Origin: Flavobacterium sp. 90
GTDB taxonomy: Bacteria > Bacteroidota > Bacteroidia > Flavobacteriales > Flavobacteriaceae
DNA: 64,000 nt
Assembly: GCF_004339525.1 (NCBI RefSeq)
Contig: NZ_SMGE01000001.1
Coordinates: 372,001 to 436,000, forward strand
Reading direction: 5' to 3'
In this document: positions 1 to 64,000 of the stretch, piece after piece
How positions within the stretch are numbered: the first letter of the stretch is position 1
Layout of the letters: each line of letters begins with the position of its first letter
Position numbers and translations under genes: made by a program
The notes under the pieces: model-generated
The model's database searches: none
What the model saw: the letters and a program-made list of their open reading frames with translations, nothing else
What the model was told of the DNA's origin: nothing

Positions 1-205
1 CCACCTTGGATCATAAAATCAGGAATTACTCTATGAAATGTCAATCCATCATAGAATTTTTGTCCTTGAGGTTTTACTTTATTTTCCATATTTCCTTCTG
101 CAAGAGCTACAAAATTCCCTACGGTTCCTGGTGTTAAATCATGTGTAAGTTTTACTAAAATCGAACCTTTACTAGTGTTGAATTTAGCGTATATTCCGTT
201 TTCCA
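1..205 (-). CDS. peptidylprolyl isomerase, cyclophilin type (partial)
   Basis: Only the first 68 codons are in the window; the gene runs off the left edge. The translation starts MENGIYAKFNTSKGSI and reaches FHRVIPDFMIQGG, the cyclophilin signature containing the catalytic Arg (FHR) and the substrate-pocket Phe and Met. Family knowledge: it catalyses cis-trans isomerisation of Xaa-Pro bonds. No signal peptide is visible, so a cytoplasmic form is likely. The start is the ATG at 203-205; AT-rich DNA lies upstream. The family call is secure, but length and C-terminal domains cannot be seen. Confidence 0.9.
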
Positions 206-266
206 TTGTTGTTATTTTTAATTTGATTGCAAATTTACAAATTAATTTTATATCAATTTGCGCTTT

Positions 267-1433
267 CTATTTTTTAGACTTTGATTTATAAGTAAGACCG
301 TAAACTACGAATGAAAGTAATGATAATCCAACACATCCAATAGCTACAGCGTGCCATCCGCCAAGTTTCCATAATAATAATCCGTAAGCAGATCCGGCAG
401 CAGTTCCTAAAAAGCTAAACGACATAAATACAGTATTAAGTCGGTTTCTGGCTTCCGGAAGTAACGAGTAAACTCGGGTTTGGTTTGAAATATGAACTCC
501 TTGAATTCCTACATCAATAAATACAATTCCAATCGCGATTCCGATTACACTTTCTATAGAGAAATAAAAAATTATAAAACTAAGTAATATCAATAAACAA
601 CCGTAACCTACAGCTACTCTCGAACCTCCTTTGTCACCCAGTTTCCCAACCAAAGGCGCTGCTAAAGCCCCTGAAGCACCAACAATTCCAAATAAACCTA
701 TTGTTGCGCTACTATAATGAAAAGGTGCTCCTGAAAGCAATAAAACCATCGTAACCCAGAAAGCTCCGAATTGTGCAAAACTAAACACATTGATAATTGT
801 TGCTTCACGCAATATTGGTTGTGTTTTGATAAGTGTAAAAAGCGATTGAATTAACTGACCGTAAGTCCCTTGAAACTGTGGTTTATTGACCGGAAATTTA
901 TTTTGAATTACAAAAAAGATCAACAAACAAATTCCGGCAGCGATATAAAACATCGATCTCCAACCTAAAACCTGTCCAATGAATCCGCTTAAAGTTCTGG
1001 ATAATAAAATACCAACAAGCAAACCGCTCATAATGGTTCCAACTACTTTTCCTCGTTGTTCCGGCGCGCTTAATGACGCTGCCAAAGGCAAAATAAGCTG
1101 CGGAACGATTGAAGTAATTCCAATTAATAAAGAAGCAATTTGCAACAGAAAGAAACTTTTTGCGGTTGCTGCAAGAATTAAGGCAATTACAGATGCAAAA
1201 GTGGTTACTAAAATTTGTTTTTTACGCTCTATTTTATCGCCCAGCGGAACCATAAAAAATAAACCAATAGCATAACCCGCTTGCGTTAGATACGTTATGG
1301 TACCCGCGCTGGCTTCTGGAATTTTAAATTCGTTGGCAATTAAAACAATCAAGGGTTGGCAGTAATACAGATTTGCAACTATAAGTCCAGTGCAAGCTGC
1401 CATAAATAAGACATTCGTTTTGGATAAATTCAT
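267..1433 (-). CDS. MFS transporter, probable drug/sugar exporter type
   Basis: A 388-residue hydrophobic protein with about 12 membrane segments, the usual size for the major facilitator superfamily. The loop after TM2 reads GDKIERKK, an MFS motif-A variant, and the pseudo-repeat in the second half reads GKLGDKGGSR. It is expected to sit in the inner membrane and to act as an H+-coupled exporter; the substrate cannot be read from the sequence. It stands alone, tail to tail with nothing obvious, and is separated from the cupin gene by a repeat-bearing gap. The start is the only good ATG before the first membrane segment. Confidence 0.85.
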   Translation of the reverse strand: MNLSKTNVLFMAACTGLIVANLYYCQPLIVLIANEFKIPEASAGTITYLTQAGYAIGLFFMVPLGDKIERKKQILVTTFASVIALILAATAKSFFLLQIASLLIGITSIVPQLILPLAASLSAPEQRGKVVGTIMSGLLVGILLSRTLSGFIGQVLGWRSMFYIAAGICLLIFFVIQNKFPVNKPQFQGTYGQLIQSLFTLIKTQPILREATIINVFSFAQFGAFWVTMVLLLSGAPFHYSSATIGLFGIVGASGALAAPLVGKLGDKGGSRVAVGYGCLLILLSFIIFYFSIESVIGIAIGIVFIDVGIQGVHISNQTRVYSLLPEARNRLNTVFMSFSFLGTAAGSAYGLLLWKLGGWHAVAIGCVGLSLLSFVVYGLTYKSKSKK

Positions 1434-1596
1434 TTTGCAAAAATACCAATCTAATTTTTACCAAAACTTTAAAAAATCTATAAATTTTTCAAATCCGGAA
1501 CCTAATTAGATCTTTTTCTTAAAGATTATCTTGATTTCTAAAACCTTACACCTTCATAAAATCAGTATAAATCTGCGTTATCAGTGTTCTAAAAAC

Positions 1597-1652
1597 TGAC
1601 GCTGATTAAACGGATTCGCTATCGCGAAAACGCGGATTATAACTGATTTTTT
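1597..1652. repeat. imperfect hairpin repeat, GCTGATT...GCGGATT family
   Basis: This intergenic element has the pattern ctgacgctgattaaacgg, then ttcgctatcgcgaaaacgcgg, then a T run. Relatives occur at 40271-40326 and 53176-53230 with the same order of blocks. The central ttcgc..gcgaa forms a short stem. It is probably a dispersed intergenic repeat; no function can be assigned. Confidence 0.6.
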
Positions 1653-1660
1653 ATTTAAAA

Positions 1661-2008
1661 CTATTTTAAAAAATCTTCTCTTGCAGGGCTAAAAACATCT
1701 GTAAGCATACCACTTTCTAAACAAACCACTCCATGAATTGCGTGAGGCGGAATATAAAAACTATCGCCTTCTTTCAGCATTTGAGTAACGCCGCTAATCG
1801 TAACGTCAAATTTTCCACTGGAAATATAAGTTACCTGAGAATGATAATGTTCGTGTAGAACACCAATTCCGCCTTTATCAAAATGAACATTTACCAACAT
1901 TACTTTGTCATCAAAAGCCAGAATTTTGCGTTTGATTCCTTCACCAACTACTTCCCACTCTATTTCATCTCCTTTTATAAATTCTTTGCTTGTTCCGAAA
2001 CTCTTCAT
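1661..2008 (-). CDS. cupin domain-containing protein
   Basis: A 115-residue single-domain cupin. Cupin motif 1 is seen as HEHYHSQVTYISSGK (His-x-His-x3-His, about residues 52-66). Motif 2 is seen as GDSFYIPPHAIHGV, with the last metal-ligand His. Members bind a divalent metal and act as small isomerases, dioxygenases or sensors; the substrate is not deducible. It lies 51 bp beyond the start of the sugar isomerase-like gene on the same strand, so carbohydrate metabolism is a reasonable guess (inference). No signal peptide. Confidence 0.8.
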   Translation of the reverse strand: MKSFGTSKEFIKGDEIEWEVVGEGIKRKILAFDDKVMLVNVHFDKGGIGVLHEHYHSQVTYISSGKFDVTISGVTQMLKEGDSFYIPPHAIHGVVCLESGMLTDVFSPAREDFLK

Positions 2009-2059
2009 ATCTGTTTTTAATTGAATTTGTATAAAAATATTGTTTTAAAACGATTGCTT

Positions 2060-2923
2060 CTAAAGTAAATTTTTAGAAATAAAATCACAACTTGTTTTAA
2101 TAGAATCAAAAGCACTAGGAATATAATTATTCTCTTGCTCTACAAAAAAATGCTTCATTCCCGATTGTTTAGCTTCTTTAAAAATGGTCTTAAAATCAAT
2201 TGATCCTGAACCAATTTCTGTGTTCAAAGCAGGATTTAATTTGTCCATATCTTTTACATGCCACATTTTAAAACGTCCTGGATTTTCCTTAAATAATTGA
2301 ATTGGATCATTTCCAGAGCGAACAACCCAATATAAATCTAACTCAAAATAGACTAAATCTTTATCAGTTTCCTTCAATAAAATTTCATATCCTGTAATTC
2401 CATCGTGTTTTTGAAACTCAAAATCATGATTGTGATACGCCAATTTTAAACCTGCCTTATGGCACATTTTAGCCGCTTCATTTAATCGTTTTGCAATAAC
2501 TATATAATCTTTTCTAAGCGATTCATCAATCCATGGAATTGTCAGATATTCACTTTTCAAAATTGTAGCGGCTTCAATTGCTGCTTTCAATTCTGTTGTG
2601 TTTCCATCAGCCAAAAAACTTCCTAAATTATAATGCCCACTTACGGCTTTAAGTCCGTTTTGATCGAGTATTTTTTTCAATTCAATTGGAGACAATCCCC
2701 AAAACTGATCTTTTATAGAAAAACCATATGTTTCAACAGTTGTGAATCCTGCAGCTGCAACTTTTGCTAAGGTCGATTTCACATCTTTAGAAAGTTCATC
2801 TCTTAAAGTGTACAATTGTAAACCTATTTCTTTTTTATCCATAGTAAATACTAATGATGGCAAGGCTAAAACTGCTGTTGCAGCCAAACTGGTGTTGATT
2901 ATAAAGTTTCTTCTTGTGACCAT
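2060..2923 (-). CDS. sugar phosphate isomerase/epimerase family protein (exported)
   Basis: 287 residues. The N-terminus MVTRRNFIINTSLAATAVLALPS resembles a Tat or Sec signal (two Arg, then a hydrophobic stretch), so a periplasmic location is likely. The rest fits the xylose-isomerase-like TIM barrel family: KEIGLQLYTLRDEL at strand 1, AGFTTVETYG, KLAYHNHDFEF, YFELDLYWVVRSG, MWHVKDMD, GSGSIDF and FFVEQE near the end. His and Glu in these strands are the usual metal ligands. It precedes the cupin on the minus strand and follows the FMN reductase, so the three may be co-transcribed. The true substrate is unknown. Confidence 0.82.
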   Translation of the reverse strand: MVTRRNFIINTSLAATAVLALPSLVFTMDKKEIGLQLYTLRDELSKDVKSTLAKVAAAGFTTVETYGFSIKDQFWGLSPIELKKILDQNGLKAVSGHYNLGSFLADGNTTELKAAIEAATILKSEYLTIPWIDESLRKDYIVIAKRLNEAAKMCHKAGLKLAYHNHDFEFQKHDGITGYEILLKETDKDLVYFELDLYWVVRSGNDPIQLFKENPGRFKMWHVKDMDKLNPALNTEIGSGSIDFKTIFKEAKQSGMKHFFVEQENNYIPSAFDSIKTSCDFISKNLL

Positions 2924-2951
2924 ATGTTATTTGAAACGAGAAAATTAATTA

Positions 2952-3479
2952 CTAAAATTGATTTTCGAAATTAGCTATAAACTTTTGAAGCGCAATATCC
3001 GTTTCTACATTTGTAATTTTTCCTTCTTCATTAATTTTCCCACGAATGCCTTGTATTAAAAGCTTTGTATTCCCTTCTAGTTTAGCTTCAAGCGTTTTCA
3101 TTATTAAAATTAACTGTTCGTGCGCCATTTCTCCAGAAGCAGAAGCTGTTATTAATCCTGTATTTTTATTCGAAAAAATAGTAGTCGAAACACACCAGTC
3201 TAAAGCATTTTTTAAACTTCCCGGTAAACTGAAAACATATTCAGGCGTGCAAATTATAACTCCGTCAGCCGAAATAATTTTATTTCTAAAAACTTCAACT
3301 TCTTTTGGCGGATTCTCTTTATCTAAATCCGGATTAAAATGAGGAATTTCAGCCAAATCTTCGAAAATTTCAACCTCAAATGAATCTTTAATATGTTCTG
3401 AAATAAATTTTAGAATTTTATAATTACTCGAGTTATTTCTCGTGCTTCCTGTTATAGCAAGAATTTTTACTTTTTCCAT
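2952..3479 (-). CDS. NADPH-dependent FMN reductase family protein
   Basis: 175 residues with a flavodoxin-like fold. The N-terminal ITGSTRNNSSNYKIL is the FMN phosphate-binding loop, and CTPEYVFSLPGSLKNALDW (about residues 77-95) is the family hallmark around the second FMN loop. Family members reduce quinones, azo dyes or chromate using NAD(P)H with bound FMN, in the cytosol. The gene lies 7 bp beyond the start-distal end of its upstream neighbour, the metalloprotease gene, and 28 bp before the isomerase-like gene, so a four-gene minus-strand operon is plausible. Confidence 0.85.
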   Translation of the reverse strand: MEKVKILAITGSTRNNSSNYKILKFISEHIKDSFEVEIFEDLAEIPHFNPDLDKENPPKEVEVFRNKIISADGVIICTPEYVFSLPGSLKNALDWCVSTTIFSNKNTGLITASASGEMAHEQLILIMKTLEAKLEGNTKLLIQGIRGKINEEGKITNVETDIALQKFIANFENQF

Positions 3480-3486
3480 TTTTCAT

Positions 3487-4392
3487 TTATTGAATAACTT
3501 CTAGATCTTTTTTCATCAAATCAAATTCGTCATGTAAGTTATTCCTTTTAAAATATTTTTCTAAATCAGTTAATCGCTTTTTATTATCATATGGAATACA
3601 GGAATTCAATTTTCGTTGACAAACAGAACATAATCTTATCGAATGCCTGTCTGTTTCATCCATACTATTGGTGCCATTCATAACACAATTTGCGTTTATA
3701 CAATGATGCAAACCAAACATATGTCCAATTTCGTGAGAGCTTATTTTGAGCAATCGTGACAAACACAGATTAAAATTTTCAGTTGTTAATTTCCCGTCCT
3801 GTAATCTGTAAATAGAACTCACGCCAACTTTATCACGATAAGAAGCCAAACCAAAAACATAATTCCATTCCGGTTTAGGATACAAATCAAGTTCCGAAAG
3901 TCCCATTAAAGCAATTCTGTTTACTGGTTCTTCCTCTTTTAAAACATCATTTAAAAGATAACCCGCCAATAACTGTTCATGATCAGACATCATTCTTCTG
4001 GAAGAATTTGGAACTACATCATTTGAAATAGGCTCTAAAGTTTTTGTTCTTAATTGAAAGTAAATTTCTAAATATTCATTGGTAAGCTGAATTTGTTTCT
4101 TTTGCAAAGAAGTAAAATTCCCAATCGGTCTTATGTAAATAATATTCGCGTCTTTTGTTGGAACGATATGATTGGACCTGAAATATTGCTCAAAAGTTTG
4201 CCCTTTTTCTTTACGAGAATGCAACCAATCTCCATAAATAGCTTTAGGTAATTGAACATCATTACTTTTGATTTGCTTAAAATATGGCGCTTCTTCAGGA
4301 GTTTCTTTTGGAATCACTCTTGGAGCTACTTTTGTTTTTTCTTTGCTACAAGAACAAAATATTATAAAAATAAGAATAGCTATTTTTCTCAT
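3487..4392 (-). CDS. archaemetzincin-type zinc metalloprotease, lipoprotein
   Basis: 301 residues. A lipoprotein signal is present (FIIFCSC), so the enzyme is exported and anchored. The zinc site HEIGHMFGLHHC starts at residue 220: His220, Glu221, His224, His230. The Cys231-x4-Cys236-x-Met238 block and a distal CSVC pair (255/258) match the M54 archaemetzincin pattern, which carries a second, structural zinc on four Cys. Family knowledge: M54 proteins are zinc peptidases of unclear substrate, and many are cytosolic; the lipid anchor here is worth noting. The C-terminal 45 residues are charged. Confidence 0.88.
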   Translation of the reverse strand: MRKIAILIFIIFCSCSKEKTKVAPRVIPKETPEEAPYFKQIKSNDVQLPKAIYGDWLHSRKEKGQTFEQYFRSNHIVPTKDANIIYIRPIGNFTSLQKKQIQLTNEYLEIYFQLRTKTLEPISNDVVPNSSRRMMSDHEQLLAGYLLNDVLKEEEPVNRIALMGLSELDLYPKPEWNYVFGLASYRDKVGVSSIYRLQDGKLTTENFNLCLSRLLKISSHEIGHMFGLHHCINANCVMNGTNSMDETDRHSIRLCSVCQRKLNSCIPYDNKKRLTDLEKYFKRNNLHDEFDLMKKDLEVIQ

Positions 4393-4426
4393 ATACTTTT
4401 TTGTTAAATATATTGAAAAAACAATT

Positions 4427-4888
4427 CTAAATTAATTCCTTAAAAATAAACTTTTCATCATAATCTATTTCAAATTTTTCAAGAAAGTCAATATATTCTT
4501 CTCTAAAAGTTTTCTTTTTATGATGCGCTTCCTGATTCTGAATATAATTACCTACCGCATTTAGCTGAGATTTACTATATGAAAACGCTCCATATCCTTC
4601 TTGCCATTCAAAATGAGATTTTAGTAACTTACTTGTATTAATCCACTTTGAAGAATCTTGTTTGATATTTTTCATCAAATCAGAAATAGATTGTGCAGGT
4701 CTTATTCCAATTAAAACATGAATATGATCGGAAACACCATTTATAGCGAGAAGTTTATGATTATTATTTTTGATAATACCTGTAATGTATTTATATAGTT
4801 CTTCTTTCCAATCGTTATGTATTATTGCTTGCCTAAATTTTACAGCAAAAACAAAATGAATGTGTATTTGAGTGTATGTATTTGCCAT
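4427..4888 (-). CDS. IS200-like HUH tyrosine transposase (RAYT-like)
   Basis: 153 residues. The HUH metal motif is H55-I-H57 within SDHIHVLIG. The catalytic tyrosine is Tyr115 in the typical YIQNQ motif of Y1 (IS200/IS605) transposases. Family knowledge: these enzymes nick and rejoin single-stranded DNA at hairpins. No IS ends or TnpB partner are visible. Instead the gene lies beside an array of palindromic repeats, with an inverted repeat unit starting 5 bp upstream of its ATG. This is the arrangement of REP-associated tyrosine transposases, which mobilise or maintain REP sequences. No matching repeat is seen past its stop codon. Confidence 0.85.
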   Translation of the reverse strand: MANTYTQIHIHFVFAVKFRQAIIHNDWKEELYKYITGIIKNNNHKLLAINGVSDHIHVLIGIRPAQSISDLMKNIKQDSSKWINTSKLLKSHFEWQEGYGAFSYSKSQLNAVGNYIQNQEAHHKKKTFREEYIDFLEKFEIDYDEKFIFKELI

Positions 4889-4892
4889 AACG

Positions 4893-4970
4893 TGTAGTCC
4901 CTAACGGGACAATTTTGTGTGAAATATTATTTTTTTTTCTACCGACATTTAGTTCCTAACGGAACATTTT
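4893..4970 (-). repeat. inverted REP-like unit upstream of the transposase
   Basis: A B palindrome (gtagtccctaacgggacaa) and an A palindrome (acatttagttcctaacggaa) in the order and orientation opposite to the array at 5101-5604. Read on the minus strand this is one complete A-B unit lying in the 5' leader of the HUH transposase gene. The short stems are GTTCC/GGAAC and GTCCC/GGGAC. Confidence 0.85.
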
Positions 4971-5100
4971 AAATTTTCGGAAAAGTCCTAATTTTTATAA
5001 TCAATAATTATTGCTAAGATATATTTTTTTTTATAAGAATAAAACTACGAAAAAATTTTCGTTTGATTATAACAAAATCTTACATTATGTAAAAAAGAAA

Positions 5101-5604
5101 AGATGTTCCGTTAGGAACTAAATGTTGGTAAAAAAATAATCAACACCTACCTTTTGTCCCATAGGGACTACATCTACAAAAACATAGAATAATCAAGAAA
5201 TGTTCCGCTAGGAACTAAATGTTGGTAGAAAAAAAAATATTCAGCAAGACCATTTTTGTCCCGTAGGGACTACATCTGTAAAAACATAAAATAACCGAGA
5301 AATGTTCCGCTAGGAACTAAATGTTGGTAAAAAACAATATTCAATATGACCATTTTGTCCCGTAGGGACTACACGAATAAAAACAAGGAATAATTTCCAA
5401 TACAATATCCATTAAAAATTCTACATACCATAAAGAATGTTCCATTAGGAACTAAATGTTGGTGAAAAAATTACTCAACACCTGCCTTTTGTCCCGTAGG
5501 GACTACATAAAAAACAAAGAAATAATCAAGAAATGTTCCGCTAGGAACTAAATATTGGTAGAAAACAATATTCAGCAAGACCATTTTGTCCCGTTAGGGA
5601 CTAG
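5101..5604 (+). repeat. REP/BIME-like array of five A-B palindrome units
   Basis: Five direct units alternate palindrome A (TGTTCCGCTAGGAACTAAAT then GTTGGTA) and palindrome B (TTTTGTCCCGTAGGGACTAC). A copies begin near 5103, 5199, 5300, 5437 and 5533; B copies near 5152, 5254, 5352, 5487 and 5583. Loops vary (GTTA, GCTA, ATTA; GTAG, ATAG) while the stem bases stay paired. Spacers between A and B fall into two recurring types (..caacacct.cc and ..ttcagcaagacc), so the array grew by unit duplication. The spacers are similar to each other, so it is not a CRISPR. Confidence 0.88.
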
Positions 5605-5622
5605 ACTATTATAGATCCGAAT

Positions 5623-6084
5623 CTATTTCTTAGTTGTATCTGCTTCAAAATTATCGAAATACGTAAAATCTTTGGTAATTAATCCGTTGTCAATTGTGAA
5701 AATAGTACAAATAGGTAGTTCTAATTTTGAATTATCGGGCGCAGTTCCAGTCGAAATAAACTCTACAATAATATGATTTTCTCCAGACGGATAGATCTGA
5801 ATTACTTTATCATGCAAATCCGGAAATATTTCATTTAGCTTAGCATATTTATCTTCCGTTTGCTTGCGTGATTGCTTTACAATTCCTTTTCCAAAAGATG
5901 GATCTTTGAATTCTGCCGTTTCAGTATACATTTCCGACATCTTTTTCCAATCATGATTATTAAAATAATCAAAGTATTGTTTTATCAATTTTTCATTCCG
6001 ACTAGTATCTATCATTTTTGATTGATTTTGGTTATTACAGGAAATAAAAACAAAAACTGCAACAACGATTATTATTTTTCTCAT
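5623..6084 (-). CDS. SnoaL/NTF2-like lipoprotein
   Basis: 153 residues. A lipoprotein signal ends at FISC16. The mature part has the NTF2-like cone fold pattern: LIKQYFDYFNNHDWKKMSEMY at the start, TAEFKDPSFG, then a central IFPDLHDKVIQIYP and a C-terminal beta strand with ICTIFTIDNGLI. SnoaL-like proteins are small hydrolases, cyclases or binding proteins; no catalytic assignment is possible. The location is periplasmic or outer membrane by the lipobox. It stands alone, its stop codon 19 bp from the REP array. Confidence 0.75.
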   Translation of the reverse strand: MRKIIIVVAVFVFISCNNQNQSKMIDTSRNEKLIKQYFDYFNNHDWKKMSEMYTETAEFKDPSFGKGIVKQSRKQTEDKYAKLNEIFPDLHDKVIQIYPSGENHIIVEFISTGTAPDNSKLELPICTIFTIDNGLITKDFTYFDNFEADTTKK

Positions 6085-6271
6085 GTTATTTTGGTTTTAA
6101 ATTATTCTAAAAACATTTTAAATATACTAAAATTACTCCAAAACTCACAACAACAATAATTTCATTAAACTGATTTTAAACAAATTAAGAAAAGACATCT
6201 GGATTTTTGCAAATTTTAAGAAAGCGATTATTTCAATTTTAAAATCTTAAAATTCTCAAATATTAACTTTG

Positions 6272-6279
6272 TATCTTTG
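6272..6279 (+). promoter_or_regulatory. -7 box of trmD promoter
   Basis: TATCTTTG followed by C matches the Bacteroidota -7 consensus TAnnTTTG. It lies 27 nt before the trmD ATG. No convincing -33 TTTG is seen at the normal spacing. Confidence 0.6.
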
Positions 6280-6306
6280 CCGCTTAGAACTATTTGAAGA
6301 AAAAAA

Positions 6307-6987
6307 ATGCGAATTGATATTATAACGATTTTGCCGGAATTATTAAAAAGTCCGTTTGAGGCTTCGATCATGAAACGTGCCATAGACAAAGGTCTGGTTG
6401 AAGTTCATTTTCATAATTTACGTGATTATACTACGAACAAACAAAAAAGTGTCGACGATTATCCTTTTGGAGGAGGTGCCGGAATGGTTATGACTGTTCA
6501 GCCAATTGACGCTTGTATCACACATTTGAAAAGCGAACGTGAATACGACGAGATCATTTATATGTCACCAGACGGAGAAACCTTAAACCAAAAAATGGCG
6601 AATACAATGTCGATGTACGAAAACATTATCATTTTATGCGGACATTATAAAGGTGTAGATCAGCGTGTTCGTGATCATTTTATTACCAAAGAAATTTCGA
6701 TTGGTGATTACGTATTATCTGGCGGAGAATTAGGCGCTTTAGTTTTATCAGATGCTTTAATTCGATTAATCCCTGGTGTTTTAAGTGATGAAACTTCAGC
6801 ATTGACAGATAGTTTTCAGGATAATTTACTTTCAGGACCTATATATACAAGACCTGCAGATTATAAAGGATGGAAAGTTCCTGAAGTTTTAACAAGCGGT
6901 CACTTTGCTAAAATCGACAAATGGCGCGAGGATATGGCATTTGAACATACAAAAAACAGACGTCCGGATTTGCTTGAAGGACATTAG
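6307..6987 (+). CDS. trmD: tRNA (guanine-N1-)-methyltransferase
   Basis: 226 residues, the usual TrmD length. Conserved blocks are visible: [12 protein letters not shown] at the start, [13 protein letters not shown] (about 52-64), [13 protein letters not shown], the trefoil-knot AdoMet loop [13 protein letters not shown], and [24 protein letters not shown] with the catalytic/tRNA region. It methylates G37 of tRNAs reading CNN/purine-starting codons, which prevents +1 frameshifting. In many bacteria trmD is adjacent to rplS; here rplS lies 2.4 kb downstream after two unrelated genes. It has its own -7 box. Confidence 0.97.
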
Positions 6988-6990
6988 GAG

Positions 6991-7079
6991 AGTTTTCAGT
7001 TTTCAGTCTCAGTATTCAGTCTCAACATTCTGAATACTGAGACTGAAAACTGTGACTAAATACCGCGACTGAAAACTGG
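6991..7079. repeat. TTTTCAGTCTCAG inverted repeat, copy 1
   Basis: Palindromic intergenic element: gttttcagtctcagtattc is followed by its exact inverse gaatactgagactgaaaac, then a further gactgaaaactgg arm. Related copies occur at 9129-9247 and 18016-18087. It sits between trmD and the AraC-like gene, ending 7 bp before the ATG, so it would be in that gene's leader. Confidence 0.75.
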
Positions 7080-7086
7080 ATAAAAA

Positions 7087-7902
7087 ATGAATCTAAAGCA
7101 CATTTATAATACCAGAAACTATATTGAGATGCATTACAATCAAATCATCTCAATAAATTCTCTTGAGGATATTTCCAGTTATTCTTATCGAAATTTGCAG
7201 CGTGTTTTTTATTCTTTATTTAAAGAAACAATTGGCGCTTATCAAACCCGATTGAAAATAGAAAACGGCTATAAAAAGCTTTTATATTCAAATGCGCCAA
7301 TTTCTGATATTGCTCTTGAAGTAGGATTTGCCGACGTGCAATCCTTTTCGAAAACTTTCAAAAAACATTTCAATTTTTCTCCTTCAATTGCTCGAAATCA
7401 AAAAGAACTTTTACTAAACGACGTTCATCCGCAACAAACTATTTCTCCTATTTCAGAACCCGAAATTCTTTTTATTCCCGAAAAAACAGTTTATTATTCC
7501 AGTTGCAAAACTTCGTATATCAATCCGGAAATAGAAACTCTTTGGGATACTTTATTACAAAATGAATTTTCTGAACCTATTACAGATTTCTTTGGTATTA
7601 TAACAGATGATATTGTGATTACCGAAAAAACAAAATGTACTTACGAAGCTTGCATTACAACTGAAGCAATCCTTAAAAACCTTCCGATAAAAAAGATTTT
7701 TGGAGGTCAATACGCCCGTTTTTTTCATCACGGATGTTACGAAACCTTAGAAGAAACCTATCAACAAATCTTTGGAAAATGGTTTTTAAACAACAATATT
7801 GAGTTTTCGCATTTGCCTGTAATTGAACAATATATTATAAACAACGGAAATTGTGACAATCCATCTGATTATCTTACGGCGATTTTTATTCCTCTTCTTT
7901 AA
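7087..7902 (+). CDS. AraC-family regulator with GyrI-like effector domain
   Basis: 271 residues. Residues 1-100 hold the two helix-turn-helix units of AraC/XylS proteins: SLEDISSYSYRNLQRVF, then the second with ISDIALEVGFADVQSFSKTF and FNFSPSIAR. Residues 125-271 form a GyrI-like small-molecule-binding domain (IPEKTVYYSSCKTSY, IFGGQYARFFHHG, EQYIINNG). This is the Rob/MarA-plus-GyrI architecture, typically a drug- or metabolite-sensing activator. The likely target is itself or the divergent/adjacent genes; a 17-bp palindrome follows immediately downstream. Cytosolic. Confidence 0.88.
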   Translation: MNLKHIYNTRNYIEMHYNQIISINSLEDISSYSYRNLQRVFYSLFKETIGAYQTRLKIENGYKKLLYSNAPISDIALEVGFADVQSFSKTFKKHFNFSPSIARNQKELLLNDVHPQQTISPISEPEILFIPEKTVYYSSCKTSYINPEIETLWDTLLQNEFSEPITDFFGIITDDIVITEKTKCTYEACITTEAILKNLPIKKIFGGQYARFFHHGCYETLEETYQQIFGKWFLNNNIEFSHLPVIEQYIINNGNCDNPSDYLTAIFIPLL

Positions 7903-7903
7903 T

Positions 7904-7920
7904 TTGTCCATTTTGGACAA
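7904..7920. promoter_or_regulatory. 17-bp perfect palindrome upstream of the deiminase promoter
   Basis: TTGTCCATTTTGGACAA is a perfect dyad with one central base. It begins just after the AraC-like stop codon and ends 22 bp before the -7 box TACATTTG (7943-7950), so it overlaps the place of the -33 element. It is a good operator candidate for control of the deiminase gene; the binding protein is unknown. Confidence 0.45.
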
Positions 7921-7942
7921 CTGCACAATTATACTTTAGAAA

Positions 7943-7950
7943 TACATTTG
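7943..7950 (+). promoter_or_regulatory. -7 box of agmatine deiminase-like gene
   Basis: TACATTTG matches TAnnTTTG and lies 56 nt before the ATG at 8007. Confidence 0.55.
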
Positions 7951-8006
7951 TACTGTCAAAATACCGGTATCAAATGACACTAAACATTTAATTAACAACA
8001 ACTAAG

Positions 8007-9128
8007 ATGAAAAAAATATTTCTAACCTTATTATTATTGCCATTATTCTCCTCTTGTCAACAAGACGAAGCAATAGCAAAACCGGATGAATCACGCAAAA
8101 CCGAAATTATGTATACAATGCCCGAAGAATCGGCACCACACGAAGGAACCTGGCTGCAATGGCCGCATCAATATCAATACGGAATTGATTATAGAAATGA
8201 TTTGGATGCGACGTGGATCACGATGACTAAATCATTGGCAACAAGCGAAAAAGTACATATTATTGCTTACGATATTACTGAAAAAAACAGAATTACTACA
8301 TTATTAAAAAATGCAGGCATTTCTTTATCTTCAATTGAATTCAAAATTTTCAAAACCGATGATGTTTGGGTAAGAGATAATGGTCCTATTTATGTCAAAG
8401 ACAACAACAATCAATTGGTAATTCAGGATTGGGGATTTAATGGCTGGGGCAAAAAGGCTGCTTTCAAGAATTGCAACACTATTCCTTTGCAAATTGCAAA
8501 AGATCAAAAAACAACTGTTGTAGATTTAAACGCTGTAATGATCAACGAAGGCGGAGCAGTAGAAATAGACGGAAACGGTTCTATGTTGGCTGCAAAAAGT
8601 GCAATTCTAAATTCGAATCGTAATCCCGGAATGACACAACAACAAGCCGAAGCAAATTTTAAAAAATATTTGGGAATAACACATTTTATTTGGCTTAACG
8701 GAAAAGCAGGAAGAGAAATTACAGACATGCACATTGATGGTTTTGCACGTTTTGGCAACACAAACACAATCGTAACCATGAATGAAAACGATTTGTTGTA
8801 TTGGGAAGTTCCCGAAACCGATATTGATACACTTTACGATGCAAAAGACAAAAACGGCAAAAACTACACTTTTGTAAAACTGCCATTGTCCAAAAATGAT
8901 GTCGTAACAACTTATGGCAAAAAACTAGGATATAAAGGTTCTTACGTAAACTATTATATAGGAAATACCGTTGTTCTGGTTCCTAATTATAATGATCCAA
9001 ACGACGCCATTGCAAATCAATTGATTCAGAGTTTATATCCTACCAGAAAAGTAATTGGAATCGATGTTCGCAATTTATACGCAAATGGAGGAATGATTCA
9101 TTGCGTAACGCAACAACAACCGAAATAA
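8007..9128 (+). CDS. agmatine deiminase family lipoprotein
   Basis: 373 residues with a lipoprotein signal (LPLFSSC17). The mature protein matches the agmatine/peptidyl-arginine deiminase fold: YTMPEESAPHEGTWLQWP at the start, DDVWVRDNGPIYV, NEGGAVEIDGNGSML, the His motif TDMHIDGFARF, and the C-terminal catalytic Cys366 in ANGGMIHCVTQQQ. Family knowledge: these enzymes hydrolyse agmatine to N-carbamoylputrescine and ammonia. The export signal is unusual for a polyamine enzyme, so an extracytoplasmic arginine-like substrate is possible. It follows the AraC/GyrI regulator and may be its target (inference). Confidence 0.88.
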   Translation: MKKIFLTLLLLPLFSSCQQDEAIAKPDESRKTEIMYTMPEESAPHEGTWLQWPHQYQYGIDYRNDLDATWITMTKSLATSEKVHIIAYDITEKNRITTLLKNAGISLSSIEFKIFKTDDVWVRDNGPIYVKDNNNQLVIQDWGFNGWGKKAAFKNCNTIPLQIAKDQKTTVVDLNAVMINEGGAVEIDGNGSMLAAKSAILNSNRNPGMTQQQAEANFKKYLGITHFIWLNGKAGREITDMHIDGFARFGNTNTIVTMNENDLLYWEVPETDIDTLYDAKDKNGKNYTFVKLPLSKNDVVTTYGKKLGYKGSYVNYYIGNTVVLVPNYNDPNDAIANQLIQSLYPTRKVIGIDVRNLYANGGMIHCVTQQQPK

Positions 9129-9247
9129 GTTTTCAGTTTTCAGTCGCAGTATTCAATATTCAGTCGCAGTGTTCTCTATGATAAAAGCGAGACTCAAAAC
9201 TGTGACCGCAAACTGAGACTGAATACTGAAAACTGAGACTGCGACTA
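9129..9247. repeat. TTTTCAGTCTCAG inverted repeat, copy 2
   Basis: Arms gttttcagttttcagtcgca and the inverse actgaatactgaaaactgag enclose about 40 bp. It is the same family as 6991-7079 and 18016-18087 but with GTCGCA for GTCTCA in one arm. It starts directly after the stop codon of the deiminase-like gene. Confidence 0.72.
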
Positions 9248-9319
9248 CAGTCTAATCCTCAATTTATCAACAACTTAAAATAATTTATAATTTACAATTT
9301 ATAATTCATAATTATTTTC

Positions 9320-9327
9320 TACATTTG
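9320..9327 (+). promoter_or_regulatory. -7 box of rplS promoter
   Basis: TACATTTG followed by CACC matches the Bacteroidota -7 consensus. It lies 73 nt upstream of the rplS ATG, leaving a leader of about 65 nt that is longer than for most genes here and could carry autogenous control (inference). Confidence 0.6.
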
Positions 9328-9400
9328 CACCCGAATTAGACTAACCTCTGGCGAGATCCGTGAATGTTACTCTATATAAAAACCATAATTACAAGATATC

Positions 9401-9751
9401 ATGGCAGATTTAATGAAATTCGTTCAAAACGAATTAGTTGCTAAAAAAGATTTCCCTGTTTTCGGAGCTGGAGATACTATCACAGTTTTCTACGAAATTA
9501 AAGAGGGTGAAAAAACAAGAACTCAGTTTTTCAAAGGAGTTGTTATTCAAAGAAGAGGTTCTGGTAACACAGAAACTTTTACTATCCGTAAAATGTCAGG
9601 TGCAATTGGAGTTGAGCGTATCTTCCCAGTAAACTTACCAGCTTTACAGAAAATTGAAATCAACAAAAAAGGAGCTGTACGTAGAGCTAGAATTTTCTAC
9701 TTCAGAGAACTTACTGGTAAAAAAGCTAAGATTAAAGATAAAAGAAGATAA
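9401..9751 (+). CDS. rplS: 50S ribosomal protein L19
   Basis: 116 residues, normal L19 size. Diagnostic segments are DTITVFYEIKEGEKTRTQFFKGVVI, IQRRGSGNTETFTIRKMS, GVERIFPVNLPALQKIE and RRARIFYFRELTGKKAKIKDKR (given here in part). L19 lies at the 30S-50S interface. It is monocistronic: its own promoter is upstream and a strong hairpin terminator begins 26 bp after the stop. Confidence 0.97.
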   Translation: MADLMKFVQNELVAKKDFPVFGAGDTITVFYEIKEGEKTRTQFFKGVVIQRRGSGNTETFTIRKMSGAIGVERIFPVNLPALQKIEINKKGAVRRARIFYFRELTGKKAKIKDKRR

Positions 9752-9777
9752 TCATTTATCTCTTTGTTACAAAAAAG

Positions 9778-9810
9778 CTCGTTTCATTTATTTGAAACGA
9801 GTTTTTTTTG
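9778..9810 (+). terminator. rplS intrinsic terminator
   Basis: A 9-bp perfect stem CTCGTTTCA/TGAAACGAG with a 6-nt loop is followed by eight T residues. This is a classic Rho-independent terminator just after rplS. Confidence 0.9.
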
Positions 9811-9840
9811 TGCCTGATTTTTTTAAATATCATGATTTTT

Positions 9841-9934
9841 TTCAGGAGCTAATCCCGCTATCCATTTCAATCTTTTGTGCCGAACCCCGGCACAAAAGGA
9901 TTTCCACTTCTATCGGGGCTAGGGCAATCATTTT
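9841..9934 (+). repeat. structured intergenic element CAGGAGC...GGGCTAGGGC, copy 1
   Basis: Begins ttcaggagctaatcccgcta, contains a hairpin TTTTGTGCC/GGCACAAAA, and ends tatcggggctagggcaatc. Copies at 19627-19720 and, inverted and weaker, at 61300-61398 share the ends but carry a different internal stem. It may belong to the structured-RNA/repeat families typical of flavobacteria (Flavo-1 is one possibility; not verified). Confidence 0.65.
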
Positions 9935-9950
9935 CATAGAAGCTTTTAGT

Positions 9951-9990
9951 TTACGCCAAACCTGTTAGGTTTTAAAAACCTAACAGGTTT
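9951..9990. repeat. palindrome CCTGTTAGGTTTTAAAAACC, copy 1
   Basis: A 27-bp palindrome, cctgttagg then ttttaaaa then its inverse, is flanked by tttacgcc and ctcagattgtg. The second copy at 10280-10330 has the same flanks but a stem changed at three positions with compensating changes on the other arm. Confidence 0.75.
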
Positions 9991-10017
9991 CTCAGATTGT
10001 GCGACATACATTATTTC

Positions 10018-10121
10018 AACGGATTAAAATCCGTTGCTACAAAATAGATCGTTCCTCCGGAACTTTGTATAAAGAGCCTTCGGCTCGATTTATTTTGTAG
10101 GGATGGATTTTAATCCATCCA
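10018..10121. repeat. nested palindromic element
   Basis: Three nested or adjacent dyads are seen: caacggattaaaatccgttg (10018-10037), a ctacaaaata...tattttgtag pair enclosing gttcctccggaac and gagccttcggctc stems, and ggatggattttaatccatcc. It looks like a REP-type mobile palindrome without coding capacity. Confidence 0.65.
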
Positions 10122-10140
10122 CCTCGACGGAATGTTTTAA

Positions 10141-10259
10141 GCATTTGTGTCATTTCGACGGAGGAGAAATCACACTAGAAACTCTGCAATCAAAATCGCC
10201 AATCTTTGTCGAGTTTCTTGCGAAGATTTCTCTCCCGAAGTCTCGGGATCGAAATGACA
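10141..10259. repeat. nuclease-less GTCATTTCGAC repeat pair
   Basis: The left arm gtcatttcgacggaggagaa and an inverted right arm (gagtttcttgcgaagatttc ... gatcgaaatgac) lie about 40 bp apart. The same two arms bracket the GIY-YIG nuclease gene at 39.4-39.9 kb. This copy carries no gene and so looks like a non-autonomous derivative. Confidence 0.7.
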
Positions 10260-10279
10260 AATTAAACGAAAAATGCTTG

Positions 10280-10330
10280 TTTACGTCAAACCCGACAGGT
10301 TTTAAAAACCTGTCGGGTTTATAAGATTGT
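10280..10330. repeat. palindrome CCCGACAGG...CCTGTCGGG, copy 2
   Basis: AAACCCGACAGG, then TTTTAAAAA, then CCTGTCGGGTTT, flanked by tttacgtc and ataagattgtgg as in the copy at 9951-9990. The stem differs from copy 1 at three base pairs and each change is compensated. Confidence 0.75.
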
Positions 10331-10373
10331 GGCGATAATTGCGCTTATTAAACAAAAAGTTCTAATGAAACCG

Positions 10374-10473
10374 TTTGCGTGAGGGATAGAAGCGGATAGC
10401 CCACAGCCTGACGAAGGAAGTGCGAGGACTTGTAGCGGATAGCCCGACCCGCCTTTTTCGGCGGGACACGCCC
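10374..10473 (-). repeat. flavobacterial intergenic element CGGGCTATCC...TCCCTCACGC
   Basis: Read on the minus strand: gggcgtgtcccgcc, hairpin CCCGCC/GGCGGG, cgggctatccgct and a 3' end tctatccctcacgc. A related element in the opposite orientation is at 42829-42944. Similar sequences are a familiar feature of Flavobacterium intergenic regions. Function unknown. Confidence 0.65.
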
Positions 10474-10476
10474 AAA

Positions 10477-10508
10477 ATAAAAAAACCGATACTCATAAGC
10501 ATCGGTTT
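10477..10508 (-). terminator. terminator of the XRE gene
   Basis: On the minus strand the hairpin aaaccgatgc/gtatcggttt is followed by a T run, 24 bp after the stop codon of the XRE gene. Confidence 0.8.
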
Positions 10509-10531
10509 GTATTTTAAGGAAAATTGGTTTT

Positions 10532-10945
10532 CTATTTTTTTAATAGTTTTTCCAAATATTCGATTTTGTCTTTTTCGGATTGTAGCAAACGCTCGTAAAG
10601 CTTTTCTTTTTCTTGGAAAGTTTCAATTAATTTATCTAAAGGATTGAAAGTACAATTATTATTATGTCCCAAATGACCGTTATTGATACTATTATCGTGG
10701 AAAGTATTAAAATAGCTAATCATATTTTCTTCTGAAAAATTTTTAATTGCTTCTACACTTACTCCCAAAGCTTTTGCAATATCTGCCAATTTTTCTTCCT
10801 CTACAGTTTCACTGTTTTCAATAGCCGAAATAGTTTGCTGGCTAATGCCTAAAGCCTGCGCCAAAGCTTCTTGCTTCATATCACGAAGTTCACGAATACG
10901 GCTAATTTTTCGCCCTATATGATTTGGTTTTGTAAGTGTGCTCAT
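10532..10945 (-). CDS. XRE-family HTH regulator (paralogue of the 42.3-kb gene)
   Basis: 137 residues. Residues 10-68 form an XRE/Cro helix-turn-helix (ISRIRELRDMKQEALAQALG, ISQQTISAIENSE). A middle segment NNNCTFNPLDKLIE is followed by a C-terminal coiled coil (EKEKLYERLLQSEKDKIEYL). The paralogue at 42330-42734 shares the N-terminus, the C-x-FNPLDK motif and the coiled coil. Likely a dimeric DNA-binding regulator; targets are unknown. The -7 box TATCTTTG lies only 4 nt before the ATG, so the transcript is predicted to be leaderless or nearly so. Confidence 0.85.
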   Translation of the reverse strand: MSTLTKPNHIGRKISRIRELRDMKQEALAQALGISQQTISAIENSETVEEEKLADIAKALGVSVEAIKNFSEENMISYFNTFHDNSINNGHLGHNNNCTFNPLDKLIETFQEKEKLYERLLQSEKDKIEYLEKLLKK

Positions 10946-10949
10946 AATT

Positions 10950-10981
10950 CAAAGATAATGATTAAGCGTAATATTAAACAA
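10950..10981 (-). promoter_or_regulatory. promoter of the XRE gene, 4 nt from ATG
   Basis: On the minus strand: TTG, 21 nt, TATCTTTG, AATT, then ATG. Box order and spacing fit the Bacteroidota -33/-7 consensus. Transcription would start at or about the start codon. Confidence 0.65.
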
Positions 10982-11264
10982 CAAGTAAAAAACATATTAA
11001 ACATTGTATCTTACATTTGTGATATGTCTGTTGCTTTCAGCTCAAAAATACAACTTTTCATACAAAAAAAGTTAAAACTAAAATGATTTTATAGAACTGT
11101 AATATTTTCGTTTTTCGAAATGTTGAGCTTTTACTTCTGATTCATCAAAACTGTAATTTTTTAATACCAAAATCACCAATTTAGCAATTAAATGAGCCCG
11201 AAATAACAATCTGATAATTTCAGCATTTCTCATGAAAACTACACCGTTTTCGGACTGATTTTAT

Positions 11265-11272
11265 TATATTTG
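11265..11272 (+). promoter_or_regulatory. -7 box of icd promoter
   Basis: TATATTTG followed by C, 74 nt upstream of the icd ATG. It matches the TAnnTTTG consensus. Confidence 0.55.
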
Positions 11273-11313
11273 CTCCGCTCATTTTGAGCCGACTATACCT
11301 TTACATCGCTTAA

Positions 11314-13569
<2,256 letters not shown>

Positions 13570-13606
13570 AGACGCACTGCTGTGCGCCTCTACAATGCGC
13601 CTCTAC
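13570..13606. repeat. GACGCACTGCTGTGCGCCTC repeat
   Basis: agacgcactgctgtgcgcct followed by ctac and a second, shorter tgcgcctctac. Family members occur at 60637, 61248, 63171, 63239 and 63310. It starts right after the icd stop codon. Confidence 0.7.
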
Positions 13607-13624
13607 GATACATTATAAAGATAA

Positions 13625-13657
13625 AAAAGACAACTTTAAAAGGTTGTCTTTTTTTGT
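13625..13657 (+). terminator. icd intrinsic terminator
   Basis: Stem AAGACAACTTT/AAAGGTTGTCTT with a T run, about 60 bp after the icd stop codon and after the palindromic repeat. Confidence 0.85.
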
Positions 13658-13824
13658 TTATACTTGTAGGATTATAAAAAATTATTACGATTATCTTATG
13701 CTAAATAACAAATAAAGCACTGAGAATCTATCACAAAAAGAAATTATTCTTAACTTATCTTTAACAAAAGTTACGTCGTTATATTTAGCAAGAATTATTA
13801 ACTATGTGTTTCAAAACCAAGACA

Positions 13825-16206
13825 ATGATTAATAAAAAAATTGGGTTTCTTTTTATTCTGCTCTTAACGACTTTTATATCATTCTCTCAGGAAAAATTTA
13901 CCTTAAGCGGTACTATAACGGATTATAAAAATAACGAAACCTTAATTGGCGTAAACATTTATATTCCGGCTTTAAAAATTGGAACAACAACCAATGAATA
14001 CGGTTTTTATTCGCTTACTGTTCCCAAAGGCGAACATGAAATCGAGATAAGTTATGTAGGTTATCAAACCATTCAGAAAACCATTATTCTAAATCAAAAT
14101 ACTAAAAGCAATTTTTCAATTAATGAAAGCGGCGAAGAACTTCAGGAAGTTGTAATTACAGACAACAAAAGAAAGATCAATATCAAATCGCCGGAAATGA
14201 GCACCAATAAACTTTCTATTGCGACAATCAAGAGAATGCCGGTTGTAATGGGCGAAGTCGATGTTTTGAAATCGATTTTGTTGCTTCCAGGAGTTACAAA
14301 TGCTGGTGAAGGCGCTTCAGGATTCAATGTTCGCGGCGGCGGCGCAGATCAGAATCTGATTTTATTAGACGAAGCTACTATTTTTAATTCTTCGCACGTT
14401 TTTGGTTTTTTCTCTGTTTTTAATCCCGATGCTATTAAGGATTTAAAATTGTATAAAGGCGGAATTCCTGCTCGCTATGGCGGAAGAGCTTCTTCTGTTT
14501 TAGATATTTATCAGAAAGACGGAAACAGTAAAGAATTTCATGTAAATGGAGGAATTGGTCTGGTTTCCAGCCGTCTTCTTGCCGAAGGACCTTTGGTAAA
14601 AGATAAAGGTTCGTTCTTAATTGGCGGAAGAGCTTCTTACGCACATTTGTTCTTGAAACTATCTGAAAAGAACAAAGACAATGCCGCTTATTTTTATGAT
14701 TTAAATACTAAATTAAGTTATAAACTAAACGACAATAACAGTTTGTATTTATCGGGTTATTTTGGTCGTGATGTTTTTAGTCTGAACAAAAGTTTCACCA
14801 ATACTTACGGAAATTCAACCTTAAACCTGCGTTGGAATCATTTATATAACGATAAATTATTTGCCAATTTATCTTTAATATATAGCGATTACTATTACGG
14901 ACTTGACTTAAATTTTGTAGGCTTTAAATGGGATTCGGGAATTAAAAATTACAATATTAAGTATGACTTCAAAAACTACATTTCAGATAAGTTCAAATTG
15001 AATTATGGCTTAAGCGGAATTTACTACGAATTCAATCCGGGAACGATTAAACCTACTAATCTTAAATCGGGGATTAATCCTGATCAATTAGATAAAAAAT
15101 ACGCTTTTGAACCTTCACTTTATATTGAAGCAGAAAATCAGCTTTCGAAAAAAATAACAGTTTCATACGGATTACGTTATAGTTTGTTTTATCGTTTAGG
15201 AGAATCAACCATTAATTATTACGATAATAATGAACCTGTAGTTTTCGATACAGACATGCAGATTTATGAGAAAGGGATTCCAACGTCGACTAAATATTTT
15301 GGTAAAAACAAAGTCATTCAAAACTATAATAATTTAGAACCAAGATTTGCCGTTTCCTATCAGCTTAACGATGATCAGTCGATCAAAGCCAGTTACAATC
15401 GAATGGCGCAATATCTTCAGTTAATATCAAATACCTCATCTCCTACTCCGCTTGATGTCTGGATGCCAAGTGATAATTACATCAAACCACAAATTGCTGA
15501 TCAGGTTGCATTGGGTTATTTCAGAAACTTCAACAATGGCGCTTATTCGCTTGAAGTAGAAACTTATTATAAAAAAATTCAAAATAGGCTCGATTATATT
15601 GATGGCGCTGATTTAATTGCAAACGACGCCATCGAACAAGTAATTCTAAACGGCCGAATGCGCGCTTATGGTTTGGAAATTATGCTAAAGAAAAACGAAG
15701 GTAAATTCAACGGATGGATTTCATACACATTGTCAAAATCCCAGCAACAAACTCCGGGAAGAACTCCAGAAGAAACGGGAATCAATAATGGTCAATGGTA
15801 CAGTTCTGCTTATGATAAAACACACAATCTGGCGATAACATCTGCCTATAATCTGAATGAAAAATGGTCTTTTGGAGCTAACTTTGCTTTACAATCAGGT
15901 CAACCAGTTACGTATCCAAACGCACAATATGAATATCTAGGAATTACGGTTCCAAGTTATGGATTACGAAATGAAAACCGTTTGCCCGCATATCATCACT
16001 TAGACGTTTCGGCAACTTTGACGCCCCGAACAAACAAAGACAGAAACTGGAAAGGCGAATGGGTTTTTAGCATTTACAACCTTTACAATCGCCATAATGC
16101 AGCGTCGATAAATTTCCGTCAGAATATTGACACAGGCGCAAATGAAGCCGTACAAACATCAATTTTTGGGATTGTGCCAGCTGTTAGTTATAATTTTAAA
16201 TTTTAA
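13825..16206 (+). CDS. TonB-dependent receptor with carboxypeptidase-like regulatory domain
   Basis: 793 residues. A Sec signal peptide (KKIGFLFILLLTTFISFSQ) is followed by a CarboxypepD_reg-like beta-sandwich (FTLSGTITDYKNNETLIGVN to about residue 95), a plug domain (MGEVDVLKSILLLPGV, GFNVRGGGADQNLILLDEA) and a long outer-membrane beta barrel ending in aromatic-rich VSYNFKF. It would import a ligand across the outer membrane using TonB energy. The ATG at 13825 was preferred over the one at 13804 because it begins the signal peptide. It is followed by DUF4249, GyrI-like and DinB genes with gaps of 35, 14 and 7 bp, suggesting an operon. The ligand is unknown; no SusD partner is present. Confidence 0.92.
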   Translation: MINKKIGFLFILLLTTFISFSQEKFTLSGTITDYKNNETLIGVNIYIPALKIGTTTNEYGFYSLTVPKGEHEIEISYVGYQTIQKTIILNQNTKSNFSINESGEELQEVVITDNKRKINIKSPEMSTNKLSIATIKRMPVVMGEVDVLKSILLLPGVTNAGEGASGFNVRGGGADQNLILLDEATIFNSSHVFGFFSVFNPDAIKDLKLYKGGIPARYGGRASSVLDIYQKDGNSKEFHVNGGIGLVSSRLLAEGPLVKDKGSFLIGGRASYAHLFLKLSEKNKDNAAYFYDLNTKLSYKLNDNNSLYLSGYFGRDVFSLNKSFTNTYGNSTLNLRWNHLYNDKLFANLSLIYSDYYYGLDLNFVGFKWDSGIKNYNIKYDFKNYISDKFKLNYGLSGIYYEFNPGTIKPTNLKSGINPDQLDKKYAFEPSLYIEAENQLSKKITVSYGLRYSLFYRLGESTINYYDNNEPVVFDTDMQIYEKGIPTSTKYFGKNKVIQNYNNLEPRFAVSYQLNDDQSIKASYNRMAQYLQLISNTSSPTPLDVWMPSDNYIKPQIADQVALGYFRNFNNGAYSLEVETYYKKIQNRLDYIDGADLIANDAIEQVILNGRMRAYGLEIMLKKNEGKFNGWISYTLSKSQQQTPGRTPEETGINNGQWYSSAYDKTHNLAITSAYNLNEKWSFGANFALQSGQPVTYPNAQYEYLGITVPSYGLRNENRLPAYHHLDVSATLTPRTNKDRNWKGEWVFSIYNLYNRHNAASINFRQNIDTGANEAVQTSIFGIVPAVSYNFKF

Positions 16207-16241
16207 AAAATATTTTCTTTCAAAGAAATAAAAGATATACT

Positions 16242-17063
16242 ATGAAAAAAGTAACTTTATTAATCGCATTTTTTATATCACTTTTCTTCACAAGTTGCGA
16301 AGAAGTTGTAGATGTAAATCTGGATACAGCGCCGTCAAAATTAGTAATTGAAGCCGCTATTAATTGGGAAAAAGGAACAGCCGGAAACCAACAAGTTATC
16401 AAACTAACCACTACAACAGGTTATTTTGAAAGCAAAATTCCAGTCATTACCGGAGCGACAGTTTATATCCGAAACAGCACAAACCAACAATTTAATTTTA
16501 ACGAAGTTCCTAAGACCGGTCGATATGTTTGTACAACTTTCAAACCTAAGATTGACGAGCAATATACACTGACCGTAATTAGCAAAGAAAATACTTATAC
16601 AGCCACCGAAACCCTTAAATCAGTCGCTCCAATAACAAGAATAGAACAAAATAATGAAGGCGGAATTACAGGAACAGATATTGAAATTAGAGCCTATTAT
16701 AATGATCCGGGTGACGCAGACAATTACTATCTTTACAAATATTTATATTCTAATAAAGTAACGTCAACGTATTATGCTGATGAAGATAAATTCTATCAGG
16801 GAAATGAATTTTTCAGTAAATCAAATGACGACGATTTAGAAGTTGGAAATACGATTGAAATTACCCATTTCGGAATTTCAAAACAATATTATAATTACAT
16901 GACTATTTTGGTCAGCATTGCAGGAAGTAATGTTGGAGGACCATTTCAGTCACCGCCAGCAACAGTAAAAGGAAACATTATCAATACAACCGATAAAGAA
17001 AATTATCCTTTAGGATATTTTTCACTTTGCGAAACCGTTACAAAAAAATACAAAATCGAATAA
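16242..17063 (+). CDS. DUF4249 lipoprotein, TonB-receptor partner
   Basis: 273 residues with a lipobox (LFFTSC19). The mature part starts EEVVDVNLDTAPSKLVIEA, the characteristic opening of DUF4249, then beta-rich Ig-like text. Family knowledge: DUF4249 lipoproteins are commonly encoded directly after a TonB-dependent receptor of this type in Bacteroidota and are thought to be surface partners. Here the gap to the receptor gene is 35 bp, which supports that role. Molecular function is not established. Confidence 0.88.
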   Translation: MKKVTLLIAFFISLFFTSCEEVVDVNLDTAPSKLVIEAAINWEKGTAGNQQVIKLTTTTGYFESKIPVITGATVYIRNSTNQQFNFNEVPKTGRYVCTTFKPKIDEQYTLTVISKENTYTATETLKSVAPITRIEQNNEGGITGTDIEIRAYYNDPGDADNYYLYKYLYSNKVTSTYYADEDKFYQGNEFFSKSNDDDLEVGNTIEITHFGISKQYYNYMTILVSIAGSNVGGPFQSPPATVKGNIINTTDKENYPLGYFSLCETVTKKYKIE

Positions 17064-17077
17064 TTAAGGAAGAAAAA

Positions 17078-17560
17078 ATGGAAGCCCAAATCAAAATTTT
17101 TATCGAAAAAAAACTTATGGGTAAACACATCGATATGTCGTTTATAGAAAATAAAACTTTTCAGTTATGGAGTAGTTTTATGCCAAGAAAAAAAGACATT
17201 AAAAATTCGGTCGATTCGAATTTATACTCTCTTGAAGTTTTTCCGGTTGGGCATTTTGACAATTTCGAACCCAGTAATGCATTCCAGAAATGGGCAGCGG
17301 TAGAAGTTTCTGATTTTGATCATATTCCAAAAGAAATGGAAACTCTAATAATTCCCACCGGATTATATGCTGTTTTTATCCATAAAGGTCCACAAAGTGA
17401 AGGACATAAAACCTATCATTCTATTTTTGTCGAATGGCTTCCAAATTCTGAATATACCATTGACGAAAGACCACATTTTGCCGTAATGGATGAAAAATAT
17501 AAAAAAGACGATCCTGACTCTGAAGAAGAAATCTGGATTCCGATAAAAAACAAAAATTAA
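17078..17560 (+). CDS. stand-alone GyrI-like effector-binding protein
   Basis: 160 residues from the ATG at 17078; the longer reading at 17027 overlaps the upstream gene. It has the GyrI/AraC effector-binding fold without a DNA-binding domain: IFIEKKLMGKHIDMSF, ALEVFPVGHFDNFEP-like text, GLYAVFIHKGPQSEGHKTY, IFVEWLPNSEYTIDERPHF. Such proteins bind hydrophobic cations or hydrolyse small molecules, or may modulate gyrase. It is 14 bp from the DUF4249 gene and 7 bp from the DinB gene, so it is probably co-transcribed. Confidence 0.83.
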   Translation: MEAQIKIFIEKKLMGKHIDMSFIENKTFQLWSSFMPRKKDIKNSVDSNLYSLEVFPVGHFDNFEPSNAFQKWAAVEVSDFDHIPKEMETLIIPTGLYAVFIHKGPQSEGHKTYHSIFVEWLPNSEYTIDERPHFAVMDEKYKKDDPDSEEEIWIPIKNKN

Positions 17561-17567
17561 AAACATC

Positions 17568-18011
17568 ATGCTAATCGAAACCTTAAAATCGCTTTTTGAC
17601 CGAGATCTCAACAAATTAAAACTCGAAATAGAATCGTATCAAAACGAAAATCAGATTTGGGCAATTGACAAACAAGTTTCCAATTCTGCCGGAAATCTTT
17701 GTTTGCACCTTATCGGAAACATCAATCTTTTTATCGGAAATCAAATTGGCAAAACAGATTATGTCAGAGATCGACCTTTAGAATTTTCCTTGAAAAACGT
17801 CCCAAAAGCTGAATTAATCGCCAAAATAGACGATACAATTCTGGTTGTAGACCAAGCACTTGATACATTATCTATTTTTGATTTAGAAGAAATTTATCCC
17901 ATGATTGTTTTCGAAAAAGAAATGACAACAGGCTTTTTTCTAGTACATCTTTCTACACATTTAGCCTATCATTTAGGTCAAATTAATTATCATAGAAGAT
18001 TGCTAGATTAG
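17568..18011 (+). CDS. DinB/DUF1572 family protein
   Basis: 147 residues predicted as a four-helix bundle. Putative metal ligands are His in NLCLHLIGN (about residue 47) and the His pair in LSTHLAYHLGQINYHRR (about 127 and 131), the DinB/YfiT metal site. DinB-fold enzymes include thiol-dependent transferases; many are of unknown function. Last gene of the TonB-receptor cluster. A palindromic repeat follows its stop codon. Confidence 0.8.
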   Translation: MLIETLKSLFDRDLNKLKLEIESYQNENQIWAIDKQVSNSAGNLCLHLIGNINLFIGNQIGKTDYVRDRPLEFSLKNVPKAELIAKIDDTILVVDQALDTLSIFDLEEIYPMIVFEKEMTTGFFLVHLSTHLAYHLGQINYHRRLLD

Positions 18012-18015
18012 ATAG

Positions 18016-18087
18016 TTTTCAGTCTCACTTTTCAGTCTCACTTTACCGCAACTGAGACTGAAAACTGTAAACTGAGACTGAGACTAA
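18016..18087. repeat. TTTTCAGTCTCAC inverted repeat, copy 3
   Basis: gttttcagtctcacttttca ... gagactgaaaactg and aactgagactgagact form inverted arms. Same family as 6991-7079 and 9129-9247. Located just after the DinB stop codon. Confidence 0.72.
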
Positions 18088-18166
18088 AAAAACTCTCAAC
18101 ATATGTAAAGGCATAAGAATTAGAATTAAATAACCTTTGTCAATATTTAATTCTAATTTTTAAAAC

Positions 18167-18625
18167 ATGAAACCTTTACTTTTCACCATCTTTTTACTTT
18201 CTACATTTGCTATAAAAGCGCAAACATTCAAAAATCCTGCGTCACTATTCGATCCAACTCCATATGGATTTAACCACGCTTCATCAGTTAAAACTCCGGG
18301 AGAATTTGTTTACATTTCCGGACAAAGCGGCGGATTAGGAAAAGAACACAAATTAAGCAACGACTTTAGAGAACAAACACAAATTGTCTTAAAAAACATC
18401 GTAACAGTTCTCGAAAGTTATAATCTAAAACCGGAAAATGTTATGAAAATAACAATTCTAATAGTTGATCATTCCCCTGAAAAACTTAAAATCTGGGAAG
18501 AAGAAATAAGCAAAGTTTGGAAAGACAAGCCATTTCCGGCAAGCACATTAATTCCCGTTTCAAAACTTGCCATCGACGGAATGTTAATCGAAGTAGACGC
18601 AACAGCTTTTAAAGCAAAAAAATAG
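18167..18625 (+). CDS. exported RidA-family protein
   Basis: 152 residues. A Sec signal (KPLLFTIFLLSTFAIKAQ) precedes a YjgF/YER057c/UK114 (Rid) domain: EFVYISGQSG, TQIVLKNIVTVLESYNLKPE, VMKITILIV, and FPASTLIPVSKLAIDGMLIE. In canonical RidA imine deaminases the segment before VxxLA carries a substrate-binding Arg (PARS); here it reads PAST, so the Arg is missing and classical 2-aminoacrylate deamination is doubtful. Periplasmic location is predicted. The gene is monocistronic with no clear link to its neighbours. Confidence 0.83.
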   Translation: MKPLLFTIFLLSTFAIKAQTFKNPASLFDPTPYGFNHASSVKTPGEFVYISGQSGGLGKEHKLSNDFREQTQIVLKNIVTVLESYNLKPENVMKITILIVDHSPEKLKIWEEEISKVWKDKPFPASTLIPVSKLAIDGMLIEVDATAFKAKK

Positions 18626-18642
18626 TTATTTATTTTCACCAT

Positions 18643-18782
18643 TAAGATATTAAGGTTCATTAAGAATACTAATCTAAAAGTTATAAAAGCAAAGTATAAA
18701 ATCTTTTTAATCTTAATAATCTATGGCAAAAAAGTCAACAGCAAAAAGCTTAATTTTTCTTAATATCTTAATGGTAAAAACA
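18643..18782. repeat. inverted repeat ATTAAGATATTAAG element
   Basis: ttcaccattaagatattaag at the left is matched by its inverse cttaatatcttaatggtaaa at the right, enclosing about 100 bp of AT-rich DNA. No coding capacity. Probably a dispersed intergenic inverted repeat. Confidence 0.6.
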
Positions 18783-18863
18783 TTTAAAACTCTTTTTAAT
18801 TTTAAAATCCGTGGTAAAAAAATCTAAAATCTAAAATCTAACCTCTAAAATCTTATCCTTTCG

Positions 18864-18871
18864 TACATTTG
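18864..18871 (+). promoter_or_regulatory. -7 box of thiamine pyrophosphokinase gene
   Basis: TACATTTG followed by CACC, 26 nt before the ATG at 18898. Confidence 0.6.
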
Positions 18872-18897
18872 CACCACACTTCAAATCAAGAATCATA

Positions 18898-19560
18898 ATG
18901 TCTTCACACCATATCGTACGCGACGACCAGGAACCAGCCTTAATTATTGCCAACGGAGCAGCATGCAATCCAGAATTATTAGGTCAATTGTTAGAATGGT
19001 CGCCATTGGTGGTTGTACTCGATTCAGCAATCGAAAGAGTAATCGAATTAGACATAAAAGTCGACGTACTTCTGGGAGATTTTGATCGTGGTTTTGATCC
19101 CGAAATTTACAAAACATCACAATATCCAATCGAAATTGTGCATACGCCGGACCAAAACAAAACCGACTTAGAGAAAGCATTTGATTATCTAATCGAAAGA
19201 AAAATCCCTGCCGTAAACGTAGTTTGGGCAACCGGAAAACGCGCAGATCATACCATTACAAATCTTACTAATATTGTTCGTTACCGTAATTTAATCAAGA
19301 TTGTAATTCTCGACGATCATTCCAAAATCTTTCTATTACCCAACAAATTCGAGAAATGGTACACCGCCAAAACACCAATTTCCCTGATTCCAATTGGCGT
19401 TGTAAACGGTATTAATTCCATCAATTTAGAATATCCATTGCAAAATGACACCTTGACAATTGGCTACAGAACCGGCAGTAGCAATTCTGTTGCCCAAGAC
19501 GGTTTAGTCACAATCACCCACACTGATGGCGATTTATTACTAATGGAATGCATGGATTAA
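18898..19560 (+). CDS. thiamine pyrophosphokinase
   Basis: 220 residues. Diagnostic blocks are ALIIANGAACN, VVVLDSAIERV, VDVLLGDFDRG (metal and ATP site), HTPDQNKTDLEKAFDYLIE (thiamine-kinase signature with Asp and Glu), and ATGKRADHTITNL. The C-terminal beta domain TGSSNSVAQDGLVTI carries the NSV...G thiamine-binding segment. It transfers pyrophosphate from ATP to thiamine to give ThDP in the cytosol. It has its own promoter; the downstream gene is separated by a repeat element. Confidence 0.92.
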   Translation: MSSHHIVRDDQEPALIIANGAACNPELLGQLLEWSPLVVVLDSAIERVIELDIKVDVLLGDFDRGFDPEIYKTSQYPIEIVHTPDQNKTDLEKAFDYLIERKIPAVNVVWATGKRADHTITNLTNIVRYRNLIKIVILDDHSKIFLLPNKFEKWYTAKTPISLIPIGVVNGINSINLEYPLQNDTLTIGYRTGSSNSVAQDGLVTITHTDGDLLLMECMD

Positions 19561-19626
19561 CAAATTGATTTCACTAAGATTGGAATTTGGAATTTTACTA
19601 TTGTCGTTCTGATCAAAGTCGAAGAG

Positions 19627-19720
19627 TCAGGAGCTATTTCCTGCTGTCCACTATATCTTTTCCTGGCTAAAGGAGCCAGAAAAAGGATGCCGTTCCCATC
19701 AGGGCTAGAGCAATCATTTC
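19627..19720 (+). repeat. structured intergenic element CAGGAGC...GGGCTAGAGC, copy 2
   Basis: Same outer sequence as 9841-9934 (caggagctatttcctgc ... atcagggctagagcaatc). The internal hairpin is TTTTCCTGGCT/AGCCAGAAAA instead of TTTTGTGCC/GGCACAAAA, so the stem is kept although its sequence differs. Confidence 0.65.
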
Positions 19721-19751
19721 TATAATACCTCTTTCCTCCAAAAGGAATGAC

Positions 19752-19759
19752 TATCTTTG
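19752..19759 (+). promoter_or_regulatory. -7 box of rlmF
   Basis: TATCTTTG followed by C, 17 nt before the ATG at 19777. Its position excludes the upstream ATG at 19747 as start. Confidence 0.65.
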
Positions 19760-19776
19760 CACGGAAATTCAGAAAA

Positions 19777-20727
19777 ATGAAAGAAATAGACAATTCCGAA
19801 AAAAGTATATTACATCCTAGAAATCTTCATCGTTCCCGTTATGATTTCGAACTTCTTATTGCGAATTGTCCTGAATTAAAATCTCAAGTCGCCGTAAACG
19901 TTCACGGAATTGAAACCATAGATTTCAGTAATCCAATTTCGGTAAAATTGCTCAACAAAGCATTATTACAAACCTATTACGACATTCGAAACTGGGATAT
20001 TCCTAAAAATTATCTTTGCCCTCCAATTCCCGGAAGAGCAGATTATATTCATTATCTAGCCGATTTATTAGCACAAACTAATAACGGAATGATTCCTCAA
20101 GGTTCATCAGTTTTAGGATTAGATATAGGAACCGGCGCGAACTGTATTTATCCAATTCTAGGAAATTCAATTTACGACTGGAGTTTTGTGGGTACAGATA
20201 TCGACGAAAAAGCAATCGAAAATTGCAGTAAAATCATCGAAGCAAACCCACAATTGATTGACGCAATAAGTTTACAACAACAAACGGAATCCCGCTTTAT
20301 TTTCAAAAATATTATTACGCCGGAAGATCGTTTTACCTTCACGATGTGTAATCCGCCTTTTCATTCTTCTGCCGAAGATGCGAATCAAAGCACCGTTCGT
20401 AAAGTTTCGAATTTGAATCCAAAAGAAAAGAAAAAAACAAATCCGGTTCTAAACTTCGGCGGTCACAATGCTGAATTATGGTGTGATGGCGGCGAAATTG
20501 GTTTTGTAACCCAAATGATTTACGAAAGTGCAAAATTTGCCATGCAATGTTTGTGGTTCACGACATTGGTTTCAAAAAGAGAGAATTTGTCCAGCATTTA
20601 TAAAACATTAAATAAAGTAAATGCAGCTTCAATCAAAACAATCGATATGGCTCAAGGCCAAAAAACAAGCCGTGTTGTAGCGTGGACTTTTATGAGCGAA
20701 AGTCAGCAAAAATCATTTAAACTTTAA
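19777..20727 (+). CDS. rlmF: 23S rRNA (adenine1618-N6)-methyltransferase
   Basis: 316 residues from the ATG at 19777. Begins HPRNLHRSRYDFELLI, the RlmF opening. The AdoMet-binding motif I is LGLDIGTGANCIYPI, then FVGTDIDEKAIENC, and the catalytic N6-adenine motif is NPPFHSS (about residues 193-199). GGHNAELWCDGGEIGFV is a family signature. It methylates A1618 of 23S rRNA during 50S assembly. Cytosolic and monocistronic with a well-placed -7 box. Confidence 0.95.
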   Translation: MKEIDNSEKSILHPRNLHRSRYDFELLIANCPELKSQVAVNVHGIETIDFSNPISVKLLNKALLQTYYDIRNWDIPKNYLCPPIPGRADYIHYLADLLAQTNNGMIPQGSSVLGLDIGTGANCIYPILGNSIYDWSFVGTDIDEKAIENCSKIIEANPQLIDAISLQQQTESRFIFKNIITPEDRFTFTMCNPPFHSSAEDANQSTVRKVSNLNPKEKKKTNPVLNFGGHNAELWCDGGEIGFVTQMIYESAKFAMQCLWFTTLVSKRENLSSIYKTLNKVNAASIKTIDMAQGQKTSRVVAWTFMSESQQKSFKL

Positions 20728-20804
20728 AATTCTGATTTTCAGTATTAAAACTTGATTTTATAATTTGCTTTTGGTAAATTTACTATAAAAGCAATTAATA
20801 AATT

Positions 20805-21044
20805 ATGGCTGATTATATTGGTTACCTCGCATCAATTTTTATCGTCGGAGGTTTTCTGTTGAAAGATCTCAGAACAATACGCTTTATTAATCTCTTTGGA
20901 TGCATCTGTTTTGTGCTTTACGGTATCTTTCTAAAAGATTATAAAGATGTTAGTCAATGGCTTTTACCCGTTATTATTCCAAATGCTATTTTGGCAATCG
21001 TACAAATCTATCATTTAACTGTAAAAGATCCTAAGAGATTGTAA
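20805..21044 (+). CDS. small YgjV-like inner membrane protein
   Basis: 79 residues with three predicted membrane segments: YIGYLASIFIVGGFLLKDL, FINLFGCICFVLYGIFL, and VIIPNAILAIVQIYHL. The spacing and GxxASxF..G motif resemble the YgjV/Imp family of small inner membrane proteins. Function is not known. It lies 77 bp after rlmF and may share its transcript. Confidence 0.7.
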   Translation: MADYIGYLASIFIVGGFLLKDLRTIRFINLFGCICFVLYGIFLKDYKDVSQWLLPVIIPNAILAIVQIYHLTVKDPKRL

Positions 21045-21119
21045 TTCTGATACTTTAAATCAAAATTTTGATAATTTCTCTCTGTTATTCTCAGTACCTT
21101 TAAAAGTAAATTGAATTAC

Positions 21120-22064
21120 ATGAGTACGACAAAAATATCCTTTAGAGTTATCTTATTTCTATTACTTGCAAGTTGCGCTTCTTCGAAAAAAGCGAAATTT
21201 GAAGATTATGTTTTTAAAACTAAATCAGAAAAGCAAACCTATTTAAGTGCCTATAACAAAGCTTTAAAACTTTGGGATATTCCTTATTCCGAAGAAAATA
21301 TCAAAACCAGTTTTGGAACCGCACATATTGTAATCGCTGGTCCAAAAACGGGAAAAGACCTGGTTTTACTCCACGGAATGGACGCCAGCTCAACAATGTG
21401 GTATCCAAATATTAAAGCTTTGGCCAAAAATCATCACATTTATGCCATTGATTTTTTAATGGAACCTAACAAATCCACATTAACCGCAAAACCACTTTCA
21501 TCAGACGAAATTGTGCTTTTATACAACGAAATCTTCACACATTATAAATTAAAGAAATTTGACATTGTAGCAGCTTCTCGCGGCGGTTGGATTGCGACAT
21601 TATTAGCTGTTCAAAAAGAAAATTCAATCGATAAATTAGTTTTACTAAGTCCGGCACAAACCTTCAAGTTTATTGATAAAGTCGGAAAAACTAGTTCAGC
21701 ATTAATGCTAAAGCTTTTTCCAAGTGAAAAGAAATTCGAAAAAACATTAGAAACCTTTTCTACTCATTCTGAAAAAATTAGTCCTATTTATAAAAAGCAA
21801 TTTTACCTCGCCAATAAATATGCAAAATCAAATTCAAGTATGCTAAAAATGACACCTTTTTCAGATAAAGAATTAGAATCTGTCAAAAATCCGGTTTTAG
21901 TATTAATAGGCGATCACGACGTCATCAATTCTGAAGAAAGTCTGGAACGTGCACAAAAATATTTACCCAATTGCAAAACTAAAATAATCAGAGATGCCGG
22001 ACATTTTTTATCCATTGATCAATCGAAAATTGTAAATGAAGCGATGGTTGATTTTTTGGAATAG
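21120..22064 (+). CDS. alpha/beta hydrolase, lipoprotein
   Basis: 314 residues from the ATG at 21120 (the reading from 21111 needs a TTG). Lipobox LLLASC19. An alpha/beta-hydrolase fold follows: oxyanion region LVLLHGMDASSTMWYPN, nucleophile Ser in VAASRGGWIA, Asp in VLIGDHDVIN, and His in DAGHFLSID. Probably an esterase or lipase-like enzyme on the periplasmic side; the substrate is unknown. Confidence 0.85.
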   Translation: MSTTKISFRVILFLLLASCASSKKAKFEDYVFKTKSEKQTYLSAYNKALKLWDIPYSEENIKTSFGTAHIVIAGPKTGKDLVLLHGMDASSTMWYPNIKALAKNHHIYAIDFLMEPNKSTLTAKPLSSDEIVLLYNEIFTHYKLKKFDIVAASRGGWIATLLAVQKENSIDKLVLLSPAQTFKFIDKVGKTSSALMLKLFPSEKKFEKTLETFSTHSEKISPIYKKQFYLANKYAKSNSSMLKMTPFSDKELESVKNPVLVLIGDHDVINSEESLERAQKYLPNCKTKIIRDAGHFLSIDQSKIVNEAMVDFLE

Positions 22065-22085
22065 CTCAAATAATATTCATGATTT

Positions 22086-22165
22086 TTGCCACGAATTTCA
22101 CGAATTCTCACGAATTAAATTTTAAACGCAATGCAATTAGTGAAAATTCGTGAAATTCGTGGCAA
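22086..22165 (+). repeat. 80-bp inverted-repeat element, copy 1
   Basis: Near-perfect 21-bp terminal arms TTGCCACGAATTTCACGAAT(T) and the inverse enclose 38 bp. The copy at 27564-27643 is also exactly 80 bp, lies in reverse orientation and matches at about 73 of 80 positions. It is MITE-like and has no ORF. Confidence 0.8.
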
Positions 22166-22235
22166 CACTTTTTTATCTTTTTTATAGAATTCAAACTTTG
22201 TATCTTTACAAAACTAATCTTTTCACTCTTCAAAA

Positions 22236-24227
22236 ATGAATTTCCAAGTATCCTCAGAGTATAGTCCAAAAGGTGATCAGCCGCAAGCTATTGAAAAACT
22301 TTCGCAAGGCGTAATAGATGGCGAAAAGTACCAGACTTTATTAGGAGTTACCGGATCCGGAAAAACATTTACCGTTGCCAATGTTATTCAGGAAGTTCAA
22401 AGACCAACCTTGGTTTTGGCGCATAATAAAACTTTAGCAGCGCAGTTATATTCTGAGTTCAAACAATTTTTCCCCAATAATGCGGTCGAATATTTCGTTT
22501 CGTACTACGATTATTACCAGCCCGAAGCTTTCATGCCTGTAACAGGAGTTTTCATTGAAAAAGATTTATCTATCAACGAAGAGCTCGAAAAGATGCGTCT
22601 AAGCACTACTTCTTCCCTACTTTCCGGGCGTCGTGATGTTTTGGTTGTTGCTTCTGTTTCCTGTTTATATGGTATTGGAAATCCGGTTGAATTTAAGAAA
22701 AACGTAATCGAAATTTTCAGAGATCAGGTTATTTCGAGAACTAAATTACTACACAGTTTAGTACAAAGTTTATACGCCAGAACTGAGGCCGATTTTAATC
22801 CCGGAACTTTTAGAATAAAAGGTGACATTGTAGAAGTATATCCAAGTTATGCCGATGATGCTTATAGAATTCACTTTTTTGGAGACGAAATCGAAGAAAT
22901 AGAATCTTTTGATGTAAAAACTTCTCAGGTTATTGAAAAATATAAACGACTTACCATTTATCCTGCCAATATGTTTGTGACTTCACCCGAAGTTCTTCAA
23001 GGCGCTATTTGGGAAATTCAGCAAGATTTGGTCAAACAAGTTGATTATTTTAAGGAAATAGGAAAACATCTCGAAGCCAAACGTCTGGAAGAACGTACCA
23101 ATTTTGACTTAGAAATGATCCGAGAATTAGGATATTGCTCCGGAATCGAAAATTACTCAAGATATCTTGACGGAAGACAAGCCGGAACAAGACCTTTTTG
23201 TTTATTAGATTATTTCCCAAGTGATTATCTTATGATTGTAGATGAAAGTCACGTAACCGTTTCTCAGGTTCACGCCATGTATGGAGGTGACAGAAGCCGT
23301 AAAGAAAATCTGGTTGAATACGGTTTCCGTTTACCGGCCGCAATGGACAACAGGCCTTTGAAATTTGAGGAGTTTGAAGCCATACAAAATCAGGTAATTT
23401 ATGTATCTGCAACTCCGGCTGATTACGAATTACAAAAAACAGATGGTATTTATGTCGAACAAATTATACGCCCAACAGGATTATTAGATCCAATTATCGA
23501 AGTACGCCCAAGTTTGAATCAAATTGATGATTTAATTGAGGAAATTCAGGTGCGTTGCGAATTAGACGAAAGAGTTTTAGTAACTACGTTGACCAAAAGA
23601 ATGGCCGAAGAACTGGCAAAATATTTAACCAAAGTAAACATTCGTTGTCGTTATATACATTCTGAAGTAGATACGCTGGAACGCATCGAAATCATGCAAG
23701 ATTTACGAAAAGGTATTTTTGATGTTCTTATTGGAGTTAACTTACTTCGTGAAGGACTTGATTTACCAGAGGTTTCGCTTGTTGCAATTCTTGATGCTGA
23801 CAAAGAAGGTTTTCTTCGTAACCACAGATCTCTTACGCAAACTATTGGTCGTGCCGCAAGAAATTTAAATGGAAAAGCGATTTTGTACGCCGATAAAATT
23901 ACTGCAAGTATGCAAAGAACAATAGACGAAACAGAATATCGCAGAACCAAACAAATAAATTATAACGTCGAAAATGGTATTACGCCACAAGCTTTAAATA
24001 AAAAAATCGACAGTGCTTTTACCAAAAATCCATTAGTAGAATACGAATTAGGACATACATTATCTATTGCCGCAGAACCAGAAACGGCTTATTTATCAAA
24101 AGGTGATTTAGAAAAACTGATTCGTGAGAAACGCAAATCGATGGAAAAAGCAGCGAAAGAATTAGACTTTTTACAAGCTGCAAAATTACGTGACGATATT
24201 AAAAAACTTCAGGAACAATTGCCTTAA
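22236..24227 (+). CDS. uvrB: excinuclease ABC subunit B
   Basis: 663 residues, full length for UvrB. Walker A GVTGSGKT is at residues 37-44, followed by the beta-hairpin region YFVSYYDYYQPEAFMP. The DEAD-type box is MIVDESHVT (about 337), helicase motifs V and VI are GVNLLREGLDLPEVSLV and QTIGRAARN, and the C-terminal UVR domain EKLIREKRKSMEKAAKELDF binds UvrC. It verifies damage in nucleotide excision repair with UvrA and UvrC in the cytosol. The stop overlaps by 4 bp the end of the convergent TerB-like gene. A -7-like box TATCTTTA lies at 22201. Confidence 0.97.
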   Translation: MNFQVSSEYSPKGDQPQAIEKLSQGVIDGEKYQTLLGVTGSGKTFTVANVIQEVQRPTLVLAHNKTLAAQLYSEFKQFFPNNAVEYFVSYYDYYQPEAFMPVTGVFIEKDLSINEELEKMRLSTTSSLLSGRRDVLVVASVSCLYGIGNPVEFKKNVIEIFRDQVISRTKLLHSLVQSLYARTEADFNPGTFRIKGDIVEVYPSYADDAYRIHFFGDEIEEIESFDVKTSQVIEKYKRLTIYPANMFVTSPEVLQGAIWEIQQDLVKQVDYFKEIGKHLEAKRLEERTNFDLEMIRELGYCSGIENYSRYLDGRQAGTRPFCLLDYFPSDYLMIVDESHVTVSQVHAMYGGDRSRKENLVEYGFRLPAAMDNRPLKFEEFEAIQNQVIYVSATPADYELQKTDGIYVEQIIRPTGLLDPIIEVRPSLNQIDDLIEEIQVRCELDERVLVTTLTKRMAEELAKYLTKVNIRCRYIHSEVDTLERIEIMQDLRKGIFDVLIGVNLLREGLDLPEVSLVAILDADKEGFLRNHRSLTQTIGRAARNLNGKAILYADKITASMQRTIDETEYRRTKQINYNVENGITPQALNKKIDSAFTKNPLVEYELGHTLSIAAEPETAYLSKGDLEKLIREKRKSMEKAAKELDFLQAAKLRDDIKKLQEQLP

Positions 24228-24625
24228 TTGTGTTGTTCCTGAAAAACTTTCAATAAAATCTTAGGATCGATCATCGCATTTGGAGCATTTTTCATTAAAT
24301 CTAAAACACGTTTTACGGCACTTGGATTTAATCCCATTTCAAGAGCAATTTGTCTAATCGCAGTAGATTCTTTTTCGTGCAAAACACCATCGCAATACAT
24401 GATCAAAGCCAACCTGTAGAATTGTTGGATACGCTGAAATTCTGACCTTATAACTACAATTGTTTCTTCCTGATGAAATAAATCTTTAAAATCAGCGAAT
24501 TCTATATTTAATTCCTGAGCAACAATCCATAAAAAATCAAATTCTCTTTTATGCAATTTGCCGTCAACGGTAGAAAAAGCAATCATTTCTAAAAGTAAAC
24601 TTCTCTTTTCGGTCTCGGTATTCAT
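24224..24625 (-). CDS. TerB-like domain protein
   Basis: 133 residues, starting at MNTETEKR (24625); the longer reading to 24673 starts in a basic, low-complexity stretch. All-helical with two pseudo-repeats, each having an acidic loop: FSTVDGKLHKREFDFL and MYCDGVLHEKESTAIR, the D-G-x-hydrophobic-x-x-E pattern of TerB/DjlA-like domains that may bind a metal. Function unknown, possibly envelope-stress related. Convergent with uvrB (4-bp overlap) and divergent from the esterase gene. Confidence 0.7.
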   Translation of the reverse strand: MNTETEKRSLLLEMIAFSTVDGKLHKREFDFLWIVAQELNIEFADFKDLFHQEETIVVIRSEFQRIQQFYRLALIMYCDGVLHEKESTAIRQIALEMGLNPSAVKRVLDLMKNAPNAMIDPKILLKVFQEQHN

Positions 24626-24681
24626 CAATTTATTATTTTTAGCTAAATTATTGTTTTTAAATCTAAAACGCAAAAGAACTC

Positions 24682-25485
24682 ATGATTCGAGTATTCTTCT
24701 TTTCTATTTTTCTTTGGATGACTTTTGTTGGTAATGCACAGCAAAGTACAGCTTCAAAAAACGTGTCTACTTTTACAATTGAAGCACCTCAATTAAAAAC
24801 AACAAAAAAAATCTGGATTTATCTTCCCGAAAATTATTGGGCTACAGCCCAAAAGAAATATAGCGTGATTTATATGCAAGATGCTCAGAATTTATTTGAT
24901 GCAAAAACTTCTTATGTTGGCGAATGGAATGTCGACGAAAAACTAGACAGTATTAAAGCACAAGTAATTGTAGTTGGAATCGAGCACGGAAACGACAAAC
25001 GCATCGATGAATTAACGCCTTACAAAAACGAAAAATATGGCGGTGGAAATGCCGACAATTATGTTGATTTTATCGTAAAAACATTAAAACCTTATATCGA
25101 CAAAAACTACAGAACCAAACCAAAAGCTAAAAATACCATTATAATGGGAAGTTCCCTTGGCGGATTAGTTTCTTATTATTCGGCTTTAAAATATCCCGAA
25201 GTTTTTGGAAAAGTTGGAGCTTTTTCGCCTTCTTTTTGGTTTTCAAATGACATTTATACCTTAACGGAACAAGCGCCAAAAATCAAAACAAAAATTTACT
25301 TTTTATGTGGTGATAAAGAAAGTGATGATATGGTAAAAGATGTCACTAAAATGGAACGTTTATTAGAGAGAAATCGCTGTTATTGTCTTCATTTAACCAA
25401 AACTAAAATTGTAAAAGGTGGCGAACATAACGAAAAACTTTGGCGCGATAATTTTGTAAATGCATTGCTTTGGCTGGGTTATTAA
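24682..25485 (+). CDS. exported esterase (putative esterase/EsteraseD-like)
   Basis: 267 residues. A signal peptide (VFFFSIFLWMTFVGNAQ) precedes an alpha/beta-hydrolase domain of the enterochelin-esterase type: IWIYLPENYWATAQKKYSV, YMQDAQNLFDA, the nucleophile elbow IMGSSLGGLVSYY, GAFSPSFWF, FLCGDKESDD and a terminal His in GGEHNEKLW. Predicted periplasmic ester hydrolase. It heads a tight cluster with the dipeptide epimerase (20 bp) and BioF-like (5 bp) genes. Confidence 0.85.
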   Translation: MIRVFFFSIFLWMTFVGNAQQSTASKNVSTFTIEAPQLKTTKKIWIYLPENYWATAQKKYSVIYMQDAQNLFDAKTSYVGEWNVDEKLDSIKAQVIVVGIEHGNDKRIDELTPYKNEKYGGGNADNYVDFIVKTLKPYIDKNYRTKPKAKNTIIMGSSLGGLVSYYSALKYPEVFGKVGAFSPSFWFSNDIYTLTEQAPKIKTKIYFLCGDKESDDMVKDVTKMERLLERNRCYCLHLTKTKIVKGGEHNEKLWRDNFVNALLWLGY

Positions 25486-25505
25486 ATTAAAAAAATCGAA
25501 ACATT

Positions 25506-26516
25506 ATGGAACTAATCTTAAGAGAATACAACCTCAAACTCAAACATACTTTTACCATTTCCAGAGAATCAATTGATTTTCAGCCTTCGCTAATTGTTGA
25601 ACTTAAAAGTGATGGTTTTTCAGGTTTTGGAGAAGCAACTTCAAATCCATATTATAAAACTACGGTTCCAATGATGATGCAGGATTTAGAAGAAATCAGA
25701 AGCATTATTGAAACTACAAAAAATGAAACTCCAGATGAATTCTGGGCAAAAATGCATCCGTATTTAAAAGACGATATGTTTGCTTTGTGCGCATTAGATT
25801 TAGCTTATAATGATTTGTACGCTCGTAAAAAAGGCAAAAAACTATACGACTTATGGGGTTATTCTATTGACAAAAATCCGCTTACAGATTACACAATTGG
25901 GATTGCTTCGATAGACAAAATGGTTTCGAAAATGCAGGAACTTCCCTGGCCTATTTATAAAATTAAACTCGGAACTAAAGAAGATATCGCGATTGTAAAA
26001 GAATTGCGAAAACATACGAATGCCATTTTTAGAATTGATGCCAATTGCGGCTGGGGCGTAGAAGAAACGATAAATAATGCCGTTGAATTAAAGAAACTTG
26101 GCGTAGAATTTCTGGAACAACCTATGAAAGCTGATAATTGGGAAGCACATAAAGAAGTTTTCAAACATTCGGTTTTGCCCATAATTGCTGACGAAAGCTG
26201 CATTATTGAAGAAGATGTAGCCAAATGTCACAATCATTTTCATGGCGTAAATGTAAAACTGGTCAAATGCGGCGGATTAACTCCCGGAAAACGCATGATT
26301 GAAGAAGCTAAAAAACTCGGCTTAAAAACAATGGTAGGTTGTATGACAGAATCAACAGTTGGAATATCCGCAATCGCGCATTTATTACCACAATTGGATT
26401 ACGTTGATATGGATGGAGCTTTGCTTTTGGCACAAGATATTGCAACTGGCGTAACAATAAAAAATGGCGTTATCCATTATTCTGAGTTGAACGGAACCGG
26501 AGTTACTTTAATCTAA
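25506..26516 (+). CDS. dipeptide epimerase (L-Ala-D/L-Glu epimerase type)
   Basis: 336 residues, enolase superfamily, muconate-lactonising subgroup. Catalytic K-x-K is Lys152/Lys154 in YKIKLGT. Metal ligands are Asp178 (RIDANCGW), Glu204 (LEQP) and Asp229 (ADES), and the opposing lysine is in NVKLVKCGG (about 251). GFGEATSNPYY is the capping-domain loop. The enzyme epimerises L-Ala-D-Glu from murein peptides so that cells can reuse them. The substrate assignment follows family precedent and is not proven. Co-transcribed with the esterase and BioF-like genes. Confidence 0.88.
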   Translation: MELILREYNLKLKHTFTISRESIDFQPSLIVELKSDGFSGFGEATSNPYYKTTVPMMMQDLEEIRSIIETTKNETPDEFWAKMHPYLKDDMFALCALDLAYNDLYARKKGKKLYDLWGYSIDKNPLTDYTIGIASIDKMVSKMQELPWPIYKIKLGTKEDIAIVKELRKHTNAIFRIDANCGWGVEETINNAVELKKLGVEFLEQPMKADNWEAHKEVFKHSVLPIIADESCIIEEDVAKCHNHFHGVNVKLVKCGGLTPGKRMIEEAKKLGLKTMVGCMTESTVGISAIAHLLPQLDYVDMDGALLLAQDIATGVTIKNGVIHYSELNGTGVTLI

Positions 26517-26521
26517 ACTTT

Positions 26522-27547
26522 ATGAATGTCAATCAATTTCCAGATAGAATTATCGAAATCGACCAGGAACAATATTTGTATTTTGGAGGAACGGCTTATT
26601 TGGGATTACCAACAAATAAGGCTTTTCAGGAATTGGTTATCAAAAATATTCTAAAATGGGGAACGACTTATGGAAGTTCCAGAAGTGCGAACATAAAACT
26701 AACGGCTTTTGAAAATGGCGAAACTTTTCTAGCCAAACACATTAAAGCAGAAAGTGCCGTTACAGTTTCCTCGGGAATGCTCGCAGGAAAACTGGTAATT
26801 GATGAATTAAAAAAACAAACGGATTCTTTCTTTCATTTTCCTGATACTCATCCTGCAATTCAGGCAAATGATAGTTTGCCAGTTTTCATAAATGATAAAA
26901 TAAACCCACGCTTATTAGATTCAAAATCAGAGAGAATTACAATTTTGACTGATGTTGTAACAGGTTTTCAAACTGAAGCAATTGATTTATCTATATTGGC
27001 AACAATTCCGAATCAAAAAGAAGTAACTTTAGTTATTGATGAATCACATTCTCTTGGAATTTTAGGTAAAAATGGTTGTGGTTTTTATTCTGAAATCGAC
27101 CTTCCTGTCAAAAGAAAAATCCTGGTTTCTTCTTTAGGAAAAGCTTTTGGATTAACAGGCGGAGTTATTGCAAGTGACGCCTCTTTTATCAATCAAATAC
27201 ACAATTTAAACACTTTTGTTTCTGCTGCCGGAATGAATCCTGCTTTTGTACAAACTTTAGCTGATGCTGCTGATCTTTATAAAATCCAACATCAGAAATT
27301 ACTAGAAAATTTGGATTATATTGATCAGAAATTAATCAAAAATGACGCTATTAAATTTGATAAATCATATCCATTAATTTACCTGAAAGATGATAACATG
27401 ATTGAAATTTTAAAAACAAATAAAATTATTATCGCCAGTTTTAAATATCAGGAAAATTCCAATAATCTCAATCGAATTGTAATTACTGCAAATCATTTAC
27501 ATGAAGATTTGAATAAACTAATAGACGTTTTAAACGGTTATAACTGA
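26522..27547 (+). CDS. BioF-like PLP-dependent acyltransferase/aminotransferase
   Basis: 341 residues, fold type I PLP enzyme related to 8-amino-7-oxononanoate synthase and KBL. The start YFGGTAYLGLPTN corresponds to the family's NYLGL segment. The Asp and His around PLP are in VIDESHSLGILGKNG, and the Schiff-base lysine is Lys207 in SSLGKAFGLTGG. It is shorter than BioF (about 385), lacking part of the C-terminal domain. It overlaps no biotin genes; location 5 bp after the epimerase suggests a role in amino-acid or murein-peptide handling (inference). Confidence 0.8.
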   Translation: MNVNQFPDRIIEIDQEQYLYFGGTAYLGLPTNKAFQELVIKNILKWGTTYGSSRSANIKLTAFENGETFLAKHIKAESAVTVSSGMLAGKLVIDELKKQTDSFFHFPDTHPAIQANDSLPVFINDKINPRLLDSKSERITILTDVVTGFQTEAIDLSILATIPNQKEVTLVIDESHSLGILGKNGCGFYSEIDLPVKRKILVSSLGKAFGLTGGVIASDASFINQIHNLNTFVSAAGMNPAFVQTLADAADLYKIQHQKLLENLDYIDQKLIKNDAIKFDKSYPLIYLKDDNMIEILKTNKIIIASFKYQENSNNLNRIVITANHLHEDLNKLIDVLNGYN

Positions 27548-27563
27548 GATCAAAAAAAAAAGT

Positions 27564-27643
27564 TTGCCACGAATTTCACGAATTTTCACTAATTATGTTG
27601 CGTTCAAAATTTAATTCGTGCAAATTCGCGAAATTCGTGGCAA
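27564..27643 (-). repeat. 80-bp inverted-repeat element, copy 2
   Basis: Reverse-orientation copy of 22086-22165, also exactly 80 bp, with 21-bp terminal arms (TTGCCACGAATTTCACGAAT...). Confidence 0.8.
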
Positions 27644-27668
27644 AAAAAACCTTCCCCAATTCAATAAA

Positions 27669-27701
27669 TTGTATTCAAATTAGTTTTAAAACGTACCTTT
27701 G
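27669..27701 (+). promoter_or_regulatory. promoter of the DUF1456 gene
   Basis: TTG (27669-27671), 22-nt spacer, TACCTTTG (27694-27701), 15 nt before the ATG at 27716. Confidence 0.6.
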
Positions 27702-27715
27702 TAAAAAATTAAACG

Positions 27716-28180
27716 ATGACAAACAACGATATCCTAAAAAAACTGCGCGTGGCTTTGATGCTCCGTGACGACCAAATAGTTGAAATTTTAGAATTAGTAG
27801 ATTTTAGAATTACAAAATCTGAATTGGGCGCTTTTTTTAGAGCCGAAGACCATGAAAACTACATGGAATGTGGCGATCAGGTTTTGCGTAATTTCTTAAA
27901 CGGATTGGTAATTCATTTAAGAGGAACGAAAGAAAATCCTAAAAACCCGAATGATGTTTTGGCTAAACATAAAGCTGAAATTCCTAAAAAAGACAGTACA
28001 AAAGAAAGACCTGAATTCAAAGCAAGCGCTAAAGATTCTGAAAGAGGAAGAGGTGACAAAGCACCTTCTAAATCGGGTTCGGCAGCTGGAAAACCTAAAA
28101 AGAAAGAATTCCCTAAAGGAAATGGAAAACCATCTGTTGTAGAAAAAGTGGTTTACAAAAACGGAAAAAATAAAAAATAA
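27716..28180 (+). CDS. DUF1456 (YehS-like) protein with basic tail
   Basis: 154 residues. The first about 75 residues carry the DUF1456 pattern DILKKLRVALMLRDDQIVEIL, DFRITKSELGAFFRAEDHENY and CGDQVLRNFLNGLVIHLRG. Two such helical repeats are usual. The tail from residue 85 is rich in Lys, Ser, Pro and Gly and is probably disordered and nucleic-acid binding (inference). Function is not known. It has its own promoter. Confidence 0.85.
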   Translation: MTNNDILKKLRVALMLRDDQIVEILELVDFRITKSELGAFFRAEDHENYMECGDQVLRNFLNGLVIHLRGTKENPKNPNDVLAKHKAEIPKKDSTKERPEFKASAKDSERGRGDKAPSKSGSAAGKPKKKEFPKGNGKPSVVEKVVYKNGKNKK

Positions 28181-28187
28181 TTACTTG

Positions 28188-28337
28188 CTTAACCGCAAAG
28201 CGCGCTAAGGTTTTCCTTAGATTGTGCTTAGTAAACGCAAAGTTCGCAAAGCTAAATTGATAAAGCTTTGCGAACTTTGCGTTTTTATTTAAAATCTATA
28301 TAAAAAATTCTTTGCGCGCTTTGCGGTTAAATCTTCC
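28188..28337. repeat. TAACCGCAAAGCGCGC inverted repeat
   Basis: Outer arms taaccgcaaagcgcgc and gcgcgctttgcggtta and inner arms acgcaaagttcgcaaagct and agctttgcgaactttgcgt form a nested double hairpin of about 150 bp. A fragment of the same family lies at 34600-34668. Confidence 0.75.
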
Positions 28338-28351
28338 TATGATTAAATAAT

Positions 28352-28386
28352 TCAAAAAAAATCCCTCCGAATAATCGAAGGGATTT
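28352..28386 (-). terminator. sucC terminator
   Basis: Stem AAATCCCT/AGGGATTT with a run of A on the + strand (T on the minus strand), 48 bp after the sucC stop codon. Confidence 0.85.
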
Positions 28387-28433
28387 CTATATATTAAAGT
28401 GAAGATGCATAATACATCTCTACAATATTATTA

Positions 28434-29627
28434 TTAAGATAATGCAGCTTTAACTTGATCAGCAGCTTCTTGAAATTGAGTAGCTGATAAGATTGGCATA
28501 CCAGAGTTGTCAATTAATTCTTTTGCAATTTCAGCATTTGTTCCTTGCAAACGAACGATAATTGGCACATTGATAGCGTCACCCATGTTTTTGTAAGCAT
28601 CAACAACACCTTGAGCAACACGGTCACAACGAACGATTCCTCCAAAGATGTTAATTAAAATAGCTTTTACGTTTGGATCTTTTAAGATAATACGGAAAGC
28701 AGTTTCAACACGTTTAGCATCAGCAGTTCCACCAACGTCTAAGAAGTTAGCAGGCTCAAAACCAGCGTATTTAATTAAATCCATAGTTGCCATTGCAAGA
28801 CCTGCACCGTTTACCATACATCCTACAGTTCCGTCAAGATCTACATAGTTCAAACCTACTTCTTTAGCTTCAACTTCGATTGGATTCTCCTCACGGATAT
28901 CTCTCATCTCAGCATATTTTGGTTGTCTGTATAAAGCGTTATCATCAATATTAACTTTAGCATCAACAGCTAAAATTTTGTTATCTGAAGTTTTCAAAAC
29001 CGGGTTGATTTCAAACATAGAAGCATCAGAACCAATGTAAGCATTGTATAATGAATCGATGAATTTAACCATTTCTTTGAAAGCATTTCCAGAAAGACCT
29101 AAGTTAAAGGCAATTCTTCTTGCTTGAAAACCTTGTAATCCAACATTAGGATCAACTTCTTCAGTAAAGATTAAGTGTGGAGTATGCTCAGCAACTTCTT
29201 CGATATCCATTCCACCTTCAGTAGAATACATGATCATATTACGTCCTGTACCTCTATTCAATAAAACAGAAACATAAAATTCAGAAGTTTCGCTTTCACC
29301 AGGATAGTAAACATCTTCAGCAACTAAAATTTTGTTTACTTTTTTACCCTCAGCAGAAGTTTGAGGTGTAATCAATTGCATTCCGATGATTTGTTCTGAA
29401 ATTTCTTCAACTTGTTGCAAGTTTTTAGCCAACTTCACTCCACCACCTTTTCCACGTCCACCTGCGTGAATTTGTGCTTTTATCACATGCCATCCTGTAC
29501 CAGTTTCGGCAGTTAATTGTTTTGCAGCAGCCACAGCTTCAACCGCATTGTTAGCCACAATTCCGCGTTGAATGCGTACTCCGTAACTTGCTAAAATTTC
29601 TTTTCCTTGATATTCGTGTATGTTCAT
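28434..29627 (-). CDS. sucC: succinyl-CoA synthetase subunit beta (ADP-forming)
   Basis: 397 residues from MNIHEYQGKEILASYGV; a longer reading to 29687 is excluded because the promoter lies at 29676-29683. An ATP-grasp domain is visible (KAQIHAGGRGKGGGVKLAKN, EMNP-like FEINPVLKT), and the C-terminal CoA-ligase part contains GCMVNGAGLAMATMDLI, FLDVGGTA and NIFGGIVRCD. It forms succinyl-CoA synthetase with SucD, converting succinyl-CoA to succinate with NTP formation in the TCA cycle. sucD is not adjacent, as is common in Bacteroidota. A terminator follows. Confidence 0.97.
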   Translation of the reverse strand: MNIHEYQGKEILASYGVRIQRGIVANNAVEAVAAAKQLTAETGTGWHVIKAQIHAGGRGKGGGVKLAKNLQQVEEISEQIIGMQLITPQTSAEGKKVNKILVAEDVYYPGESETSEFYVSVLLNRGTGRNMIMYSTEGGMDIEEVAEHTPHLIFTEEVDPNVGLQGFQARRIAFNLGLSGNAFKEMVKFIDSLYNAYIGSDASMFEINPVLKTSDNKILAVDAKVNIDDNALYRQPKYAEMRDIREENPIEVEAKEVGLNYVDLDGTVGCMVNGAGLAMATMDLIKYAGFEPANFLDVGGTADAKRVETAFRIILKDPNVKAILINIFGGIVRCDRVAQGVVDAYKNMGDAINVPIIVRLQGTNAEIAKELIDNSGMPILSATQFQEAADQVKAALS

Positions 29628-29675
29628 AATATAGAATTTGTCTGGTTCTGAATTTATTTCAGAATAAAAGTGCGA

Positions 29676-29683
29676 CAAAAGTA
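29676..29683 (-). promoter_or_regulatory. -7 box of sucC
   Basis: TACTTTTG on the minus strand, about 48 nt before the sucC ATG. It matches TAnnTTTG and fixes the internal start. Confidence 0.6.
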
Positions 29684-30017
29684 GCAAAATTCAACTTAAT
29701 AGTAAAATCTTTTTCAATTAAAAAACGAGTGTTATATCTCTTAAGCGTTTATTCATTTTCAATGCGAAGAAATAGTTAACAAAATGATTTGTTAATATTA
29801 ACTCAAAACCACTAAAACGTTTGATATTTAACAAAAACATCACCGCATTCATTAGCCTTACGGCGATTTTTCTTAATATATTTTAATGCGTGTTATCATT
29901 TTGGCAATTCGCAATGCTTAATATAATATTATTATCAATTAAGAAGCGTTTTTCTAGTATTACGATAAAAATGTAAGTCAAATTACTATTTCAATACATT
30001 ATGTTTAACGAAATCTT

Positions 30018-30025
30018 TATTTTTG
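30018..30025 (+). promoter_or_regulatory. -7 box of gltB
   Basis: TATTTTTG, 17 nt before the ATG at 30043. It lies inside the longer ORF reading, supporting 30043 as the start. Confidence 0.55.
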
Positions 30026-30042
30026 TAGAAAAAATATCAAGA

Positions 30043-33000
30043 ATGAAAGTTAAAGAACAAGGGCTTTATTTGCCTGAATTTGAACACGACAATTGTGGTG
30101 CAGGATTTATTTGTAATTTGAATGGTATTAAATCAAACGATATTATTCACAAAGCATTAGACATCTTAATTAAATTGGAACATCGTGGTGCCGTTAGTTC
30201 TGATGGAAGAACTGGGGACGGAGCCGGAATCTTATTCGATATTCCTCATGATTTCTTTAAGAAAGTATGTGATTTTGAAATCCCTGAAACGCGTGAGTAT
30301 GCAGTAGGAATGGTTTTTTTACCAAAAAGCAAAAACCAGGTTTCTTTTTGTATCAACGCTTTTGAATCGACTATCAAGGATCAGAATTTAAAGATTCTTG
30401 GTTGGAGAGATGTGCCTGTTGAAGTGGAAAATTTAGGGCAGATTGCCGCAGAAAAAGAACCAACAGTTAAACAAGTTTTCGTTTCTAAAAACGGTCAGGA
30501 TTTAACTGAAAATGAATTTAATGCAAAACTTTTTGCAGCTAGAAAAATTGCTGAACATGCCGTAAGAGGATCAAAAACCTCTGAAAGTCATATGTTTTAT
30601 TTCTCTAGTTTATCGACAACTACCATAATATATAAAGGTCTATTGATGCCAGAAGACATCAGCCGTTATTATGTGGACTTAAAAGATCCAGATTTAGTGA
30701 CTCGTTTGGCGTTAGTTCACCAACGTTTCTCTACAAATACATTCCCTTCATGGGAACTTGCTCAACCGTTTAGATACATGTGTCATAATGGTGAGATTAA
30801 CACACTTCGTGGAAACGTAAGCCGTATGCGTGCTCGTGAAGAGCTTATGCAAAGCAAAGTTTTTGGCGATGATATCAAAAAACTATTCCCAATTATCTTA
30901 GAAGGAAAATCAGATTCTGCTTCTATGGATATGGTTGTAGAACTTTTATTAATGACAGGTCGTTCATTGCCAGAAGCGATGATGATGGTTGTTCCAGAAG
31001 CTTGGGAAAAACACCAGACAATGTCTGAGGAGAAAAAAGCTTTCTACGAGTTCAACGCTTGTATTATGGAACCTTGGGATGGTCCTGCTTCTATTCCGTT
31101 TACAGACGGTAATGTAATTGGTGCATTATTAGACAGAAACGGATTGCGTCCTTCTCGTTATACATTAACGCACAGTGGTTTCGTAATCATGTCATCTGAA
31201 ATTGGTGTATTAGATATCGATCCTGAAGATGTAATTCAGCACGGACGTTTAGAGCCAGGAAAAATGTTCTTGGTTGACATGAACGAAGGTCGTATTATTG
31301 AAGACGAAGAGGTTAAAAAAGCAATTGTTACAAAACGTCCTTATAAAGAATGGATCGATGAAAACTTATTGCCTTTATCTAAAATTCCTTATACCAATAA
31401 TCCTACTCCAGTTGAGAAACTAGATTTCTTAACAAGACAACGTTTATTTGGTTATACAATTGAAGATTTAAAAACGATCATTAACCCAATGGGAGGTCAG
31501 GGAGCTGAAGCTATCAGTTCTATGGGTAACGACACGCCTTTGGCTGTTTTATCAGAGCAACCTCAGTTATTGTACAACTATTTCAAACAATTATTTGCTC
31601 AGGTTACCAATCCGCCTTTGGATGGTATTCGTGAAGAAATTATTACTGATATCAGTTTAGCAATTGGTGGAGATTTCAATATTTTCGAAATTGAATCTAA
31701 ACAATGTAAAAAACTAAAAATCCAAAATCCGGTTATTTCAAATGAGGATTTAGATAAAATAAGAAACATTGATCACGCAGATTTCAAATCGGCTACAATT
31801 TCTACTTTATACAAAATAGAAAAAGGAGTTAACGGTTTAGAGCGCGCGCTTGAAAAATGTGTTCAGGCAACTTTTAAAGCTGTTTCTGAAGGATGCAATA
31901 TTATCATCTTATCAGATAGAGGTGTAAGTGAAGAATTAGCTCCAATTCCTATGTTATTGGCTTGTTCTTACATTCACCACTCATTGAACATTTTACAGGT
32001 TCGTTCTAAATTCGGAATCATAATCGAATCTGCAGAACCTCGTGAACCGCATCATTTTGCTTTATTATTTGGATATGGCGCAAGTGCGATTAATCCATAC
32101 ATGGTAAACGAAATCATTTATGATCAGGTTGCACAAGGATTCATTACTGGCGTAAAAGCTGATTATGCAGTTGTAAATTATAATAAAGCAATTGCAAAAG
32201 GAATCGTTAAAATCATGAACAAAATTGGTATCTCTACTTTACATTCGTACAGAGCTGCTCAGATTTTCGAGATTTTAGGTTTAAACAAAACATTTACTTC
32301 TAAATATTTCCCTTACACACCTTCAAGAATCGAAGGAATTGGTTTGATGGAAGTTGAAAAAGAAGTGAAGAAACGTTTCCAAAAAGCATTTCCAAATTCA
32401 AAAGTGGCAAGTTTGCTTCCGTTAGAAATTGGAGGAATTTATAGATGGAGACGTGGTGGAGAAAAACATATGTTTAATCCAACAACTATTTCTAAATTAC
32501 AACAAGCTGTTCGTTTAAACAGTCCTGAAAGTTATAAAGAATACTCTAATATGGTTAACGAGCAAAGCTCAAACTTAATGACAATTAGAGGTTTATTTGA
32601 ATTCAATAATTTAGATCCAATTTCTATCGATGAAGTAGAACCTTGGACCGAAATTGTAAAGAAATTTAAAACTGGTGCGATGTCTTATGGATCTATCAGT
32701 AGAGAAGCGCATGAGAATTTGGCAATTGCAATGAACAGAATTGGCGGAAAAAGTAACTCTGGAGAAGGTGGAGAAGATCCAAAACGTTTCCAGAAAGAAA
32801 TTAACGGAGATTCAAGAAACAGTGCAATCAAACAAGTTGCTTCGGGACGTTTTGGTGTTTCGATCAACTATTTGACAAACGCTAAAGAGATTCAGATTAA
32901 AATGGCTCAAGGTGCAAAACCTGGTGAAGGTGGACAATTACCTGGAGAAAAAGTGGTGCCTTGGATTGCTGAAACGAGAAACTCTACACCATATGTAGGT

Positions 33001-34560
33001 TTGATTTCGCCTCCGCCACACCACGATATTTACTCTATTGAGGATTTATCTCAGTTGATTTATGATTTGAAAAATGCGAATCGTGAAGCTCGTATCAACG
33101 TAAAATTAGTTTCAGAAGTTGGAGTTGGAACAATTGCTGCCGGTGTTGCCAAAGCAAAAGCTGACGTTATCCTGATTTCTGGTTATGACGGAGGAACTGG
33201 TGCTGCACCATTGACTTCATTACAACACACAGGTATTCCATGGGAACTTGGATTGGCAGAAGCACAACAAACTCTAATCTTAAATGATTTAAGAAGTCGT
33301 GTAGTTCTTGAGTGTGACGGACAATTAAAAACTGGTCGTGACGTTGCAATTGCAGCATTATTAGGAGCCGAAGAATTTGGTTTTGCTACTGCTCCACTTG
33401 TTGCTTCGGGATGTATTATGATGAGAGCTTGCCACTTAAACACTTGTCCTGTTGGTATTGCAACTCAGGATCCTGAATTGAGAAAAAATTTCAAAGGAAC
33501 TCCAGAGCACGTAATCAACTTCATGTATTTTATTGCTGAAGAATTAAGAGAAATCATGGCACAATTAGGTTTCAGAACCTTAAAAGAAATGGTTGGTCAA
33601 TCACAAAAATTAAATGTGAATAAAGCGATCAAACATTACAAAGCAAATGGTTTAGACTTATCATCAATTCTATACAAACCGGAAAAAGCTAAAACACAAC
33701 CAATTCACAATACAACTGAACAAGATCACGATTTAGACAATGTATTGGATTTTGCGATTATCAAAGAAGCGATTCCGTCTATTTATAGAAAAGAAAAAAC
33801 AAGAGTTACATTTAAAATTAAAAATACAGACCGTTCTGTAGGTGCCATTTTGAGTAATGAAATCTCAAAAATATATGGCGCACAAGGTTTACCTGATGAC
33901 ACTATTTTAGTTGATTTTGAAGGTTCTGCCGGACAAAGTTTTGGTGCATTTGCAACAAACGGATTGTCGTTTAAAATTCACGGAAACTGTAATGATTATT
34001 TAGGAAAAGGATTATCAGGAGGAAAATTGATTATCAAAGTCCCTCCTACTGCAACCTTCAAACCTGAAGAAAACATCATTATCGGGAACGTTGCCCTTTA
34101 CGGAGCTATCACCGGAGAGGCTTATATTAATGGAATGGCCGGAGAGCGTTTTTGTGTGAGAAATTCTGGAGCAACTGCAGTTGTTGAAGGAATTGGAGAT
34201 CACGGATGCGAGTACATGACAGGTGGTACGGTCGTTGTTTTAGGAAAAACAGGAAGAAACTTCGCAGCTGGTATGAGCGGTGGTGTGGCTTATGTTTATG
34301 ATCCAAATCAAAAATTCGATTCAACTTTATGTAACATGGAAATGGTTGCATTTGATCCAATGGAAGATGAAGACATTACAAAACTAAGACGATTGATCAA
34401 AAACCATTCATTGTACACTAGCAGTCCATTAGCAAAAAGAATTTTAGCAGACTGGGAAAATGAACAAAACAATTTCGTAAAAGTAATGCCAACTGATTAC
34501 AAAAAAGCATTACAACGAATTGCAGAAGAAAAGAAAATAGAAGAATTAATAGCTGATTAA
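30043..34560 (+). CDS. gltB: glutamate synthase large subunit
   Basis: 1505 residues from the ATG at 30043. The Ntn amidotransferase domain starts after a short propeptide at the catalytic Cys18 ([10 protein letters not shown]). The central and FMN domains show [17 protein letters not shown], and the [3Fe-4S] cysteines are [15 protein letters not shown]. The C-terminal beta-helix is rich in Gly ([21 protein letters not shown], cited in part). With GltD it converts glutamine and 2-oxoglutarate to two glutamates using NADPH, through ammonia tunnelling. gltD follows after 172 bp. Core nitrogen metabolism. Confidence 0.97.
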
Positions 34561-34732
34561 ATGATTTTAGATTTTAGAGTTCAGATTTTAGATTAAAAGT
34601 AACCTCAAAGCTTTGCGAACTTAAAACTCACAAAGAAGCAAAACAAAAGCCTTGCGCACTTTGCGGTTAAAAAATTGGAATTTGGAATTTTAGAAAATTG
34701 GAATTTATCATTTAAGATTTAATTAAAATGTC
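34561..34732. other. gltB-gltD spacer with repeat fragment
   Basis: 172 bp. Contains a partial copy (34600-34668) of the CAAAG..CTTTGCG repeat seen at 28188-28337, and no clear terminator, so gltB and gltD may still be co-transcribed. Confidence 0.5.
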
Positions 34733-36187
34733 ATGGGTAAAATAGGCGGATTTAAAGAATATAGCAGAGCTGACGAAAGTAATTTAGCAGTAGCAGAACG
34801 TGTTTCGAACTACAATGAATTTACAATTCCGTTAGCAAAAGATAAAATAAAAGAACAAGGTTCAAGATGTATGGATTGTGGTATTCCTTTTTGCCACAGT
34901 TCTTGTCCATTAGGAAATTTAATTCCTGATTTCAACGACATGGTGCATCAGGAAGAATGGCAAAGTGCCTTAGAGATTCTACAATCTACTAATAACTTTC
35001 CAGAATTTACAGGTCGCTTATGCCCTGCTCCATGTGAGAAATCATGTGTATTAGGAATCATCAAAGAGCCTGTTGCAATCGAAAACATCGAGAAAAACAT
35101 CATCGAAAGAGGTTTTGCAGAAGGCTGGATTAAACCACAAGCTCCAAAAACAAGAACAGGAAAAACTGTTGCCGTTATTGGTTCTGGTCCTGCAGGTTTA
35201 GCAGCGGCTCAACAATTAAACAGAGCCGGTCACACGGTAACTGTTTTTGAAAGAGACAATGCAATTGGAGGTTTATTACGTTACGGAATTCCAAATTTCA
35301 AATTGGAAAAAGGAATTATCGACAGACGTGTAGCAATCCTTGAAGCTGAAGGAATCACTTTTAAAACAAATGTAAATGTTGGAGTAAACTTTAGCGTAGA
35401 CGAACTTAATTCTTTTGATTCTATCGTATTGTGCGGTGGAGCAACTGAAAGAAGAAGTTTGCCAACTAAAGGAATCGAAAGCAAAGGCGTTGTTCAGGCA
35501 ATGGATTTCTTAACACAACAAACTAAAGTTTTATACGGAGAATCAATTCCGGATCAGGTTAAAGCAACCGGAAAAGATGTAATCGTAATTGGTGGTGGAG
35601 ATACAGGATCTGATTGCGTTGGAACATCAAACAGACACGGAGCAAAATCGGTAACAAATTTCGAGATTTTACCAAAACCTCCTGTTGGAAGAAGCGAGAC
35701 GACTCCTTGGCCTTTCTGGCCGTTGCAGTTAAAAACTTCATCTTCTCACGAAGAAGGTTGCGACAGAAATTGGTTAATCAATACTAAAGAATTCTTATCT
35801 AACGAAAAAGGAGAACTTGTAGGATTAAAAACCGTTGAAGTTCAATGGAAAATGACTCCGGGTCAACGTCCTGAATTAATCGAAAAAGAAGGTTCTGAGA
35901 AAATCTGGCCTTGCGATTTAGCTTTATTGGCTCTTGGATTTACAGGTCCGGAGAAAACTTTAAGCGAGCAATTAGGTCTTGAAATTGATATGAGAAGCAA
36001 CTATAAAGCTAAAAATTATCAAACAAATGTTCCTCATATTTTCACAGCTGGAGATATGCGAAGAGGACAATCATTAATTGTATGGGCTATTTCAGAAGGT
36101 CGAGAAGCAGCAAGAGAGGTAGATTTATTCCTGATGGGATATACCAACTTGCCAACCAAAGGAAACGGAGATTTACCGAGTTTATAA
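34733..36187 (+). CDS. gltD: glutamate synthase small subunit
   Basis: 484 residues. The N-terminal region holds two [4Fe-4S]-type Cys clusters: [17 protein letters not shown] and CPAPCEKSC. The FAD-binding Rossmann motif is [17 protein letters not shown] (about 145), the NADPH-binding motif is [16 protein letters not shown] (about 285), and the C-terminal FAD motif is [17 protein letters not shown]. It passes electrons from NADPH to GltB. Partner of the adjacent gltB. Confidence 0.97.
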
Positions 36188-36436
36188 TTTTTGAGGTTCT
36201 GAGATACTGAGCTACTAAGTTTCTAAGTTTTTTTTCTCTTAGTATTTTAAATCATACGAACATAAAAGATTAAAAAAATCAAATCTTTATTCCGATAAAC
36301 AACACTAACTAAGCTGCTAAGGCGCTAAGTTTCTAAGATTCTAAGTTTTTTTTGCTTAGTCGCTTAGCAACTTAGACTCTTAGCAGTTATTTTTTTGCTC
36401 CTGAACAAAGATTAAAAAAAGATTTTCTATTTCAAC

Positions 36437-36523
36437 CATAGCCCGAGGTTTTAACCTTGGGACATGTAGCGTATCGACGAAAATCATAACATTGCGCTCC
36501 CAAGGTTAAAACCTCGGGCTATG
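36437..36523. repeat. perfect 26-bp inverted repeat
   Basis: The arm at 36437-36462 (starts catagcccgaggttttaacc) is exactly inverted at 36498-36523, with a 35-bp loop. Probably a REP-like intergenic palindrome. Confidence 0.8.
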
Positions 36524-36801
36524 TTCTAGTAACAAGACGCTAAGAAAAACCTTTGCTCCTTTGCCTCTCTGCACCTTTGTCCCTTTATTTCTAAAAAACT
36601 TTTGTTTAACAAAATGCCAATTGTGATGCTTCGAAAAAAGATTCTAAGTTTCTGAGAAACTAAGTAGCTAAGACGAAAAAACTTACTAACTTAGAACCTT
36701 AGCAACTTAGCACCTTAAAAAGATTTATAAAAATCCGAAATAAACCACTTTTTGTTTAAAATCAAACAATTTGTTACAATTTGTTATTTTTCTACAATTA
36801 A

Positions 36802-36832
36802 TTTGCAGTTAGTCAAAAGAGTAATAAATTTG
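36802..36832 (+). promoter_or_regulatory. lysA promoter
   Basis: TTTG (36802-36805), 19-nt spacer, TAAATTTG (36825-36832): a textbook Bacteroidota promoter, 18 nt before the ATG. Confidence 0.72.
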
Positions 36833-36850
36833 CTCAAAATAGTTTAAAAA

Positions 36851-38074
36851 ATGCAAGCAAAAGATTTACTGCAGTTAGCAGAACAATTTGGAAGTCCATT
36901 ATATGTTTATGATGCCGAAAAAATCCAATCTCAGTACAACAGATTAACTAAAGCTTTCTCTAAGGTAGAAAACTTAAGAGTTAATTACGCCATGAAGGCA
37001 TTGTCAAACGTTGCGATTCTTCAGTTATTAAAGAACATGGGATCTGGATTAGATACTGTATCAATTCAAGAAGTTTTATTAGGACTTCATGCTGGCTATG
37101 AACCTGAAAAAATCTTTTTTACACCAAACGGAGTTTCTCTTGAAGAAATCGAGGAAGTTGCCGCAATGGGTGTACAAATCAATATTGACAACTTATCTAT
37201 TCTGGAGCAATTCGGGACAAAATATCCACAAATTCCGGTATGTATTCGTATCAATCCGCACGTAATGGCGGGTGGAAATGCTAATATTTCGGTGGGACAT
37301 ATCGATAGTAAATTCGGTATTTCTGTTCACCAGATTCCGCATATCTTGCGAATTGTAGAGAACACAAAAATGAGCATCGTGGGAATTCACATGCACACAG
37401 GATCTGATATTCTTGATATCGAAGTATTCTTGTATGCTGCTGAAATCTTATTTGATACCGCAAAACACTTCAAAGACTTAGAGTTTTTAGATTTCGGAAG
37501 CGGATTCAAAGTTCCTTACAAAAAAGACGATATCGAAACTGACATCGAAGAATTAGGTAAAAAATTATCTAAAAGATTCAATGCTTTCTGTACAGAATAT
37601 GGCAGAGATTTAACGTTGATTTTCGAACCAGGAAAATTCTTGGTGAGCGAAGCAGGTCATTTCTTAGTAAAAGTAAACGTAGTAAAACAAACAACATCAA
37701 CAGTTTTCGCTGGAGTTGACAGTGGTTTCAACCACTTAATTCGTCCAATGTTGTACGGATCTTCACACCATATCGAAAACATTTCTAACCCAAAAGGAAA
37801 AGAACGTTTTTACTCGGTTGTAGGATACATCTGCGAAACAGATACTTTTGCAAACAATCGTAGAATTTCGGAAATTACTGAAGGTGATATTCTGGCTTTC
37901 AGAAACGCCGGAGCATATTGCTTCTCAATGTCTTCGAACTACAATTCAAGATACAAACCAGCAGAAGTTTTATGGAAAGACGGAAAAGGAATCTTAATCC
38001 GCCAACACGAAACTTTTGAAGATTTGCTTAAAAATCAAATTCCGTTGCCACAAGAAGTTGCTGCAACAGTTTAA
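36851..38074 (+). CDS. lysA: diaminopimelate decarboxylase
   Basis: 407 residues, fold type III PLP decarboxylase. The PLP-binding Lys49 is in NYAMKALSN. Other conserved blocks are VCIRINPHVMAGG, GIHMHTGSDI, DFGSGFKVPY, FEPGKFLVSEAG, the CETDTF segment with the catalytic Cys from the partner subunit, and FRNAGAYCFSMSSNYNSR. It converts meso-diaminopimelate to L-lysine. Expressed from a strong promoter and followed by a terminator, so it is monocistronic. Confidence 0.96.
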   Translation: MQAKDLLQLAEQFGSPLYVYDAEKIQSQYNRLTKAFSKVENLRVNYAMKALSNVAILQLLKNMGSGLDTVSIQEVLLGLHAGYEPEKIFFTPNGVSLEEIEEVAAMGVQINIDNLSILEQFGTKYPQIPVCIRINPHVMAGGNANISVGHIDSKFGISVHQIPHILRIVENTKMSIVGIHMHTGSDILDIEVFLYAAEILFDTAKHFKDLEFLDFGSGFKVPYKKDDIETDIEELGKKLSKRFNAFCTEYGRDLTLIFEPGKFLVSEAGHFLVKVNVVKQTTSTVFAGVDSGFNHLIRPMLYGSSHHIENISNPKGKERFYSVVGYICETDTFANNRRISEITEGDILAFRNAGAYCFSMSSNYNSRYKPAEVLWKDGKGILIRQHETFEDLLKNQIPLPQEVAATV

Positions 38075-38100
38075 AATAAAAAAAAAGAGAATATCTATTG

Positions 38101-38134
38101 AATCCCGTTTCTTAATTGAGGCGGGATTTTTTTT
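38101..38134 (+). terminator. lysA terminator
   Basis: AATCCCG...CGGGATT stem followed by eight T residues, 27 bp after the lysA stop codon. Confidence 0.87.
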
Positions 38135-38234
38135 GTTTCAGATTGTTGATTTTAGATTTCTATGCACTTGTCAGGCTGAGCGAAGTCGAAGTCTCAGCGC
38201 AATCTTGTCATTTCTGTAGATGTTAGATATTTCG

Positions 38235-38267
38235 GTAACAAAATTTAACTTTAATAAATTTTGTTAC
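38235..38267 (+). promoter_or_regulatory. 12-bp hairpin abutting the transposase start codon
   Basis: GTAACAAAATTT/AAATTTTGTTAC with a 9-nt loop; the stem ends 1 nt before the ATG at 38269. In read-through transcripts it would bury the translation start. Such leader hairpins are known to limit transposase expression in other IS elements. Confidence 0.6.
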
Positions 38268-38268
38268 G

Positions 38269-39243
38269 ATGAGAAATAATAGTCAGGATTCCACTTTAGA
38301 GCGGAACTACTTAGAGAAGTATCGTTTTCTAATAAAAGAATATGAACAGGTAAAAAATAAAACTCATCCTTTGTATAAAAAAGCAATGGATTTTTATGCA
38401 GCAAATAATACTTGCCGAAAGAGTTTTTTAAAGTATTATAATCGCTTTAAACAAAGTGGGAAATCTATTGATTTATTGCCCCAAAAAAGAGGTCCCAAAT
38501 ATAAAACAAGACGTCCTTTGCCTTTTATAGAGCAAAAAGTAATTGCATTGCGAGAAAAAGGAAACAACAAATATGAAATTGTTAGTATCTTAAGGCCCAA
38601 ATTAGGGAAGCATACACCATCATATTCAGGAGTTTATAATATTTTAAAACGCAATAAAATAAATAGATTAACTCCGAAGATTAAAAAGAATCATCAAAAA
38701 ATAATCAAGGAAAGAATGGGACAACTTGGTCATATTGATTGTCATTATTTGAGCAAAAGTATAATTAAAGGGGAAAATAAAAATCGCTATTTAGTTTGTG
38801 TAATAGATGATTACAGTCGAATTGCCTGGGCTGAATTAGTTTCTGATATTACCAGTTTAACAGTTATGTTTGCGGCATTGAAATGTTTAAACATCCTAAG
38901 TGATCATTATGAAATAAAATTTGAAGAGATATTATCTGATAATGGAGCTGAATTTGGACCTAAAACAAGCAAAGTGAAAAATAATCACCCTTTTGAGAGG
39001 ATGTTAATGGAATTAGGTATTGTTCATAGGTACACAAAACCCTACAGACCACAAACTAATGGTAAAGTTGAACGCTTTTGGAGAACTCTTGAAGATGATT
39101 TATTGAGAGACACAGATTTTGATTCTCATGAAGAATTAAAAGAAGAATTATTGCAATACTTATATTATTATAATCATGAAAGACCACATCAAGGTATTGA
39201 TGGAAAAAAACCAATCGAAATGATAAATCCGTTACCGAAATAA
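38269..39243 (+). CDS. IS481-family DDE transposase
   Basis: 324 residues. N-terminal helix-turn-helix region (NNTCRKSFLKYYNRFKQSG; a second HTH with NKYEIVSILRPKLGKHTPS), then an rve integrase core: first Asp in GHIDCHYLSK, second Asp in ILSDNGAEFGP, and Glu in TNGKVERFWRTLEDDL. A C-terminal RPHQGIDGKKPIEM segment is typical of the family. It catalyses cut-and-paste or copy transposition of its own element. Appears intact. Confidence 0.9.
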   Translation: MRNNSQDSTLERNYLEKYRFLIKEYEQVKNKTHPLYKKAMDFYAANNTCRKSFLKYYNRFKQSGKSIDLLPQKRGPKYKTRRPLPFIEQKVIALREKGNNKYEIVSILRPKLGKHTPSYSGVYNILKRNKINRLTPKIKKNHQKIIKERMGQLGHIDCHYLSKSIIKGENKNRYLVCVIDDYSRIAWAELVSDITSLTVMFAALKCLNILSDHYEIKFEEILSDNGAEFGPKTSKVKNNHPFERMLMELGIVHRYTKPYRPQTNGKVERFWRTLEDDLLRDTDFDSHEELKEELLQYLYYYNHERPHQGIDGKKPIEMINPLPK

Positions 39244-39252
39244 GTAACCTTT

Positions 39253-39470
39253 ACAATTTCGACAGAGGAGAAATCCTCACAAGAAACTCCGCAAAGTATA
39301 TCATTCAGTAATATAAATGCGAACGTTCACACCCAGTTTGTCATTTCGACGAGGGAGAAATCCTCGCAAGTAACTCCGCAAAGTAATTATCATTCAGTAA
39401 TCTCAATACAAACGTTCACACCCAGTTTGTCATTTCGACGAAGGAGAAATCCTCGCAAGAAACCCCATAA
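39253..39470 (+). repeat. tandem GTCATTTCGAC repeats (left side of GIY-YIG unit)
   Basis: Three direct units of gtcatttcgacgaaggagaa + atcctcgcaagaaactccgc, period 88-89 bp (starts near 39253, 39341, 39430). Between them runs a conserved filler with atcattcagtaat and aacgttcacacccagtttg. The last unit is the left inverted partner of the arm at 39896-39933. Confidence 0.85.
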
Positions 39471-39540
39471 AGTATATCAAAGAAAGAAAATTAAAAAGAA
39501 AGAAAAATCTTAAAAAATATTCTATCTTTCGGCAAAAAGA

Positions 39541-39855
39541 ATGGAACATCAAGAAGGCTATCACACTTACTACATATACATATTAACAAATAAATACAAA
39601 ACCGTTTTCTACACCGGAGTTACAAATAACTTAAAAATTCGTTTAAGTCAGCATCAAGAAACCAAAACAATTGTAAACAAAACCTTTACCTCAAAATATA
39701 ATGCGACATTTTTGCTCTACTACGAAAAATTCACTTGGATTCAAGCAGCAATCGCCCGAGAGAAAGAAATAAAAGATTGGCGCAGAGAAAAGAAAATCGA
39801 ATTAATAAAAACTATAAATCCTGATCTTGATTTTTTGAATTATTTATTTCCATGA
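39541..39855 (+). CDS. GIY-YIG nuclease family protein
   Basis: 104 residues, a single GIY-YIG (UvrC N-terminal/URI) domain. The GIY-equivalent is YIYIL (residues 11-15), the YIG-equivalent is YTG (24-26) in FYTGVTNNL, the catalytic Arg is in LKIRLSQH (Arg34), and the metal-binding Glu follows in AIAREKEIKDW. The fold cuts DNA with one divalent metal. Family members of this small size are common and unassigned. Here the gene is bracketed by inverted copies of a 38-bp repeat at 39429-39466 and 39896-39933, suggesting that the nuclease acts on or spreads with that repeat (inference). Confidence 0.9.
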   Translation: MEHQEGYHTYYIYILTNKYKTVFYTGVTNNLKIRLSQHQETKTIVNKTFTSKYNATFLLYYEKFTWIQAAIAREKEIKDWRREKKIELIKTINPDLDFLNYLFP

Positions 39856-39895
39856 TTTTATATCCAAATCTCCGAATAACATTACCAATCTTTGT

Positions 39896-39933
39896 GGAGT
39901 TTCTTGCGAAGATTTCTCCTTCGTCGAAATGAC
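39896..39933 (-). repeat. right inverted arm of the GIY-YIG unit
   Basis: Inverse copy of the 39429-39466 unit, 36 of 38 positions identical (core gtcatttcgacgaaggagaa). The match continues weakly inward (acaaag/ataaag). Confidence 0.85.
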
Positions 39934-39992
39934 AAGATTATGGATAATTGGGAGTTTAAAATGAAATTAGATTTTTAATTAAAAGGAAAAAT

Positions 39993-40148
39993 ATGAAAAG
40001 TGTAAAAAAGATAGTTAAAGCTACAAGAACTATAAGTAAAGACTCAAAGATCGTTGTCGACCCATCGCTTAATGAATTTAAAAATATTAAGTTTAAGTCA
40101 GGAAAACCAGATGAAATAAATAAGATGGATTTTAAACTAAGTTTTTAA
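39993..40148 (+). CDS. small basic protein, 51 residues
   Basis: An ORF beginning MKSVKKIVKATRTISKDSKI and ending NKMDFKLSF. About a quarter of residues are Lys/Arg, and there is no signal or membrane segment. A purine-rich aaaaggaaaaat precedes the ATG and a strong hairpin terminator follows 20 bp after the stop, so this looks like a real short transcription unit. I do not recognise the family. It could be an antitoxin-like or ribosomally made peptide, but nothing in the sequence proves this. Confidence 0.55.
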   Translation: MKSVKKIVKATRTISKDSKIVVDPSLNEFKNIKFKSGKPDEINKMDFKLSF

Positions 40149-40167
40149 TTCTTTAATAATATACTGC

Positions 40168-40202
40168 AATCCCATTCATTTTCTTTGAATGGGATTTTTT
40201 TT
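40168..40202 (+). terminator. terminator after the 51-residue gene
   Basis: AATCCCATTCA...TGAATGGGATT stem followed by eight T residues. Confidence 0.87.
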
Positions 40203-40270
40203 ATTTTATATTTTATAATCCTTTCAGGTTGTTTGAAGTCGTAAATGCGCAAAGTAAATCGTCAATATAG

Positions 40271-40326
40271 AACGCGGATGACGCGGATTCACTTCGTGAA
40301 AACGCGGATTAAAACGGATTTTTTTC
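40271..40326. repeat. GCGGATT hairpin repeat, copy 2
   Basis: aacgcggatgacgcggattc, acttcgtgaaaacgcggatt and a T run; same family as 1597-1652. Confidence 0.6.
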
Positions 40327-40451
40327 TTATGATCTTGTCATTTCTTAAATGGCAAATTTTACAAAAATCTCTTTGATGCAAATCCATTTTCATAAGTCAA
40401 ATTCAGCAATTTGTAAGAAAAAATAAATATATTTGAAATAAAGAAAAAACA

Positions 40452-40964
40452 GTGGAAGGAATTACATTTGTCGAAAATTTTATCGAAAATCCAAACGAGC
40501 TATTTGAAAATTTAAAAGCAAATGTAACTTGGGACGAAAGAATGACTGCACGAAAAACGGCAAGTTTCGGAAAAGCCTATAATTACTCTCAAATCGAATA
40601 TCCATATCAGGAATTTTTACCCGAATTAAAAAAAATTAACCAAAAAGTTTCTACCGTAATTGGTTTTGAACCCAACAATTGCCTTATAAACTATTACTTA
40701 GACGGAAAATCTAAAATGGGTTACCATTCCGACCAAATTGATATTTTAGAACCACAAACCGGAGTTGCCATTATTTCGGTTGGAGCAGTTCGAATTCTTA
40801 AATTTAGAAATATATTAAATCCTGAGATATTTCAAAGTTTTGAATTAACAGCAGGAAGTTTAATTTATATGACGCAGGAAGTTCAAAAGATTTGGCAACA
40901 TTCAATTCCGCAATCAAATACAGAAGAAGGAAGAATTAGTATAACTCTTAGAAAAATTGCGTGA
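40452..40964 (+). CDS. AlkB-like 2-oxoglutarate/Fe(II) dioxygenase
   Basis: 170 residues starting at a GTG. The Fe ligands His92 and Asp94 are in GYHSDQIDIL and His150 is in WQHSIPQ. The 2-oxoglutarate-binding Arg161 and Arg167 are in GRISITLRK, and ISVGAVRILKFR forms the central strand. AlkB enzymes oxidatively remove methyl lesions from DNA or RNA bases. It is shorter at the N-terminus than AlkB proper and nearer to the ALKBH2/3-like group. The GTG start has no strong ribosome site; no in-frame ATG lies upstream within a plausible distance. Confidence 0.87.
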   Translation: MEGITFVENFIENPNELFENLKANVTWDERMTARKTASFGKAYNYSQIEYPYQEFLPELKKINQKVSTVIGFEPNNCLINYYLDGKSKMGYHSDQIDILEPQTGVAIISVGAVRILKFRNILNPEIFQSFELTAGSLIYMTQEVQKIWQHSIPQSNTEEGRISITLRKIA

Positions 40965-41127
40965 GATTACAAAAATTGTAAACCCGCAAACACAACCATT
41001 TCACTCGTGAATACAAACCAGGCAAATCGTAAAACATTTGATAAAAATTAATCTCTCTTTTAATTTTTTTAATACTATTTTTACCTTATAAAATCTACTA
41101 AAAAGTTATTCAATTATATCCTAAAAA

Positions 41128-42252
41128 ATGAAAAAAACACTTTACTTTCTATTTACTATTATCTTAACTTCCTCCATTTACAGTCAAAATCTTAAAAGTA
41201 TTACTTACGAAAGTTGGAGCAATAATAATTGGATAAACTCCAGTTATGTTATAAAAAATTACGATAAAAGTGACAAGATCACAGATGATTTAAGTCAACG
41301 ATGGGATGTGAGTTCTAGTACCTGGAAAGATTTTAATTCAACAAATTATGAATATAATACTAACAATCTAGTAGATAAAATTATTTACAAATCATTTGAT
41401 AAAACTTCAAATTTACTGACCTTCTCTCAAAGGGCTTCTTTCAGTTATATCAATGAAAATAAAATAGATGTATTATTTTATGAAGAATGGACTAACAACG
41501 CTTGGCAAAATTCATCAAAAAATACTTCATCTTATGATTCAAATGGATATCTCGTATCTGGTTTAATACAGCGATGGAATGAAAATAATTGGAAAAATAA
41601 CATAAAGGTCGATTATTCAAATAATTCTGATGGATTATTTACTCAAATAACCCGACAAAAATGGAATGATTCCAGTTCTAAATGGGAAAATTTTTCGCAA
41701 TCAACTTATACTTATAATAGCTCAAAACAGGTTTCAGTAGAAACAATGAATATATGGGAAAATAATAAGTGGATTGAGAAAATAATATTTACAAATTCAT
41801 ACGACGCAAATGGTTTTTTAGTGAATCGTTTACGCCAGGATTGGGATGATGATCTTTCAATATGGATTAATCAGTATCAAAGTAAATATGATAATAATCA
41901 AAACGGAACAATACATCAAGAGATTGCGGAAATATGGAATAAATCATCCAATTCATGGGAAAACTTATCCCGTATAACGTATAAATATGACAAAAATCTA
42001 GGAATCGCCGATTTAACTAAGTCTCAAATCAAAATCTTTCCTAACCCAACAACCGATTTTATAAATGTACATCTTGAAGAATCAAACGATACAAAAGTTT
42101 CGATAATTGATGCTCTTGGAAGCGTTATTCTTAAAGAGAATTTTGTTGGAAATGACTTTTCGGTAAACGTAATGAATTTAAACAAAAACGTATATTTTAT
42201 AAAGTTAGAAAATGGCGAAAAAACTCAGGTAAAAAAGTTTATTAAAAACTAA
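41128..42252 (+). CDS. secreted W-rich repeat protein with type IX sorting domain
   Basis: 374 residues. Signal peptide MKKTLYFLFTIILTSSIYSQ. The middle (25-290) is made of about six imperfect 40-45-residue repeats with a W-(N/D)-(S)SS-x-W-x-N core followed by a Y-x-Y-(D/N)-x-N-G turn, resembling YD-type beta repeats. The C-terminus from about 298 is a T9SS type A domain (IKIFPNPTTDFINVHLE, KVSIIDALGSVILKE, KTQVKKFIKN). It would be exported and attached or released at the cell surface. Function unknown, possibly adhesion. First gene of the accessory island. Confidence 0.82.
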   Translation: MKKTLYFLFTIILTSSIYSQNLKSITYESWSNNNWINSSYVIKNYDKSDKITDDLSQRWDVSSSTWKDFNSTNYEYNTNNLVDKIIYKSFDKTSNLLTFSQRASFSYINENKIDVLFYEEWTNNAWQNSSKNTSSYDSNGYLVSGLIQRWNENNWKNNIKVDYSNNSDGLFTQITRQKWNDSSSKWENFSQSTYTYNSSKQVSVETMNIWENNKWIEKIIFTNSYDANGFLVNRLRQDWDDDLSIWINQYQSKYDNNQNGTIHQEIAEIWNKSSNSWENLSRITYKYDKNLGIADLTKSQIKIFPNPTTDFINVHLEESNDTKVSIIDALGSVILKENFVGNDFSVNVMNLNKNVYFIKLENGEKTQVKKFIKN

Positions 42253-42317
42253 AAACCTGTATTCTATCCCAAAAATCATGTTTTTTACCAACATCAATTT
42301 TTCTAAAGATTTTTAAA

Positions 42318-42325
42318 TACCTTTG
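42318..42325 (+). promoter_or_regulatory. -7 box 4 nt before the XRE start codon
   Basis: TACCTTTG-AATT-ATG, the same spacing as at the paralogue (TATCTTTG-AATT-ATG, 10943-10957). A leaderless mRNA is predicted. Confidence 0.6.
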
Positions 42326-42329
42326 AATT

Positions 42330-42734
42330 ATGAGCACAGCAGCAAAACCAAAACATATTGGCAGAAACATAAGCCGAATCAGAGAACTTCGAGGTATGAA
42401 ACAAGAAGCACTTGCACAAGCAATTGGTTCAAACCAACAAGCAATTTCCGGGATTGAAGGAAGCGAAGAAGTTGATCCTAAAAAACTTGTAGAAATTGCA
42501 AAAGCACTTGGAGTTACGGTTGAAGCACTTGAAAATTTTTCGGAAGAATCTGTTTTTAATTATTTCAATACTTATTATGACACAAAAGACAGCGTAATTA
42601 ACGCTGGAAATCAATGTTCTGCTAATAATTGTAACTTCAATCCACTTGATAAAGTCATTGAACTTTACGAACGTTTGGTTCAGGTTGAAAAAGACAAAAA
42701 TGAATATTTAGAAAACTTACTAAAAGGCAAATAA
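42330..42734 (+). CDS. XRE-family HTH regulator (paralogue of 10.5-kb gene)
   Basis: 134 residues. HTH at residues 10-68 (ISRIRELRGMKQEALAQAIG, SNQQAISGIEGSEE). The linker carries the shared C-x-FNPLDK motif (NNCNFNPLDKVIELYERL) and a C-terminal coiled coil (QVEKDKNEYLENLLKGK). It is a likely DNA-binding homodimer. Two relatives exist in this window: the complete gene at 10532-10945 and a 3' fragment at 44501-44620. A hairpin terminator follows. The regulated genes are unknown. Confidence 0.85.
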   Translation: MSTAAKPKHIGRNISRIRELRGMKQEALAQAIGSNQQAISGIEGSEEVDPKKLVEIAKALGVTVEALENFSEESVFNYFNTYYDTKDSVINAGNQCSANNCNFNPLDKVIELYERLVQVEKDKNEYLENLLKGK

Positions 42735-42769
42735 TTACTCCAAAATATAAATTCTACAAAAGCACAATT

Positions 42770-42797
42770 ATCTTATGATTTTGTGCTTTTTTTATTT
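42770..42797 (+). terminator. terminator of the 42.3-kb XRE gene
   Basis: AGCACAA...TTGTGCT stem followed by T residues. The same hairpin recurs after the XRE fragment at 44644-44677. Confidence 0.8.
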
Positions 42798-42828
42798 GAT
42801 AATATTCATTTCTTAACTTAGAATATTT

Positions 42829-42944
42829 TGGGCATCTCCCGCCGAAAAAAGCGGGTCGTCCCGATAGCTATCGGGATTCGGCTATATCTTTTACTCCGTT
42901 CCTCTTCACAAAAGGATAACGCCTCTATCCCTGATGCGAGACCG
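42829..42944 (+). repeat. flavobacterial intergenic element, forward copy
   Basis: gggcatctcccgccgaaaaa, stem CCCGCC/gcggg, an embedded palindrome cccgatagctatcggg, then ggctatatcttttac, aaaaggataacgcc and a 3' end tctatccctgatgcgag. Opposite orientation to 10374-10473. It also fills most of the 327-bp gap 42735-43061; no gene seen there. Confidence 0.65.
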
Positions 42945-43061
42945 TTTTGCTTAAAAGAAAACCTACTTTAAAATTTTATTGAAGTATTATTTTTATATTT
43001 TAGCTAAACTTAAATCAGCCTTTAACGCCTAATAAAATTAAGAAAACACATTTCGATAATA

Positions 43062-43853
43062 ATGTTTAAAAAAACTATTATAATTCTTCTTCTATGTTTT
43101 ACAGGAACATGTATTGGACAAGAATTCCCTGAAAAAGATAAAAAATACGATGTTGATATATTTGAATTTTTAATGAAATCTGTCGAAAAAGATTCTGTCT
43201 CATTAGAAACATTTTTAATTAACAGCAAACCATTTTCAAAATGGGATATCAGACCATTAAAGAGAGAAAACGTTTGGGCTTTAGATACTTTTCACAATGC
43301 AAGCGAAGTACCAAACTTCATATTTGGGGCATTCTGTAATCAATATCAAATATCTCAGAAAACGGCAATGAATATGCCTAATCAATTTTTAGAAAAAGGT
43401 CGCGATAAGAAAGATTTTTTAGAAAATTATTTGAATGAAAATTTGAAAAAATTCGAGAAACTTACACAACTTATTTCTGGAAATAAAAGTGATATTTTCA
43501 CATCTTACGAAAGAATTCAAAGAATCGATAATTTATATAAAGAAAAGGAACTGTATTGGAAATATATAATCCCCAAAGATTCCCCTTTTCCTATGTCAAA
43601 TAAAATTGAAAATAACGCAAAAGATAGTTTTTCAAAAGAACAAATCAAGATTCTTACTTTACTTCAAGAGTTAAATATTTATTCTGCCGTAAAAACAAGA
43701 AAAGGAATTTTCTATCTTGTCGATGGACTTACAGATAATTCATATGGCTTCTATTTCAATTCAAAAGAAGAAATGGAAACAGATAATTTTCTATTTCAGA
43801 TTCTACGATTTGAAAAGATTAGCAAAAATTATTTTTATTATGTCGCAAATTGA
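43062..43853 (+). CDS. exported protein of unknown function, 263 residues
   Basis: Not recognised. A signal peptide MFKKTIIILLLCFTGTCIGQ precedes a mostly helical, charged mature protein with FSKWDIRPLKRENVWALDTFHNASE-type text and a C-terminal half ending in beta-like GIFYLVDGLTDNSYGFYF. The Cys in the signal is not placed as a clear lipobox. It is one of two genes lying between the complete XRE gene and the XRE fragment. Confidence 0.65.
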   Translation: MFKKTIIILLLCFTGTCIGQEFPEKDKKYDVDIFEFLMKSVEKDSVSLETFLINSKPFSKWDIRPLKRENVWALDTFHNASEVPNFIFGAFCNQYQISQKTAMNMPNQFLEKGRDKKDFLENYLNENLKKFEKLTQLISGNKSDIFTSYERIQRIDNLYKEKELYWKYIIPKDSPFPMSNKIENNAKDSFSKEQIKILTLLQELNIYSAVKTRKGIFYLVDGLTDNSYGFYFNSKEEMETDNFLFQILRFEKISKNYFYYVAN

Positions 43854-43889
43854 TTTGTTTAATAAATACTAAAAAAATTATATCACCTC

Positions 43890-43990
43890 TGCTCTGCGAA
43901 GTCTCCTGACTTCGTAGCGACAACGATAGGACACTAAGCAAATCAAAAAAAATATTCGAAAATCTACAAAGTCAGGAGACTTCGAACAGT
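43890..43990 (+). repeat. CTCCTGACTTCG hairpin element, copy a
   Basis: Arms cgaagtctcctgactt (43897-43912) and aagtcaggagacttcg (43969-43984) are perfect inverses separated by 56 bp that include tagcgacaa and ggacactaag. Related elements are at 47946-48027, 51303-51410 and, degenerate, 50190-50240. Each ends 20-55 bp before an orphan gene. Confidence 0.8.
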
Positions 43991-44014
43991 ATGAACATTA
44001 AATAATAGAAAAAA

Positions 44015-44464
44015 ATGAAAAAATACTTATTAGTTATTTGTGTATTAATTGTAATTTCTTGCGAGAAAAAAGAAAGCATAAACAATCTAACCTCGCAAAA
44101 AAAAGAAAAAGAAATTACAAAAACAGTTTCTGCAAAAAACACTGATATTGAAAGTGTAAAGAATATTGACCGCCCGAAACAAAGTAAAATAATCACATCA
44201 AAATTTGATTTGAAATTACTTTTTGGAATTTGGACAAACGACCCAAACGGTCCACATGCAGATTTTGAATTAACAAAAAAATCTTATTATATTGTAGATT
44301 ATGATGGAGATGGAGATATGCCATACGTCATAAACCAAGATACAATCAAAGTTTACTATAATGATTATACTAGTGTAGGTATAATTAAAAATGCAACCAA
44401 AGACACTTTGAAAATTGATTGGGATGAAAACGGAATAACAAATTATACGAGGTGGAAAAATTAA
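44015..44464 (+). CDS. lipoprotein of unknown function, 149 residues
   Basis: Lipobox VISCEKK (Cys16). A Lys/Ser/Thr-rich linker (residues 20-60) precedes a small domain of about 85 residues with LKLLFGIWTNDPNGPHADFEL, a pattern seen in lipocalin-like proteins (G-x-W near the first strand), and YDGDGDMPYV. No known family is certain. It starts 25 bp after hairpin element copy a. Confidence 0.65.
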   Translation: MKKYLLVICVLIVISCEKKESINNLTSQKKEKEITKTVSAKNTDIESVKNIDRPKQSKIITSKFDLKLLFGIWTNDPNGPHADFELTKKSYYIVDYDGDGDMPYVINQDTIKVYYNDYTSVGIIKNATKDTLKIDWDENGITNYTRWKN

Positions 44465-44500
44465 TTACGGTATATTCCACTCTGTTTCAAATGTAATTTT

Positions 44501-44620
44501 GGACATAATAATATTTGCAACTTTAAACCTCTTGATAAAGTCATTGAGCTTTACGAACGTTTGGTTCAGGTTGAAAAAGACAAAAACGAGTATTTAGAAA
44601 ACTTACTAAAAGGGAAATAA
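44501..44620 (+). pseudogene. 3' fragment of an XRE regulator gene
   Basis: Translates as GHNNICNFKPLDKVIELYER followed by LVQVEKDKNEYLENLLKGK and stop, nearly identical to the C-terminus of the gene at 42330-42734. The GHNN start also resembles the 10.5-kb paralogue. The HTH half is missing. The homology continues through the shared hairpin terminator to about 44677. It is therefore a duplicated gene end and not a gene. Confidence 0.85.
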
Positions 44621-44788
44621 TTATTCCAAAATATAAATATTACAAAAGCACAAATATCTTATGATTTTGTGCTTTTTTGCTTTAGTAAATGAAACCCGAA
44701 AATTATAATACAAAAAAGATTAATTTAGTATCGTTATTAATCCCAAAATAGATAAATACAAGAACCTTATCATAATTAATAAAATTGA

Positions 44789-45397
44789 ATGGAATTAGGA
44801 ATTTTCAAAAACTTCTGGGACGGACAACCAAATCATCTGCCTTTTTTAAACCTTATAAGTTATGCAGAAGAACCAAAAGAGTTCAATTTAAAACTTAGTA
44901 TCTCTAAGCTAGAATCTATTCTCGAAAATAGTTCCGAGGAATCAATTATAGAAAGCATCAAACTTTTACTTGAATATGAAGATTGGAGACTGCACTTGGT
45001 TGCTTCAATGGCATTATTAAATCTGAAACAAACAACTCGAAAGAATATAACATCCTATTTTTGGCAAAGAATTAATAAAGGTTCATGGATTAGCCCACAA
45101 ATACTAGTAACGTTATCATTTTCTGATACTGAATTTAAAGAGAAAAGTAAAAAGATATTAAGTGAAAGCGTAAAAATAGATTATTCTGTTTTATCTGAAA
45201 TAGAACATCACGTTTCCAGAGGAGGTACACCAAAAAGTATAGCTGAGAAAAAAATTATTGCTTCATTAGATTATCTTTTAAATGATATCATTAACGACTC
45301 TTCTGATAATGATGCTGGCGGTTCAATCTGTAAAGGTTGGAAAGAAAATTTAGATAAACTAATAAAGCAAAATATATTCAAACTAGAACAATTTTAA
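44789..45397 (+). CDS. HEAT-like helical protein of unknown function
   Basis: 202 residues, cytosolic (no signal). All-helical repeats are suggested by LKLSISKLESILENSSEESI, IKLLLEYEDWRLHLVASMAL, LLNLKQTTRKNI and WISPQILVTLSFSD, resembling HEAT/ARM-type immunity or scaffold proteins. No catalytic motif. It follows the XRE fragment and lies among orphan genes of the island. An immunity-type role is possible but not shown. Confidence 0.6.
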   Translation: MELGIFKNFWDGQPNHLPFLNLISYAEEPKEFNLKLSISKLESILENSSEESIIESIKLLLEYEDWRLHLVASMALLNLKQTTRKNITSYFWQRINKGSWISPQILVTLSFSDTEFKEKSKKILSESVKIDYSVLSEIEHHVSRGGTPKSIAEKKIIASLDYLLNDIINDSSDNDAGGSICKGWKENLDKLIKQNIFKLEQF

Positions 45398-45517
45398 TCC
45401 AAAAACCATTAAAATTACGATTAACCCTCGCTAGAGCGAGCATGCGCTTTTTTTGTTTTTTTATAAATCATTTTAAAATTATCTAATTAACTTTAATTGC
45501 TAAAAAACAAATCCAAA

Positions 45518-45940
45518 ATGATTAAACCAATTTCTTTATTTCTAATTCTGTTCGTTGGTTATTTTACTTTATCATTAAAACCTTCAGATTACAACACGCT
45601 TAAGAAAACCATTAAAACTGATCCTCTTTACACAAAAGGGCAAAATATTTTTAAAAGAGATTGTGCTTCCTGTCACTACATTGGAATGGATAAAATAGCA
45701 ACCGCTCCTGCTCTGGGCGGAATTACCAAATTGCGTAAAAAAGATTGGTTGTACAGTTATACCCGAAATTCGTATAAAATGTTTGAACAAGGCGATAAAA
45801 TTGCCAAAGAAAATATCGCTAAAGGTTGGGGATTAATGACCGCATTTCCTAATCTCACCAATTCAGATCTGGATGCTCTTTATTACTTTGTTGAGAAAAG
45901 ATATGAAATGTCAAAAAAAGGACTTCCGCTTGACAAATAA
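45518..45940 (+). CDS. c-type cytochrome, mono-heme
   Basis: 140 residues from the ATG at 45518 (a TTG at 45497 is less likely). An N-terminal signal/anchor ISLFLILFVGYFTLSL precedes a cytochrome c class I domain: heme-binding CASCH (residues 49-53), TAPALGG, and an axial Met probably in GLMTAFPNLTNSDLDALYYF. Periplasmic electron carrier of unknown partner. It stands alone among orphan genes; no cluster of respiratory genes is nearby. Confidence 0.85.
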   Translation: MIKPISLFLILFVGYFTLSLKPSDYNTLKKTIKTDPLYTKGQNIFKRDCASCHYIGMDKIATAPALGGITKLRKKDWLYSYTRNSYKMFEQGDKIAKENIAKGWGLMTAFPNLTNSDLDALYYFVEKRYEMSKKGLPLDK

Positions 45941-45962
45941 TGCAACGATTTAATTAAAAACA

Positions 45963-46022
45963 ATGAAACCCACCAAAGCAATTTCTAGTTTTGGAGCATT
46001 TTTTGTATTAGATTTTTTGTGA
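45963..46022 (+). pseudogene. fragment related to the 47.6-kb membrane protein gene
   Basis: Reads MKPTKAISSFGAFFVLDFL and stop. It aligns to residues 23-37 of the product of 47559-47933 (KPTIVLSSHEAFFVL); over one 28-bp stretch 25 bases match. Only this piece of the gene is left. Two unrelated genes separate it from the intact relative. Confidence 0.65.
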
Positions 46023-46052
46023 TTTCTACACACTAAATTATATAGTATTTTA

Positions 46053-46550
46053 ATGAACACTATCATGAAAAACAGAAAAACAATAATTCGTTTTTTAGCA
46101 AGCCTAAGTATGCTGATTTTCTTCTCCCCTTTTTTCCAAATGTGTTCTGATAAAAGCATCAAAGAAAGTTCGGGTTTTATTAAATCATATCATAAAGCTG
46201 AAACAGCAAAAGAAAAAAAGATAGCTTTTGAACGTGCAAAAAAAGATTATTCTTTAAGTGGTTATGATTTAGCGATGTCTTTTGAGCCCGTTTTCTTAAG
46301 TTTTACAATTATCATGGTTTTGAATATAACTTTGTTAGTTTGCTTTCTTAGAAAACATTATAACCAATTATTTCTGTGTTTTTTGAACTTAGCTGCTATC
46401 CTTTTATCATTTATTGTTTTAATATTTGCATTACCTTATTTTGGACAAATTAGATACGGAATGTTTCTATGCTTAATTAACTCAATGTTCTTGTTTTTCC
46501 TTGTCTATAAAGAACAGGAAGACCTTCCACAAAGTTCATTAAACCTTTAA
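46053..46550 (+). CDS. small membrane protein of unknown function, 165 residues
   Basis: Four predicted membrane segments: an N-terminal IIRFLASLSMLIFFSPFFQM, then VFLSFTIIMVLNITLLVCFL, LFLCFLNLAAILLSFIVLIF and YGMFLCLINSMFLFFLVY. A soluble loop of about 50 residues follows the first segment and contains charged KAETAKEKKIAFERAKKDY. Not recognised. A second ATG at 46065 is also possible. Confidence 0.65.
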   Translation: MNTIMKNRKTIIRFLASLSMLIFFSPFFQMCSDKSIKESSGFIKSYHKAETAKEKKIAFERAKKDYSLSGYDLAMSFEPVFLSFTIIMVLNITLLVCFLRKHYNQLFLCFLNLAAILLSFIVLIFALPYFGQIRYGMFLCLINSMFLFFLVYKEQEDLPQSSLNL

Positions 46551-46774
46551 ATCGCTTTACAAAAAAATATCAGGACACGATGATAAAAGGTTTTATTCTG
46601 CATCCCAAACAAGCTTTTCGAACACGTGCAGGACATTAACGCCAGCTTGTGAAAAAAATGTATTTTAGCTAATACAAAAAAGTAACATTATGACACAAAA
46701 CCAGTCTAATTGAAATACTTTGCGATTCTGCTATTCTTAATATAAAACATTTGTAAACGATACTATTAAAAATT

Positions 46775-47491
46775 ATGAAATTAAATAAAGCATGTCTGTT
46801 TTTAATTATTCTGATGAGTTTATTTGCCTGCAATTCGAATAAAAAAGAAAGCAAATTAAATACTAACAGTAAGATCAATGATACATTAAAAGTTACAAGT
46901 AATGATACATTACAAGTTGCAAGTAACAAAGTAGTTTATGATGATAGCAGGGAAAACTTAAAGCTTTCAATTGCTGATACAATAAAAATTTCTAATTCTT
47001 ATTTCTTTTCAAATCAAAATTCTCAAGATATATTTCAACTCACTATAAATCCAGGTTTGGTTAAAAATTCCAAAGCTGAATTGCAAATAATAACATCGGA
47101 CAATAAAATTATCTATACACAATCTTTTGACGCATTTTATTTTATACGTGAAATTTACGAGCCTGAAACAACACCTTCTGGCGGACAAGAAGTCTACGAG
47201 AAATATATGGAAGAATATTGGAAATCTATAACTCCACAACAATTTGAAGCATATTTTAAAAAGAACGTTGCTAATTTTTTTGGTGTTATTTCCGTAATAG
47301 AAAACGATAAAAATGAAGAATTAAAAGCATGGGAAGAAGATATTACCGATAAAAAATTTCTAAATGAGGTTTTGACCAATCCTGCAATCAAATTAATAAA
47401 CATTCCATGTTTTGACTGTGATGAGGGAGGTGAAATGATTGGGTATTCGCTTGAGCAAAATAAAGTTATATCATTACTAGAGCATGATTAA
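46775..47491 (+). CDS. lipoprotein of unknown function, 238 residues
   Basis: Lipobox SLFACNSN (Cys19). A short internal repeat NDTLKV(T)SNDTLQV(A)SN lies at 36-50. The mature domain includes ITSDNKIIYTQSFDAFYF and a C-terminal half IKLINIPCFDCDEGGEMIGY with a CFDC motif. No known domain is certain. It is the second of the two genes separating the gene fragment at 45963 from its relative at 47559. Confidence 0.65.
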   Translation: MKLNKACLFLIILMSLFACNSNKKESKLNTNSKINDTLKVTSNDTLQVASNKVVYDDSRENLKLSIADTIKISNSYFFSNQNSQDIFQLTINPGLVKNSKAELQIITSDNKIIYTQSFDAFYFIREIYEPETTPSGGQEVYEKYMEEYWKSITPQQFEAYFKKNVANFFGVISVIENDKNEELKAWEEDITDKKFLNEVLTNPAIKLINIPCFDCDEGGEMIGYSLEQNKVISLLEHD

Positions 47492-47558
47492 AATGCTCTC
47501 GATAATACTTATAATCTTTCCCAAAGACGATAAAACATAAGATTAAAAACTAATATTA

Positions 47559-47933
47559 TTGGACATTAAAAAAATATATCGCAGATTCTTTTATCTTAAT
47601 ACTGGCTCAAGCAAAGGGCGTAAACCTACAATTGTACTTTCTAGTCATGAAGCATTTTTTGTATTAGCAATTTGTGCAATTTTAAAGAAAATTTTATTTC
47701 CTACTGTACATGTTGGCTTTCCTTTATTCTTTTCGTTTTTTATGATACTTTGTTTAACAATTGAGTATTTCAATCGCAAAATGCATAAACGATTTAGCAA
47801 TGTTTTTAGGGCGGAATGGAAAAGTGAATCAAGAAGACATAGAATTAGATACCGAATTTGTAATATCGTATTTGTTATTCTTGTTTTCTCGATTTGTATC
47901 TATATTTTAGAATATTTGGATAATAGATCTTAA
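47559..47933 (+). CDS. small membrane protein, 124 residues, TTG start
   Basis: Two or three membrane segments (AFFVLAICAILKKILF, FPLFFSFFMILCLTIEYF, IVFVILVFSICIYILEYL) with basic loops. No in-frame ATG lies before the first segment, so translation probably starts at TTG 47559 (MDIKKIYRRFFYLN). The family is unknown; the KPTIVLSSHEAFFVL region also occurs in the fragment at 45963. Confidence 0.58.
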   Translation: MDIKKIYRRFFYLNTGSSKGRKPTIVLSSHEAFFVLAICAILKKILFPTVHVGFPLFFSFFMILCLTIEYFNRKMHKRFSNVFRAEWKSESRRHRIRYRICNIVFVILVFSICIYILEYLDNRS

Positions 47934-47945
47934 TGAAATGAATTC

Positions 47946-48027
47946 ACAGCGACAACGGTAGGACAATAAGTAAATCAAAAAAAGAATATTCGAATATATA
48001 CAAAGTCAGGAGACTTCGTACAGCATG
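47946..48027 (+). repeat. CTCCTGACTTCG hairpin element, copy b (left arm lost)
   Basis: Matches the right part of copy a: cagcgacaacggtaggacaa, aatcaaaaaaag, then caaagtcaggagacttcg. The left arm is missing. Confidence 0.7.
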
Positions 48028-48073
48028 AGTGATTATCTAATTACAACGAATTTAAAAAAAAAAAAATGAAAAA

Positions 48074-48994
48074 ATGAAAACTAAAAATAAATTGACAATT
48101 TTAAAAAGCATTCTAAAAACAAAAAAAATATACAGGTATTCTCTCTTAATGTTTTTTTTTATCTCTAGTTATGCATTAGCAATTCCGCCAAACTTTACTA
48201 CTAAGGAAATAAAATTTGTTAGTGAAGGAGTTTTACTTTCCGGAACTATTTTTACACCAAACAACATACAGGGAGCCGTTGTGATTGTTCATGGATCTGG
48301 GCAAGAAAAAAGAATGATACAATTTGCTACACTCCTGGCAAACAATGGAATTGCCGTTTTAACTTATGATAAACGCGGAGTTGGAGAATCTGGCGGTCTA
48401 TATGCCGGACCTGAAGTAGGAACTAACAATGTTGATTTTACAAACCTAAATCTTTTGTCTCTGGATGCTAGCGCTGCCGTAAATACTTTATCTAAATCTT
48501 TGTCAAATAAAACACCAATAGGTTTAATAGGCGGTAGTCAAGCTGGATGGATAATTCCATTGGCTGCAGAGAAAAATAAGAAAGTCAAATTTATGACTAT
48601 ATTTAGTGGAGCACTTATAACGGTTAAAGAACAATTAAGATTCCAATTTTATACAAATGGTGATAAAAAATTTTGGGAGACACACTCAGAAGAAGATGCA
48701 AGAAAACACATATTCAATGACCCGGATAAATATGAGTTTACGGATACAAATCCCAATGATATTCTTTCTAAATTATCAATTCCGGGATTCTGGATTTTTG
48801 GAGGCAAAGACATTCAGGTTCCTGTAAATCTATCCATAGAAAACCTTGATATATTAAAGTCTAAAGGAAAAAATTATGAACATAAATTATTTCCAAACTT
48901 GGGGCATAATACAGCATTTTCAGATTCTGAAGAGCCAATGAATGATGTAATCTATTGGATAAAAAATATAGCTAAATTAAAAAGTAAAAAATAA
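48074..48994 (+). CDS. exported alpha/beta hydrolase
   Basis: 306 residues. A long N-region then a membrane/signal segment YRYSLLMFFFISSYALA. An alpha/beta-hydrolase domain follows: VIVHGSGQEKRMIQFA, YDKRGVGESGG, nucleophile Ser in LIGGSQAGWIIPLA, Asp in FGGKDIQVPV and His in LGHNTAFSD. It resembles dienelactone hydrolase/DUF-type peptidase S9 hydrolases. Substrate unknown. Lies 47 bp after hairpin element copy b. Confidence 0.83.
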   Translation: MKTKNKLTILKSILKTKKIYRYSLLMFFFISSYALAIPPNFTTKEIKFVSEGVLLSGTIFTPNNIQGAVVIVHGSGQEKRMIQFATLLANNGIAVLTYDKRGVGESGGLYAGPEVGTNNVDFTNLNLLSLDASAAVNTLSKSLSNKTPIGLIGGSQAGWIIPLAAEKNKKVKFMTIFSGALITVKEQLRFQFYTNGDKKFWETHSEEDARKHIFNDPDKYEFTDTNPNDILSKLSIPGFWIFGGKDIQVPVNLSIENLDILKSKGKNYEHKLFPNLGHNTAFSDSEEPMNDVIYWIKNIAKLKSKK

Positions 48995-49113
48995 AATTTT
49001 GCATTTGTTATGATTTACTTCGCCTTTTGCTATCGCTCGGTAAACATCTTATAAAATCAATTATAGAGCATTTTGTTCTTAAAATCAAATTTCTAGTGAA
49101 TAAAAATCTGAAA

Positions 49114-50184
49114 ATGAAAATAACAAAAATTATAATCTTTACTTTTTTATTTTCTCTTTTAAGTTGTAAAAACGACAATAAAAATGCAATTGGTGACAAT
49201 CAGAAATATGTAAAATTACTTTGGAGAAATAAACAATTTGAATGGATACCAACTTCATTAGTTGCTAAAAACAAAATATTGTATTTCGGAAATTTAAACA
49301 GAGATTTTTATGCTATAAATTTAGAAAATGCGAAAGTGAATTTCAAAATAAAAACTGATTATAATCCTTTTGATAAACCATTGATATATGACCAAAATTT
49401 ACTTTTAACAGAATACAGCAATGATTTAATCCATCTTGATAAAACCGGCAAGTTAAAATGGAAAATAAATGGTGAAACAAATTTAAGAAATGATTTAACT
49501 GAAGATCAAAGTTATATTTATGGTTCAGTTCTGGGAAATGGATTTAGCAAACTGAACAAAACAGACGCAAAAATAATTTGGTTTTTACCTAAAAATTCAA
49601 TTATTATAGAAACAAATAAACCTGCATTTTTTAAAAATAATATTTATTTAGGTTTATCAGAACATACCTCTGAACTATTAGCCATCAATAACGAAAATGG
49701 AGAAATTATTTGGAAAAAAGAATACAAAAATTTCTCAAAAATAATACAAGTTAAAACAGAAAAAGGGCTTTTAGTTTGTCTCAACAAGGATTTTAAAAAC
49801 GGACAAATTTCGATGTTAAATTATAAAAGTGGAAATGAAATTTGGTCAAAATCTTTAAATTGCGATTTGCATTATGAACCTTGTATCATAAACGGAAACA
49901 TCATTTTAAGTACTTATAACAACAAAGTAATTTCTTTAAATATTGAAAATGGAAAAACAAATTGGACATTAGATTTAAGAAAAGATGCAGCAGAGACTAC
50001 TATTATAAGTTTTAAAGAAAATGTATATTTTGGAACTATGAATCGAAATCTATATTCGGTAAATTTTAAAACTGGAAAAACAAATTTCATGCAACCCTTT
50101 AATTATGGAATATTAAACCCAATTGTTGAAGATAATACAATTTATTTTCCAACAGGCGGGAGTGAAATGTGGCTGCTTAAATAA
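49114..50184 (+). CDS. PQQ-like beta-propeller lipoprotein
   Basis: 356 residues from the ATG at 49114; the longer reading lacks a signal. Lipobox SLLSCKND. The rest consists of about seven beta-propeller blades with repeated Trp motifs (GKLKWKI, AKIIWFL, GEIIWKKE, NEIWSK, KTNWTLDL) as in BamB/PQQ-repeat proteins. It has no quinoprotein catalytic residues that I can identify, so a structural or binding role is likely. Placed at the cell envelope. Confidence 0.8.
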   Translation: MKITKIIIFTFLFSLLSCKNDNKNAIGDNQKYVKLLWRNKQFEWIPTSLVAKNKILYFGNLNRDFYAINLENAKVNFKIKTDYNPFDKPLIYDQNLLLTEYSNDLIHLDKTGKLKWKINGETNLRNDLTEDQSYIYGSVLGNGFSKLNKTDAKIIWFLPKNSIIIETNKPAFFKNNIYLGLSEHTSELLAINNENGEIIWKKEYKNFSKIIQVKTEKGLLVCLNKDFKNGQISMLNYKSGNEIWSKSLNCDLHYEPCIINGNIILSTYNNKVISLNIENGKTNWTLDLRKDAAETTIISFKENVYFGTMNRNLYSVNFKTGKTNFMQPFNYGILNPIVEDNTIYFPTGGSEMWLLK

Positions 50185-50189
50185 AAAGT

Positions 50190-50240
50190 CTAGTTTCAAA
50201 AAGAATATTAAAATAAGAACAAAGTCAAGAGATTTTGAAT
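50190..50240 (+). repeat. CTCCTGACTTCG hairpin element, copy d (degenerate)
   Basis: Weak remnant: aagaatatt, ataagaacaaagtcaagag and attttgaatgg resemble the right half of copies a-c. Ends 30 bp before the ATG at 50271. Confidence 0.45.
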
Positions 50241-50270
50241 GGCAATTATAAATCGAAAGCAAAAATAAAT

Positions 50271-50702
50271 ATGTTAGGAAATTGGAACGGTTACTATAAG
50301 TTTGAAAATGAAAGAATACAAAAAGCAATGGGTTTTGAAAAAACTAATTTTGACATTATAATTGAAAAATTTGATGGCACTAATTTTAACGGAATTGTAA
50401 ATGATGATATCAAAACCGGCGGAATGAAAGAAACTGGAACAGTTATAGGGAAAATTATAAAAAACAAAGTTTCGTTCAAAAAGCTAATGCCAAAACGTAT
50501 TCAGATAAATTCGAATGGAGAAAGAATAAGTCTCGAAGGAAAGCATCCAACATTATATTATTCCGGAACTTTATCCGACAATAAAACTGAAATTAGTGGA
50601 ACCTGGAAATTTAAACGAAAAATCACTTTCTTATTTGGTATTATCCCTATTATTTATCGTCCCGGAAATGGGAGCTGGAAAATGGAATTAAATACTATTT
50701 AA
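50271..50702 (+). CDS. cytosolic beta-rich protein of unknown function
   Basis: 143 residues from the ATG at 50271 (MLGNWNGYYKFENERIQ); the longer reading would need a TTG. The G-N-W-x-G-x-Y-x-F opening and TVIGKIIKNKVSFKK, YYSGTLSDNKTEISGTWKF suggest a small antiparallel barrel of the lipocalin/avidin kind. No signal peptide, no catalytic motif. Not recognised as a named family. Confidence 0.6.
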   Translation: MLGNWNGYYKFENERIQKAMGFEKTNFDIIIEKFDGTNFNGIVNDDIKTGGMKETGTVIGKIIKNKVSFKKLMPKRIQINSNGERISLEGKHPTLYYSGTLSDNKTEISGTWKFKRKITFLFGIIPIIYRPGNGSWKMELNTI

Positions 50703-50734
50703 AGGAGTAAATACAAATCGATTAAAAAATTAAA

Positions 50735-51211
50735 ATGAACTTCGAAGTACTTGATATAAGAAGAGTAGACACTACGGGAAATTTCAAATTAAACGAAGAT
50801 TATATTCTATCTTATGATCATTCTGATGGTTGGAACGAACGATTGTTAAGTTTAGGAATCTATATTGATTTGGTTTTTGAGTGCAAAATTGACATACGTT
50901 TTTACACAAGAAATCGAGATCAATTTAAAAAACAATTTGAATGCGAAATACCTTCTGAGATCAAAAATATAATTTCAGAAATAGCAAATCTAGATCTTTT
51001 AACTTTAAAATATCATTATGCCGATATCTTTATGGAAGATATGAGTAGCCAGCATTATGTTATTAATCATTCTGGTAAATCACACAATATTGGAATTGGA
51101 ACTTTGCTAAAAAGCCCACAACCTGAAAACCCATCCGAAAAATTGTTTTTCACTTTAATAGAACTTTTCGAAAAATGGCGAGAAAAAATTTACCAAGAAT
51201 GTTCACGATAA
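50735..51211 (+). CDS. orphan cytosolic protein, 158 residues
   Basis: Not recognised. It starts NFEVLDIRRVDTTGNFKL and has an acidic/aromatic middle (YILSYDHSDGWNERLLSLG, IDLVFECKIDIRFYTRN) and a helical C-terminus (LFFTLIELFEKWREKIYQ). No signal peptide or membrane segment. It lies 32 bp after the previous orphan gene. An immunity-like role would fit its size and setting but is not shown. Confidence 0.58.
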   Translation: MNFEVLDIRRVDTTGNFKLNEDYILSYDHSDGWNERLLSLGIYIDLVFECKIDIRFYTRNRDQFKKQFECEIPSEIKNIISEIANLDLLTLKYHYADIFMEDMSSQHYVINHSGKSHNIGIGTLLKSPQPENPSEKLFFTLIELFEKWREKIYQECSR

Positions 51212-51302
51212 TTCTAATTACTTTGCGCTATGGTGGCTAAAAAATGGATCATAAAATTATTCCTATCCGAAAAACCATATTTTTATTACATTCAAAATCC
51301 CC

Positions 51303-51410
51303 ACTCTGCGAAATCTCCTGACTTCGTAGCGACAATAGCAAAAATTAAGAAAATCAAAAAAATATTGAAACTCAGAAGTCACTAGACTTCTCACAGCAAG
51401 ACTATAAAAT
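51303..51410 (+). repeat. CTCCTGACTTCG hairpin element, copy c
   Basis: ctctgcgaaatctcctgact + tcgtagcgacaa ... cagaagtcactagacttct + cacagcaag. Ends 9 bp before the ATG at 51419. The right arm is diverged from copy a. Confidence 0.75.
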
Positions 51411-51418
51411 AAATTACT

Positions 51419-51949
51419 ATGAAAAAAACACTTCTTATTCTTATCTCGATTTTGGCAATAAGTTGCAGCAAAGACGAAACTAATACACAAACTGATAAGA
51501 CTTCGATTAATTTAGTGACCGGAGTACATTTTAGACAAACCTCAGACGATCCGGGATTACAACTTGGAAATCCAAATATTTTAGTAAATAACAAGTTTGT
51601 AATTTATCCCAATCCTGCAAACGAATCAGTTAATATTTTAGCAACAGAGACTGTTACAGATGTTTGGTTTGTTGCCGCAAATCCGGAAAAAATTCATCAA
51701 GAAGTAAACTTCAGTACTATTTTGAATACGAATTTATACAGCGAACAATCCATCATTTCACATTCAAAATTTTCTCTTAACGGAAAATCTTCAAGCAATT
51801 TCAATATGAATATAAGTACACTTCCAAAAGGATATTATAAAGTATTTGTGAAAATTGGAGGAGTAATCTATTGGGAAAACTTATATAGATATGACGACAA
51901 AGCCTATGATGAAGAAGAATTTACCAAAATAAATAATTTTTGGAAATAA
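51419..51949 (+). CDS. lipoprotein with PNP-type sorting-like motif near N-terminus
   Basis: 176 residues. Lipobox LAISCSKD (Cys17). At about residues 60-75 it reads VIYPNPANESVNILATE, the opening of a T9SS type A sorting domain, then a beta-rich segment ending FNMNISTLPKGYYKVFVKIG, the usual closing text of such domains (LPxGxYxV). So the whole mature protein is close to a sorting-like domain, extended by about 25 residues after it. Odd for a lipoprotein: it may be a stranded or repurposed domain. No other domain seen. Confidence 0.65.
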   Translation: MKKTLLILISILAISCSKDETNTQTDKTSINLVTGVHFRQTSDDPGLQLGNPNILVNNKFVIYPNPANESVNILATETVTDVWFVAANPEKIHQEVNFSTILNTNLYSEQSIISHSKFSLNGKSSSNFNMNISTLPKGYYKVFVKIGGVIYWENLYRYDDKAYDEEEFTKINNFWK

Positions 51950-52046
51950 TTATTTCTAACTTCAAATACTATTGAAAAAACCACAATTTTAAAACATAAA
52001 ATGAATTCAAGGTTTACAAAAAGTCCAAAAACAACCACAGGTTGTC

Positions 52047-52088
52047 AATAACAACTATAAGTAGCGCAATAACAACTATTGGTAGCGG
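52047..52088 (+). promoter_or_regulatory. 21-bp tandem direct repeat, operator candidate
   Basis: AATAACAACTATAAGTAGCG(C) followed at once by AATAACAACTATTGGTAGCG(G), 18 of 21 identical, period two helical turns. It lies 65 bp before the XRE-pentapeptide gene, with a -7-like TTTATTTG at 52090-52097 directly after it. Confidence 0.5.
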
Positions 52089-52152
52089 ACTTTATTTGCA
52101 AACACACAATGAGCCAATATAGCTTTGCAGTATCAAACAAATAAAAATAATT

Positions 52153-53055
52153 ATGATGCTAAATTCAAAATCAGTAGGCGATAAAATTGCTGCAGCCAGA
52201 AAGAAAAATAATCTTTCACAAGCAGACCTTGCACAACAAGTATCAATTAGTTCTCAAGCAGTTGGGAAATGGGAAAGAGGCGAATCAATGCCGGACATTT
52301 CTACATTAAACCGAATTGCCGAAATTCTTGGTGTAGACTTAAACTATTTTTCCGAAACATTCAAATCTAATGTTTCAGAAAGCCAATTTGAAACGAACAA
52401 AAAGGAATCTCCAGAAACTACAGCAACAAAACCTAAGACTAATTTAGGTTTAAGTTGGAATATGTCATCAGGAAACTGGGTTGACGCAGACTTTTCCGGA
52501 CTAAGTAATCTTAAAGACAAATTCAGCACTTCAAACATGAAGAACTGTAAATTAATTGGTTCTGATTTGTCGAACTTAACACTTAAATCCAACAATATTT
52601 TAGGTTGCGATTTCTCTAATTCAGATTTGAGAAACAGTAAAATTCAGACTTCTAATCTAGACAACAATCAGTTTATTGAATGTTTACTGATAGATACCGA
52701 ATTTTCGTCCAGTGAAATTAAAAACTGTAATTTTTCAAAGGCGAATTTTTCAGGAGTTGAATTAAGAACATCAGAACTTAAAAAATGTATTATAGAAAAT
52801 GCTGTTTGGAATCTTTCTGCATTTAAATTATCGCATATTTCTGATGTGGTTTTTAATGGTACAATAGAAGAATGTTCTTTTGAAAACTGCTCTTTCACAA
52901 AAGTCACTTTTAAGAACGCAACAATTATAAATACTTTTTTTAAAGGCAAAAAACTAAAAGGCATTCAATTTATTGACTGTCAGACTGACCGAATAACCTA
53001 TGAATTTCTTAAAAACGGAAAAGCAGATTTAACGGGACTAACTTTATTAGCATAG
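52153..53055 (+). CDS. XRE HTH-pentapeptide-repeat fusion protein
   Basis: 300 residues. Residues 8-65 form an XRE HTH (KIAAARKKNNLSQADLAQQV, SISSQAVGKWERGESMPDIS). A linker rich in Ser/Glu/Thr (70-95) leads to a right-handed beta-helix of pentapeptide-type repeats, about residues 105-290 (e.g. ADFSG LSNLK, CDFSN SDLRN SKIQT SNLDN), with C/N-x-F and D-L-x-N patterns. Pentapeptide proteins such as Qnr/MfpA mimic B-form DNA and bind gyrase; here the fold is joined to a DNA-binding head. The role is unknown. A second ATG follows at 52156. Confidence 0.82.
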   Translation: MMLNSKSVGDKIAAARKKNNLSQADLAQQVSISSQAVGKWERGESMPDISTLNRIAEILGVDLNYFSETFKSNVSESQFETNKKESPETTATKPKTNLGLSWNMSSGNWVDADFSGLSNLKDKFSTSNMKNCKLIGSDLSNLTLKSNNILGCDFSNSDLRNSKIQTSNLDNNQFIECLLIDTEFSSSEIKNCNFSKANFSGVELRTSELKKCIIENAVWNLSAFKLSHISDVVFNGTIEECSFENCSFTKVTFKNATIINTFFKGKKLKGIQFIDCQTDRITYEFLKNGKADLTGLTLLA

Positions 53056-53402
53056 TTCCAAACGTGGGCGAACATACCGCTCGCAAACAATATCATTAAA
53101 TCAAGCATTTAGAAAATAAAATCCGTTTTTATCTGCGTTTTTACAAAGTAAATCTGTTTTATCCGCGTCAAAATTAGACGCTGATTTTACTGATTCGCTA
53201 AAGCGAAAACGCTGATAAAAACTGATTTTTCTAATTACTTTCCTGATTAAACTGTTAAGTAATTTTGTAGATTTCCCCTTAACTTAATGACGTTGCGCTC
53301 CAGCAAGCTTATTAATACTTTTTTTATTCTTCAATCAAAAATCAAACGCAACAAACTCAAATAAAAAAACTATTTTAGCTTGGTAAACTAAAACCAAAAA
53401 CA
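53056..53402. other. 347-bp gap after the HTH-pentapeptide gene
   Basis: Contains an internal GCTGATT...GCGAAAACGC hairpin repeat (53176-53230) and otherwise AT-rich DNA. No gene or clear promoter recognised. Confidence 0.5.
53176..53230. repeat. GCTGATT hairpin repeat, copy 3
   Basis: agacgctgattttactgatt, cgctaaagcgaaaacgctga and a T run; same family as 1597-1652 and 40271-40326. Confidence 0.6.
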
Positions 53403-53852
53403 ATGAAAATTACGATTCCCCTGTCGGTATTATTCCTGTTACTTTCTACCATTTCATTCAGCCAGACAATTGCTGATTTAAAACTAAAAGCCAAAGAAAT
53501 TCCAAAAACCTACACCAATAGCGACGGTAATAACTGTATCACTCCTCAGGCTTGTACATTCTACAATGACATTGCAACTTATAGCAACATTGTTGGAGTC
53601 GTAAAAAGCAAGGCGATTCAAAGTTTCAAAAGCAAAAAAGATAGCGGATCTATCATGTATTTTGAATTCGAAAACAGATTCAAAGGCGACAGATTTCTAC
53701 AAGGTTTACTTTGGGGAAAAGACGGTCAGCCAACTGATGAACATCCGGAAGAATATCTTGCAAAAGGAAAATTTCTGATCATATGGAGTTTTCATCCTGA
53801 TAGCGTAATCAGAGAAAAATCAGAAGCCAAAATAGAGGCCCTTTTGCAATAA
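53403..53852 (+). CDS. exported protein of unknown function, 149 residues
   Basis: Signal peptide KITIPLSVLFLLLSTISFSQ. The mature protein has a conserved-looking CITPQACTFYNDIATYS segment (two Cys, residues 43 and 49, possibly a disulfide), then FENRFKGDRFLQGLLWGKDG, FLIIWSFHPDSVIRE and a terminal helix. Family unknown. A damaged copy of its 3' end lies at 55296-55377, after two other genes. Confidence 0.62.
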   Translation: MKITIPLSVLFLLLSTISFSQTIADLKLKAKEIPKTYTNSDGNNCITPQACTFYNDIATYSNIVGVVKSKAIQSFKSKKDSGSIMYFEFENRFKGDRFLQGLLWGKDGQPTDEHPEEYLAKGKFLIIWSFHPDSVIREKSEAKIEALLQ

Positions 53853-53878
53853 AAAAACCAAAGTATCATCATAACTAA

Positions 53879-54286
53879 ATGATAAACATCTACAAAATAA
53901 GCTTCCAAATTTACAGAGCAATATTAATCTTAATTTTGCCACTATTCTTATTTGCTAAACTTATGGTTGGTGCGGCTGGACATAATCCTGAAAGTAAAAT
54001 TAGCGATTATGCATTTATAGGATTTGCAATTCTTACTGCAATTTTATTAACCATTTTTAATAAAAATTACCAATCAAAATCAATGCTTAGAAATACTTTG
54101 CGTATTACGATCATCAGTTTGGTTTTTGTAAGTATTATTTTTCTGTTTTATGGATTGTATTATTTTACAATACAATATCTCAACCATAATTTTGATTTTG
54201 AAGATAATATTCCTGTTGCTATTCTTTTAGTACTAATTTCATTGAGCGCAACACTTTTAATTGGGTTAATAAAAAACAAAATATAA
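53879..54286 (+). CDS. small membrane protein, 135 residues
   Basis: Four predicted membrane segments (YRAILILILPLFLFAKLMVG, YAFIGFAILTAILLTIF, ISLVFVSIIFLFYGLYYF, VAILLVLISLSATLLIGLI) with basic ends. Not recognised. First of the two genes between the 53.4-kb gene and the copy of its 3' end. Confidence 0.62.
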   Translation: MINIYKISFQIYRAILILILPLFLFAKLMVGAAGHNPESKISDYAFIGFAILTAILLTIFNKNYQSKSMLRNTLRITIISLVFVSIIFLFYGLYYFTIQYLNHNFDFEDNIPVAILLVLISLSATLLIGLIKNKI

Positions 54287-54339
54287 AACTTGCTATAATT
54301 AATTTATAAAGACCTTCTACTTATAACAGAATCAAACAA

Positions 54340-55287
54340 ATGAAACAATTAGCTTCTATTCTAATACTACTTTTTCTTAGCTGTCATTTTTTAAATGCTC
54401 AGAAAATAAAACAAAAACAAGAGTTTGTAAAAAGCTCAGGTGCTATAGAAGGCAAAAACATTATGGACTTTGAAATTAATGCTGCTATTGATACCACTAT
54501 TATCTCTAAAGAAACGTATTCAATTATAAAAGAAATCTTCCCTTTAGTCGAAAAAGAACAAGATAAAGAAGCCTTAAATTTAGTAAACTCAATTGACGAA
54601 AAAGATTTAGAAACAAACCAGTTGTTAGTAGTAAAAGCTATACTTGAAATGAAATTAGACGAATTATCAAATTCCTATAATTCTTTTTCGAAATACATTC
54701 CACTGGCAAAAAATGATTCCATTAGAAGTTCGGTTTATTATTCATTAGGAATGATTGATACGAAAAGACATTTACAAATTAGCGCTTCTCATAATTTCGA
54801 AAAATCATTAGAATTAGACAATAGAAATCTTTCTACAATTATCGTTTTAGAACAATTAAATTTTGCAAAAAAAGATTTTGACAAAGCCATATTCTATTGC
54901 GAAAAAGCCCTTAAAATAAATCCCAATTTAAATAATGTTTGGAATAATTTGGGTTTTATATATCAACAAAAAGAAAATCATAAAGAAGCTCAAAAAATAT
55001 TCAGCAAAATTATAAAAGATGAGCCTGAAGATCCTTTACCGTACAACAATCGAAGTTATTCGAACCTAAAGTTGGGCTTTACAAAACAAGCTATGGAAGA
55101 CGTTAATAAATCGCTAAAACTTTTTCCTGAAAATTCATACGCATATAGAAACAGAGCTTTGATTTACTTAAACTTAAAAGATGCTAAAAAAGCGTGTCTT
55201 GATATTGAAACCGCTTTTAAACTAGGATATCGCGAGAAATATGGTCCTGATTTGGATTTAATTCAATCTCAGAATTGTAAAAATTAA
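54340..55287 (+). CDS. exported TPR-repeat protein
   Basis: 315 residues. Signal peptide LASILILLFLSCHFLNAQ. From about residue 125 there are five tetratricopeptide-like repeats: SVYYSLGMIDTKRHLQISAS, AIFYCEKALKINPNLNNVWN, NLGFIYQQKENHKEAQKIF, PYNNRSYSNLKLGFTKQAME and AYRNRALIYLNLKDAKKACL. The TPR solenoid mediates protein interactions. The N-terminal 100 residues are less clear. Periplasmic or surface. Confidence 0.78.
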   Translation: MKQLASILILLFLSCHFLNAQKIKQKQEFVKSSGAIEGKNIMDFEINAAIDTTIISKETYSIIKEIFPLVEKEQDKEALNLVNSIDEKDLETNQLLVVKAILEMKLDELSNSYNSFSKYIPLAKNDSIRSSVYYSLGMIDTKRHLQISASHNFEKSLELDNRNLSTIIVLEQLNFAKKDFDKAIFYCEKALKINPNLNNVWNNLGFIYQQKENHKEAQKIFSKIIKDEPEDPLPYNNRSYSNLKLGFTKQAMEDVNKSLKLFPENSYAYRNRALIYLNLKDAKKACLDIETAFKLGYREKYGPDLDLIQSQNCKN

Positions 55288-55295
55288 TTATATTT

Positions 55296-55377
55296 ATCTG
55301 GAGTTTTCATCCGCAATAGCGTGATCAAAGAAAAATCTTAAGCTAAAATTGAAGCATTTTTTATAATAAAAACCAAA
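55296..55377 (+). pseudogene. 3' fragment related to the 53.4-kb gene
   Basis: Aligns along its whole length with 53781-53862: both read about tggagttttcatcc at the start and end in aataaaaaccaaa. A one-base insertion shifts the frame and creates stop codons. It is a duplicated gene tail, including part of the downstream region. Confidence 0.8.
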
Positions 55378-55384
55378 CCAAAAA

Positions 55385-55858
55385 ATGAACAGACAAGGCG
55401 CAGTTGGAGCATTGCTTGACATATACGAACAGACAATTTCAGATCTTAAAAATGTCATTCAAGATATTCCTGATAATGTTTTGACAAAAATCATAGACGA
55501 AAAAACAACAAACGAAGATTGTAGATCCATACAAACAATTCTATCTCACGTTGTAAGTTCCGGTTATAGCTATGCCACAAGTATTCATAATCAAAAAGGA
55601 CATAATGCTAAGCGACCTGAAAAGGTTTTTCATGTGACTATTGCCGAATATTTAAATGACTTAACGAATGTTTTTATCTTTACCGAAAGTGTTTTCAAAG
55701 AAATTAAAGATGAAGAATTAGAACAACCTGACAATTCATTAAAAATACAAACTGGTTGGGGACAAGCCTACGATATTGAGCAAATTACAGAACATGCCAT
55801 TGTTCATATCCTTCGACACAAGCGACAAATAGAAAAAATGAAACGCGATAATTTGTAG
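55385..55858 (+). CDS. DinB-superfamily protein
   Basis: 157 residues, four-helix bundle. Putative metal ligands are His in TILSHVVSSGYSYA (about 59) and the His pair in ITEHAIVHILRHKRQIEKM. The second helix LLDIYEQTISDLKNVIQDI fits the fold. Distinct from the DinB protein at 17568. Function unknown, cytosolic. Starts just after the 53.4-kb fragment. Confidence 0.75.
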   Translation: MNRQGAVGALLDIYEQTISDLKNVIQDIPDNVLTKIIDEKTTNEDCRSIQTILSHVVSSGYSYATSIHNQKGHNAKRPEKVFHVTIAEYLNDLTNVFIFTESVFKEIKDEELEQPDNSLKIQTGWGQAYDIEQITEHAIVHILRHKRQIEKMKRDNL

Positions 55859-55975
55859 CGAAATTGCTTCGCTTGACACTGAAATTAGAATAAACAAAAA
55901 ACATTTTTAAAATCGATACTAATCCCAGCTTCATTTTTAATTTGTAATTTCGTCAAACTAAAAATAAATTTCAAA

Positions 55976-56338
55976 ATGAAACCACAAATCCGAATTCTGC
56001 TTTATTCCCTATTATTTTTCACCTACAGTTTTTCAACTTCACTTTTACTTACATTAGGCGAAAAACTAAAAGACCATAGATTTATAACTTTAGGCTGCGG
56101 TTTTTTTGTGATAAATATTATTTTTTCCCTTTTTGTACTTAAATGGAACTCTTTATTAAGCATAATCTGTTCTATTGTAATTACAGCTTTAGCCTTATTT
56201 CTGGCTTTGAGAATTGGAGATTTACATCTATTTCCAAAATACGATGAATATGGTATTAAAACAGCTTTGATGGCAAATGCAGTTTTTTCAATTATCTTTT
56301 GGGAAATTGTTTATCAGGTGAAAGCTAGAAAACAATAA
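55976..56338 (+). CDS. four-segment membrane protein, paralogue A
   Basis: 120 residues with four membrane segments (RILLYSLLFFTYSFSTSLLL, FITLGCGFFVINIIFSLFVL, LLSIICSIVITALALFLAL, MANAVFSIIFWEIVYQV). Shares GDLHLF, xANAVFSxxFWExxYQ and ITLG.GF..IN with paralogue B at 57894. Cytoplasmic-membrane protein of unknown function. A diverged third copy's tail is at 57838-57897. Confidence 0.68.
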   Translation: MKPQIRILLYSLLFFTYSFSTSLLLTLGEKLKDHRFITLGCGFFVINIIFSLFVLKWNSLLSIICSIVITALALFLALRIGDLHLFPKYDEYGIKTALMANAVFSIIFWEIVYQVKARKQ

Positions 56339-56374
56339 AAAAGGCTAATACTGATATTTTAATGAAAGAATAAA

Positions 56375-56812
56375 ATGCGGACTACTTTTATAGCGTTAAT
56401 TGGATTTGGTTTCTTTTCTCTTTCATTATTTAGCATGAATAAATTGAAATTGGCAGAAGATACAATTCAAAATAAAAAGAAATGTTCCGTTGAAAATATA
56501 ACCTTAAAAACAGAAAGAACTGAAAAAGATCGACACTTTCTTTTTTGGAGATTACCGCACAAAAAAGTAACTATTGTTGACAGAATAATTAGTGCTGACG
56601 GGAAAGTAATTTTAAAGAAAACATCGGTTTTAGTTTGTTCATCTTGTGCCTGTGATAGCAGACGGTTTCGTAGAATCAAAATTGTTGGCAATGAAATATG
56701 GATTTTTCAATATAATAGAGACCCAGAAAAAGCAGTTATAAAACGCTATGATTTTTGTAAAAATTATCTAAGTAAAAAAATGTGGGACGAAGGAGATTTT
56801 AATGATTATTAA
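56375..56812 (+). CDS. exported or anchored protein of unknown function, 145 residues
   Basis: N-terminal hydrophobic stretch TFIALIGFGFFSLSLFS, a signal or anchor. The rest is basic and beta-like with a Cys-rich VLVCSSCACDSRRFRRIKIV (three Cys about 87-92) and KRYDFCKNYLSKKMWDEG. Not recognised. One of two genes between membrane paralogue A and the fragment at 57838. Confidence 0.6.
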   Translation: MRTTFIALIGFGFFSLSLFSMNKLKLAEDTIQNKKKCSVENITLKTERTEKDRHFLFWRLPHKKVTIVDRIISADGKVILKKTSVLVCSSCACDSRRFRRIKIVGNEIWIFQYNRDPEKAVIKRYDFCKNYLSKKMWDEGDFNDY

Positions 56813-56879
56813 AATCAGTAATTACTGCTATATAAAGATAATCTCAAAAAACTAAACTTCTCCTAATAGTATTTAAGAA

Positions 56880-57800
56880 ATGAATCTGAAAACAATTTTA
56901 ATTTTTCTGTTGTCAACAATCTTCGCTTATTCGCAAACGAAAAAAGAGATCAGTTGTGCTGATCTTAAGTATAAAGATTATTATTTTAATGAAAAAAACA
57001 CTTTTAAAAATGGAGCTATTAAATTGTTTTCAGATAAAAATGGAAAACGTTTTGATGCACTAAATAAACTCATTTTAAAAAATAGTGAATACATTTTAGA
57101 ACTAAATCTTAAGAACAATAGCATAACATTTCATAAGCCAGATTCTCTTTTTGATTATTCTGAAGATAACAAAACATTCAGAAACTGGGTTGATCATCTT
57201 GATCTTTCGAAAATTTTCACTTTGAATTCCGAATCAAAATTGCATCAAAAATTGTCTGAGGAAATGCAACTTAATAATGAATCGGGAGAACTTTCTACAA
57301 CAGTTTTCTGCTTAGATAAAATTCTTGTTTATCAAATTCAACTAAATGACGCCAGAGATAAAGGTTCTCCTTATGATGAATTTTTAAATATCGATTTAAA
57401 CAAAATGGAATTAGTCGATTTCAATTCCCTAATAACTATCAATCAACAAGATGCTTTCAATAAAGCCGTTTTAACTTATACCAACAATCATAAAAAAGAA
57501 ATCGTAAATAATTATAAAGAAATATTATCTAACGGATTTGGCGATTTATTATATACATATCAACTTGCTTTTCAAAAACCTAATTATGATTATCATAAAA
57601 TAAATTGCAAAATTAATTCTTCTAATTTTTCTCATTTTAGCGCCAAAGGCATCGTTTTTAAAGTCAATGTTTTGGATAAAAATAAGAACGAGGAAAATGA
57701 ACCAATTGGAGAATATGTTTCTGAAATAGTAATTCCGTACAAAGAGCTTATACAGTATTTTGATAAAAAGAATAATTTGTATTCAAGTATCAATAAATAA
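56880..57800 (+). CDS. exported protein of unknown function, 306 residues
   Basis: Signal peptide LKTILIFLLSTIFAYSQ. The mature protein is beta/alpha mixed with repeated KxxNxxNNSI-type loops (YILELNLKNNSITFHKP) and a VFCLDKILVYQIQLNDAR segment. No catalytic motif or known domain was recognised. Second gene between paralogue A and its fragment. Confidence 0.6.
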   Translation: MNLKTILIFLLSTIFAYSQTKKEISCADLKYKDYYFNEKNTFKNGAIKLFSDKNGKRFDALNKLILKNSEYILELNLKNNSITFHKPDSLFDYSEDNKTFRNWVDHLDLSKIFTLNSESKLHQKLSEEMQLNNESGELSTTVFCLDKILVYQIQLNDARDKGSPYDEFLNIDLNKMELVDFNSLITINQQDAFNKAVLTYTNNHKKEIVNNYKEILSNGFGDLLYTYQLAFQKPNYDYHKINCKINSSNFSHFSAKGIVFKVNVLDKNKNEENEPIGEYVSEIVIPYKELIQYFDKKNNLYSSINK

Positions 57801-57837
57801 AATTGGCTAGCTAAAAGAAATAAATTACCAAGTAAAT

Positions 57838-57897
57838 ACGGCTTTTTTGATTATCTTTTCAGGCATAATTTATTCCGTGAAAACTAGAAAAAAATGA
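57838..57897 (+). pseudogene. 3' tail of a third membrane-protein paralogue
   Basis: Reads TAFLIIFSGIIYSVKTRKK and stop; the last 17 residues are 10/17 identical to paralogue A's C-terminus (FSIIFWEIVYQVKARKQ), with the stop in the same place. The stop overlaps the ATG of paralogue B at 57894. Confidence 0.68.
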
Positions 57898-58253
57898 AAT
57901 TACAAAACCGATTTTTTGCTTATATAATACTTCTTGTAGTATATTATTTTTCAACTATACTTTTAATGACACTAGATAGTGAATTAAAAATCAATCATTT
58001 ATTTATCACTTTAGGTTTTGGGTTTACGATAATAAATCTTGTTTATTCCTTTTTAATCTTAAAATGGACACCATTATTCAATATCGTATATTCTATTATT
58101 ATTGCCGCAGTAAGTTTGGCATTAGCATTAAAATTTGGAGATTTACATTTGTTTTCCAACTACGATCCTTATGATATCGAAACATGCATAATAGCCAATG
58201 CAGTTTTTTCGGTTGTATTTTGGGAAGTTGCCTATCAAACCAAAAAAATCTAA
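57894..58253 (+). CDS. four-segment membrane protein, paralogue B
   Basis: 119 residues: FFAYIILLVVYYFSTILLM, LFITLGFGFTIINLVYSFL, LFNIVYSIIIAAVSLALAL and IIANAVFSVVFWEVAYQTKK. Paralogue of 55976-56338. ATG overlaps the stop of the fragment just upstream (ATGA). Function unknown. Confidence 0.66.
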   Translation: MKLQNRFFAYIILLVVYYFSTILLMTLDSELKINHLFITLGFGFTIINLVYSFLILKWTPLFNIVYSIIIAAVSLALALKFGDLHLFSNYDPYDIETCIIANAVFSVVFWEVAYQTKKI

Positions 58254-58275
58254 ATATTCCAAATCAAACAATAAA

Positions 58276-58764
58276 ATGAAAATAAAAGTATTAGTTGTCC
58301 TCGTTATATTTTGTTTTGCATCCTGTAAAAATTCAGAGAAAGTAGAACGAGAAAATGAACCTACAATTTATAAAGTCGAAAAAGATGATCCGGAAATGTC
58401 TGAAGCAATTAAAAAAGCCAATCAAACATTATCCGATTTCAATTCAGCATTGCTAAACCCAAAAATTGAAGTCAAATCATTGAAAGTCAAATTTGAAACC
58501 TCGAACGGAAACGAACATATTTGGCTAAGTAATATTGAATATAAAAACGGAAAATATTGGGGAATTTTAGACAATGAGCCTGAATATATCACTGAATACA
58601 AAATAGGAGACAAAATAGAGGTCGATAACTCAAAAATTAGCGATTGGATGTATCTTGAAAACGGAAAATTATTTGGCGGTTATACCATAAAGTTGTTAAG
58701 AAGCAGGATGACTGATGATGAGAAAAAACAATTTGATGTTGAAAGCGGCATGCAAATCGATTAA
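58276..58764 (+). CDS. DUF2314 lipoprotein
   Basis: 162 residues from the ATG at 58276. Lipobox CFASCKNS (Cys17). The DUF2314 region (about 60-150) reads VKFETSNGNEHIWLSNIEYK, GKYWGILDNEPEYITEYKIG, and SDWMYLENGKLFGGYTIKLL, matching the W-L-x-x-I/V...G-x-L-x-N-x-P pattern. Family role unknown. Periplasmic or envelope. Confidence 0.78.
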   Translation: MKIKVLVVLVIFCFASCKNSEKVERENEPTIYKVEKDDPEMSEAIKKANQTLSDFNSALLNPKIEVKSLKVKFETSNGNEHIWLSNIEYKNGKYWGILDNEPEYITEYKIGDKIEVDNSKISDWMYLENGKLFGGYTIKLLRSRMTDDEKKQFDVESGMQID

Positions 58765-58773
58765 AACAATAAA

Positions 58774-59187
58774 ATGAACATTTATATATTTGGAAACGGA
58801 AACATTAGTTTCACCGATTTTAAAAAACATTACGAAAGTGTTATTAATAAATATATTGACGACAAAAACGTAAACTTTTTACTTTGCGACTTTAGAGGTG
58901 TAGATGTTCTCGCTATGGAAGTCCTAAAATGCAATACTGCAAATGTTTCGGTTTATCATATTGGTGGGAATCCAAGATATATCTCTGATAAATTCAAAAC
59001 TAAAGTTAGCAGCTGGAAAGTAATTGGAGATTTTGAAAATGATGAACAAAGAGATTCTGAGGTTATAAAAAATTGCACACATTTTATTGCAATCGATTTT
59101 AATTCTGATTCGAATCGAAAAAGCGGAACGCAAAGAAATATTGAACATTGCGAAAAATTAGGCAAAATTAGATTAACCGAAGAATAA
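58774..59187 (+). CDS. Rossmann-like small protein, SLOG-like
   Basis: 137 residues, cytosolic. Opens IYIFGNGNISFTDFKKHY, then VNFLLCDFRGVDVLAMEVL and VSVYHIGGNPRYISDKF, and ends SGTQRNIEHCEKLGKIRL. This alternation of beta strands and Gly-rich turns resembles SLOG/TIR-adjacent nucleotide-binding domains, but it is short and the match is not firm. It overlaps the end of the accessory island. Role unknown. Confidence 0.5.
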   Translation: MNIYIFGNGNISFTDFKKHYESVINKYIDDKNVNFLLCDFRGVDVLAMEVLKCNTANVSVYHIGGNPRYISDKFKTKVSSWKVIGDFENDEQRDSEVIKNCTHFIAIDFNSDSNRKSGTQRNIEHCEKLGKIRLTEE

Positions 59188-59256
59188 CAATCCTAATCGT
59201 TTTAATTTGAGATTACATTTACTAATTACTTAAATCTCAGCTAAACTTCTAATATC

Positions 59257-60159
59257 ATGAAACAGCTTACAGTATATCAAATCGATTCTTTTACAAAAGA
59301 AAAATTCAAAGGAAATCCTGCCGGAGTAGTTGTAAATGCAGACGGATTACAGGATTATGAAATGCAGCAAATCGCAAGAGAATTAAACAACTCCGAAACT
59401 GCCTTTCTTTTCTCGCCAGATAACGATGATTGCGATGGCGTAATACGCTATTTTACGCCAAGTATCGAAGTTCCAATTTGTGGTCATGCTACAATTGCGG
59501 CAATGTATGCCAAAGCGCTCGAAGATAATTTGGATTCTTGCGTATTAAGGATGAAAACTAAAATTGGTATTCTGCCTTTCGAAATCATCAAAGAAAATGG
59601 AGATTATCAGGTTTTGATGACACAAGGATCTTTTGAACTTAGTCCGGTGTTTGACGACGATACTACTAAAAAAATGATCGCAGCACTAGGACTTGAAGAG
59701 GATGATATCGACGCAAAATGTCCAATTCAAATTGCTTCTACGGGACATTCAAAAGTTATGATTGGAATTAAAAGCCGAGAAAAACTCAATACTTTATCTC
59801 CAAAATACAGCGATCTTGCCGAATTAAGCAAACACATCAATTGTAACGGCTATTTTGTTTTTACATTCGATTCTGATAATAAAGATATCCTGACTTACGG
59901 CAGAATGTTTGCTCCTGCAATTGGTATAAATGAAGATCCTGTTACCGGAAATGCAAACGGACCTTTAGGTGGTTATTTGGTACAAAACAATATCGTTCCT
60001 TTTAAGGATAACAAACTCGAATTCAACGGAAGACAAGGCGAAAAAATAAACCGACTTGGTACAATATCAGTTAAAGTTTTGGTCGAAAATGATAAACCTG
60101 CGTTAATTCAAATAAAAGGTGACGCCGTTGTTGTATTTAAAACCGTAATAGAAATTTAA
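59257..60159 (+). CDS. PhzF-family isomerase
   Basis: 300 residues, two-lobed DapF-like fold. Family motifs are YQIDSFTKEKFKGNPAGVV at the start, the catalytic Glu in ELNNSETAFLFSPD, ICGHATIAAMY, and EDPVTGNANGPLGGYL near residue 230. Members isomerise or cyclise small carboxylates, PhzF itself acting in phenazine synthesis; this one is of unassigned substrate. A terminator follows. Confidence 0.9.
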   Translation: MKQLTVYQIDSFTKEKFKGNPAGVVVNADGLQDYEMQQIARELNNSETAFLFSPDNDDCDGVIRYFTPSIEVPICGHATIAAMYAKALEDNLDSCVLRMKTKIGILPFEIIKENGDYQVLMTQGSFELSPVFDDDTTKKMIAALGLEEDDIDAKCPIQIASTGHSKVMIGIKSREKLNTLSPKYSDLAELSKHINCNGYFVFTFDSDNKDILTYGRMFAPAIGINEDPVTGNANGPLGGYLVQNNIVPFKDNKLEFNGRQGEKINRLGTISVKVLVENDKPALIQIKGDAVVVFKTVIEI

Positions 60160-60186
60160 AAAACATCAAAATCGAGATGTTTTTTA
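60158..60186 (+). terminator. bidirectional terminator after phzF-like gene
   Basis: AAAAAACATC...GATGTTTTTT stem in the gap between convergent genes; T runs on both strands. Confidence 0.75.
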
Positions 60187-60204
60187 AATTTCTATAAATT
60201 ACTC

Positions 60205-60534
60205 TTAAATACTCTCTTCATCAACGCTCGATTTTAAGTACGAAAACCATTTATCTTCCATAGCTTTCTCAATATCAATATTGTGATAATTTGCAAATAA
60301 TAAAACCTGACCTAAAACATCAGCTAATTCGTTTGAAATATTCTTTTTTAATTCTTCAGGCGTTAGATTTCGATTTCGACCTCTAAGGGTATAGGAAAGA
60401 TAATTTTGTGTCAATTCACCCATTTCTTCATGTAATTTTAAAAGATACCAATCTTCATCTCTTTTAATATTGCAGTTTTTTTCATACTGATCAGATACCT
60501 TTACAACCTTTTCTGTTATTACTTTTAAATCCAT
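60205..60534 (-). CDS. MazG-like NTP pyrophosphohydrolase
   Basis: 109 residues. The MazG motif is visible: LHEEMGELTQNY (E-x-x-E) and NELADVLGQVLLFANYH (E-x-x-D), giving the four metal ligands of the all-alpha NTP pyrophosphatase fold. It may hydrolyse non-canonical or stress nucleotides. Convergent with the PhzF gene, alone on the minus strand here. Confidence 0.82.
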   Translation of the reverse strand: MDLKVITEKVVKVSDQYEKNCNIKRDEDWYLLKLHEEMGELTQNYLSYTLRGRNRNLTPEELKKNISNELADVLGQVLLFANYHNIDIEKAMEDKWFSYLKSSVDEESI

Positions 60535-60636
60535 TAGATTCTACTTATTTTAAATTATATAAACTGATTGATTGCTTTATTACAATGGCAATATATGTCA
60601 ATTATTGTTTCTAAAGATTTTATTTTCATTAAAAAT

Positions 60637-60661
60637 TAGACGCACTGCTGTGCGCCTCTAC
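60637..60661. repeat. GACGCACTGCTGTGCGCCTC repeat
   Basis: tagacgcactgctgtgcgcc + tctac. Same family as 13570 and 63171-63333. Confidence 0.65.
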
Positions 60662-60789
60662 ATTGGAACATTAGGTAAAACAAACATGCATAGCGTTGCG
60701 TTTCTGCTTTCATAATTCGTTAATTTAAAATTTCATAATTTTATATCACGATTATTAATCAATGATCGGAATTGCGTTCTAATTTTTTA

Positions 60790-61197
60790 ATGATGAATCT
60801 TATGGAAACGAAAAGAATATGGGCAAATTTTGGTGTAGAGGATTTAGACAGAACAACTAAATTCTATACTGATTTAGGTTTTAAACCAAACGGACATAAT
60901 ACAAACAATGAATTGCGAAGTTTTCTTTTTGGCGATGATAATTTCATCATTCATTTTTTTGTAAAAAAGCAATTTAAATGGGCTGTTAATGGCGAAATGG
61001 CGGATTTAAATATTGGAAATGAAATTATATTTTCCCTTTCTGCCGAAAGCAAAGAGGAAGTCGATCAATGGGTTACAACTGTTAAAAAAGCCGGAGGAAA
61101 AATCTTTGCTGAGCCTCAGGAGTATGGAAAAGGATATTTCTTTGGATTTTCTGATCCGGATGGTCATAAATTTAATTTCTTGTATTGGCCAAAGTAG
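60790..61197 (+). CDS. VOC-family (glyoxalase/bleomycin-resistance-like) protein
   Basis: 135 residues from the ATG at 60790; 60793 and 60802 (METKRIWANFGVEDLDRT) are also possible. One vicinal-oxygen-chelate domain with two beta-alpha-beta-beta modules: IWANFGVEDLDRTTKFYTDL, FGDDNFIIHFFVKKQF, WVTTVKKAGGKIFAEPQEYG, and YFFGFSDPDGHKFNFLYWP. His and Glu in these modules bind a metal in this superfamily. Could be a dioxygenase, isomerase or antibiotic-binding protein. Confidence 0.87.
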   Translation: MMNLMETKRIWANFGVEDLDRTTKFYTDLGFKPNGHNTNNELRSFLFGDDNFIIHFFVKKQFKWAVNGEMADLNIGNEIIFSLSAESKEEVDQWVTTVKKAGGKIFAEPQEYGKGYFFGFSDPDGHKFNFLYWPK

Positions 61198-61247
61198 AAT
61201 AATTTTTTTACTAAACACTGAAAGAGGGACTGCTTTTAAATACGAAA

Positions 61248-61272
61248 AGACGCACTGTTGTGTATCTCTACG
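61248..61272. repeat. GACGCACTGTTGTG repeat, diverged
   Basis: agacgcactgttgtgtatctctac, the diverged family member of 60637-60661. Confidence 0.55.
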
Positions 61273-61299
61273 TTAATTATGAAAAATAATATTTCTAAT

Positions 61300-61398
61300 C
61301 TAGCCCCGATAGAGCCGATATCCTCGTAATGAAATGGAGAGATAAAGGCGAAAGCGGGACTAAAGGTGATTATGAAAACAAAAACTTCTGCTCCTGAA
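61300..61398 (-). repeat. structured element CAGGAGC...GGGCTAG, inverted copy
   Basis: Minus-strand copy of the 9841/19627 family: ttcaggagcagaagttt at the start and tatcggggctaga at the end. The internal stem is not obvious here. Confidence 0.55.
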
Positions 61399-61472
61399 AT
61401 TTAAAAATTACATTATTTGATTTCATCTAAAAACCGATATATTTACACCTTGAAAAATCAATGGTCTTTAGA

Positions 61473-62660
61473 ATGAAAAAATTTACTTTACTGTTTTGTA
61501 TATTATTTTTAATACTCTCGTCATGTGGCGTAAAAACCACGCAATCTTTAATAAGCGACGGAAATTACGACGCTGCAATTGATCGTGCTGTCGAAGCTTT
61601 AAGAACCAAAAAAGATTCTAAAGGGAAACAAGATTATGTGTATTTGCTGGAAGAAGCTTTTGCGAAAGCCAAAGACAGGGATTTGCGTGATCTTGATTTG
61701 ATGACAAAAGAAGCAAACGTGGCAAATGCTGAACGTATTTATAACACGTATATGCAATTGAATAATCGTCAGGAAAAAATAAGACCTTTATTGCCGTTGC
61801 AATTATTGAAACAAGGCAGAAACGCTTCTTTTCCGTTTGACAATTACTCAAATGAAATTGTAAACAGCAAAAATGCTTTGTCTAAATATTTGTATGAGAA
61901 TGCTTCGGCACTTTTAAAATCAAAAAACAAACTGGATTTTAGAAAAGCTTATGATGATTTTTTCTATCTGGAAAGTATAAATCCTGGTTATAAGAATGCC
62001 AAAAAATTGATGGACGATGCGCAGTTTAAAGGAACTGATTTTGTGGATATTTATGCTACAAATGTCACTAATATGGTGATTCCAAAGCAGCTTCAGGATG
62101 ATTTATTGGACATCAAAACTTACGGATTAAACGATAAATGGACCGTTTATCATAGCGCAAGACAAAAAAATATTACTTATGACTATAGTTTGATCGTAAA
62201 CTTTGTACAGATAAATATTTCGCCTGAGCAAATAAAAGAGAAAGAATTCATCAAGGAAAGAGAAGTAAAAGATGGTGTAAGAACACTTTTGGACAGTCGC
62301 GGAAGACCCGTAAAAGATAGTTTGGGCAAGGAAATAAAAGTTGATAATTATAGAATGCTTCGTGCAAATATATATGAATTCAGACAATTTAAATCTTGTC
62401 AGGTAACGGCAAAAGTAGATTATGTTGACTTAAAAACGAATCAATTAATGCAATCATTCCCGCTTACGAGCGAGTTTATTTTTGAGAATATTTATTCGAC
62501 TTACAAAGGAGACAGAAATGCTTGTGAGGATAATTATATGAATTATTTTAATAAACGCGCTGTGCCATTTCCTAACAATGAACAAATGGTTTTTGATACC
62601 GGCGAAGATCTAAAAGCCCGACTCAAAGATATTATTGTCAAGAATAGAATTAGGGGATAA
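61473..62660 (+). CDS. lipoprotein with TPR-like N-terminus
   Basis: 395 residues from MKKFTLLFCILFLILSSCGVKT; the ATG at 61461 is 4 codons upstream. Lipobox LSSC. The mature N-terminal part is helical with NYDAAIDRAVEALRTKKDSK and a second EEAFAKAKDRDLRDLDLMTK pair, TPR-like. The C-terminal half is beta-rich (YDYSLIVNFVQINISPEQIK, VTAKVDYVDLKTNQLMQSF). Family unknown; an outer-membrane or periplasmic assembly role is possible. Confidence 0.75.
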   Translation: MKKFTLLFCILFLILSSCGVKTTQSLISDGNYDAAIDRAVEALRTKKDSKGKQDYVYLLEEAFAKAKDRDLRDLDLMTKEANVANAERIYNTYMQLNNRQEKIRPLLPLQLLKQGRNASFPFDNYSNEIVNSKNALSKYLYENASALLKSKNKLDFRKAYDDFFYLESINPGYKNAKKLMDDAQFKGTDFVDIYATNVTNMVIPKQLQDDLLDIKTYGLNDKWTVYHSARQKNITYDYSLIVNFVQINISPEQIKEKEFIKEREVKDGVRTLLDSRGRPVKDSLGKEIKVDNYRMLRANIYEFRQFKSCQVTAKVDYVDLKTNQLMQSFPLTSEFIFENIYSTYKGDRNACEDNYMNYFNKRAVPFPNNEQMVFDTGEDLKARLKDIIVKNRIRG

Positions 62661-62676
62661 ATTAAAACTTCAAAAA

Positions 62677-63075
62677 ATGACTGAAGAATTCGACAGAACA
62701 ATTCCGGTAGGAGCCGTAAATTATTTTCGTAATTGTATCGTTAGTGGCGATTTGCAAGGAACTTTAAGCTGTTTTGACAAAGAAGCTGTCTATATTGATC
62801 GCGACGGAACAGAAATTAAAGGTCTGGATAATATCGAAAAAGCAATGCAACATCTATGCAATTGGAAACCTGAAATAAAAGGCAGCAAACATAGAGCTAC
62901 AATTGTTGGCGATCTTGCAATTTGGGTTGACAACTGGTCGATGAAAGCAAAAATGCCAGACGGAAACCCAATTGAGATGAAGGGTGCAACGAGTTGTTTG
63001 ATGAAACAAAACGAGAAAGGAATTTGGTTATGGCTGGTGGATAATCCTTTTGCGGCAGAAATTTTCGAAAACTAA
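62677..63075 (+). CDS. SnoaL/NTF2-like protein
   Basis: 132 residues from the ATG at 62677. NTF2-like fold: AVNYFRNCIVSGDLQGTLSCF, DKEAVYIDRDGTEIKGLDNI, IWVDNWSMKAKMPDGNPIEMK and WLWLVDNPFAAEIF. Cytosolic. Often annotated as DUF4440 or SgcJ/EcaC-type; substrate unknown. A hairpin terminator follows its stop. Confidence 0.82.
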   Translation: MTEEFDRTIPVGAVNYFRNCIVSGDLQGTLSCFDKEAVYIDRDGTEIKGLDNIEKAMQHLCNWKPEIKGSKHRATIVGDLAIWVDNWSMKAKMPDGNPIEMKGATSCLMKQNEKGIWLWLVDNPFAAEIFEN

Positions 63076-63100
63076 CTATTCTACTTCAGATTAAGATATT

Positions 63101-63127
63101 AAAGACGCCTTGTGCGTCTTTTTTTAT
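63101..63127 (+). terminator. terminator after the NTF2-like gene
   Basis: AGACGC/GCGTCT stem with loop cttgt and a run of seven T. Confidence 0.8.
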
Positions 63128-63170
63128 GCAAAAACACAAAATCATAAAAAAAGAAAGGATCTACTGTATG

Positions 63171-63333
63171 GAGACGCACTGCTGTGCGCCTCTACGGTCA
63201 ATTGCTTCTTAAAAAATATATTTATCCATCTGGAATCCGTAGAGGCGCACAGCAGTGCGCCTCTACAATCAATTGGTATTTAAAAACATTTTATTTATAA
63301 TCTAAATTCGTAGAGGCGCACAGCAGTGCGTCT
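63171..63333. repeat. cluster of three GACGCACTGCTGTGCGCCTC repeats
   Basis: Copies at 63171-63196, 63239-63266 (gtagaggcgcacagcagtgc + gcctctac, a near-perfect palindrome) and 63310-63333. Two orientations occur. Together with the terminator and the ArsR operator they fill the 387-bp gap 63076-63462. Confidence 0.75.
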
Positions 63334-63398
63334 CGGCTATCAATCTCAAACCCTACCACGTCCAAAAACGAATTTCTAAAAAAAAATCAAAAAATACA

Positions 63399-63442
63399 TT
63401 GCGCAACCAAAAAGTTGCTTATATTTGCAACTGATTGGTTGC
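63399..63442 (+). promoter_or_regulatory. ArsR-type promoter/operator
   Basis: TTG (63399-63401), 18 nt, TATATTTG (63420-63427) before the ATG at 63463. The -7 box sits in the exact centre of a 40-bp dyad: gcaaccaa/ttggttgc outer arms and agttgc/gcaact inner arms share the centre 63422.5 (16 of 20 pairs). A strong autoregulatory operator candidate. Confidence 0.65.
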
Positions 63443-63462
63443 TAATTTAAAATAAATCAAAA

Positions 63463-63789
63463 ATGAAACGAGATATTTTTCAGGCTATTGCTGACCCAAC
63501 CCGCAGAGCAATTTTAGTATTGGTGGCTACAAACGCTTTGACACCAAATGCTATTGCAGAAAAATTTAATACAACGCGACAAGCCGTTTCTAAACACATC
63601 AAGATTCTCAATGAATGTGAATTATTAGATGAGAAAAAAATGGGTCGTGAAATCTACTATCAACTTAGAATTGACAAAATGAAAGAAGTTGACAAATGGC
63701 TGGAACAATTCAAGGAAATTTGGGAAAACCGTTTTACTCAACTTGATCAAGTATTAATGAATCTAAAATCTAAAGAAAATGAAATCTAA
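63463..63789 (+). CDS. ArsR-family winged-helix regulator
   Basis: 108 residues. Winged [43 protein letters not shown] (recognition helix), and [18 protein letters not shown] (wing). No Cys metal site is seen, so it is closer to the SdpR/PagR-type than to metal sensors. It is followed immediately, with an overlap of 11 nt, by a SRPBCC gene, the usual pairing in Bacteroidota. The dyad over its promoter suggests autorepression. Confidence 0.9.
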
Positions 63790-64000
63790 TCTATTGATGA
63801 ATTTTACCGTGGACAAAGAAAACAGCACGGTAAACGTAAAACGTGAATTTAATGCATCTCTTGCAAATGTTTGGTCTGCCTGGACTGAAGCTGAAATACT
63901 GGATCAATGGTGGGCGCCATCGCCGTGGAAAGCCAGAACCAAAAGTATGGAATTTAAAGAAGGCGGACGTAGACTTTATGCAATGGTTGGTCCTCAAGGC
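63779..64000 (+). CDS. SRPBCC/AHSA1-like domain protein (partial)
   Basis: First 74 codons only; the gene runs off the right edge. [20 protein letters not shown] and [20 protein letters not shown] match the START-like AHSA1/Aha1-C fold, in which proteins bind small hydrophobic molecules. The ATG at 63779 overlaps the ArsR stop codon; an alternative ATG is at 63797. Co-transcribed with the ArsR-type gene. Confidence 0.85.

Follow-up and report, generated by a model that had tools for sequence, protein, structure and literature searches.

A small GIY-YIG nuclease gene in Flavobacterium bracketed by inverted, coded hairpins akin to CGTC/TGTC-tagged REPs

The window analyzed here is a stretch of 64,000 nt from Flavobacterium sp. 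90 (assembly GCF_004339525.1, contig NZ_SMGE01000001.1, positions 372,001–436,000, forward strand). It contains, at 39541–39855 on the plus strand, a gene for a 104-residue protein that is recognized as a GIY-YIG nuclease by its open reading frame, Pfam match (51.7 bits; cut-off, 22.6), alignment, model, and fold. Residues Y13, Y24, G26, R34, H38, E74, and N93 are invariant in an alignment of 24 rows, and the residues that we take to be the catalytic set of small GIY-YIG proteins are present. NCBIfam has no named family for the gene, and assignment to a defence-system protein was rejected, the only match being a partial one to UzuA (E 0.0016). The gene lies between a left arm at 39427–39472 (plus strand; hairpin GTCATTTCGACGAAGGAGAAATC at 39429–39451) and a right arm at 39890–39935 (minus strand; hairpin at 39911–39933), which is the inverse of the left arm over 46 nt (93% complementary) at a distance of 417 nt, confirming the bracketed arrangement described in an earlier note on this DNA. 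That note also counted three direct copies on the left with a period of 88–89 bp. The copies do exist, starting at 39256, 39343, and 39432 (the second hairpin occupying 39340–39362, plus strand), with spacings of 87 and 89, but the leftmost one is not intact in place: only its right part remains at 39256–39275 (plus strand), the GTC of the same copy being found at 38207–38209. It is split by a 1,041-bp IS481-like insertion (38215–39255, plus strand; transposase, 38269–39243) bounded by terminal inverted repeats, with ATTTC (5 bp) duplicated at its sides, and the locus start formerly placed at 39253 falls within this insertion. The transposase scores 198.4 bits against NCBIfam IS481, under the family cut-off of 224. 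The end of the same IS481-like transposase is found at most 294 bases before the gene at a contig end in another locus (L009). Because the insertion in the window sits exactly in a hairpin arm, and in view of the L009 case, hairpin arms may be a preferred target of this element. Beside the nuclease locus, at 38169–38190, there is also an GTCAGGCTGAGCGAAGTCGAAG repeat, which resembles the same GA-type code and occurs after the decarboxylase gene in L119 and L120.

Each arm is a coded hairpin of the form GTC-AT-NNN-GA-loop-GA-N'N'N'-AT-C, composed of five pairs, a tandem GA, one or two further pairs, and a loop of mostly 3–4 nt. The anchored pattern GTCAT-NNN-GA-N3-9-GA-NNN-ATC, whose fixed AT and GA restrict the test to the triplets and the loop-closing pair, gave 239 copies in 80 homologue loci (see below) and the window. 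Among them, the triplets are complementary in 229 (shuffled mean 74, maximum 97) and the loop-closing pair is Watson–Crick in 237 (shuffled mean 131, maximum 155), and complementary triplets occur in 45 of the 55 distinct hairpin forms; the loop is G-N-A or G-N-N-A in 223/239. Nearest-neighbour DNA folding of a single arm does not give the hairpin as the best structure. Tandem GA with GNA loops is unusually stable in DNA, and folding models of this kind may miss that stability. The case for the predicted hairpin is built on covariation.

The own genome (6.65 Mb) contains 204 hairpin copies (109 + 95) at up to 3 mismatches, whereas the backwards pattern gives none, so that the repeat is beyond chance; AT is present in all 204 copies, but it is part of the search pattern, by which copies without AT would be missed. 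A looser pattern fixing only GTCAT, the two GA, and ATC finds 242 matches versus 1 backwards. In the 100 listed copies, out of the 204 or 242, on which the pair statistics are based, four stem types are found with the looser pattern, and complementary triplets in 96. Many copies sit in 98-bp pairs with the tags outward: 26 such pairs take up 52 of the 100 listed copies, the second hairpin beginning 74–76 bp after the first, and inward pairs within 200 bp number 0 in the same list. The two arms of a pair tend to match each other, with the same loop base in 22/26 pairs (shuffled mean 12.9) and identical arms in 20/33 listed pairs (shuffled mean 6.2, maximum 15), and single arms can also differ, as seen in the mixed pairs. 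On the left side, T precedes the GTC tag in 19/20 own pairs, the tag being TTGTC. Identity is 98% in the hairpins versus 44% in the spacers, a contrast biased by the choice of 20 loci for exact hairpins, 16 of which were compared. The nuclease-less pair of the window is likewise real, consisting of a plus-strand hairpin at 10149–10171 and a minus-strand hairpin at 10225–10258 with the tags outward (10149–10258), the right hairpin having a longer inner stem. Two Flavo-1 sRNA matches (Rfam RF01705) are present in the window at 9847–9924 and 19633–19710, and about 225 bases separate the end of the first from this pair.

The association of gene and hairpin was examined in homologue loci. Genome contigs were scanned, and the best 80 of the 124 loci obtained were kept, their titles nearly all reading Flavobacterium or Flavobacteriaceae. 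In a local alignment of the 400 bp preceding the gene to the inverted 400 bp following it, 61/80 loci had inverted flanks at a score of at least 36, versus 0/455 shifted controls (control maximum 35). A strict hairpin is present on both sides of the gene in 46/80 loci, and at least one within 600 bp in 75/80; altogether 216 strict hairpins lie within 600 bp and 22 further out, whereas shuffled sequence gives 3 in 786 kb. The nuclease gene is not always located between inverted arms, since inverted flanks are missing from 19 loci, among them every one of the 11 in one synteny group (G1), where 10 carry hairpins solely downstream of the gene; nevertheless, with 61 loci bracketed, it is not the case that most carriers of the gene lack the flanking repeat. 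The stem type follows the protein tree, requiring 19 changes versus 36.6 with shuffled labels on a tree of 71 rows (10 of 81 omitted for stops in the translated stretch) in which, given the shortness of the protein, many forks are unresolved. TTC stems are found in two separate clades, which differ in the tails after the hairpin (TTCGCAAG versus ACACTAG types). The partnership between nuclease and repeat is thus real and recurrent, being well supported by these loci, and the idea of a nuclease with cognate repeats following a REP-like logic, put forward in the earlier note, gains support from the inverted flanks, from the agreement of stem type with the protein tree, and from the outward-tag geometry shared by the gene-less pairs. 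The own genome has two more small GIY-YIG genes, L001 and L004, and no strict hairpin occurs in the flanking sequence retrieved for either. In another GIY-YIG clade (L169, L155, L254, and L256), the gene is accompanied by GTCATTGCGAGGAACGAAGCAATC hairpins, which in L169 flank it on either side as inverted copies.

The partnership was also seen in loci drawn across the phylum. A profile search found the protein in 132/296 genomes and 73/139 genera of that draw (E ≤1e-15). Flanks were compared in 25 further loci, the best matches, of which 7 belong to the own genus; a 26th (L266), whose flank was short, was excluded. Inverted flanks at a score of at least 36 occur in 13/25 loci versus 1/50 controls (maximum 40), and a complementary GTCAT...ATC hairpin lies within 300 bp of the gene in 22/25, including 16/18 outside the own genus. 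Hairpin density falls from 4.2 per kb within 300 bp to 0.12 per kb at 1–1.5 kb; within 600 bp of the gene, twelve stem triplets are found, and GA is present on both sides in 60/75 hairpins. These results bear on the reading of the repeats as terminators or RNA elements of intergenic space and of the gene as an unlinked, ordinary repair nuclease, as might be thought from the strong fold of the gene-less pair (10141–10265; z −5.13) and from the position of the fetched pairs, 0/20 of which lie inside an open frame of at least 130 codons. Neither the stems following the protein tree nor the fall in density away from the gene is explained in that way, and Rfam has no family on the element, so that we hold this reading to be very improbable. 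A known RNA family was rejected as a candidate, none of the three Rfam matches in the window being on the element.

Another supposition would be that a transposase, RAYT or other, mobilized the pairs, the GIY-YIG gene having been trapped between two arms as a passenger. Y1 transposases were indeed found in 6/6 genomes searched, one of them in the window. At the 23 Y1 loci of these six genomes, however, the hairpin is found within about 1.5 kb of none (one loose-pattern match in L224 does not fit the hairpin code), and several of the loci are accompanied by different inverted repeats, whereas around the GIY-YIG gene the hairpin is found again and again, in different synteny groups as well as in the phylum draw. 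RAYT was accordingly rejected as the mover, and the passenger reading as a whole is given very little credence. The Y1 match of the window itself (4532–4876, minus strand; RAYT-like) lies close to other short inverted motifs, for example GTTCCGTTAGGAACTAAATGTTGG: the stretch holds a second system that combines a gene with repeats.

Gene presence and copy number were compared in 150 Flavobacterium genomes, 119 of which have a match to the protein, with the repeat counted as the window's type at ≤1 mismatch. The 31 genomes having no match contain a median of 0 copies (4/31 have any; maximum, 12), whereas the 10 genomes with a homologue at E ≤1e-54, the own genome included, contain a median of 53.5 and at least 10 each. 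Copy number is thus higher with a closer homologue, a comparison confounded by kinship and genome size. An equal abundance of the repeat in genomes without the gene, which would have told against the earlier note, was not observed; yet G103 and G136, both rich in the repeat (86 and 49 copies, respectively), have distant homologues only, and in G103 a strict hairpin occurs in the flanks of 0/4 small GIY-YIG loci fetched, a fifth such locus (165-residue open frame) being outside that count. Repeats of the TCC type are present in 30/32 genomes reached via the loci (the genome of L060 left out), whatever the arm type of the locus, TTC included; therefore, abundance specific to a type is unsupported, and most TCC-bearing genomes may hold several paralogues, by which interpretation of these counts is hampered.

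In the window, the nuclease gene is located downstream of a diaminopimelate-decarboxylase gene, as it is in 24/80 loci by direct match, and the synteny group at this neighbourhood comprises 27/81 loci, that of the window included; the remaining loci fall into 31 synteny groups, 26 of which contain a single locus, some because contigs end. The gene is therefore mainly inherited in place. Two loci (L033 and L046) have neighbours in common with groups G2 and G1 in opposite orientation, and in genome G008 (L117) the decarboxylase gene and the downstream regulator are present with neither gene nor hairpin between them. The earlier note regarded the bracketed gene and the gene-less pair as autonomous and non-autonomous forms of one mobile palindrome; the two do have the same outward-tag geometry, but movement of the gene-bearing unit is unsupported, with one neighbourhood accounting for so many of the loci. 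Gene-less pairs, by contrast, are present or absent at orthologous sites: at the sites of three own-genome pairs compared in 14 relatives, hairpins are present in 10/14 (L132), 0/14 (L135, where one weak hairpin-like match in L198 was taken as chance), and 7/14 (L140), with an altered hairpin in L189 too at the L132 site. At two of the three sites, relatives have pairs of other hairpin types. At the L132 site, L177, L184, and L187 have GAGGAACGA-type hairpins in both arms (those of L187 one base apart), and the others have GACGAAGGA, with differing centres. At the L140 site, both arms in L209 are GACCGAAGGGA, whereas the own element has GACGAAGGA; as the centres of the two elements are nearly the same, rewriting in place is suggested. 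L212 has the same type as L209 and a different centre. Independent insertion could also account for the cases other than L209. The insertion borders at L135 and L140 are unreadable because the intergenic flanks have diverged.

The observed partnership, stem covariation, clade-linked target type, dimer geometry, presence or absence of pairs, and differing types at shared sites are consistent with a site-specific GIY-YIG nuclease that targets its own flanking hairpin, with cutting and repair rewriting the arms, and we somewhat favour this explanation. In the predicted mechanism, the small nuclease would recognize the hairpin as a folded single strand through the GTC tag, the AT, the three coded base pairs, the tandem GA, and the small loop. 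The gene with its arms may be regarded as an outward-tagged REP dimer enclosing a gene, and the roughly 200 other copies as the same target without a gene, in dimers or singly. When the hairpin is exposed in single-stranded DNA, as might occur on the lagging strand, during DNA uptake, or in recombination, the nuclease would cut there, and the arm would be rewritten in place as it is repaired from a different copy, by which targets and nuclease would stay matched while arms spread and homogenize. Single-strand cleavage, copying, and cleavage as the driver of rewriting are thus what we infer. Alternatively, the nuclease may serve the host in the manner reported for Ssn in Neisseria: by cutting single-stranded DNA at the repeats, it would tune natural transformation or recombination, and the repeats would be kept for that purpose without spreading selfishly. 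The single neighbourhood of the 27/81 loci, the invariant residues intact in the 24 aligned rows, and the hundreds of target copies in the genome would suit such a role; in contrast, a stop inside the frame in at least 6/80 homologues, the 31/150 genus genomes having no match, and the coexistence of paralogues with different putative targets would not, and we judge it unlikely, with perhaps a quarter of our confidence.

The proposed self-targeting nuclease is worth comparing with known repeat systems. Ssn proteins are said, in a 2025 paper, to be GIY-YIG single-strand nucleases associated with the NTS repeat of Neisseria; that system is reportedly alike in having a small GIY-YIG protein and hundreds of repeats of a GTCAT-hairpin-ATC type, and set against it are the inverted-arm bracketing, the tandem-GA code, and the several paralogues per genome seen here. 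This reported pair already weakens the view of the earlier note that the kind might be undescribed. Like RAYT/REPIN, the present system has a gene between inverted repeats that also exist as gene-less dimers genome-wide, but the enzyme is GIY-YIG instead of an HUH Y1 enzyme, and the tag is TGTC (TTGTC) instead of GTAG. We know of no repeat partner for UPF0213 and other solved GIY-YIG proteins. A literature search, with subscription journals mostly outside its reach, found no paper joining GIY-YIG with these repeats.

According to Di Nocera et al. 2013 (PMC3733652), CGTC-tagged REPs, which likewise contradict the notion of an undescribed kind, have a tag that can also be TGTC, AT first in the stem, stems of 8–9 bp, loops of 4–5 nt, and predominantly HH dimers; their hosts include Bacteroidetes, Neisseria dRS3 is a member, and they are apparently without a dedicated transposase. 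The repeats described here are alike in the GTC tag after T with AT in the first stem positions, in the prevalence of outward (HH) dimers (52/100 listed copies so paired, 0 inward), and in the lack of a tyrosine transposase beside them at the Y1 loci (0/23, 6 genomes). They differ in having three coded pairs, the tandem GA, and one or two pairs in place of the 8–9-bp stem, unless GA counts as paired, in having loops of mostly 3–4 nt in place of 4–5 nt, and in bracketing a nuclease gene, a feature absent from the 2013 account in its available part (PMC3733652). GIY-YIG is also absent from the main text, as available, of a 2018 survey of HUH nucleases (PMC6006769). The present system thus appears to be a variant that connects CGTC/TGTC-tagged REPs with an Ssn-like GIY-YIG nuclease. 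The 2013 survey left open which enzyme, if any, serves CGTC-type REPs, and the GIY-YIG enzyme is a candidate partner in Bacteroidota for a repeat class reported without one. More tentatively, and with clearly less confidence than for the mechanism at the flanking hairpin, small GIY-YIG nucleases may be the missing partners of these REPs throughout Bacteroidota, spreading them transposase-free by structure-guided cutting and repair that rewrites the arms, so that each nuclease lineage would remake the hairpins of its genome in its own stem code. The readable target code, the paralogues with different putative targets, and the sites differing between relatives make both partnership and specificity testable, and structure-specific single-strand nucleases, if such they are, would be useful tools. 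Finally, a recurrent variant arm was observed in L009, L119, L189, and L217, in which the hairpin is extended by an GAGCGATAGCGA-like stretch.
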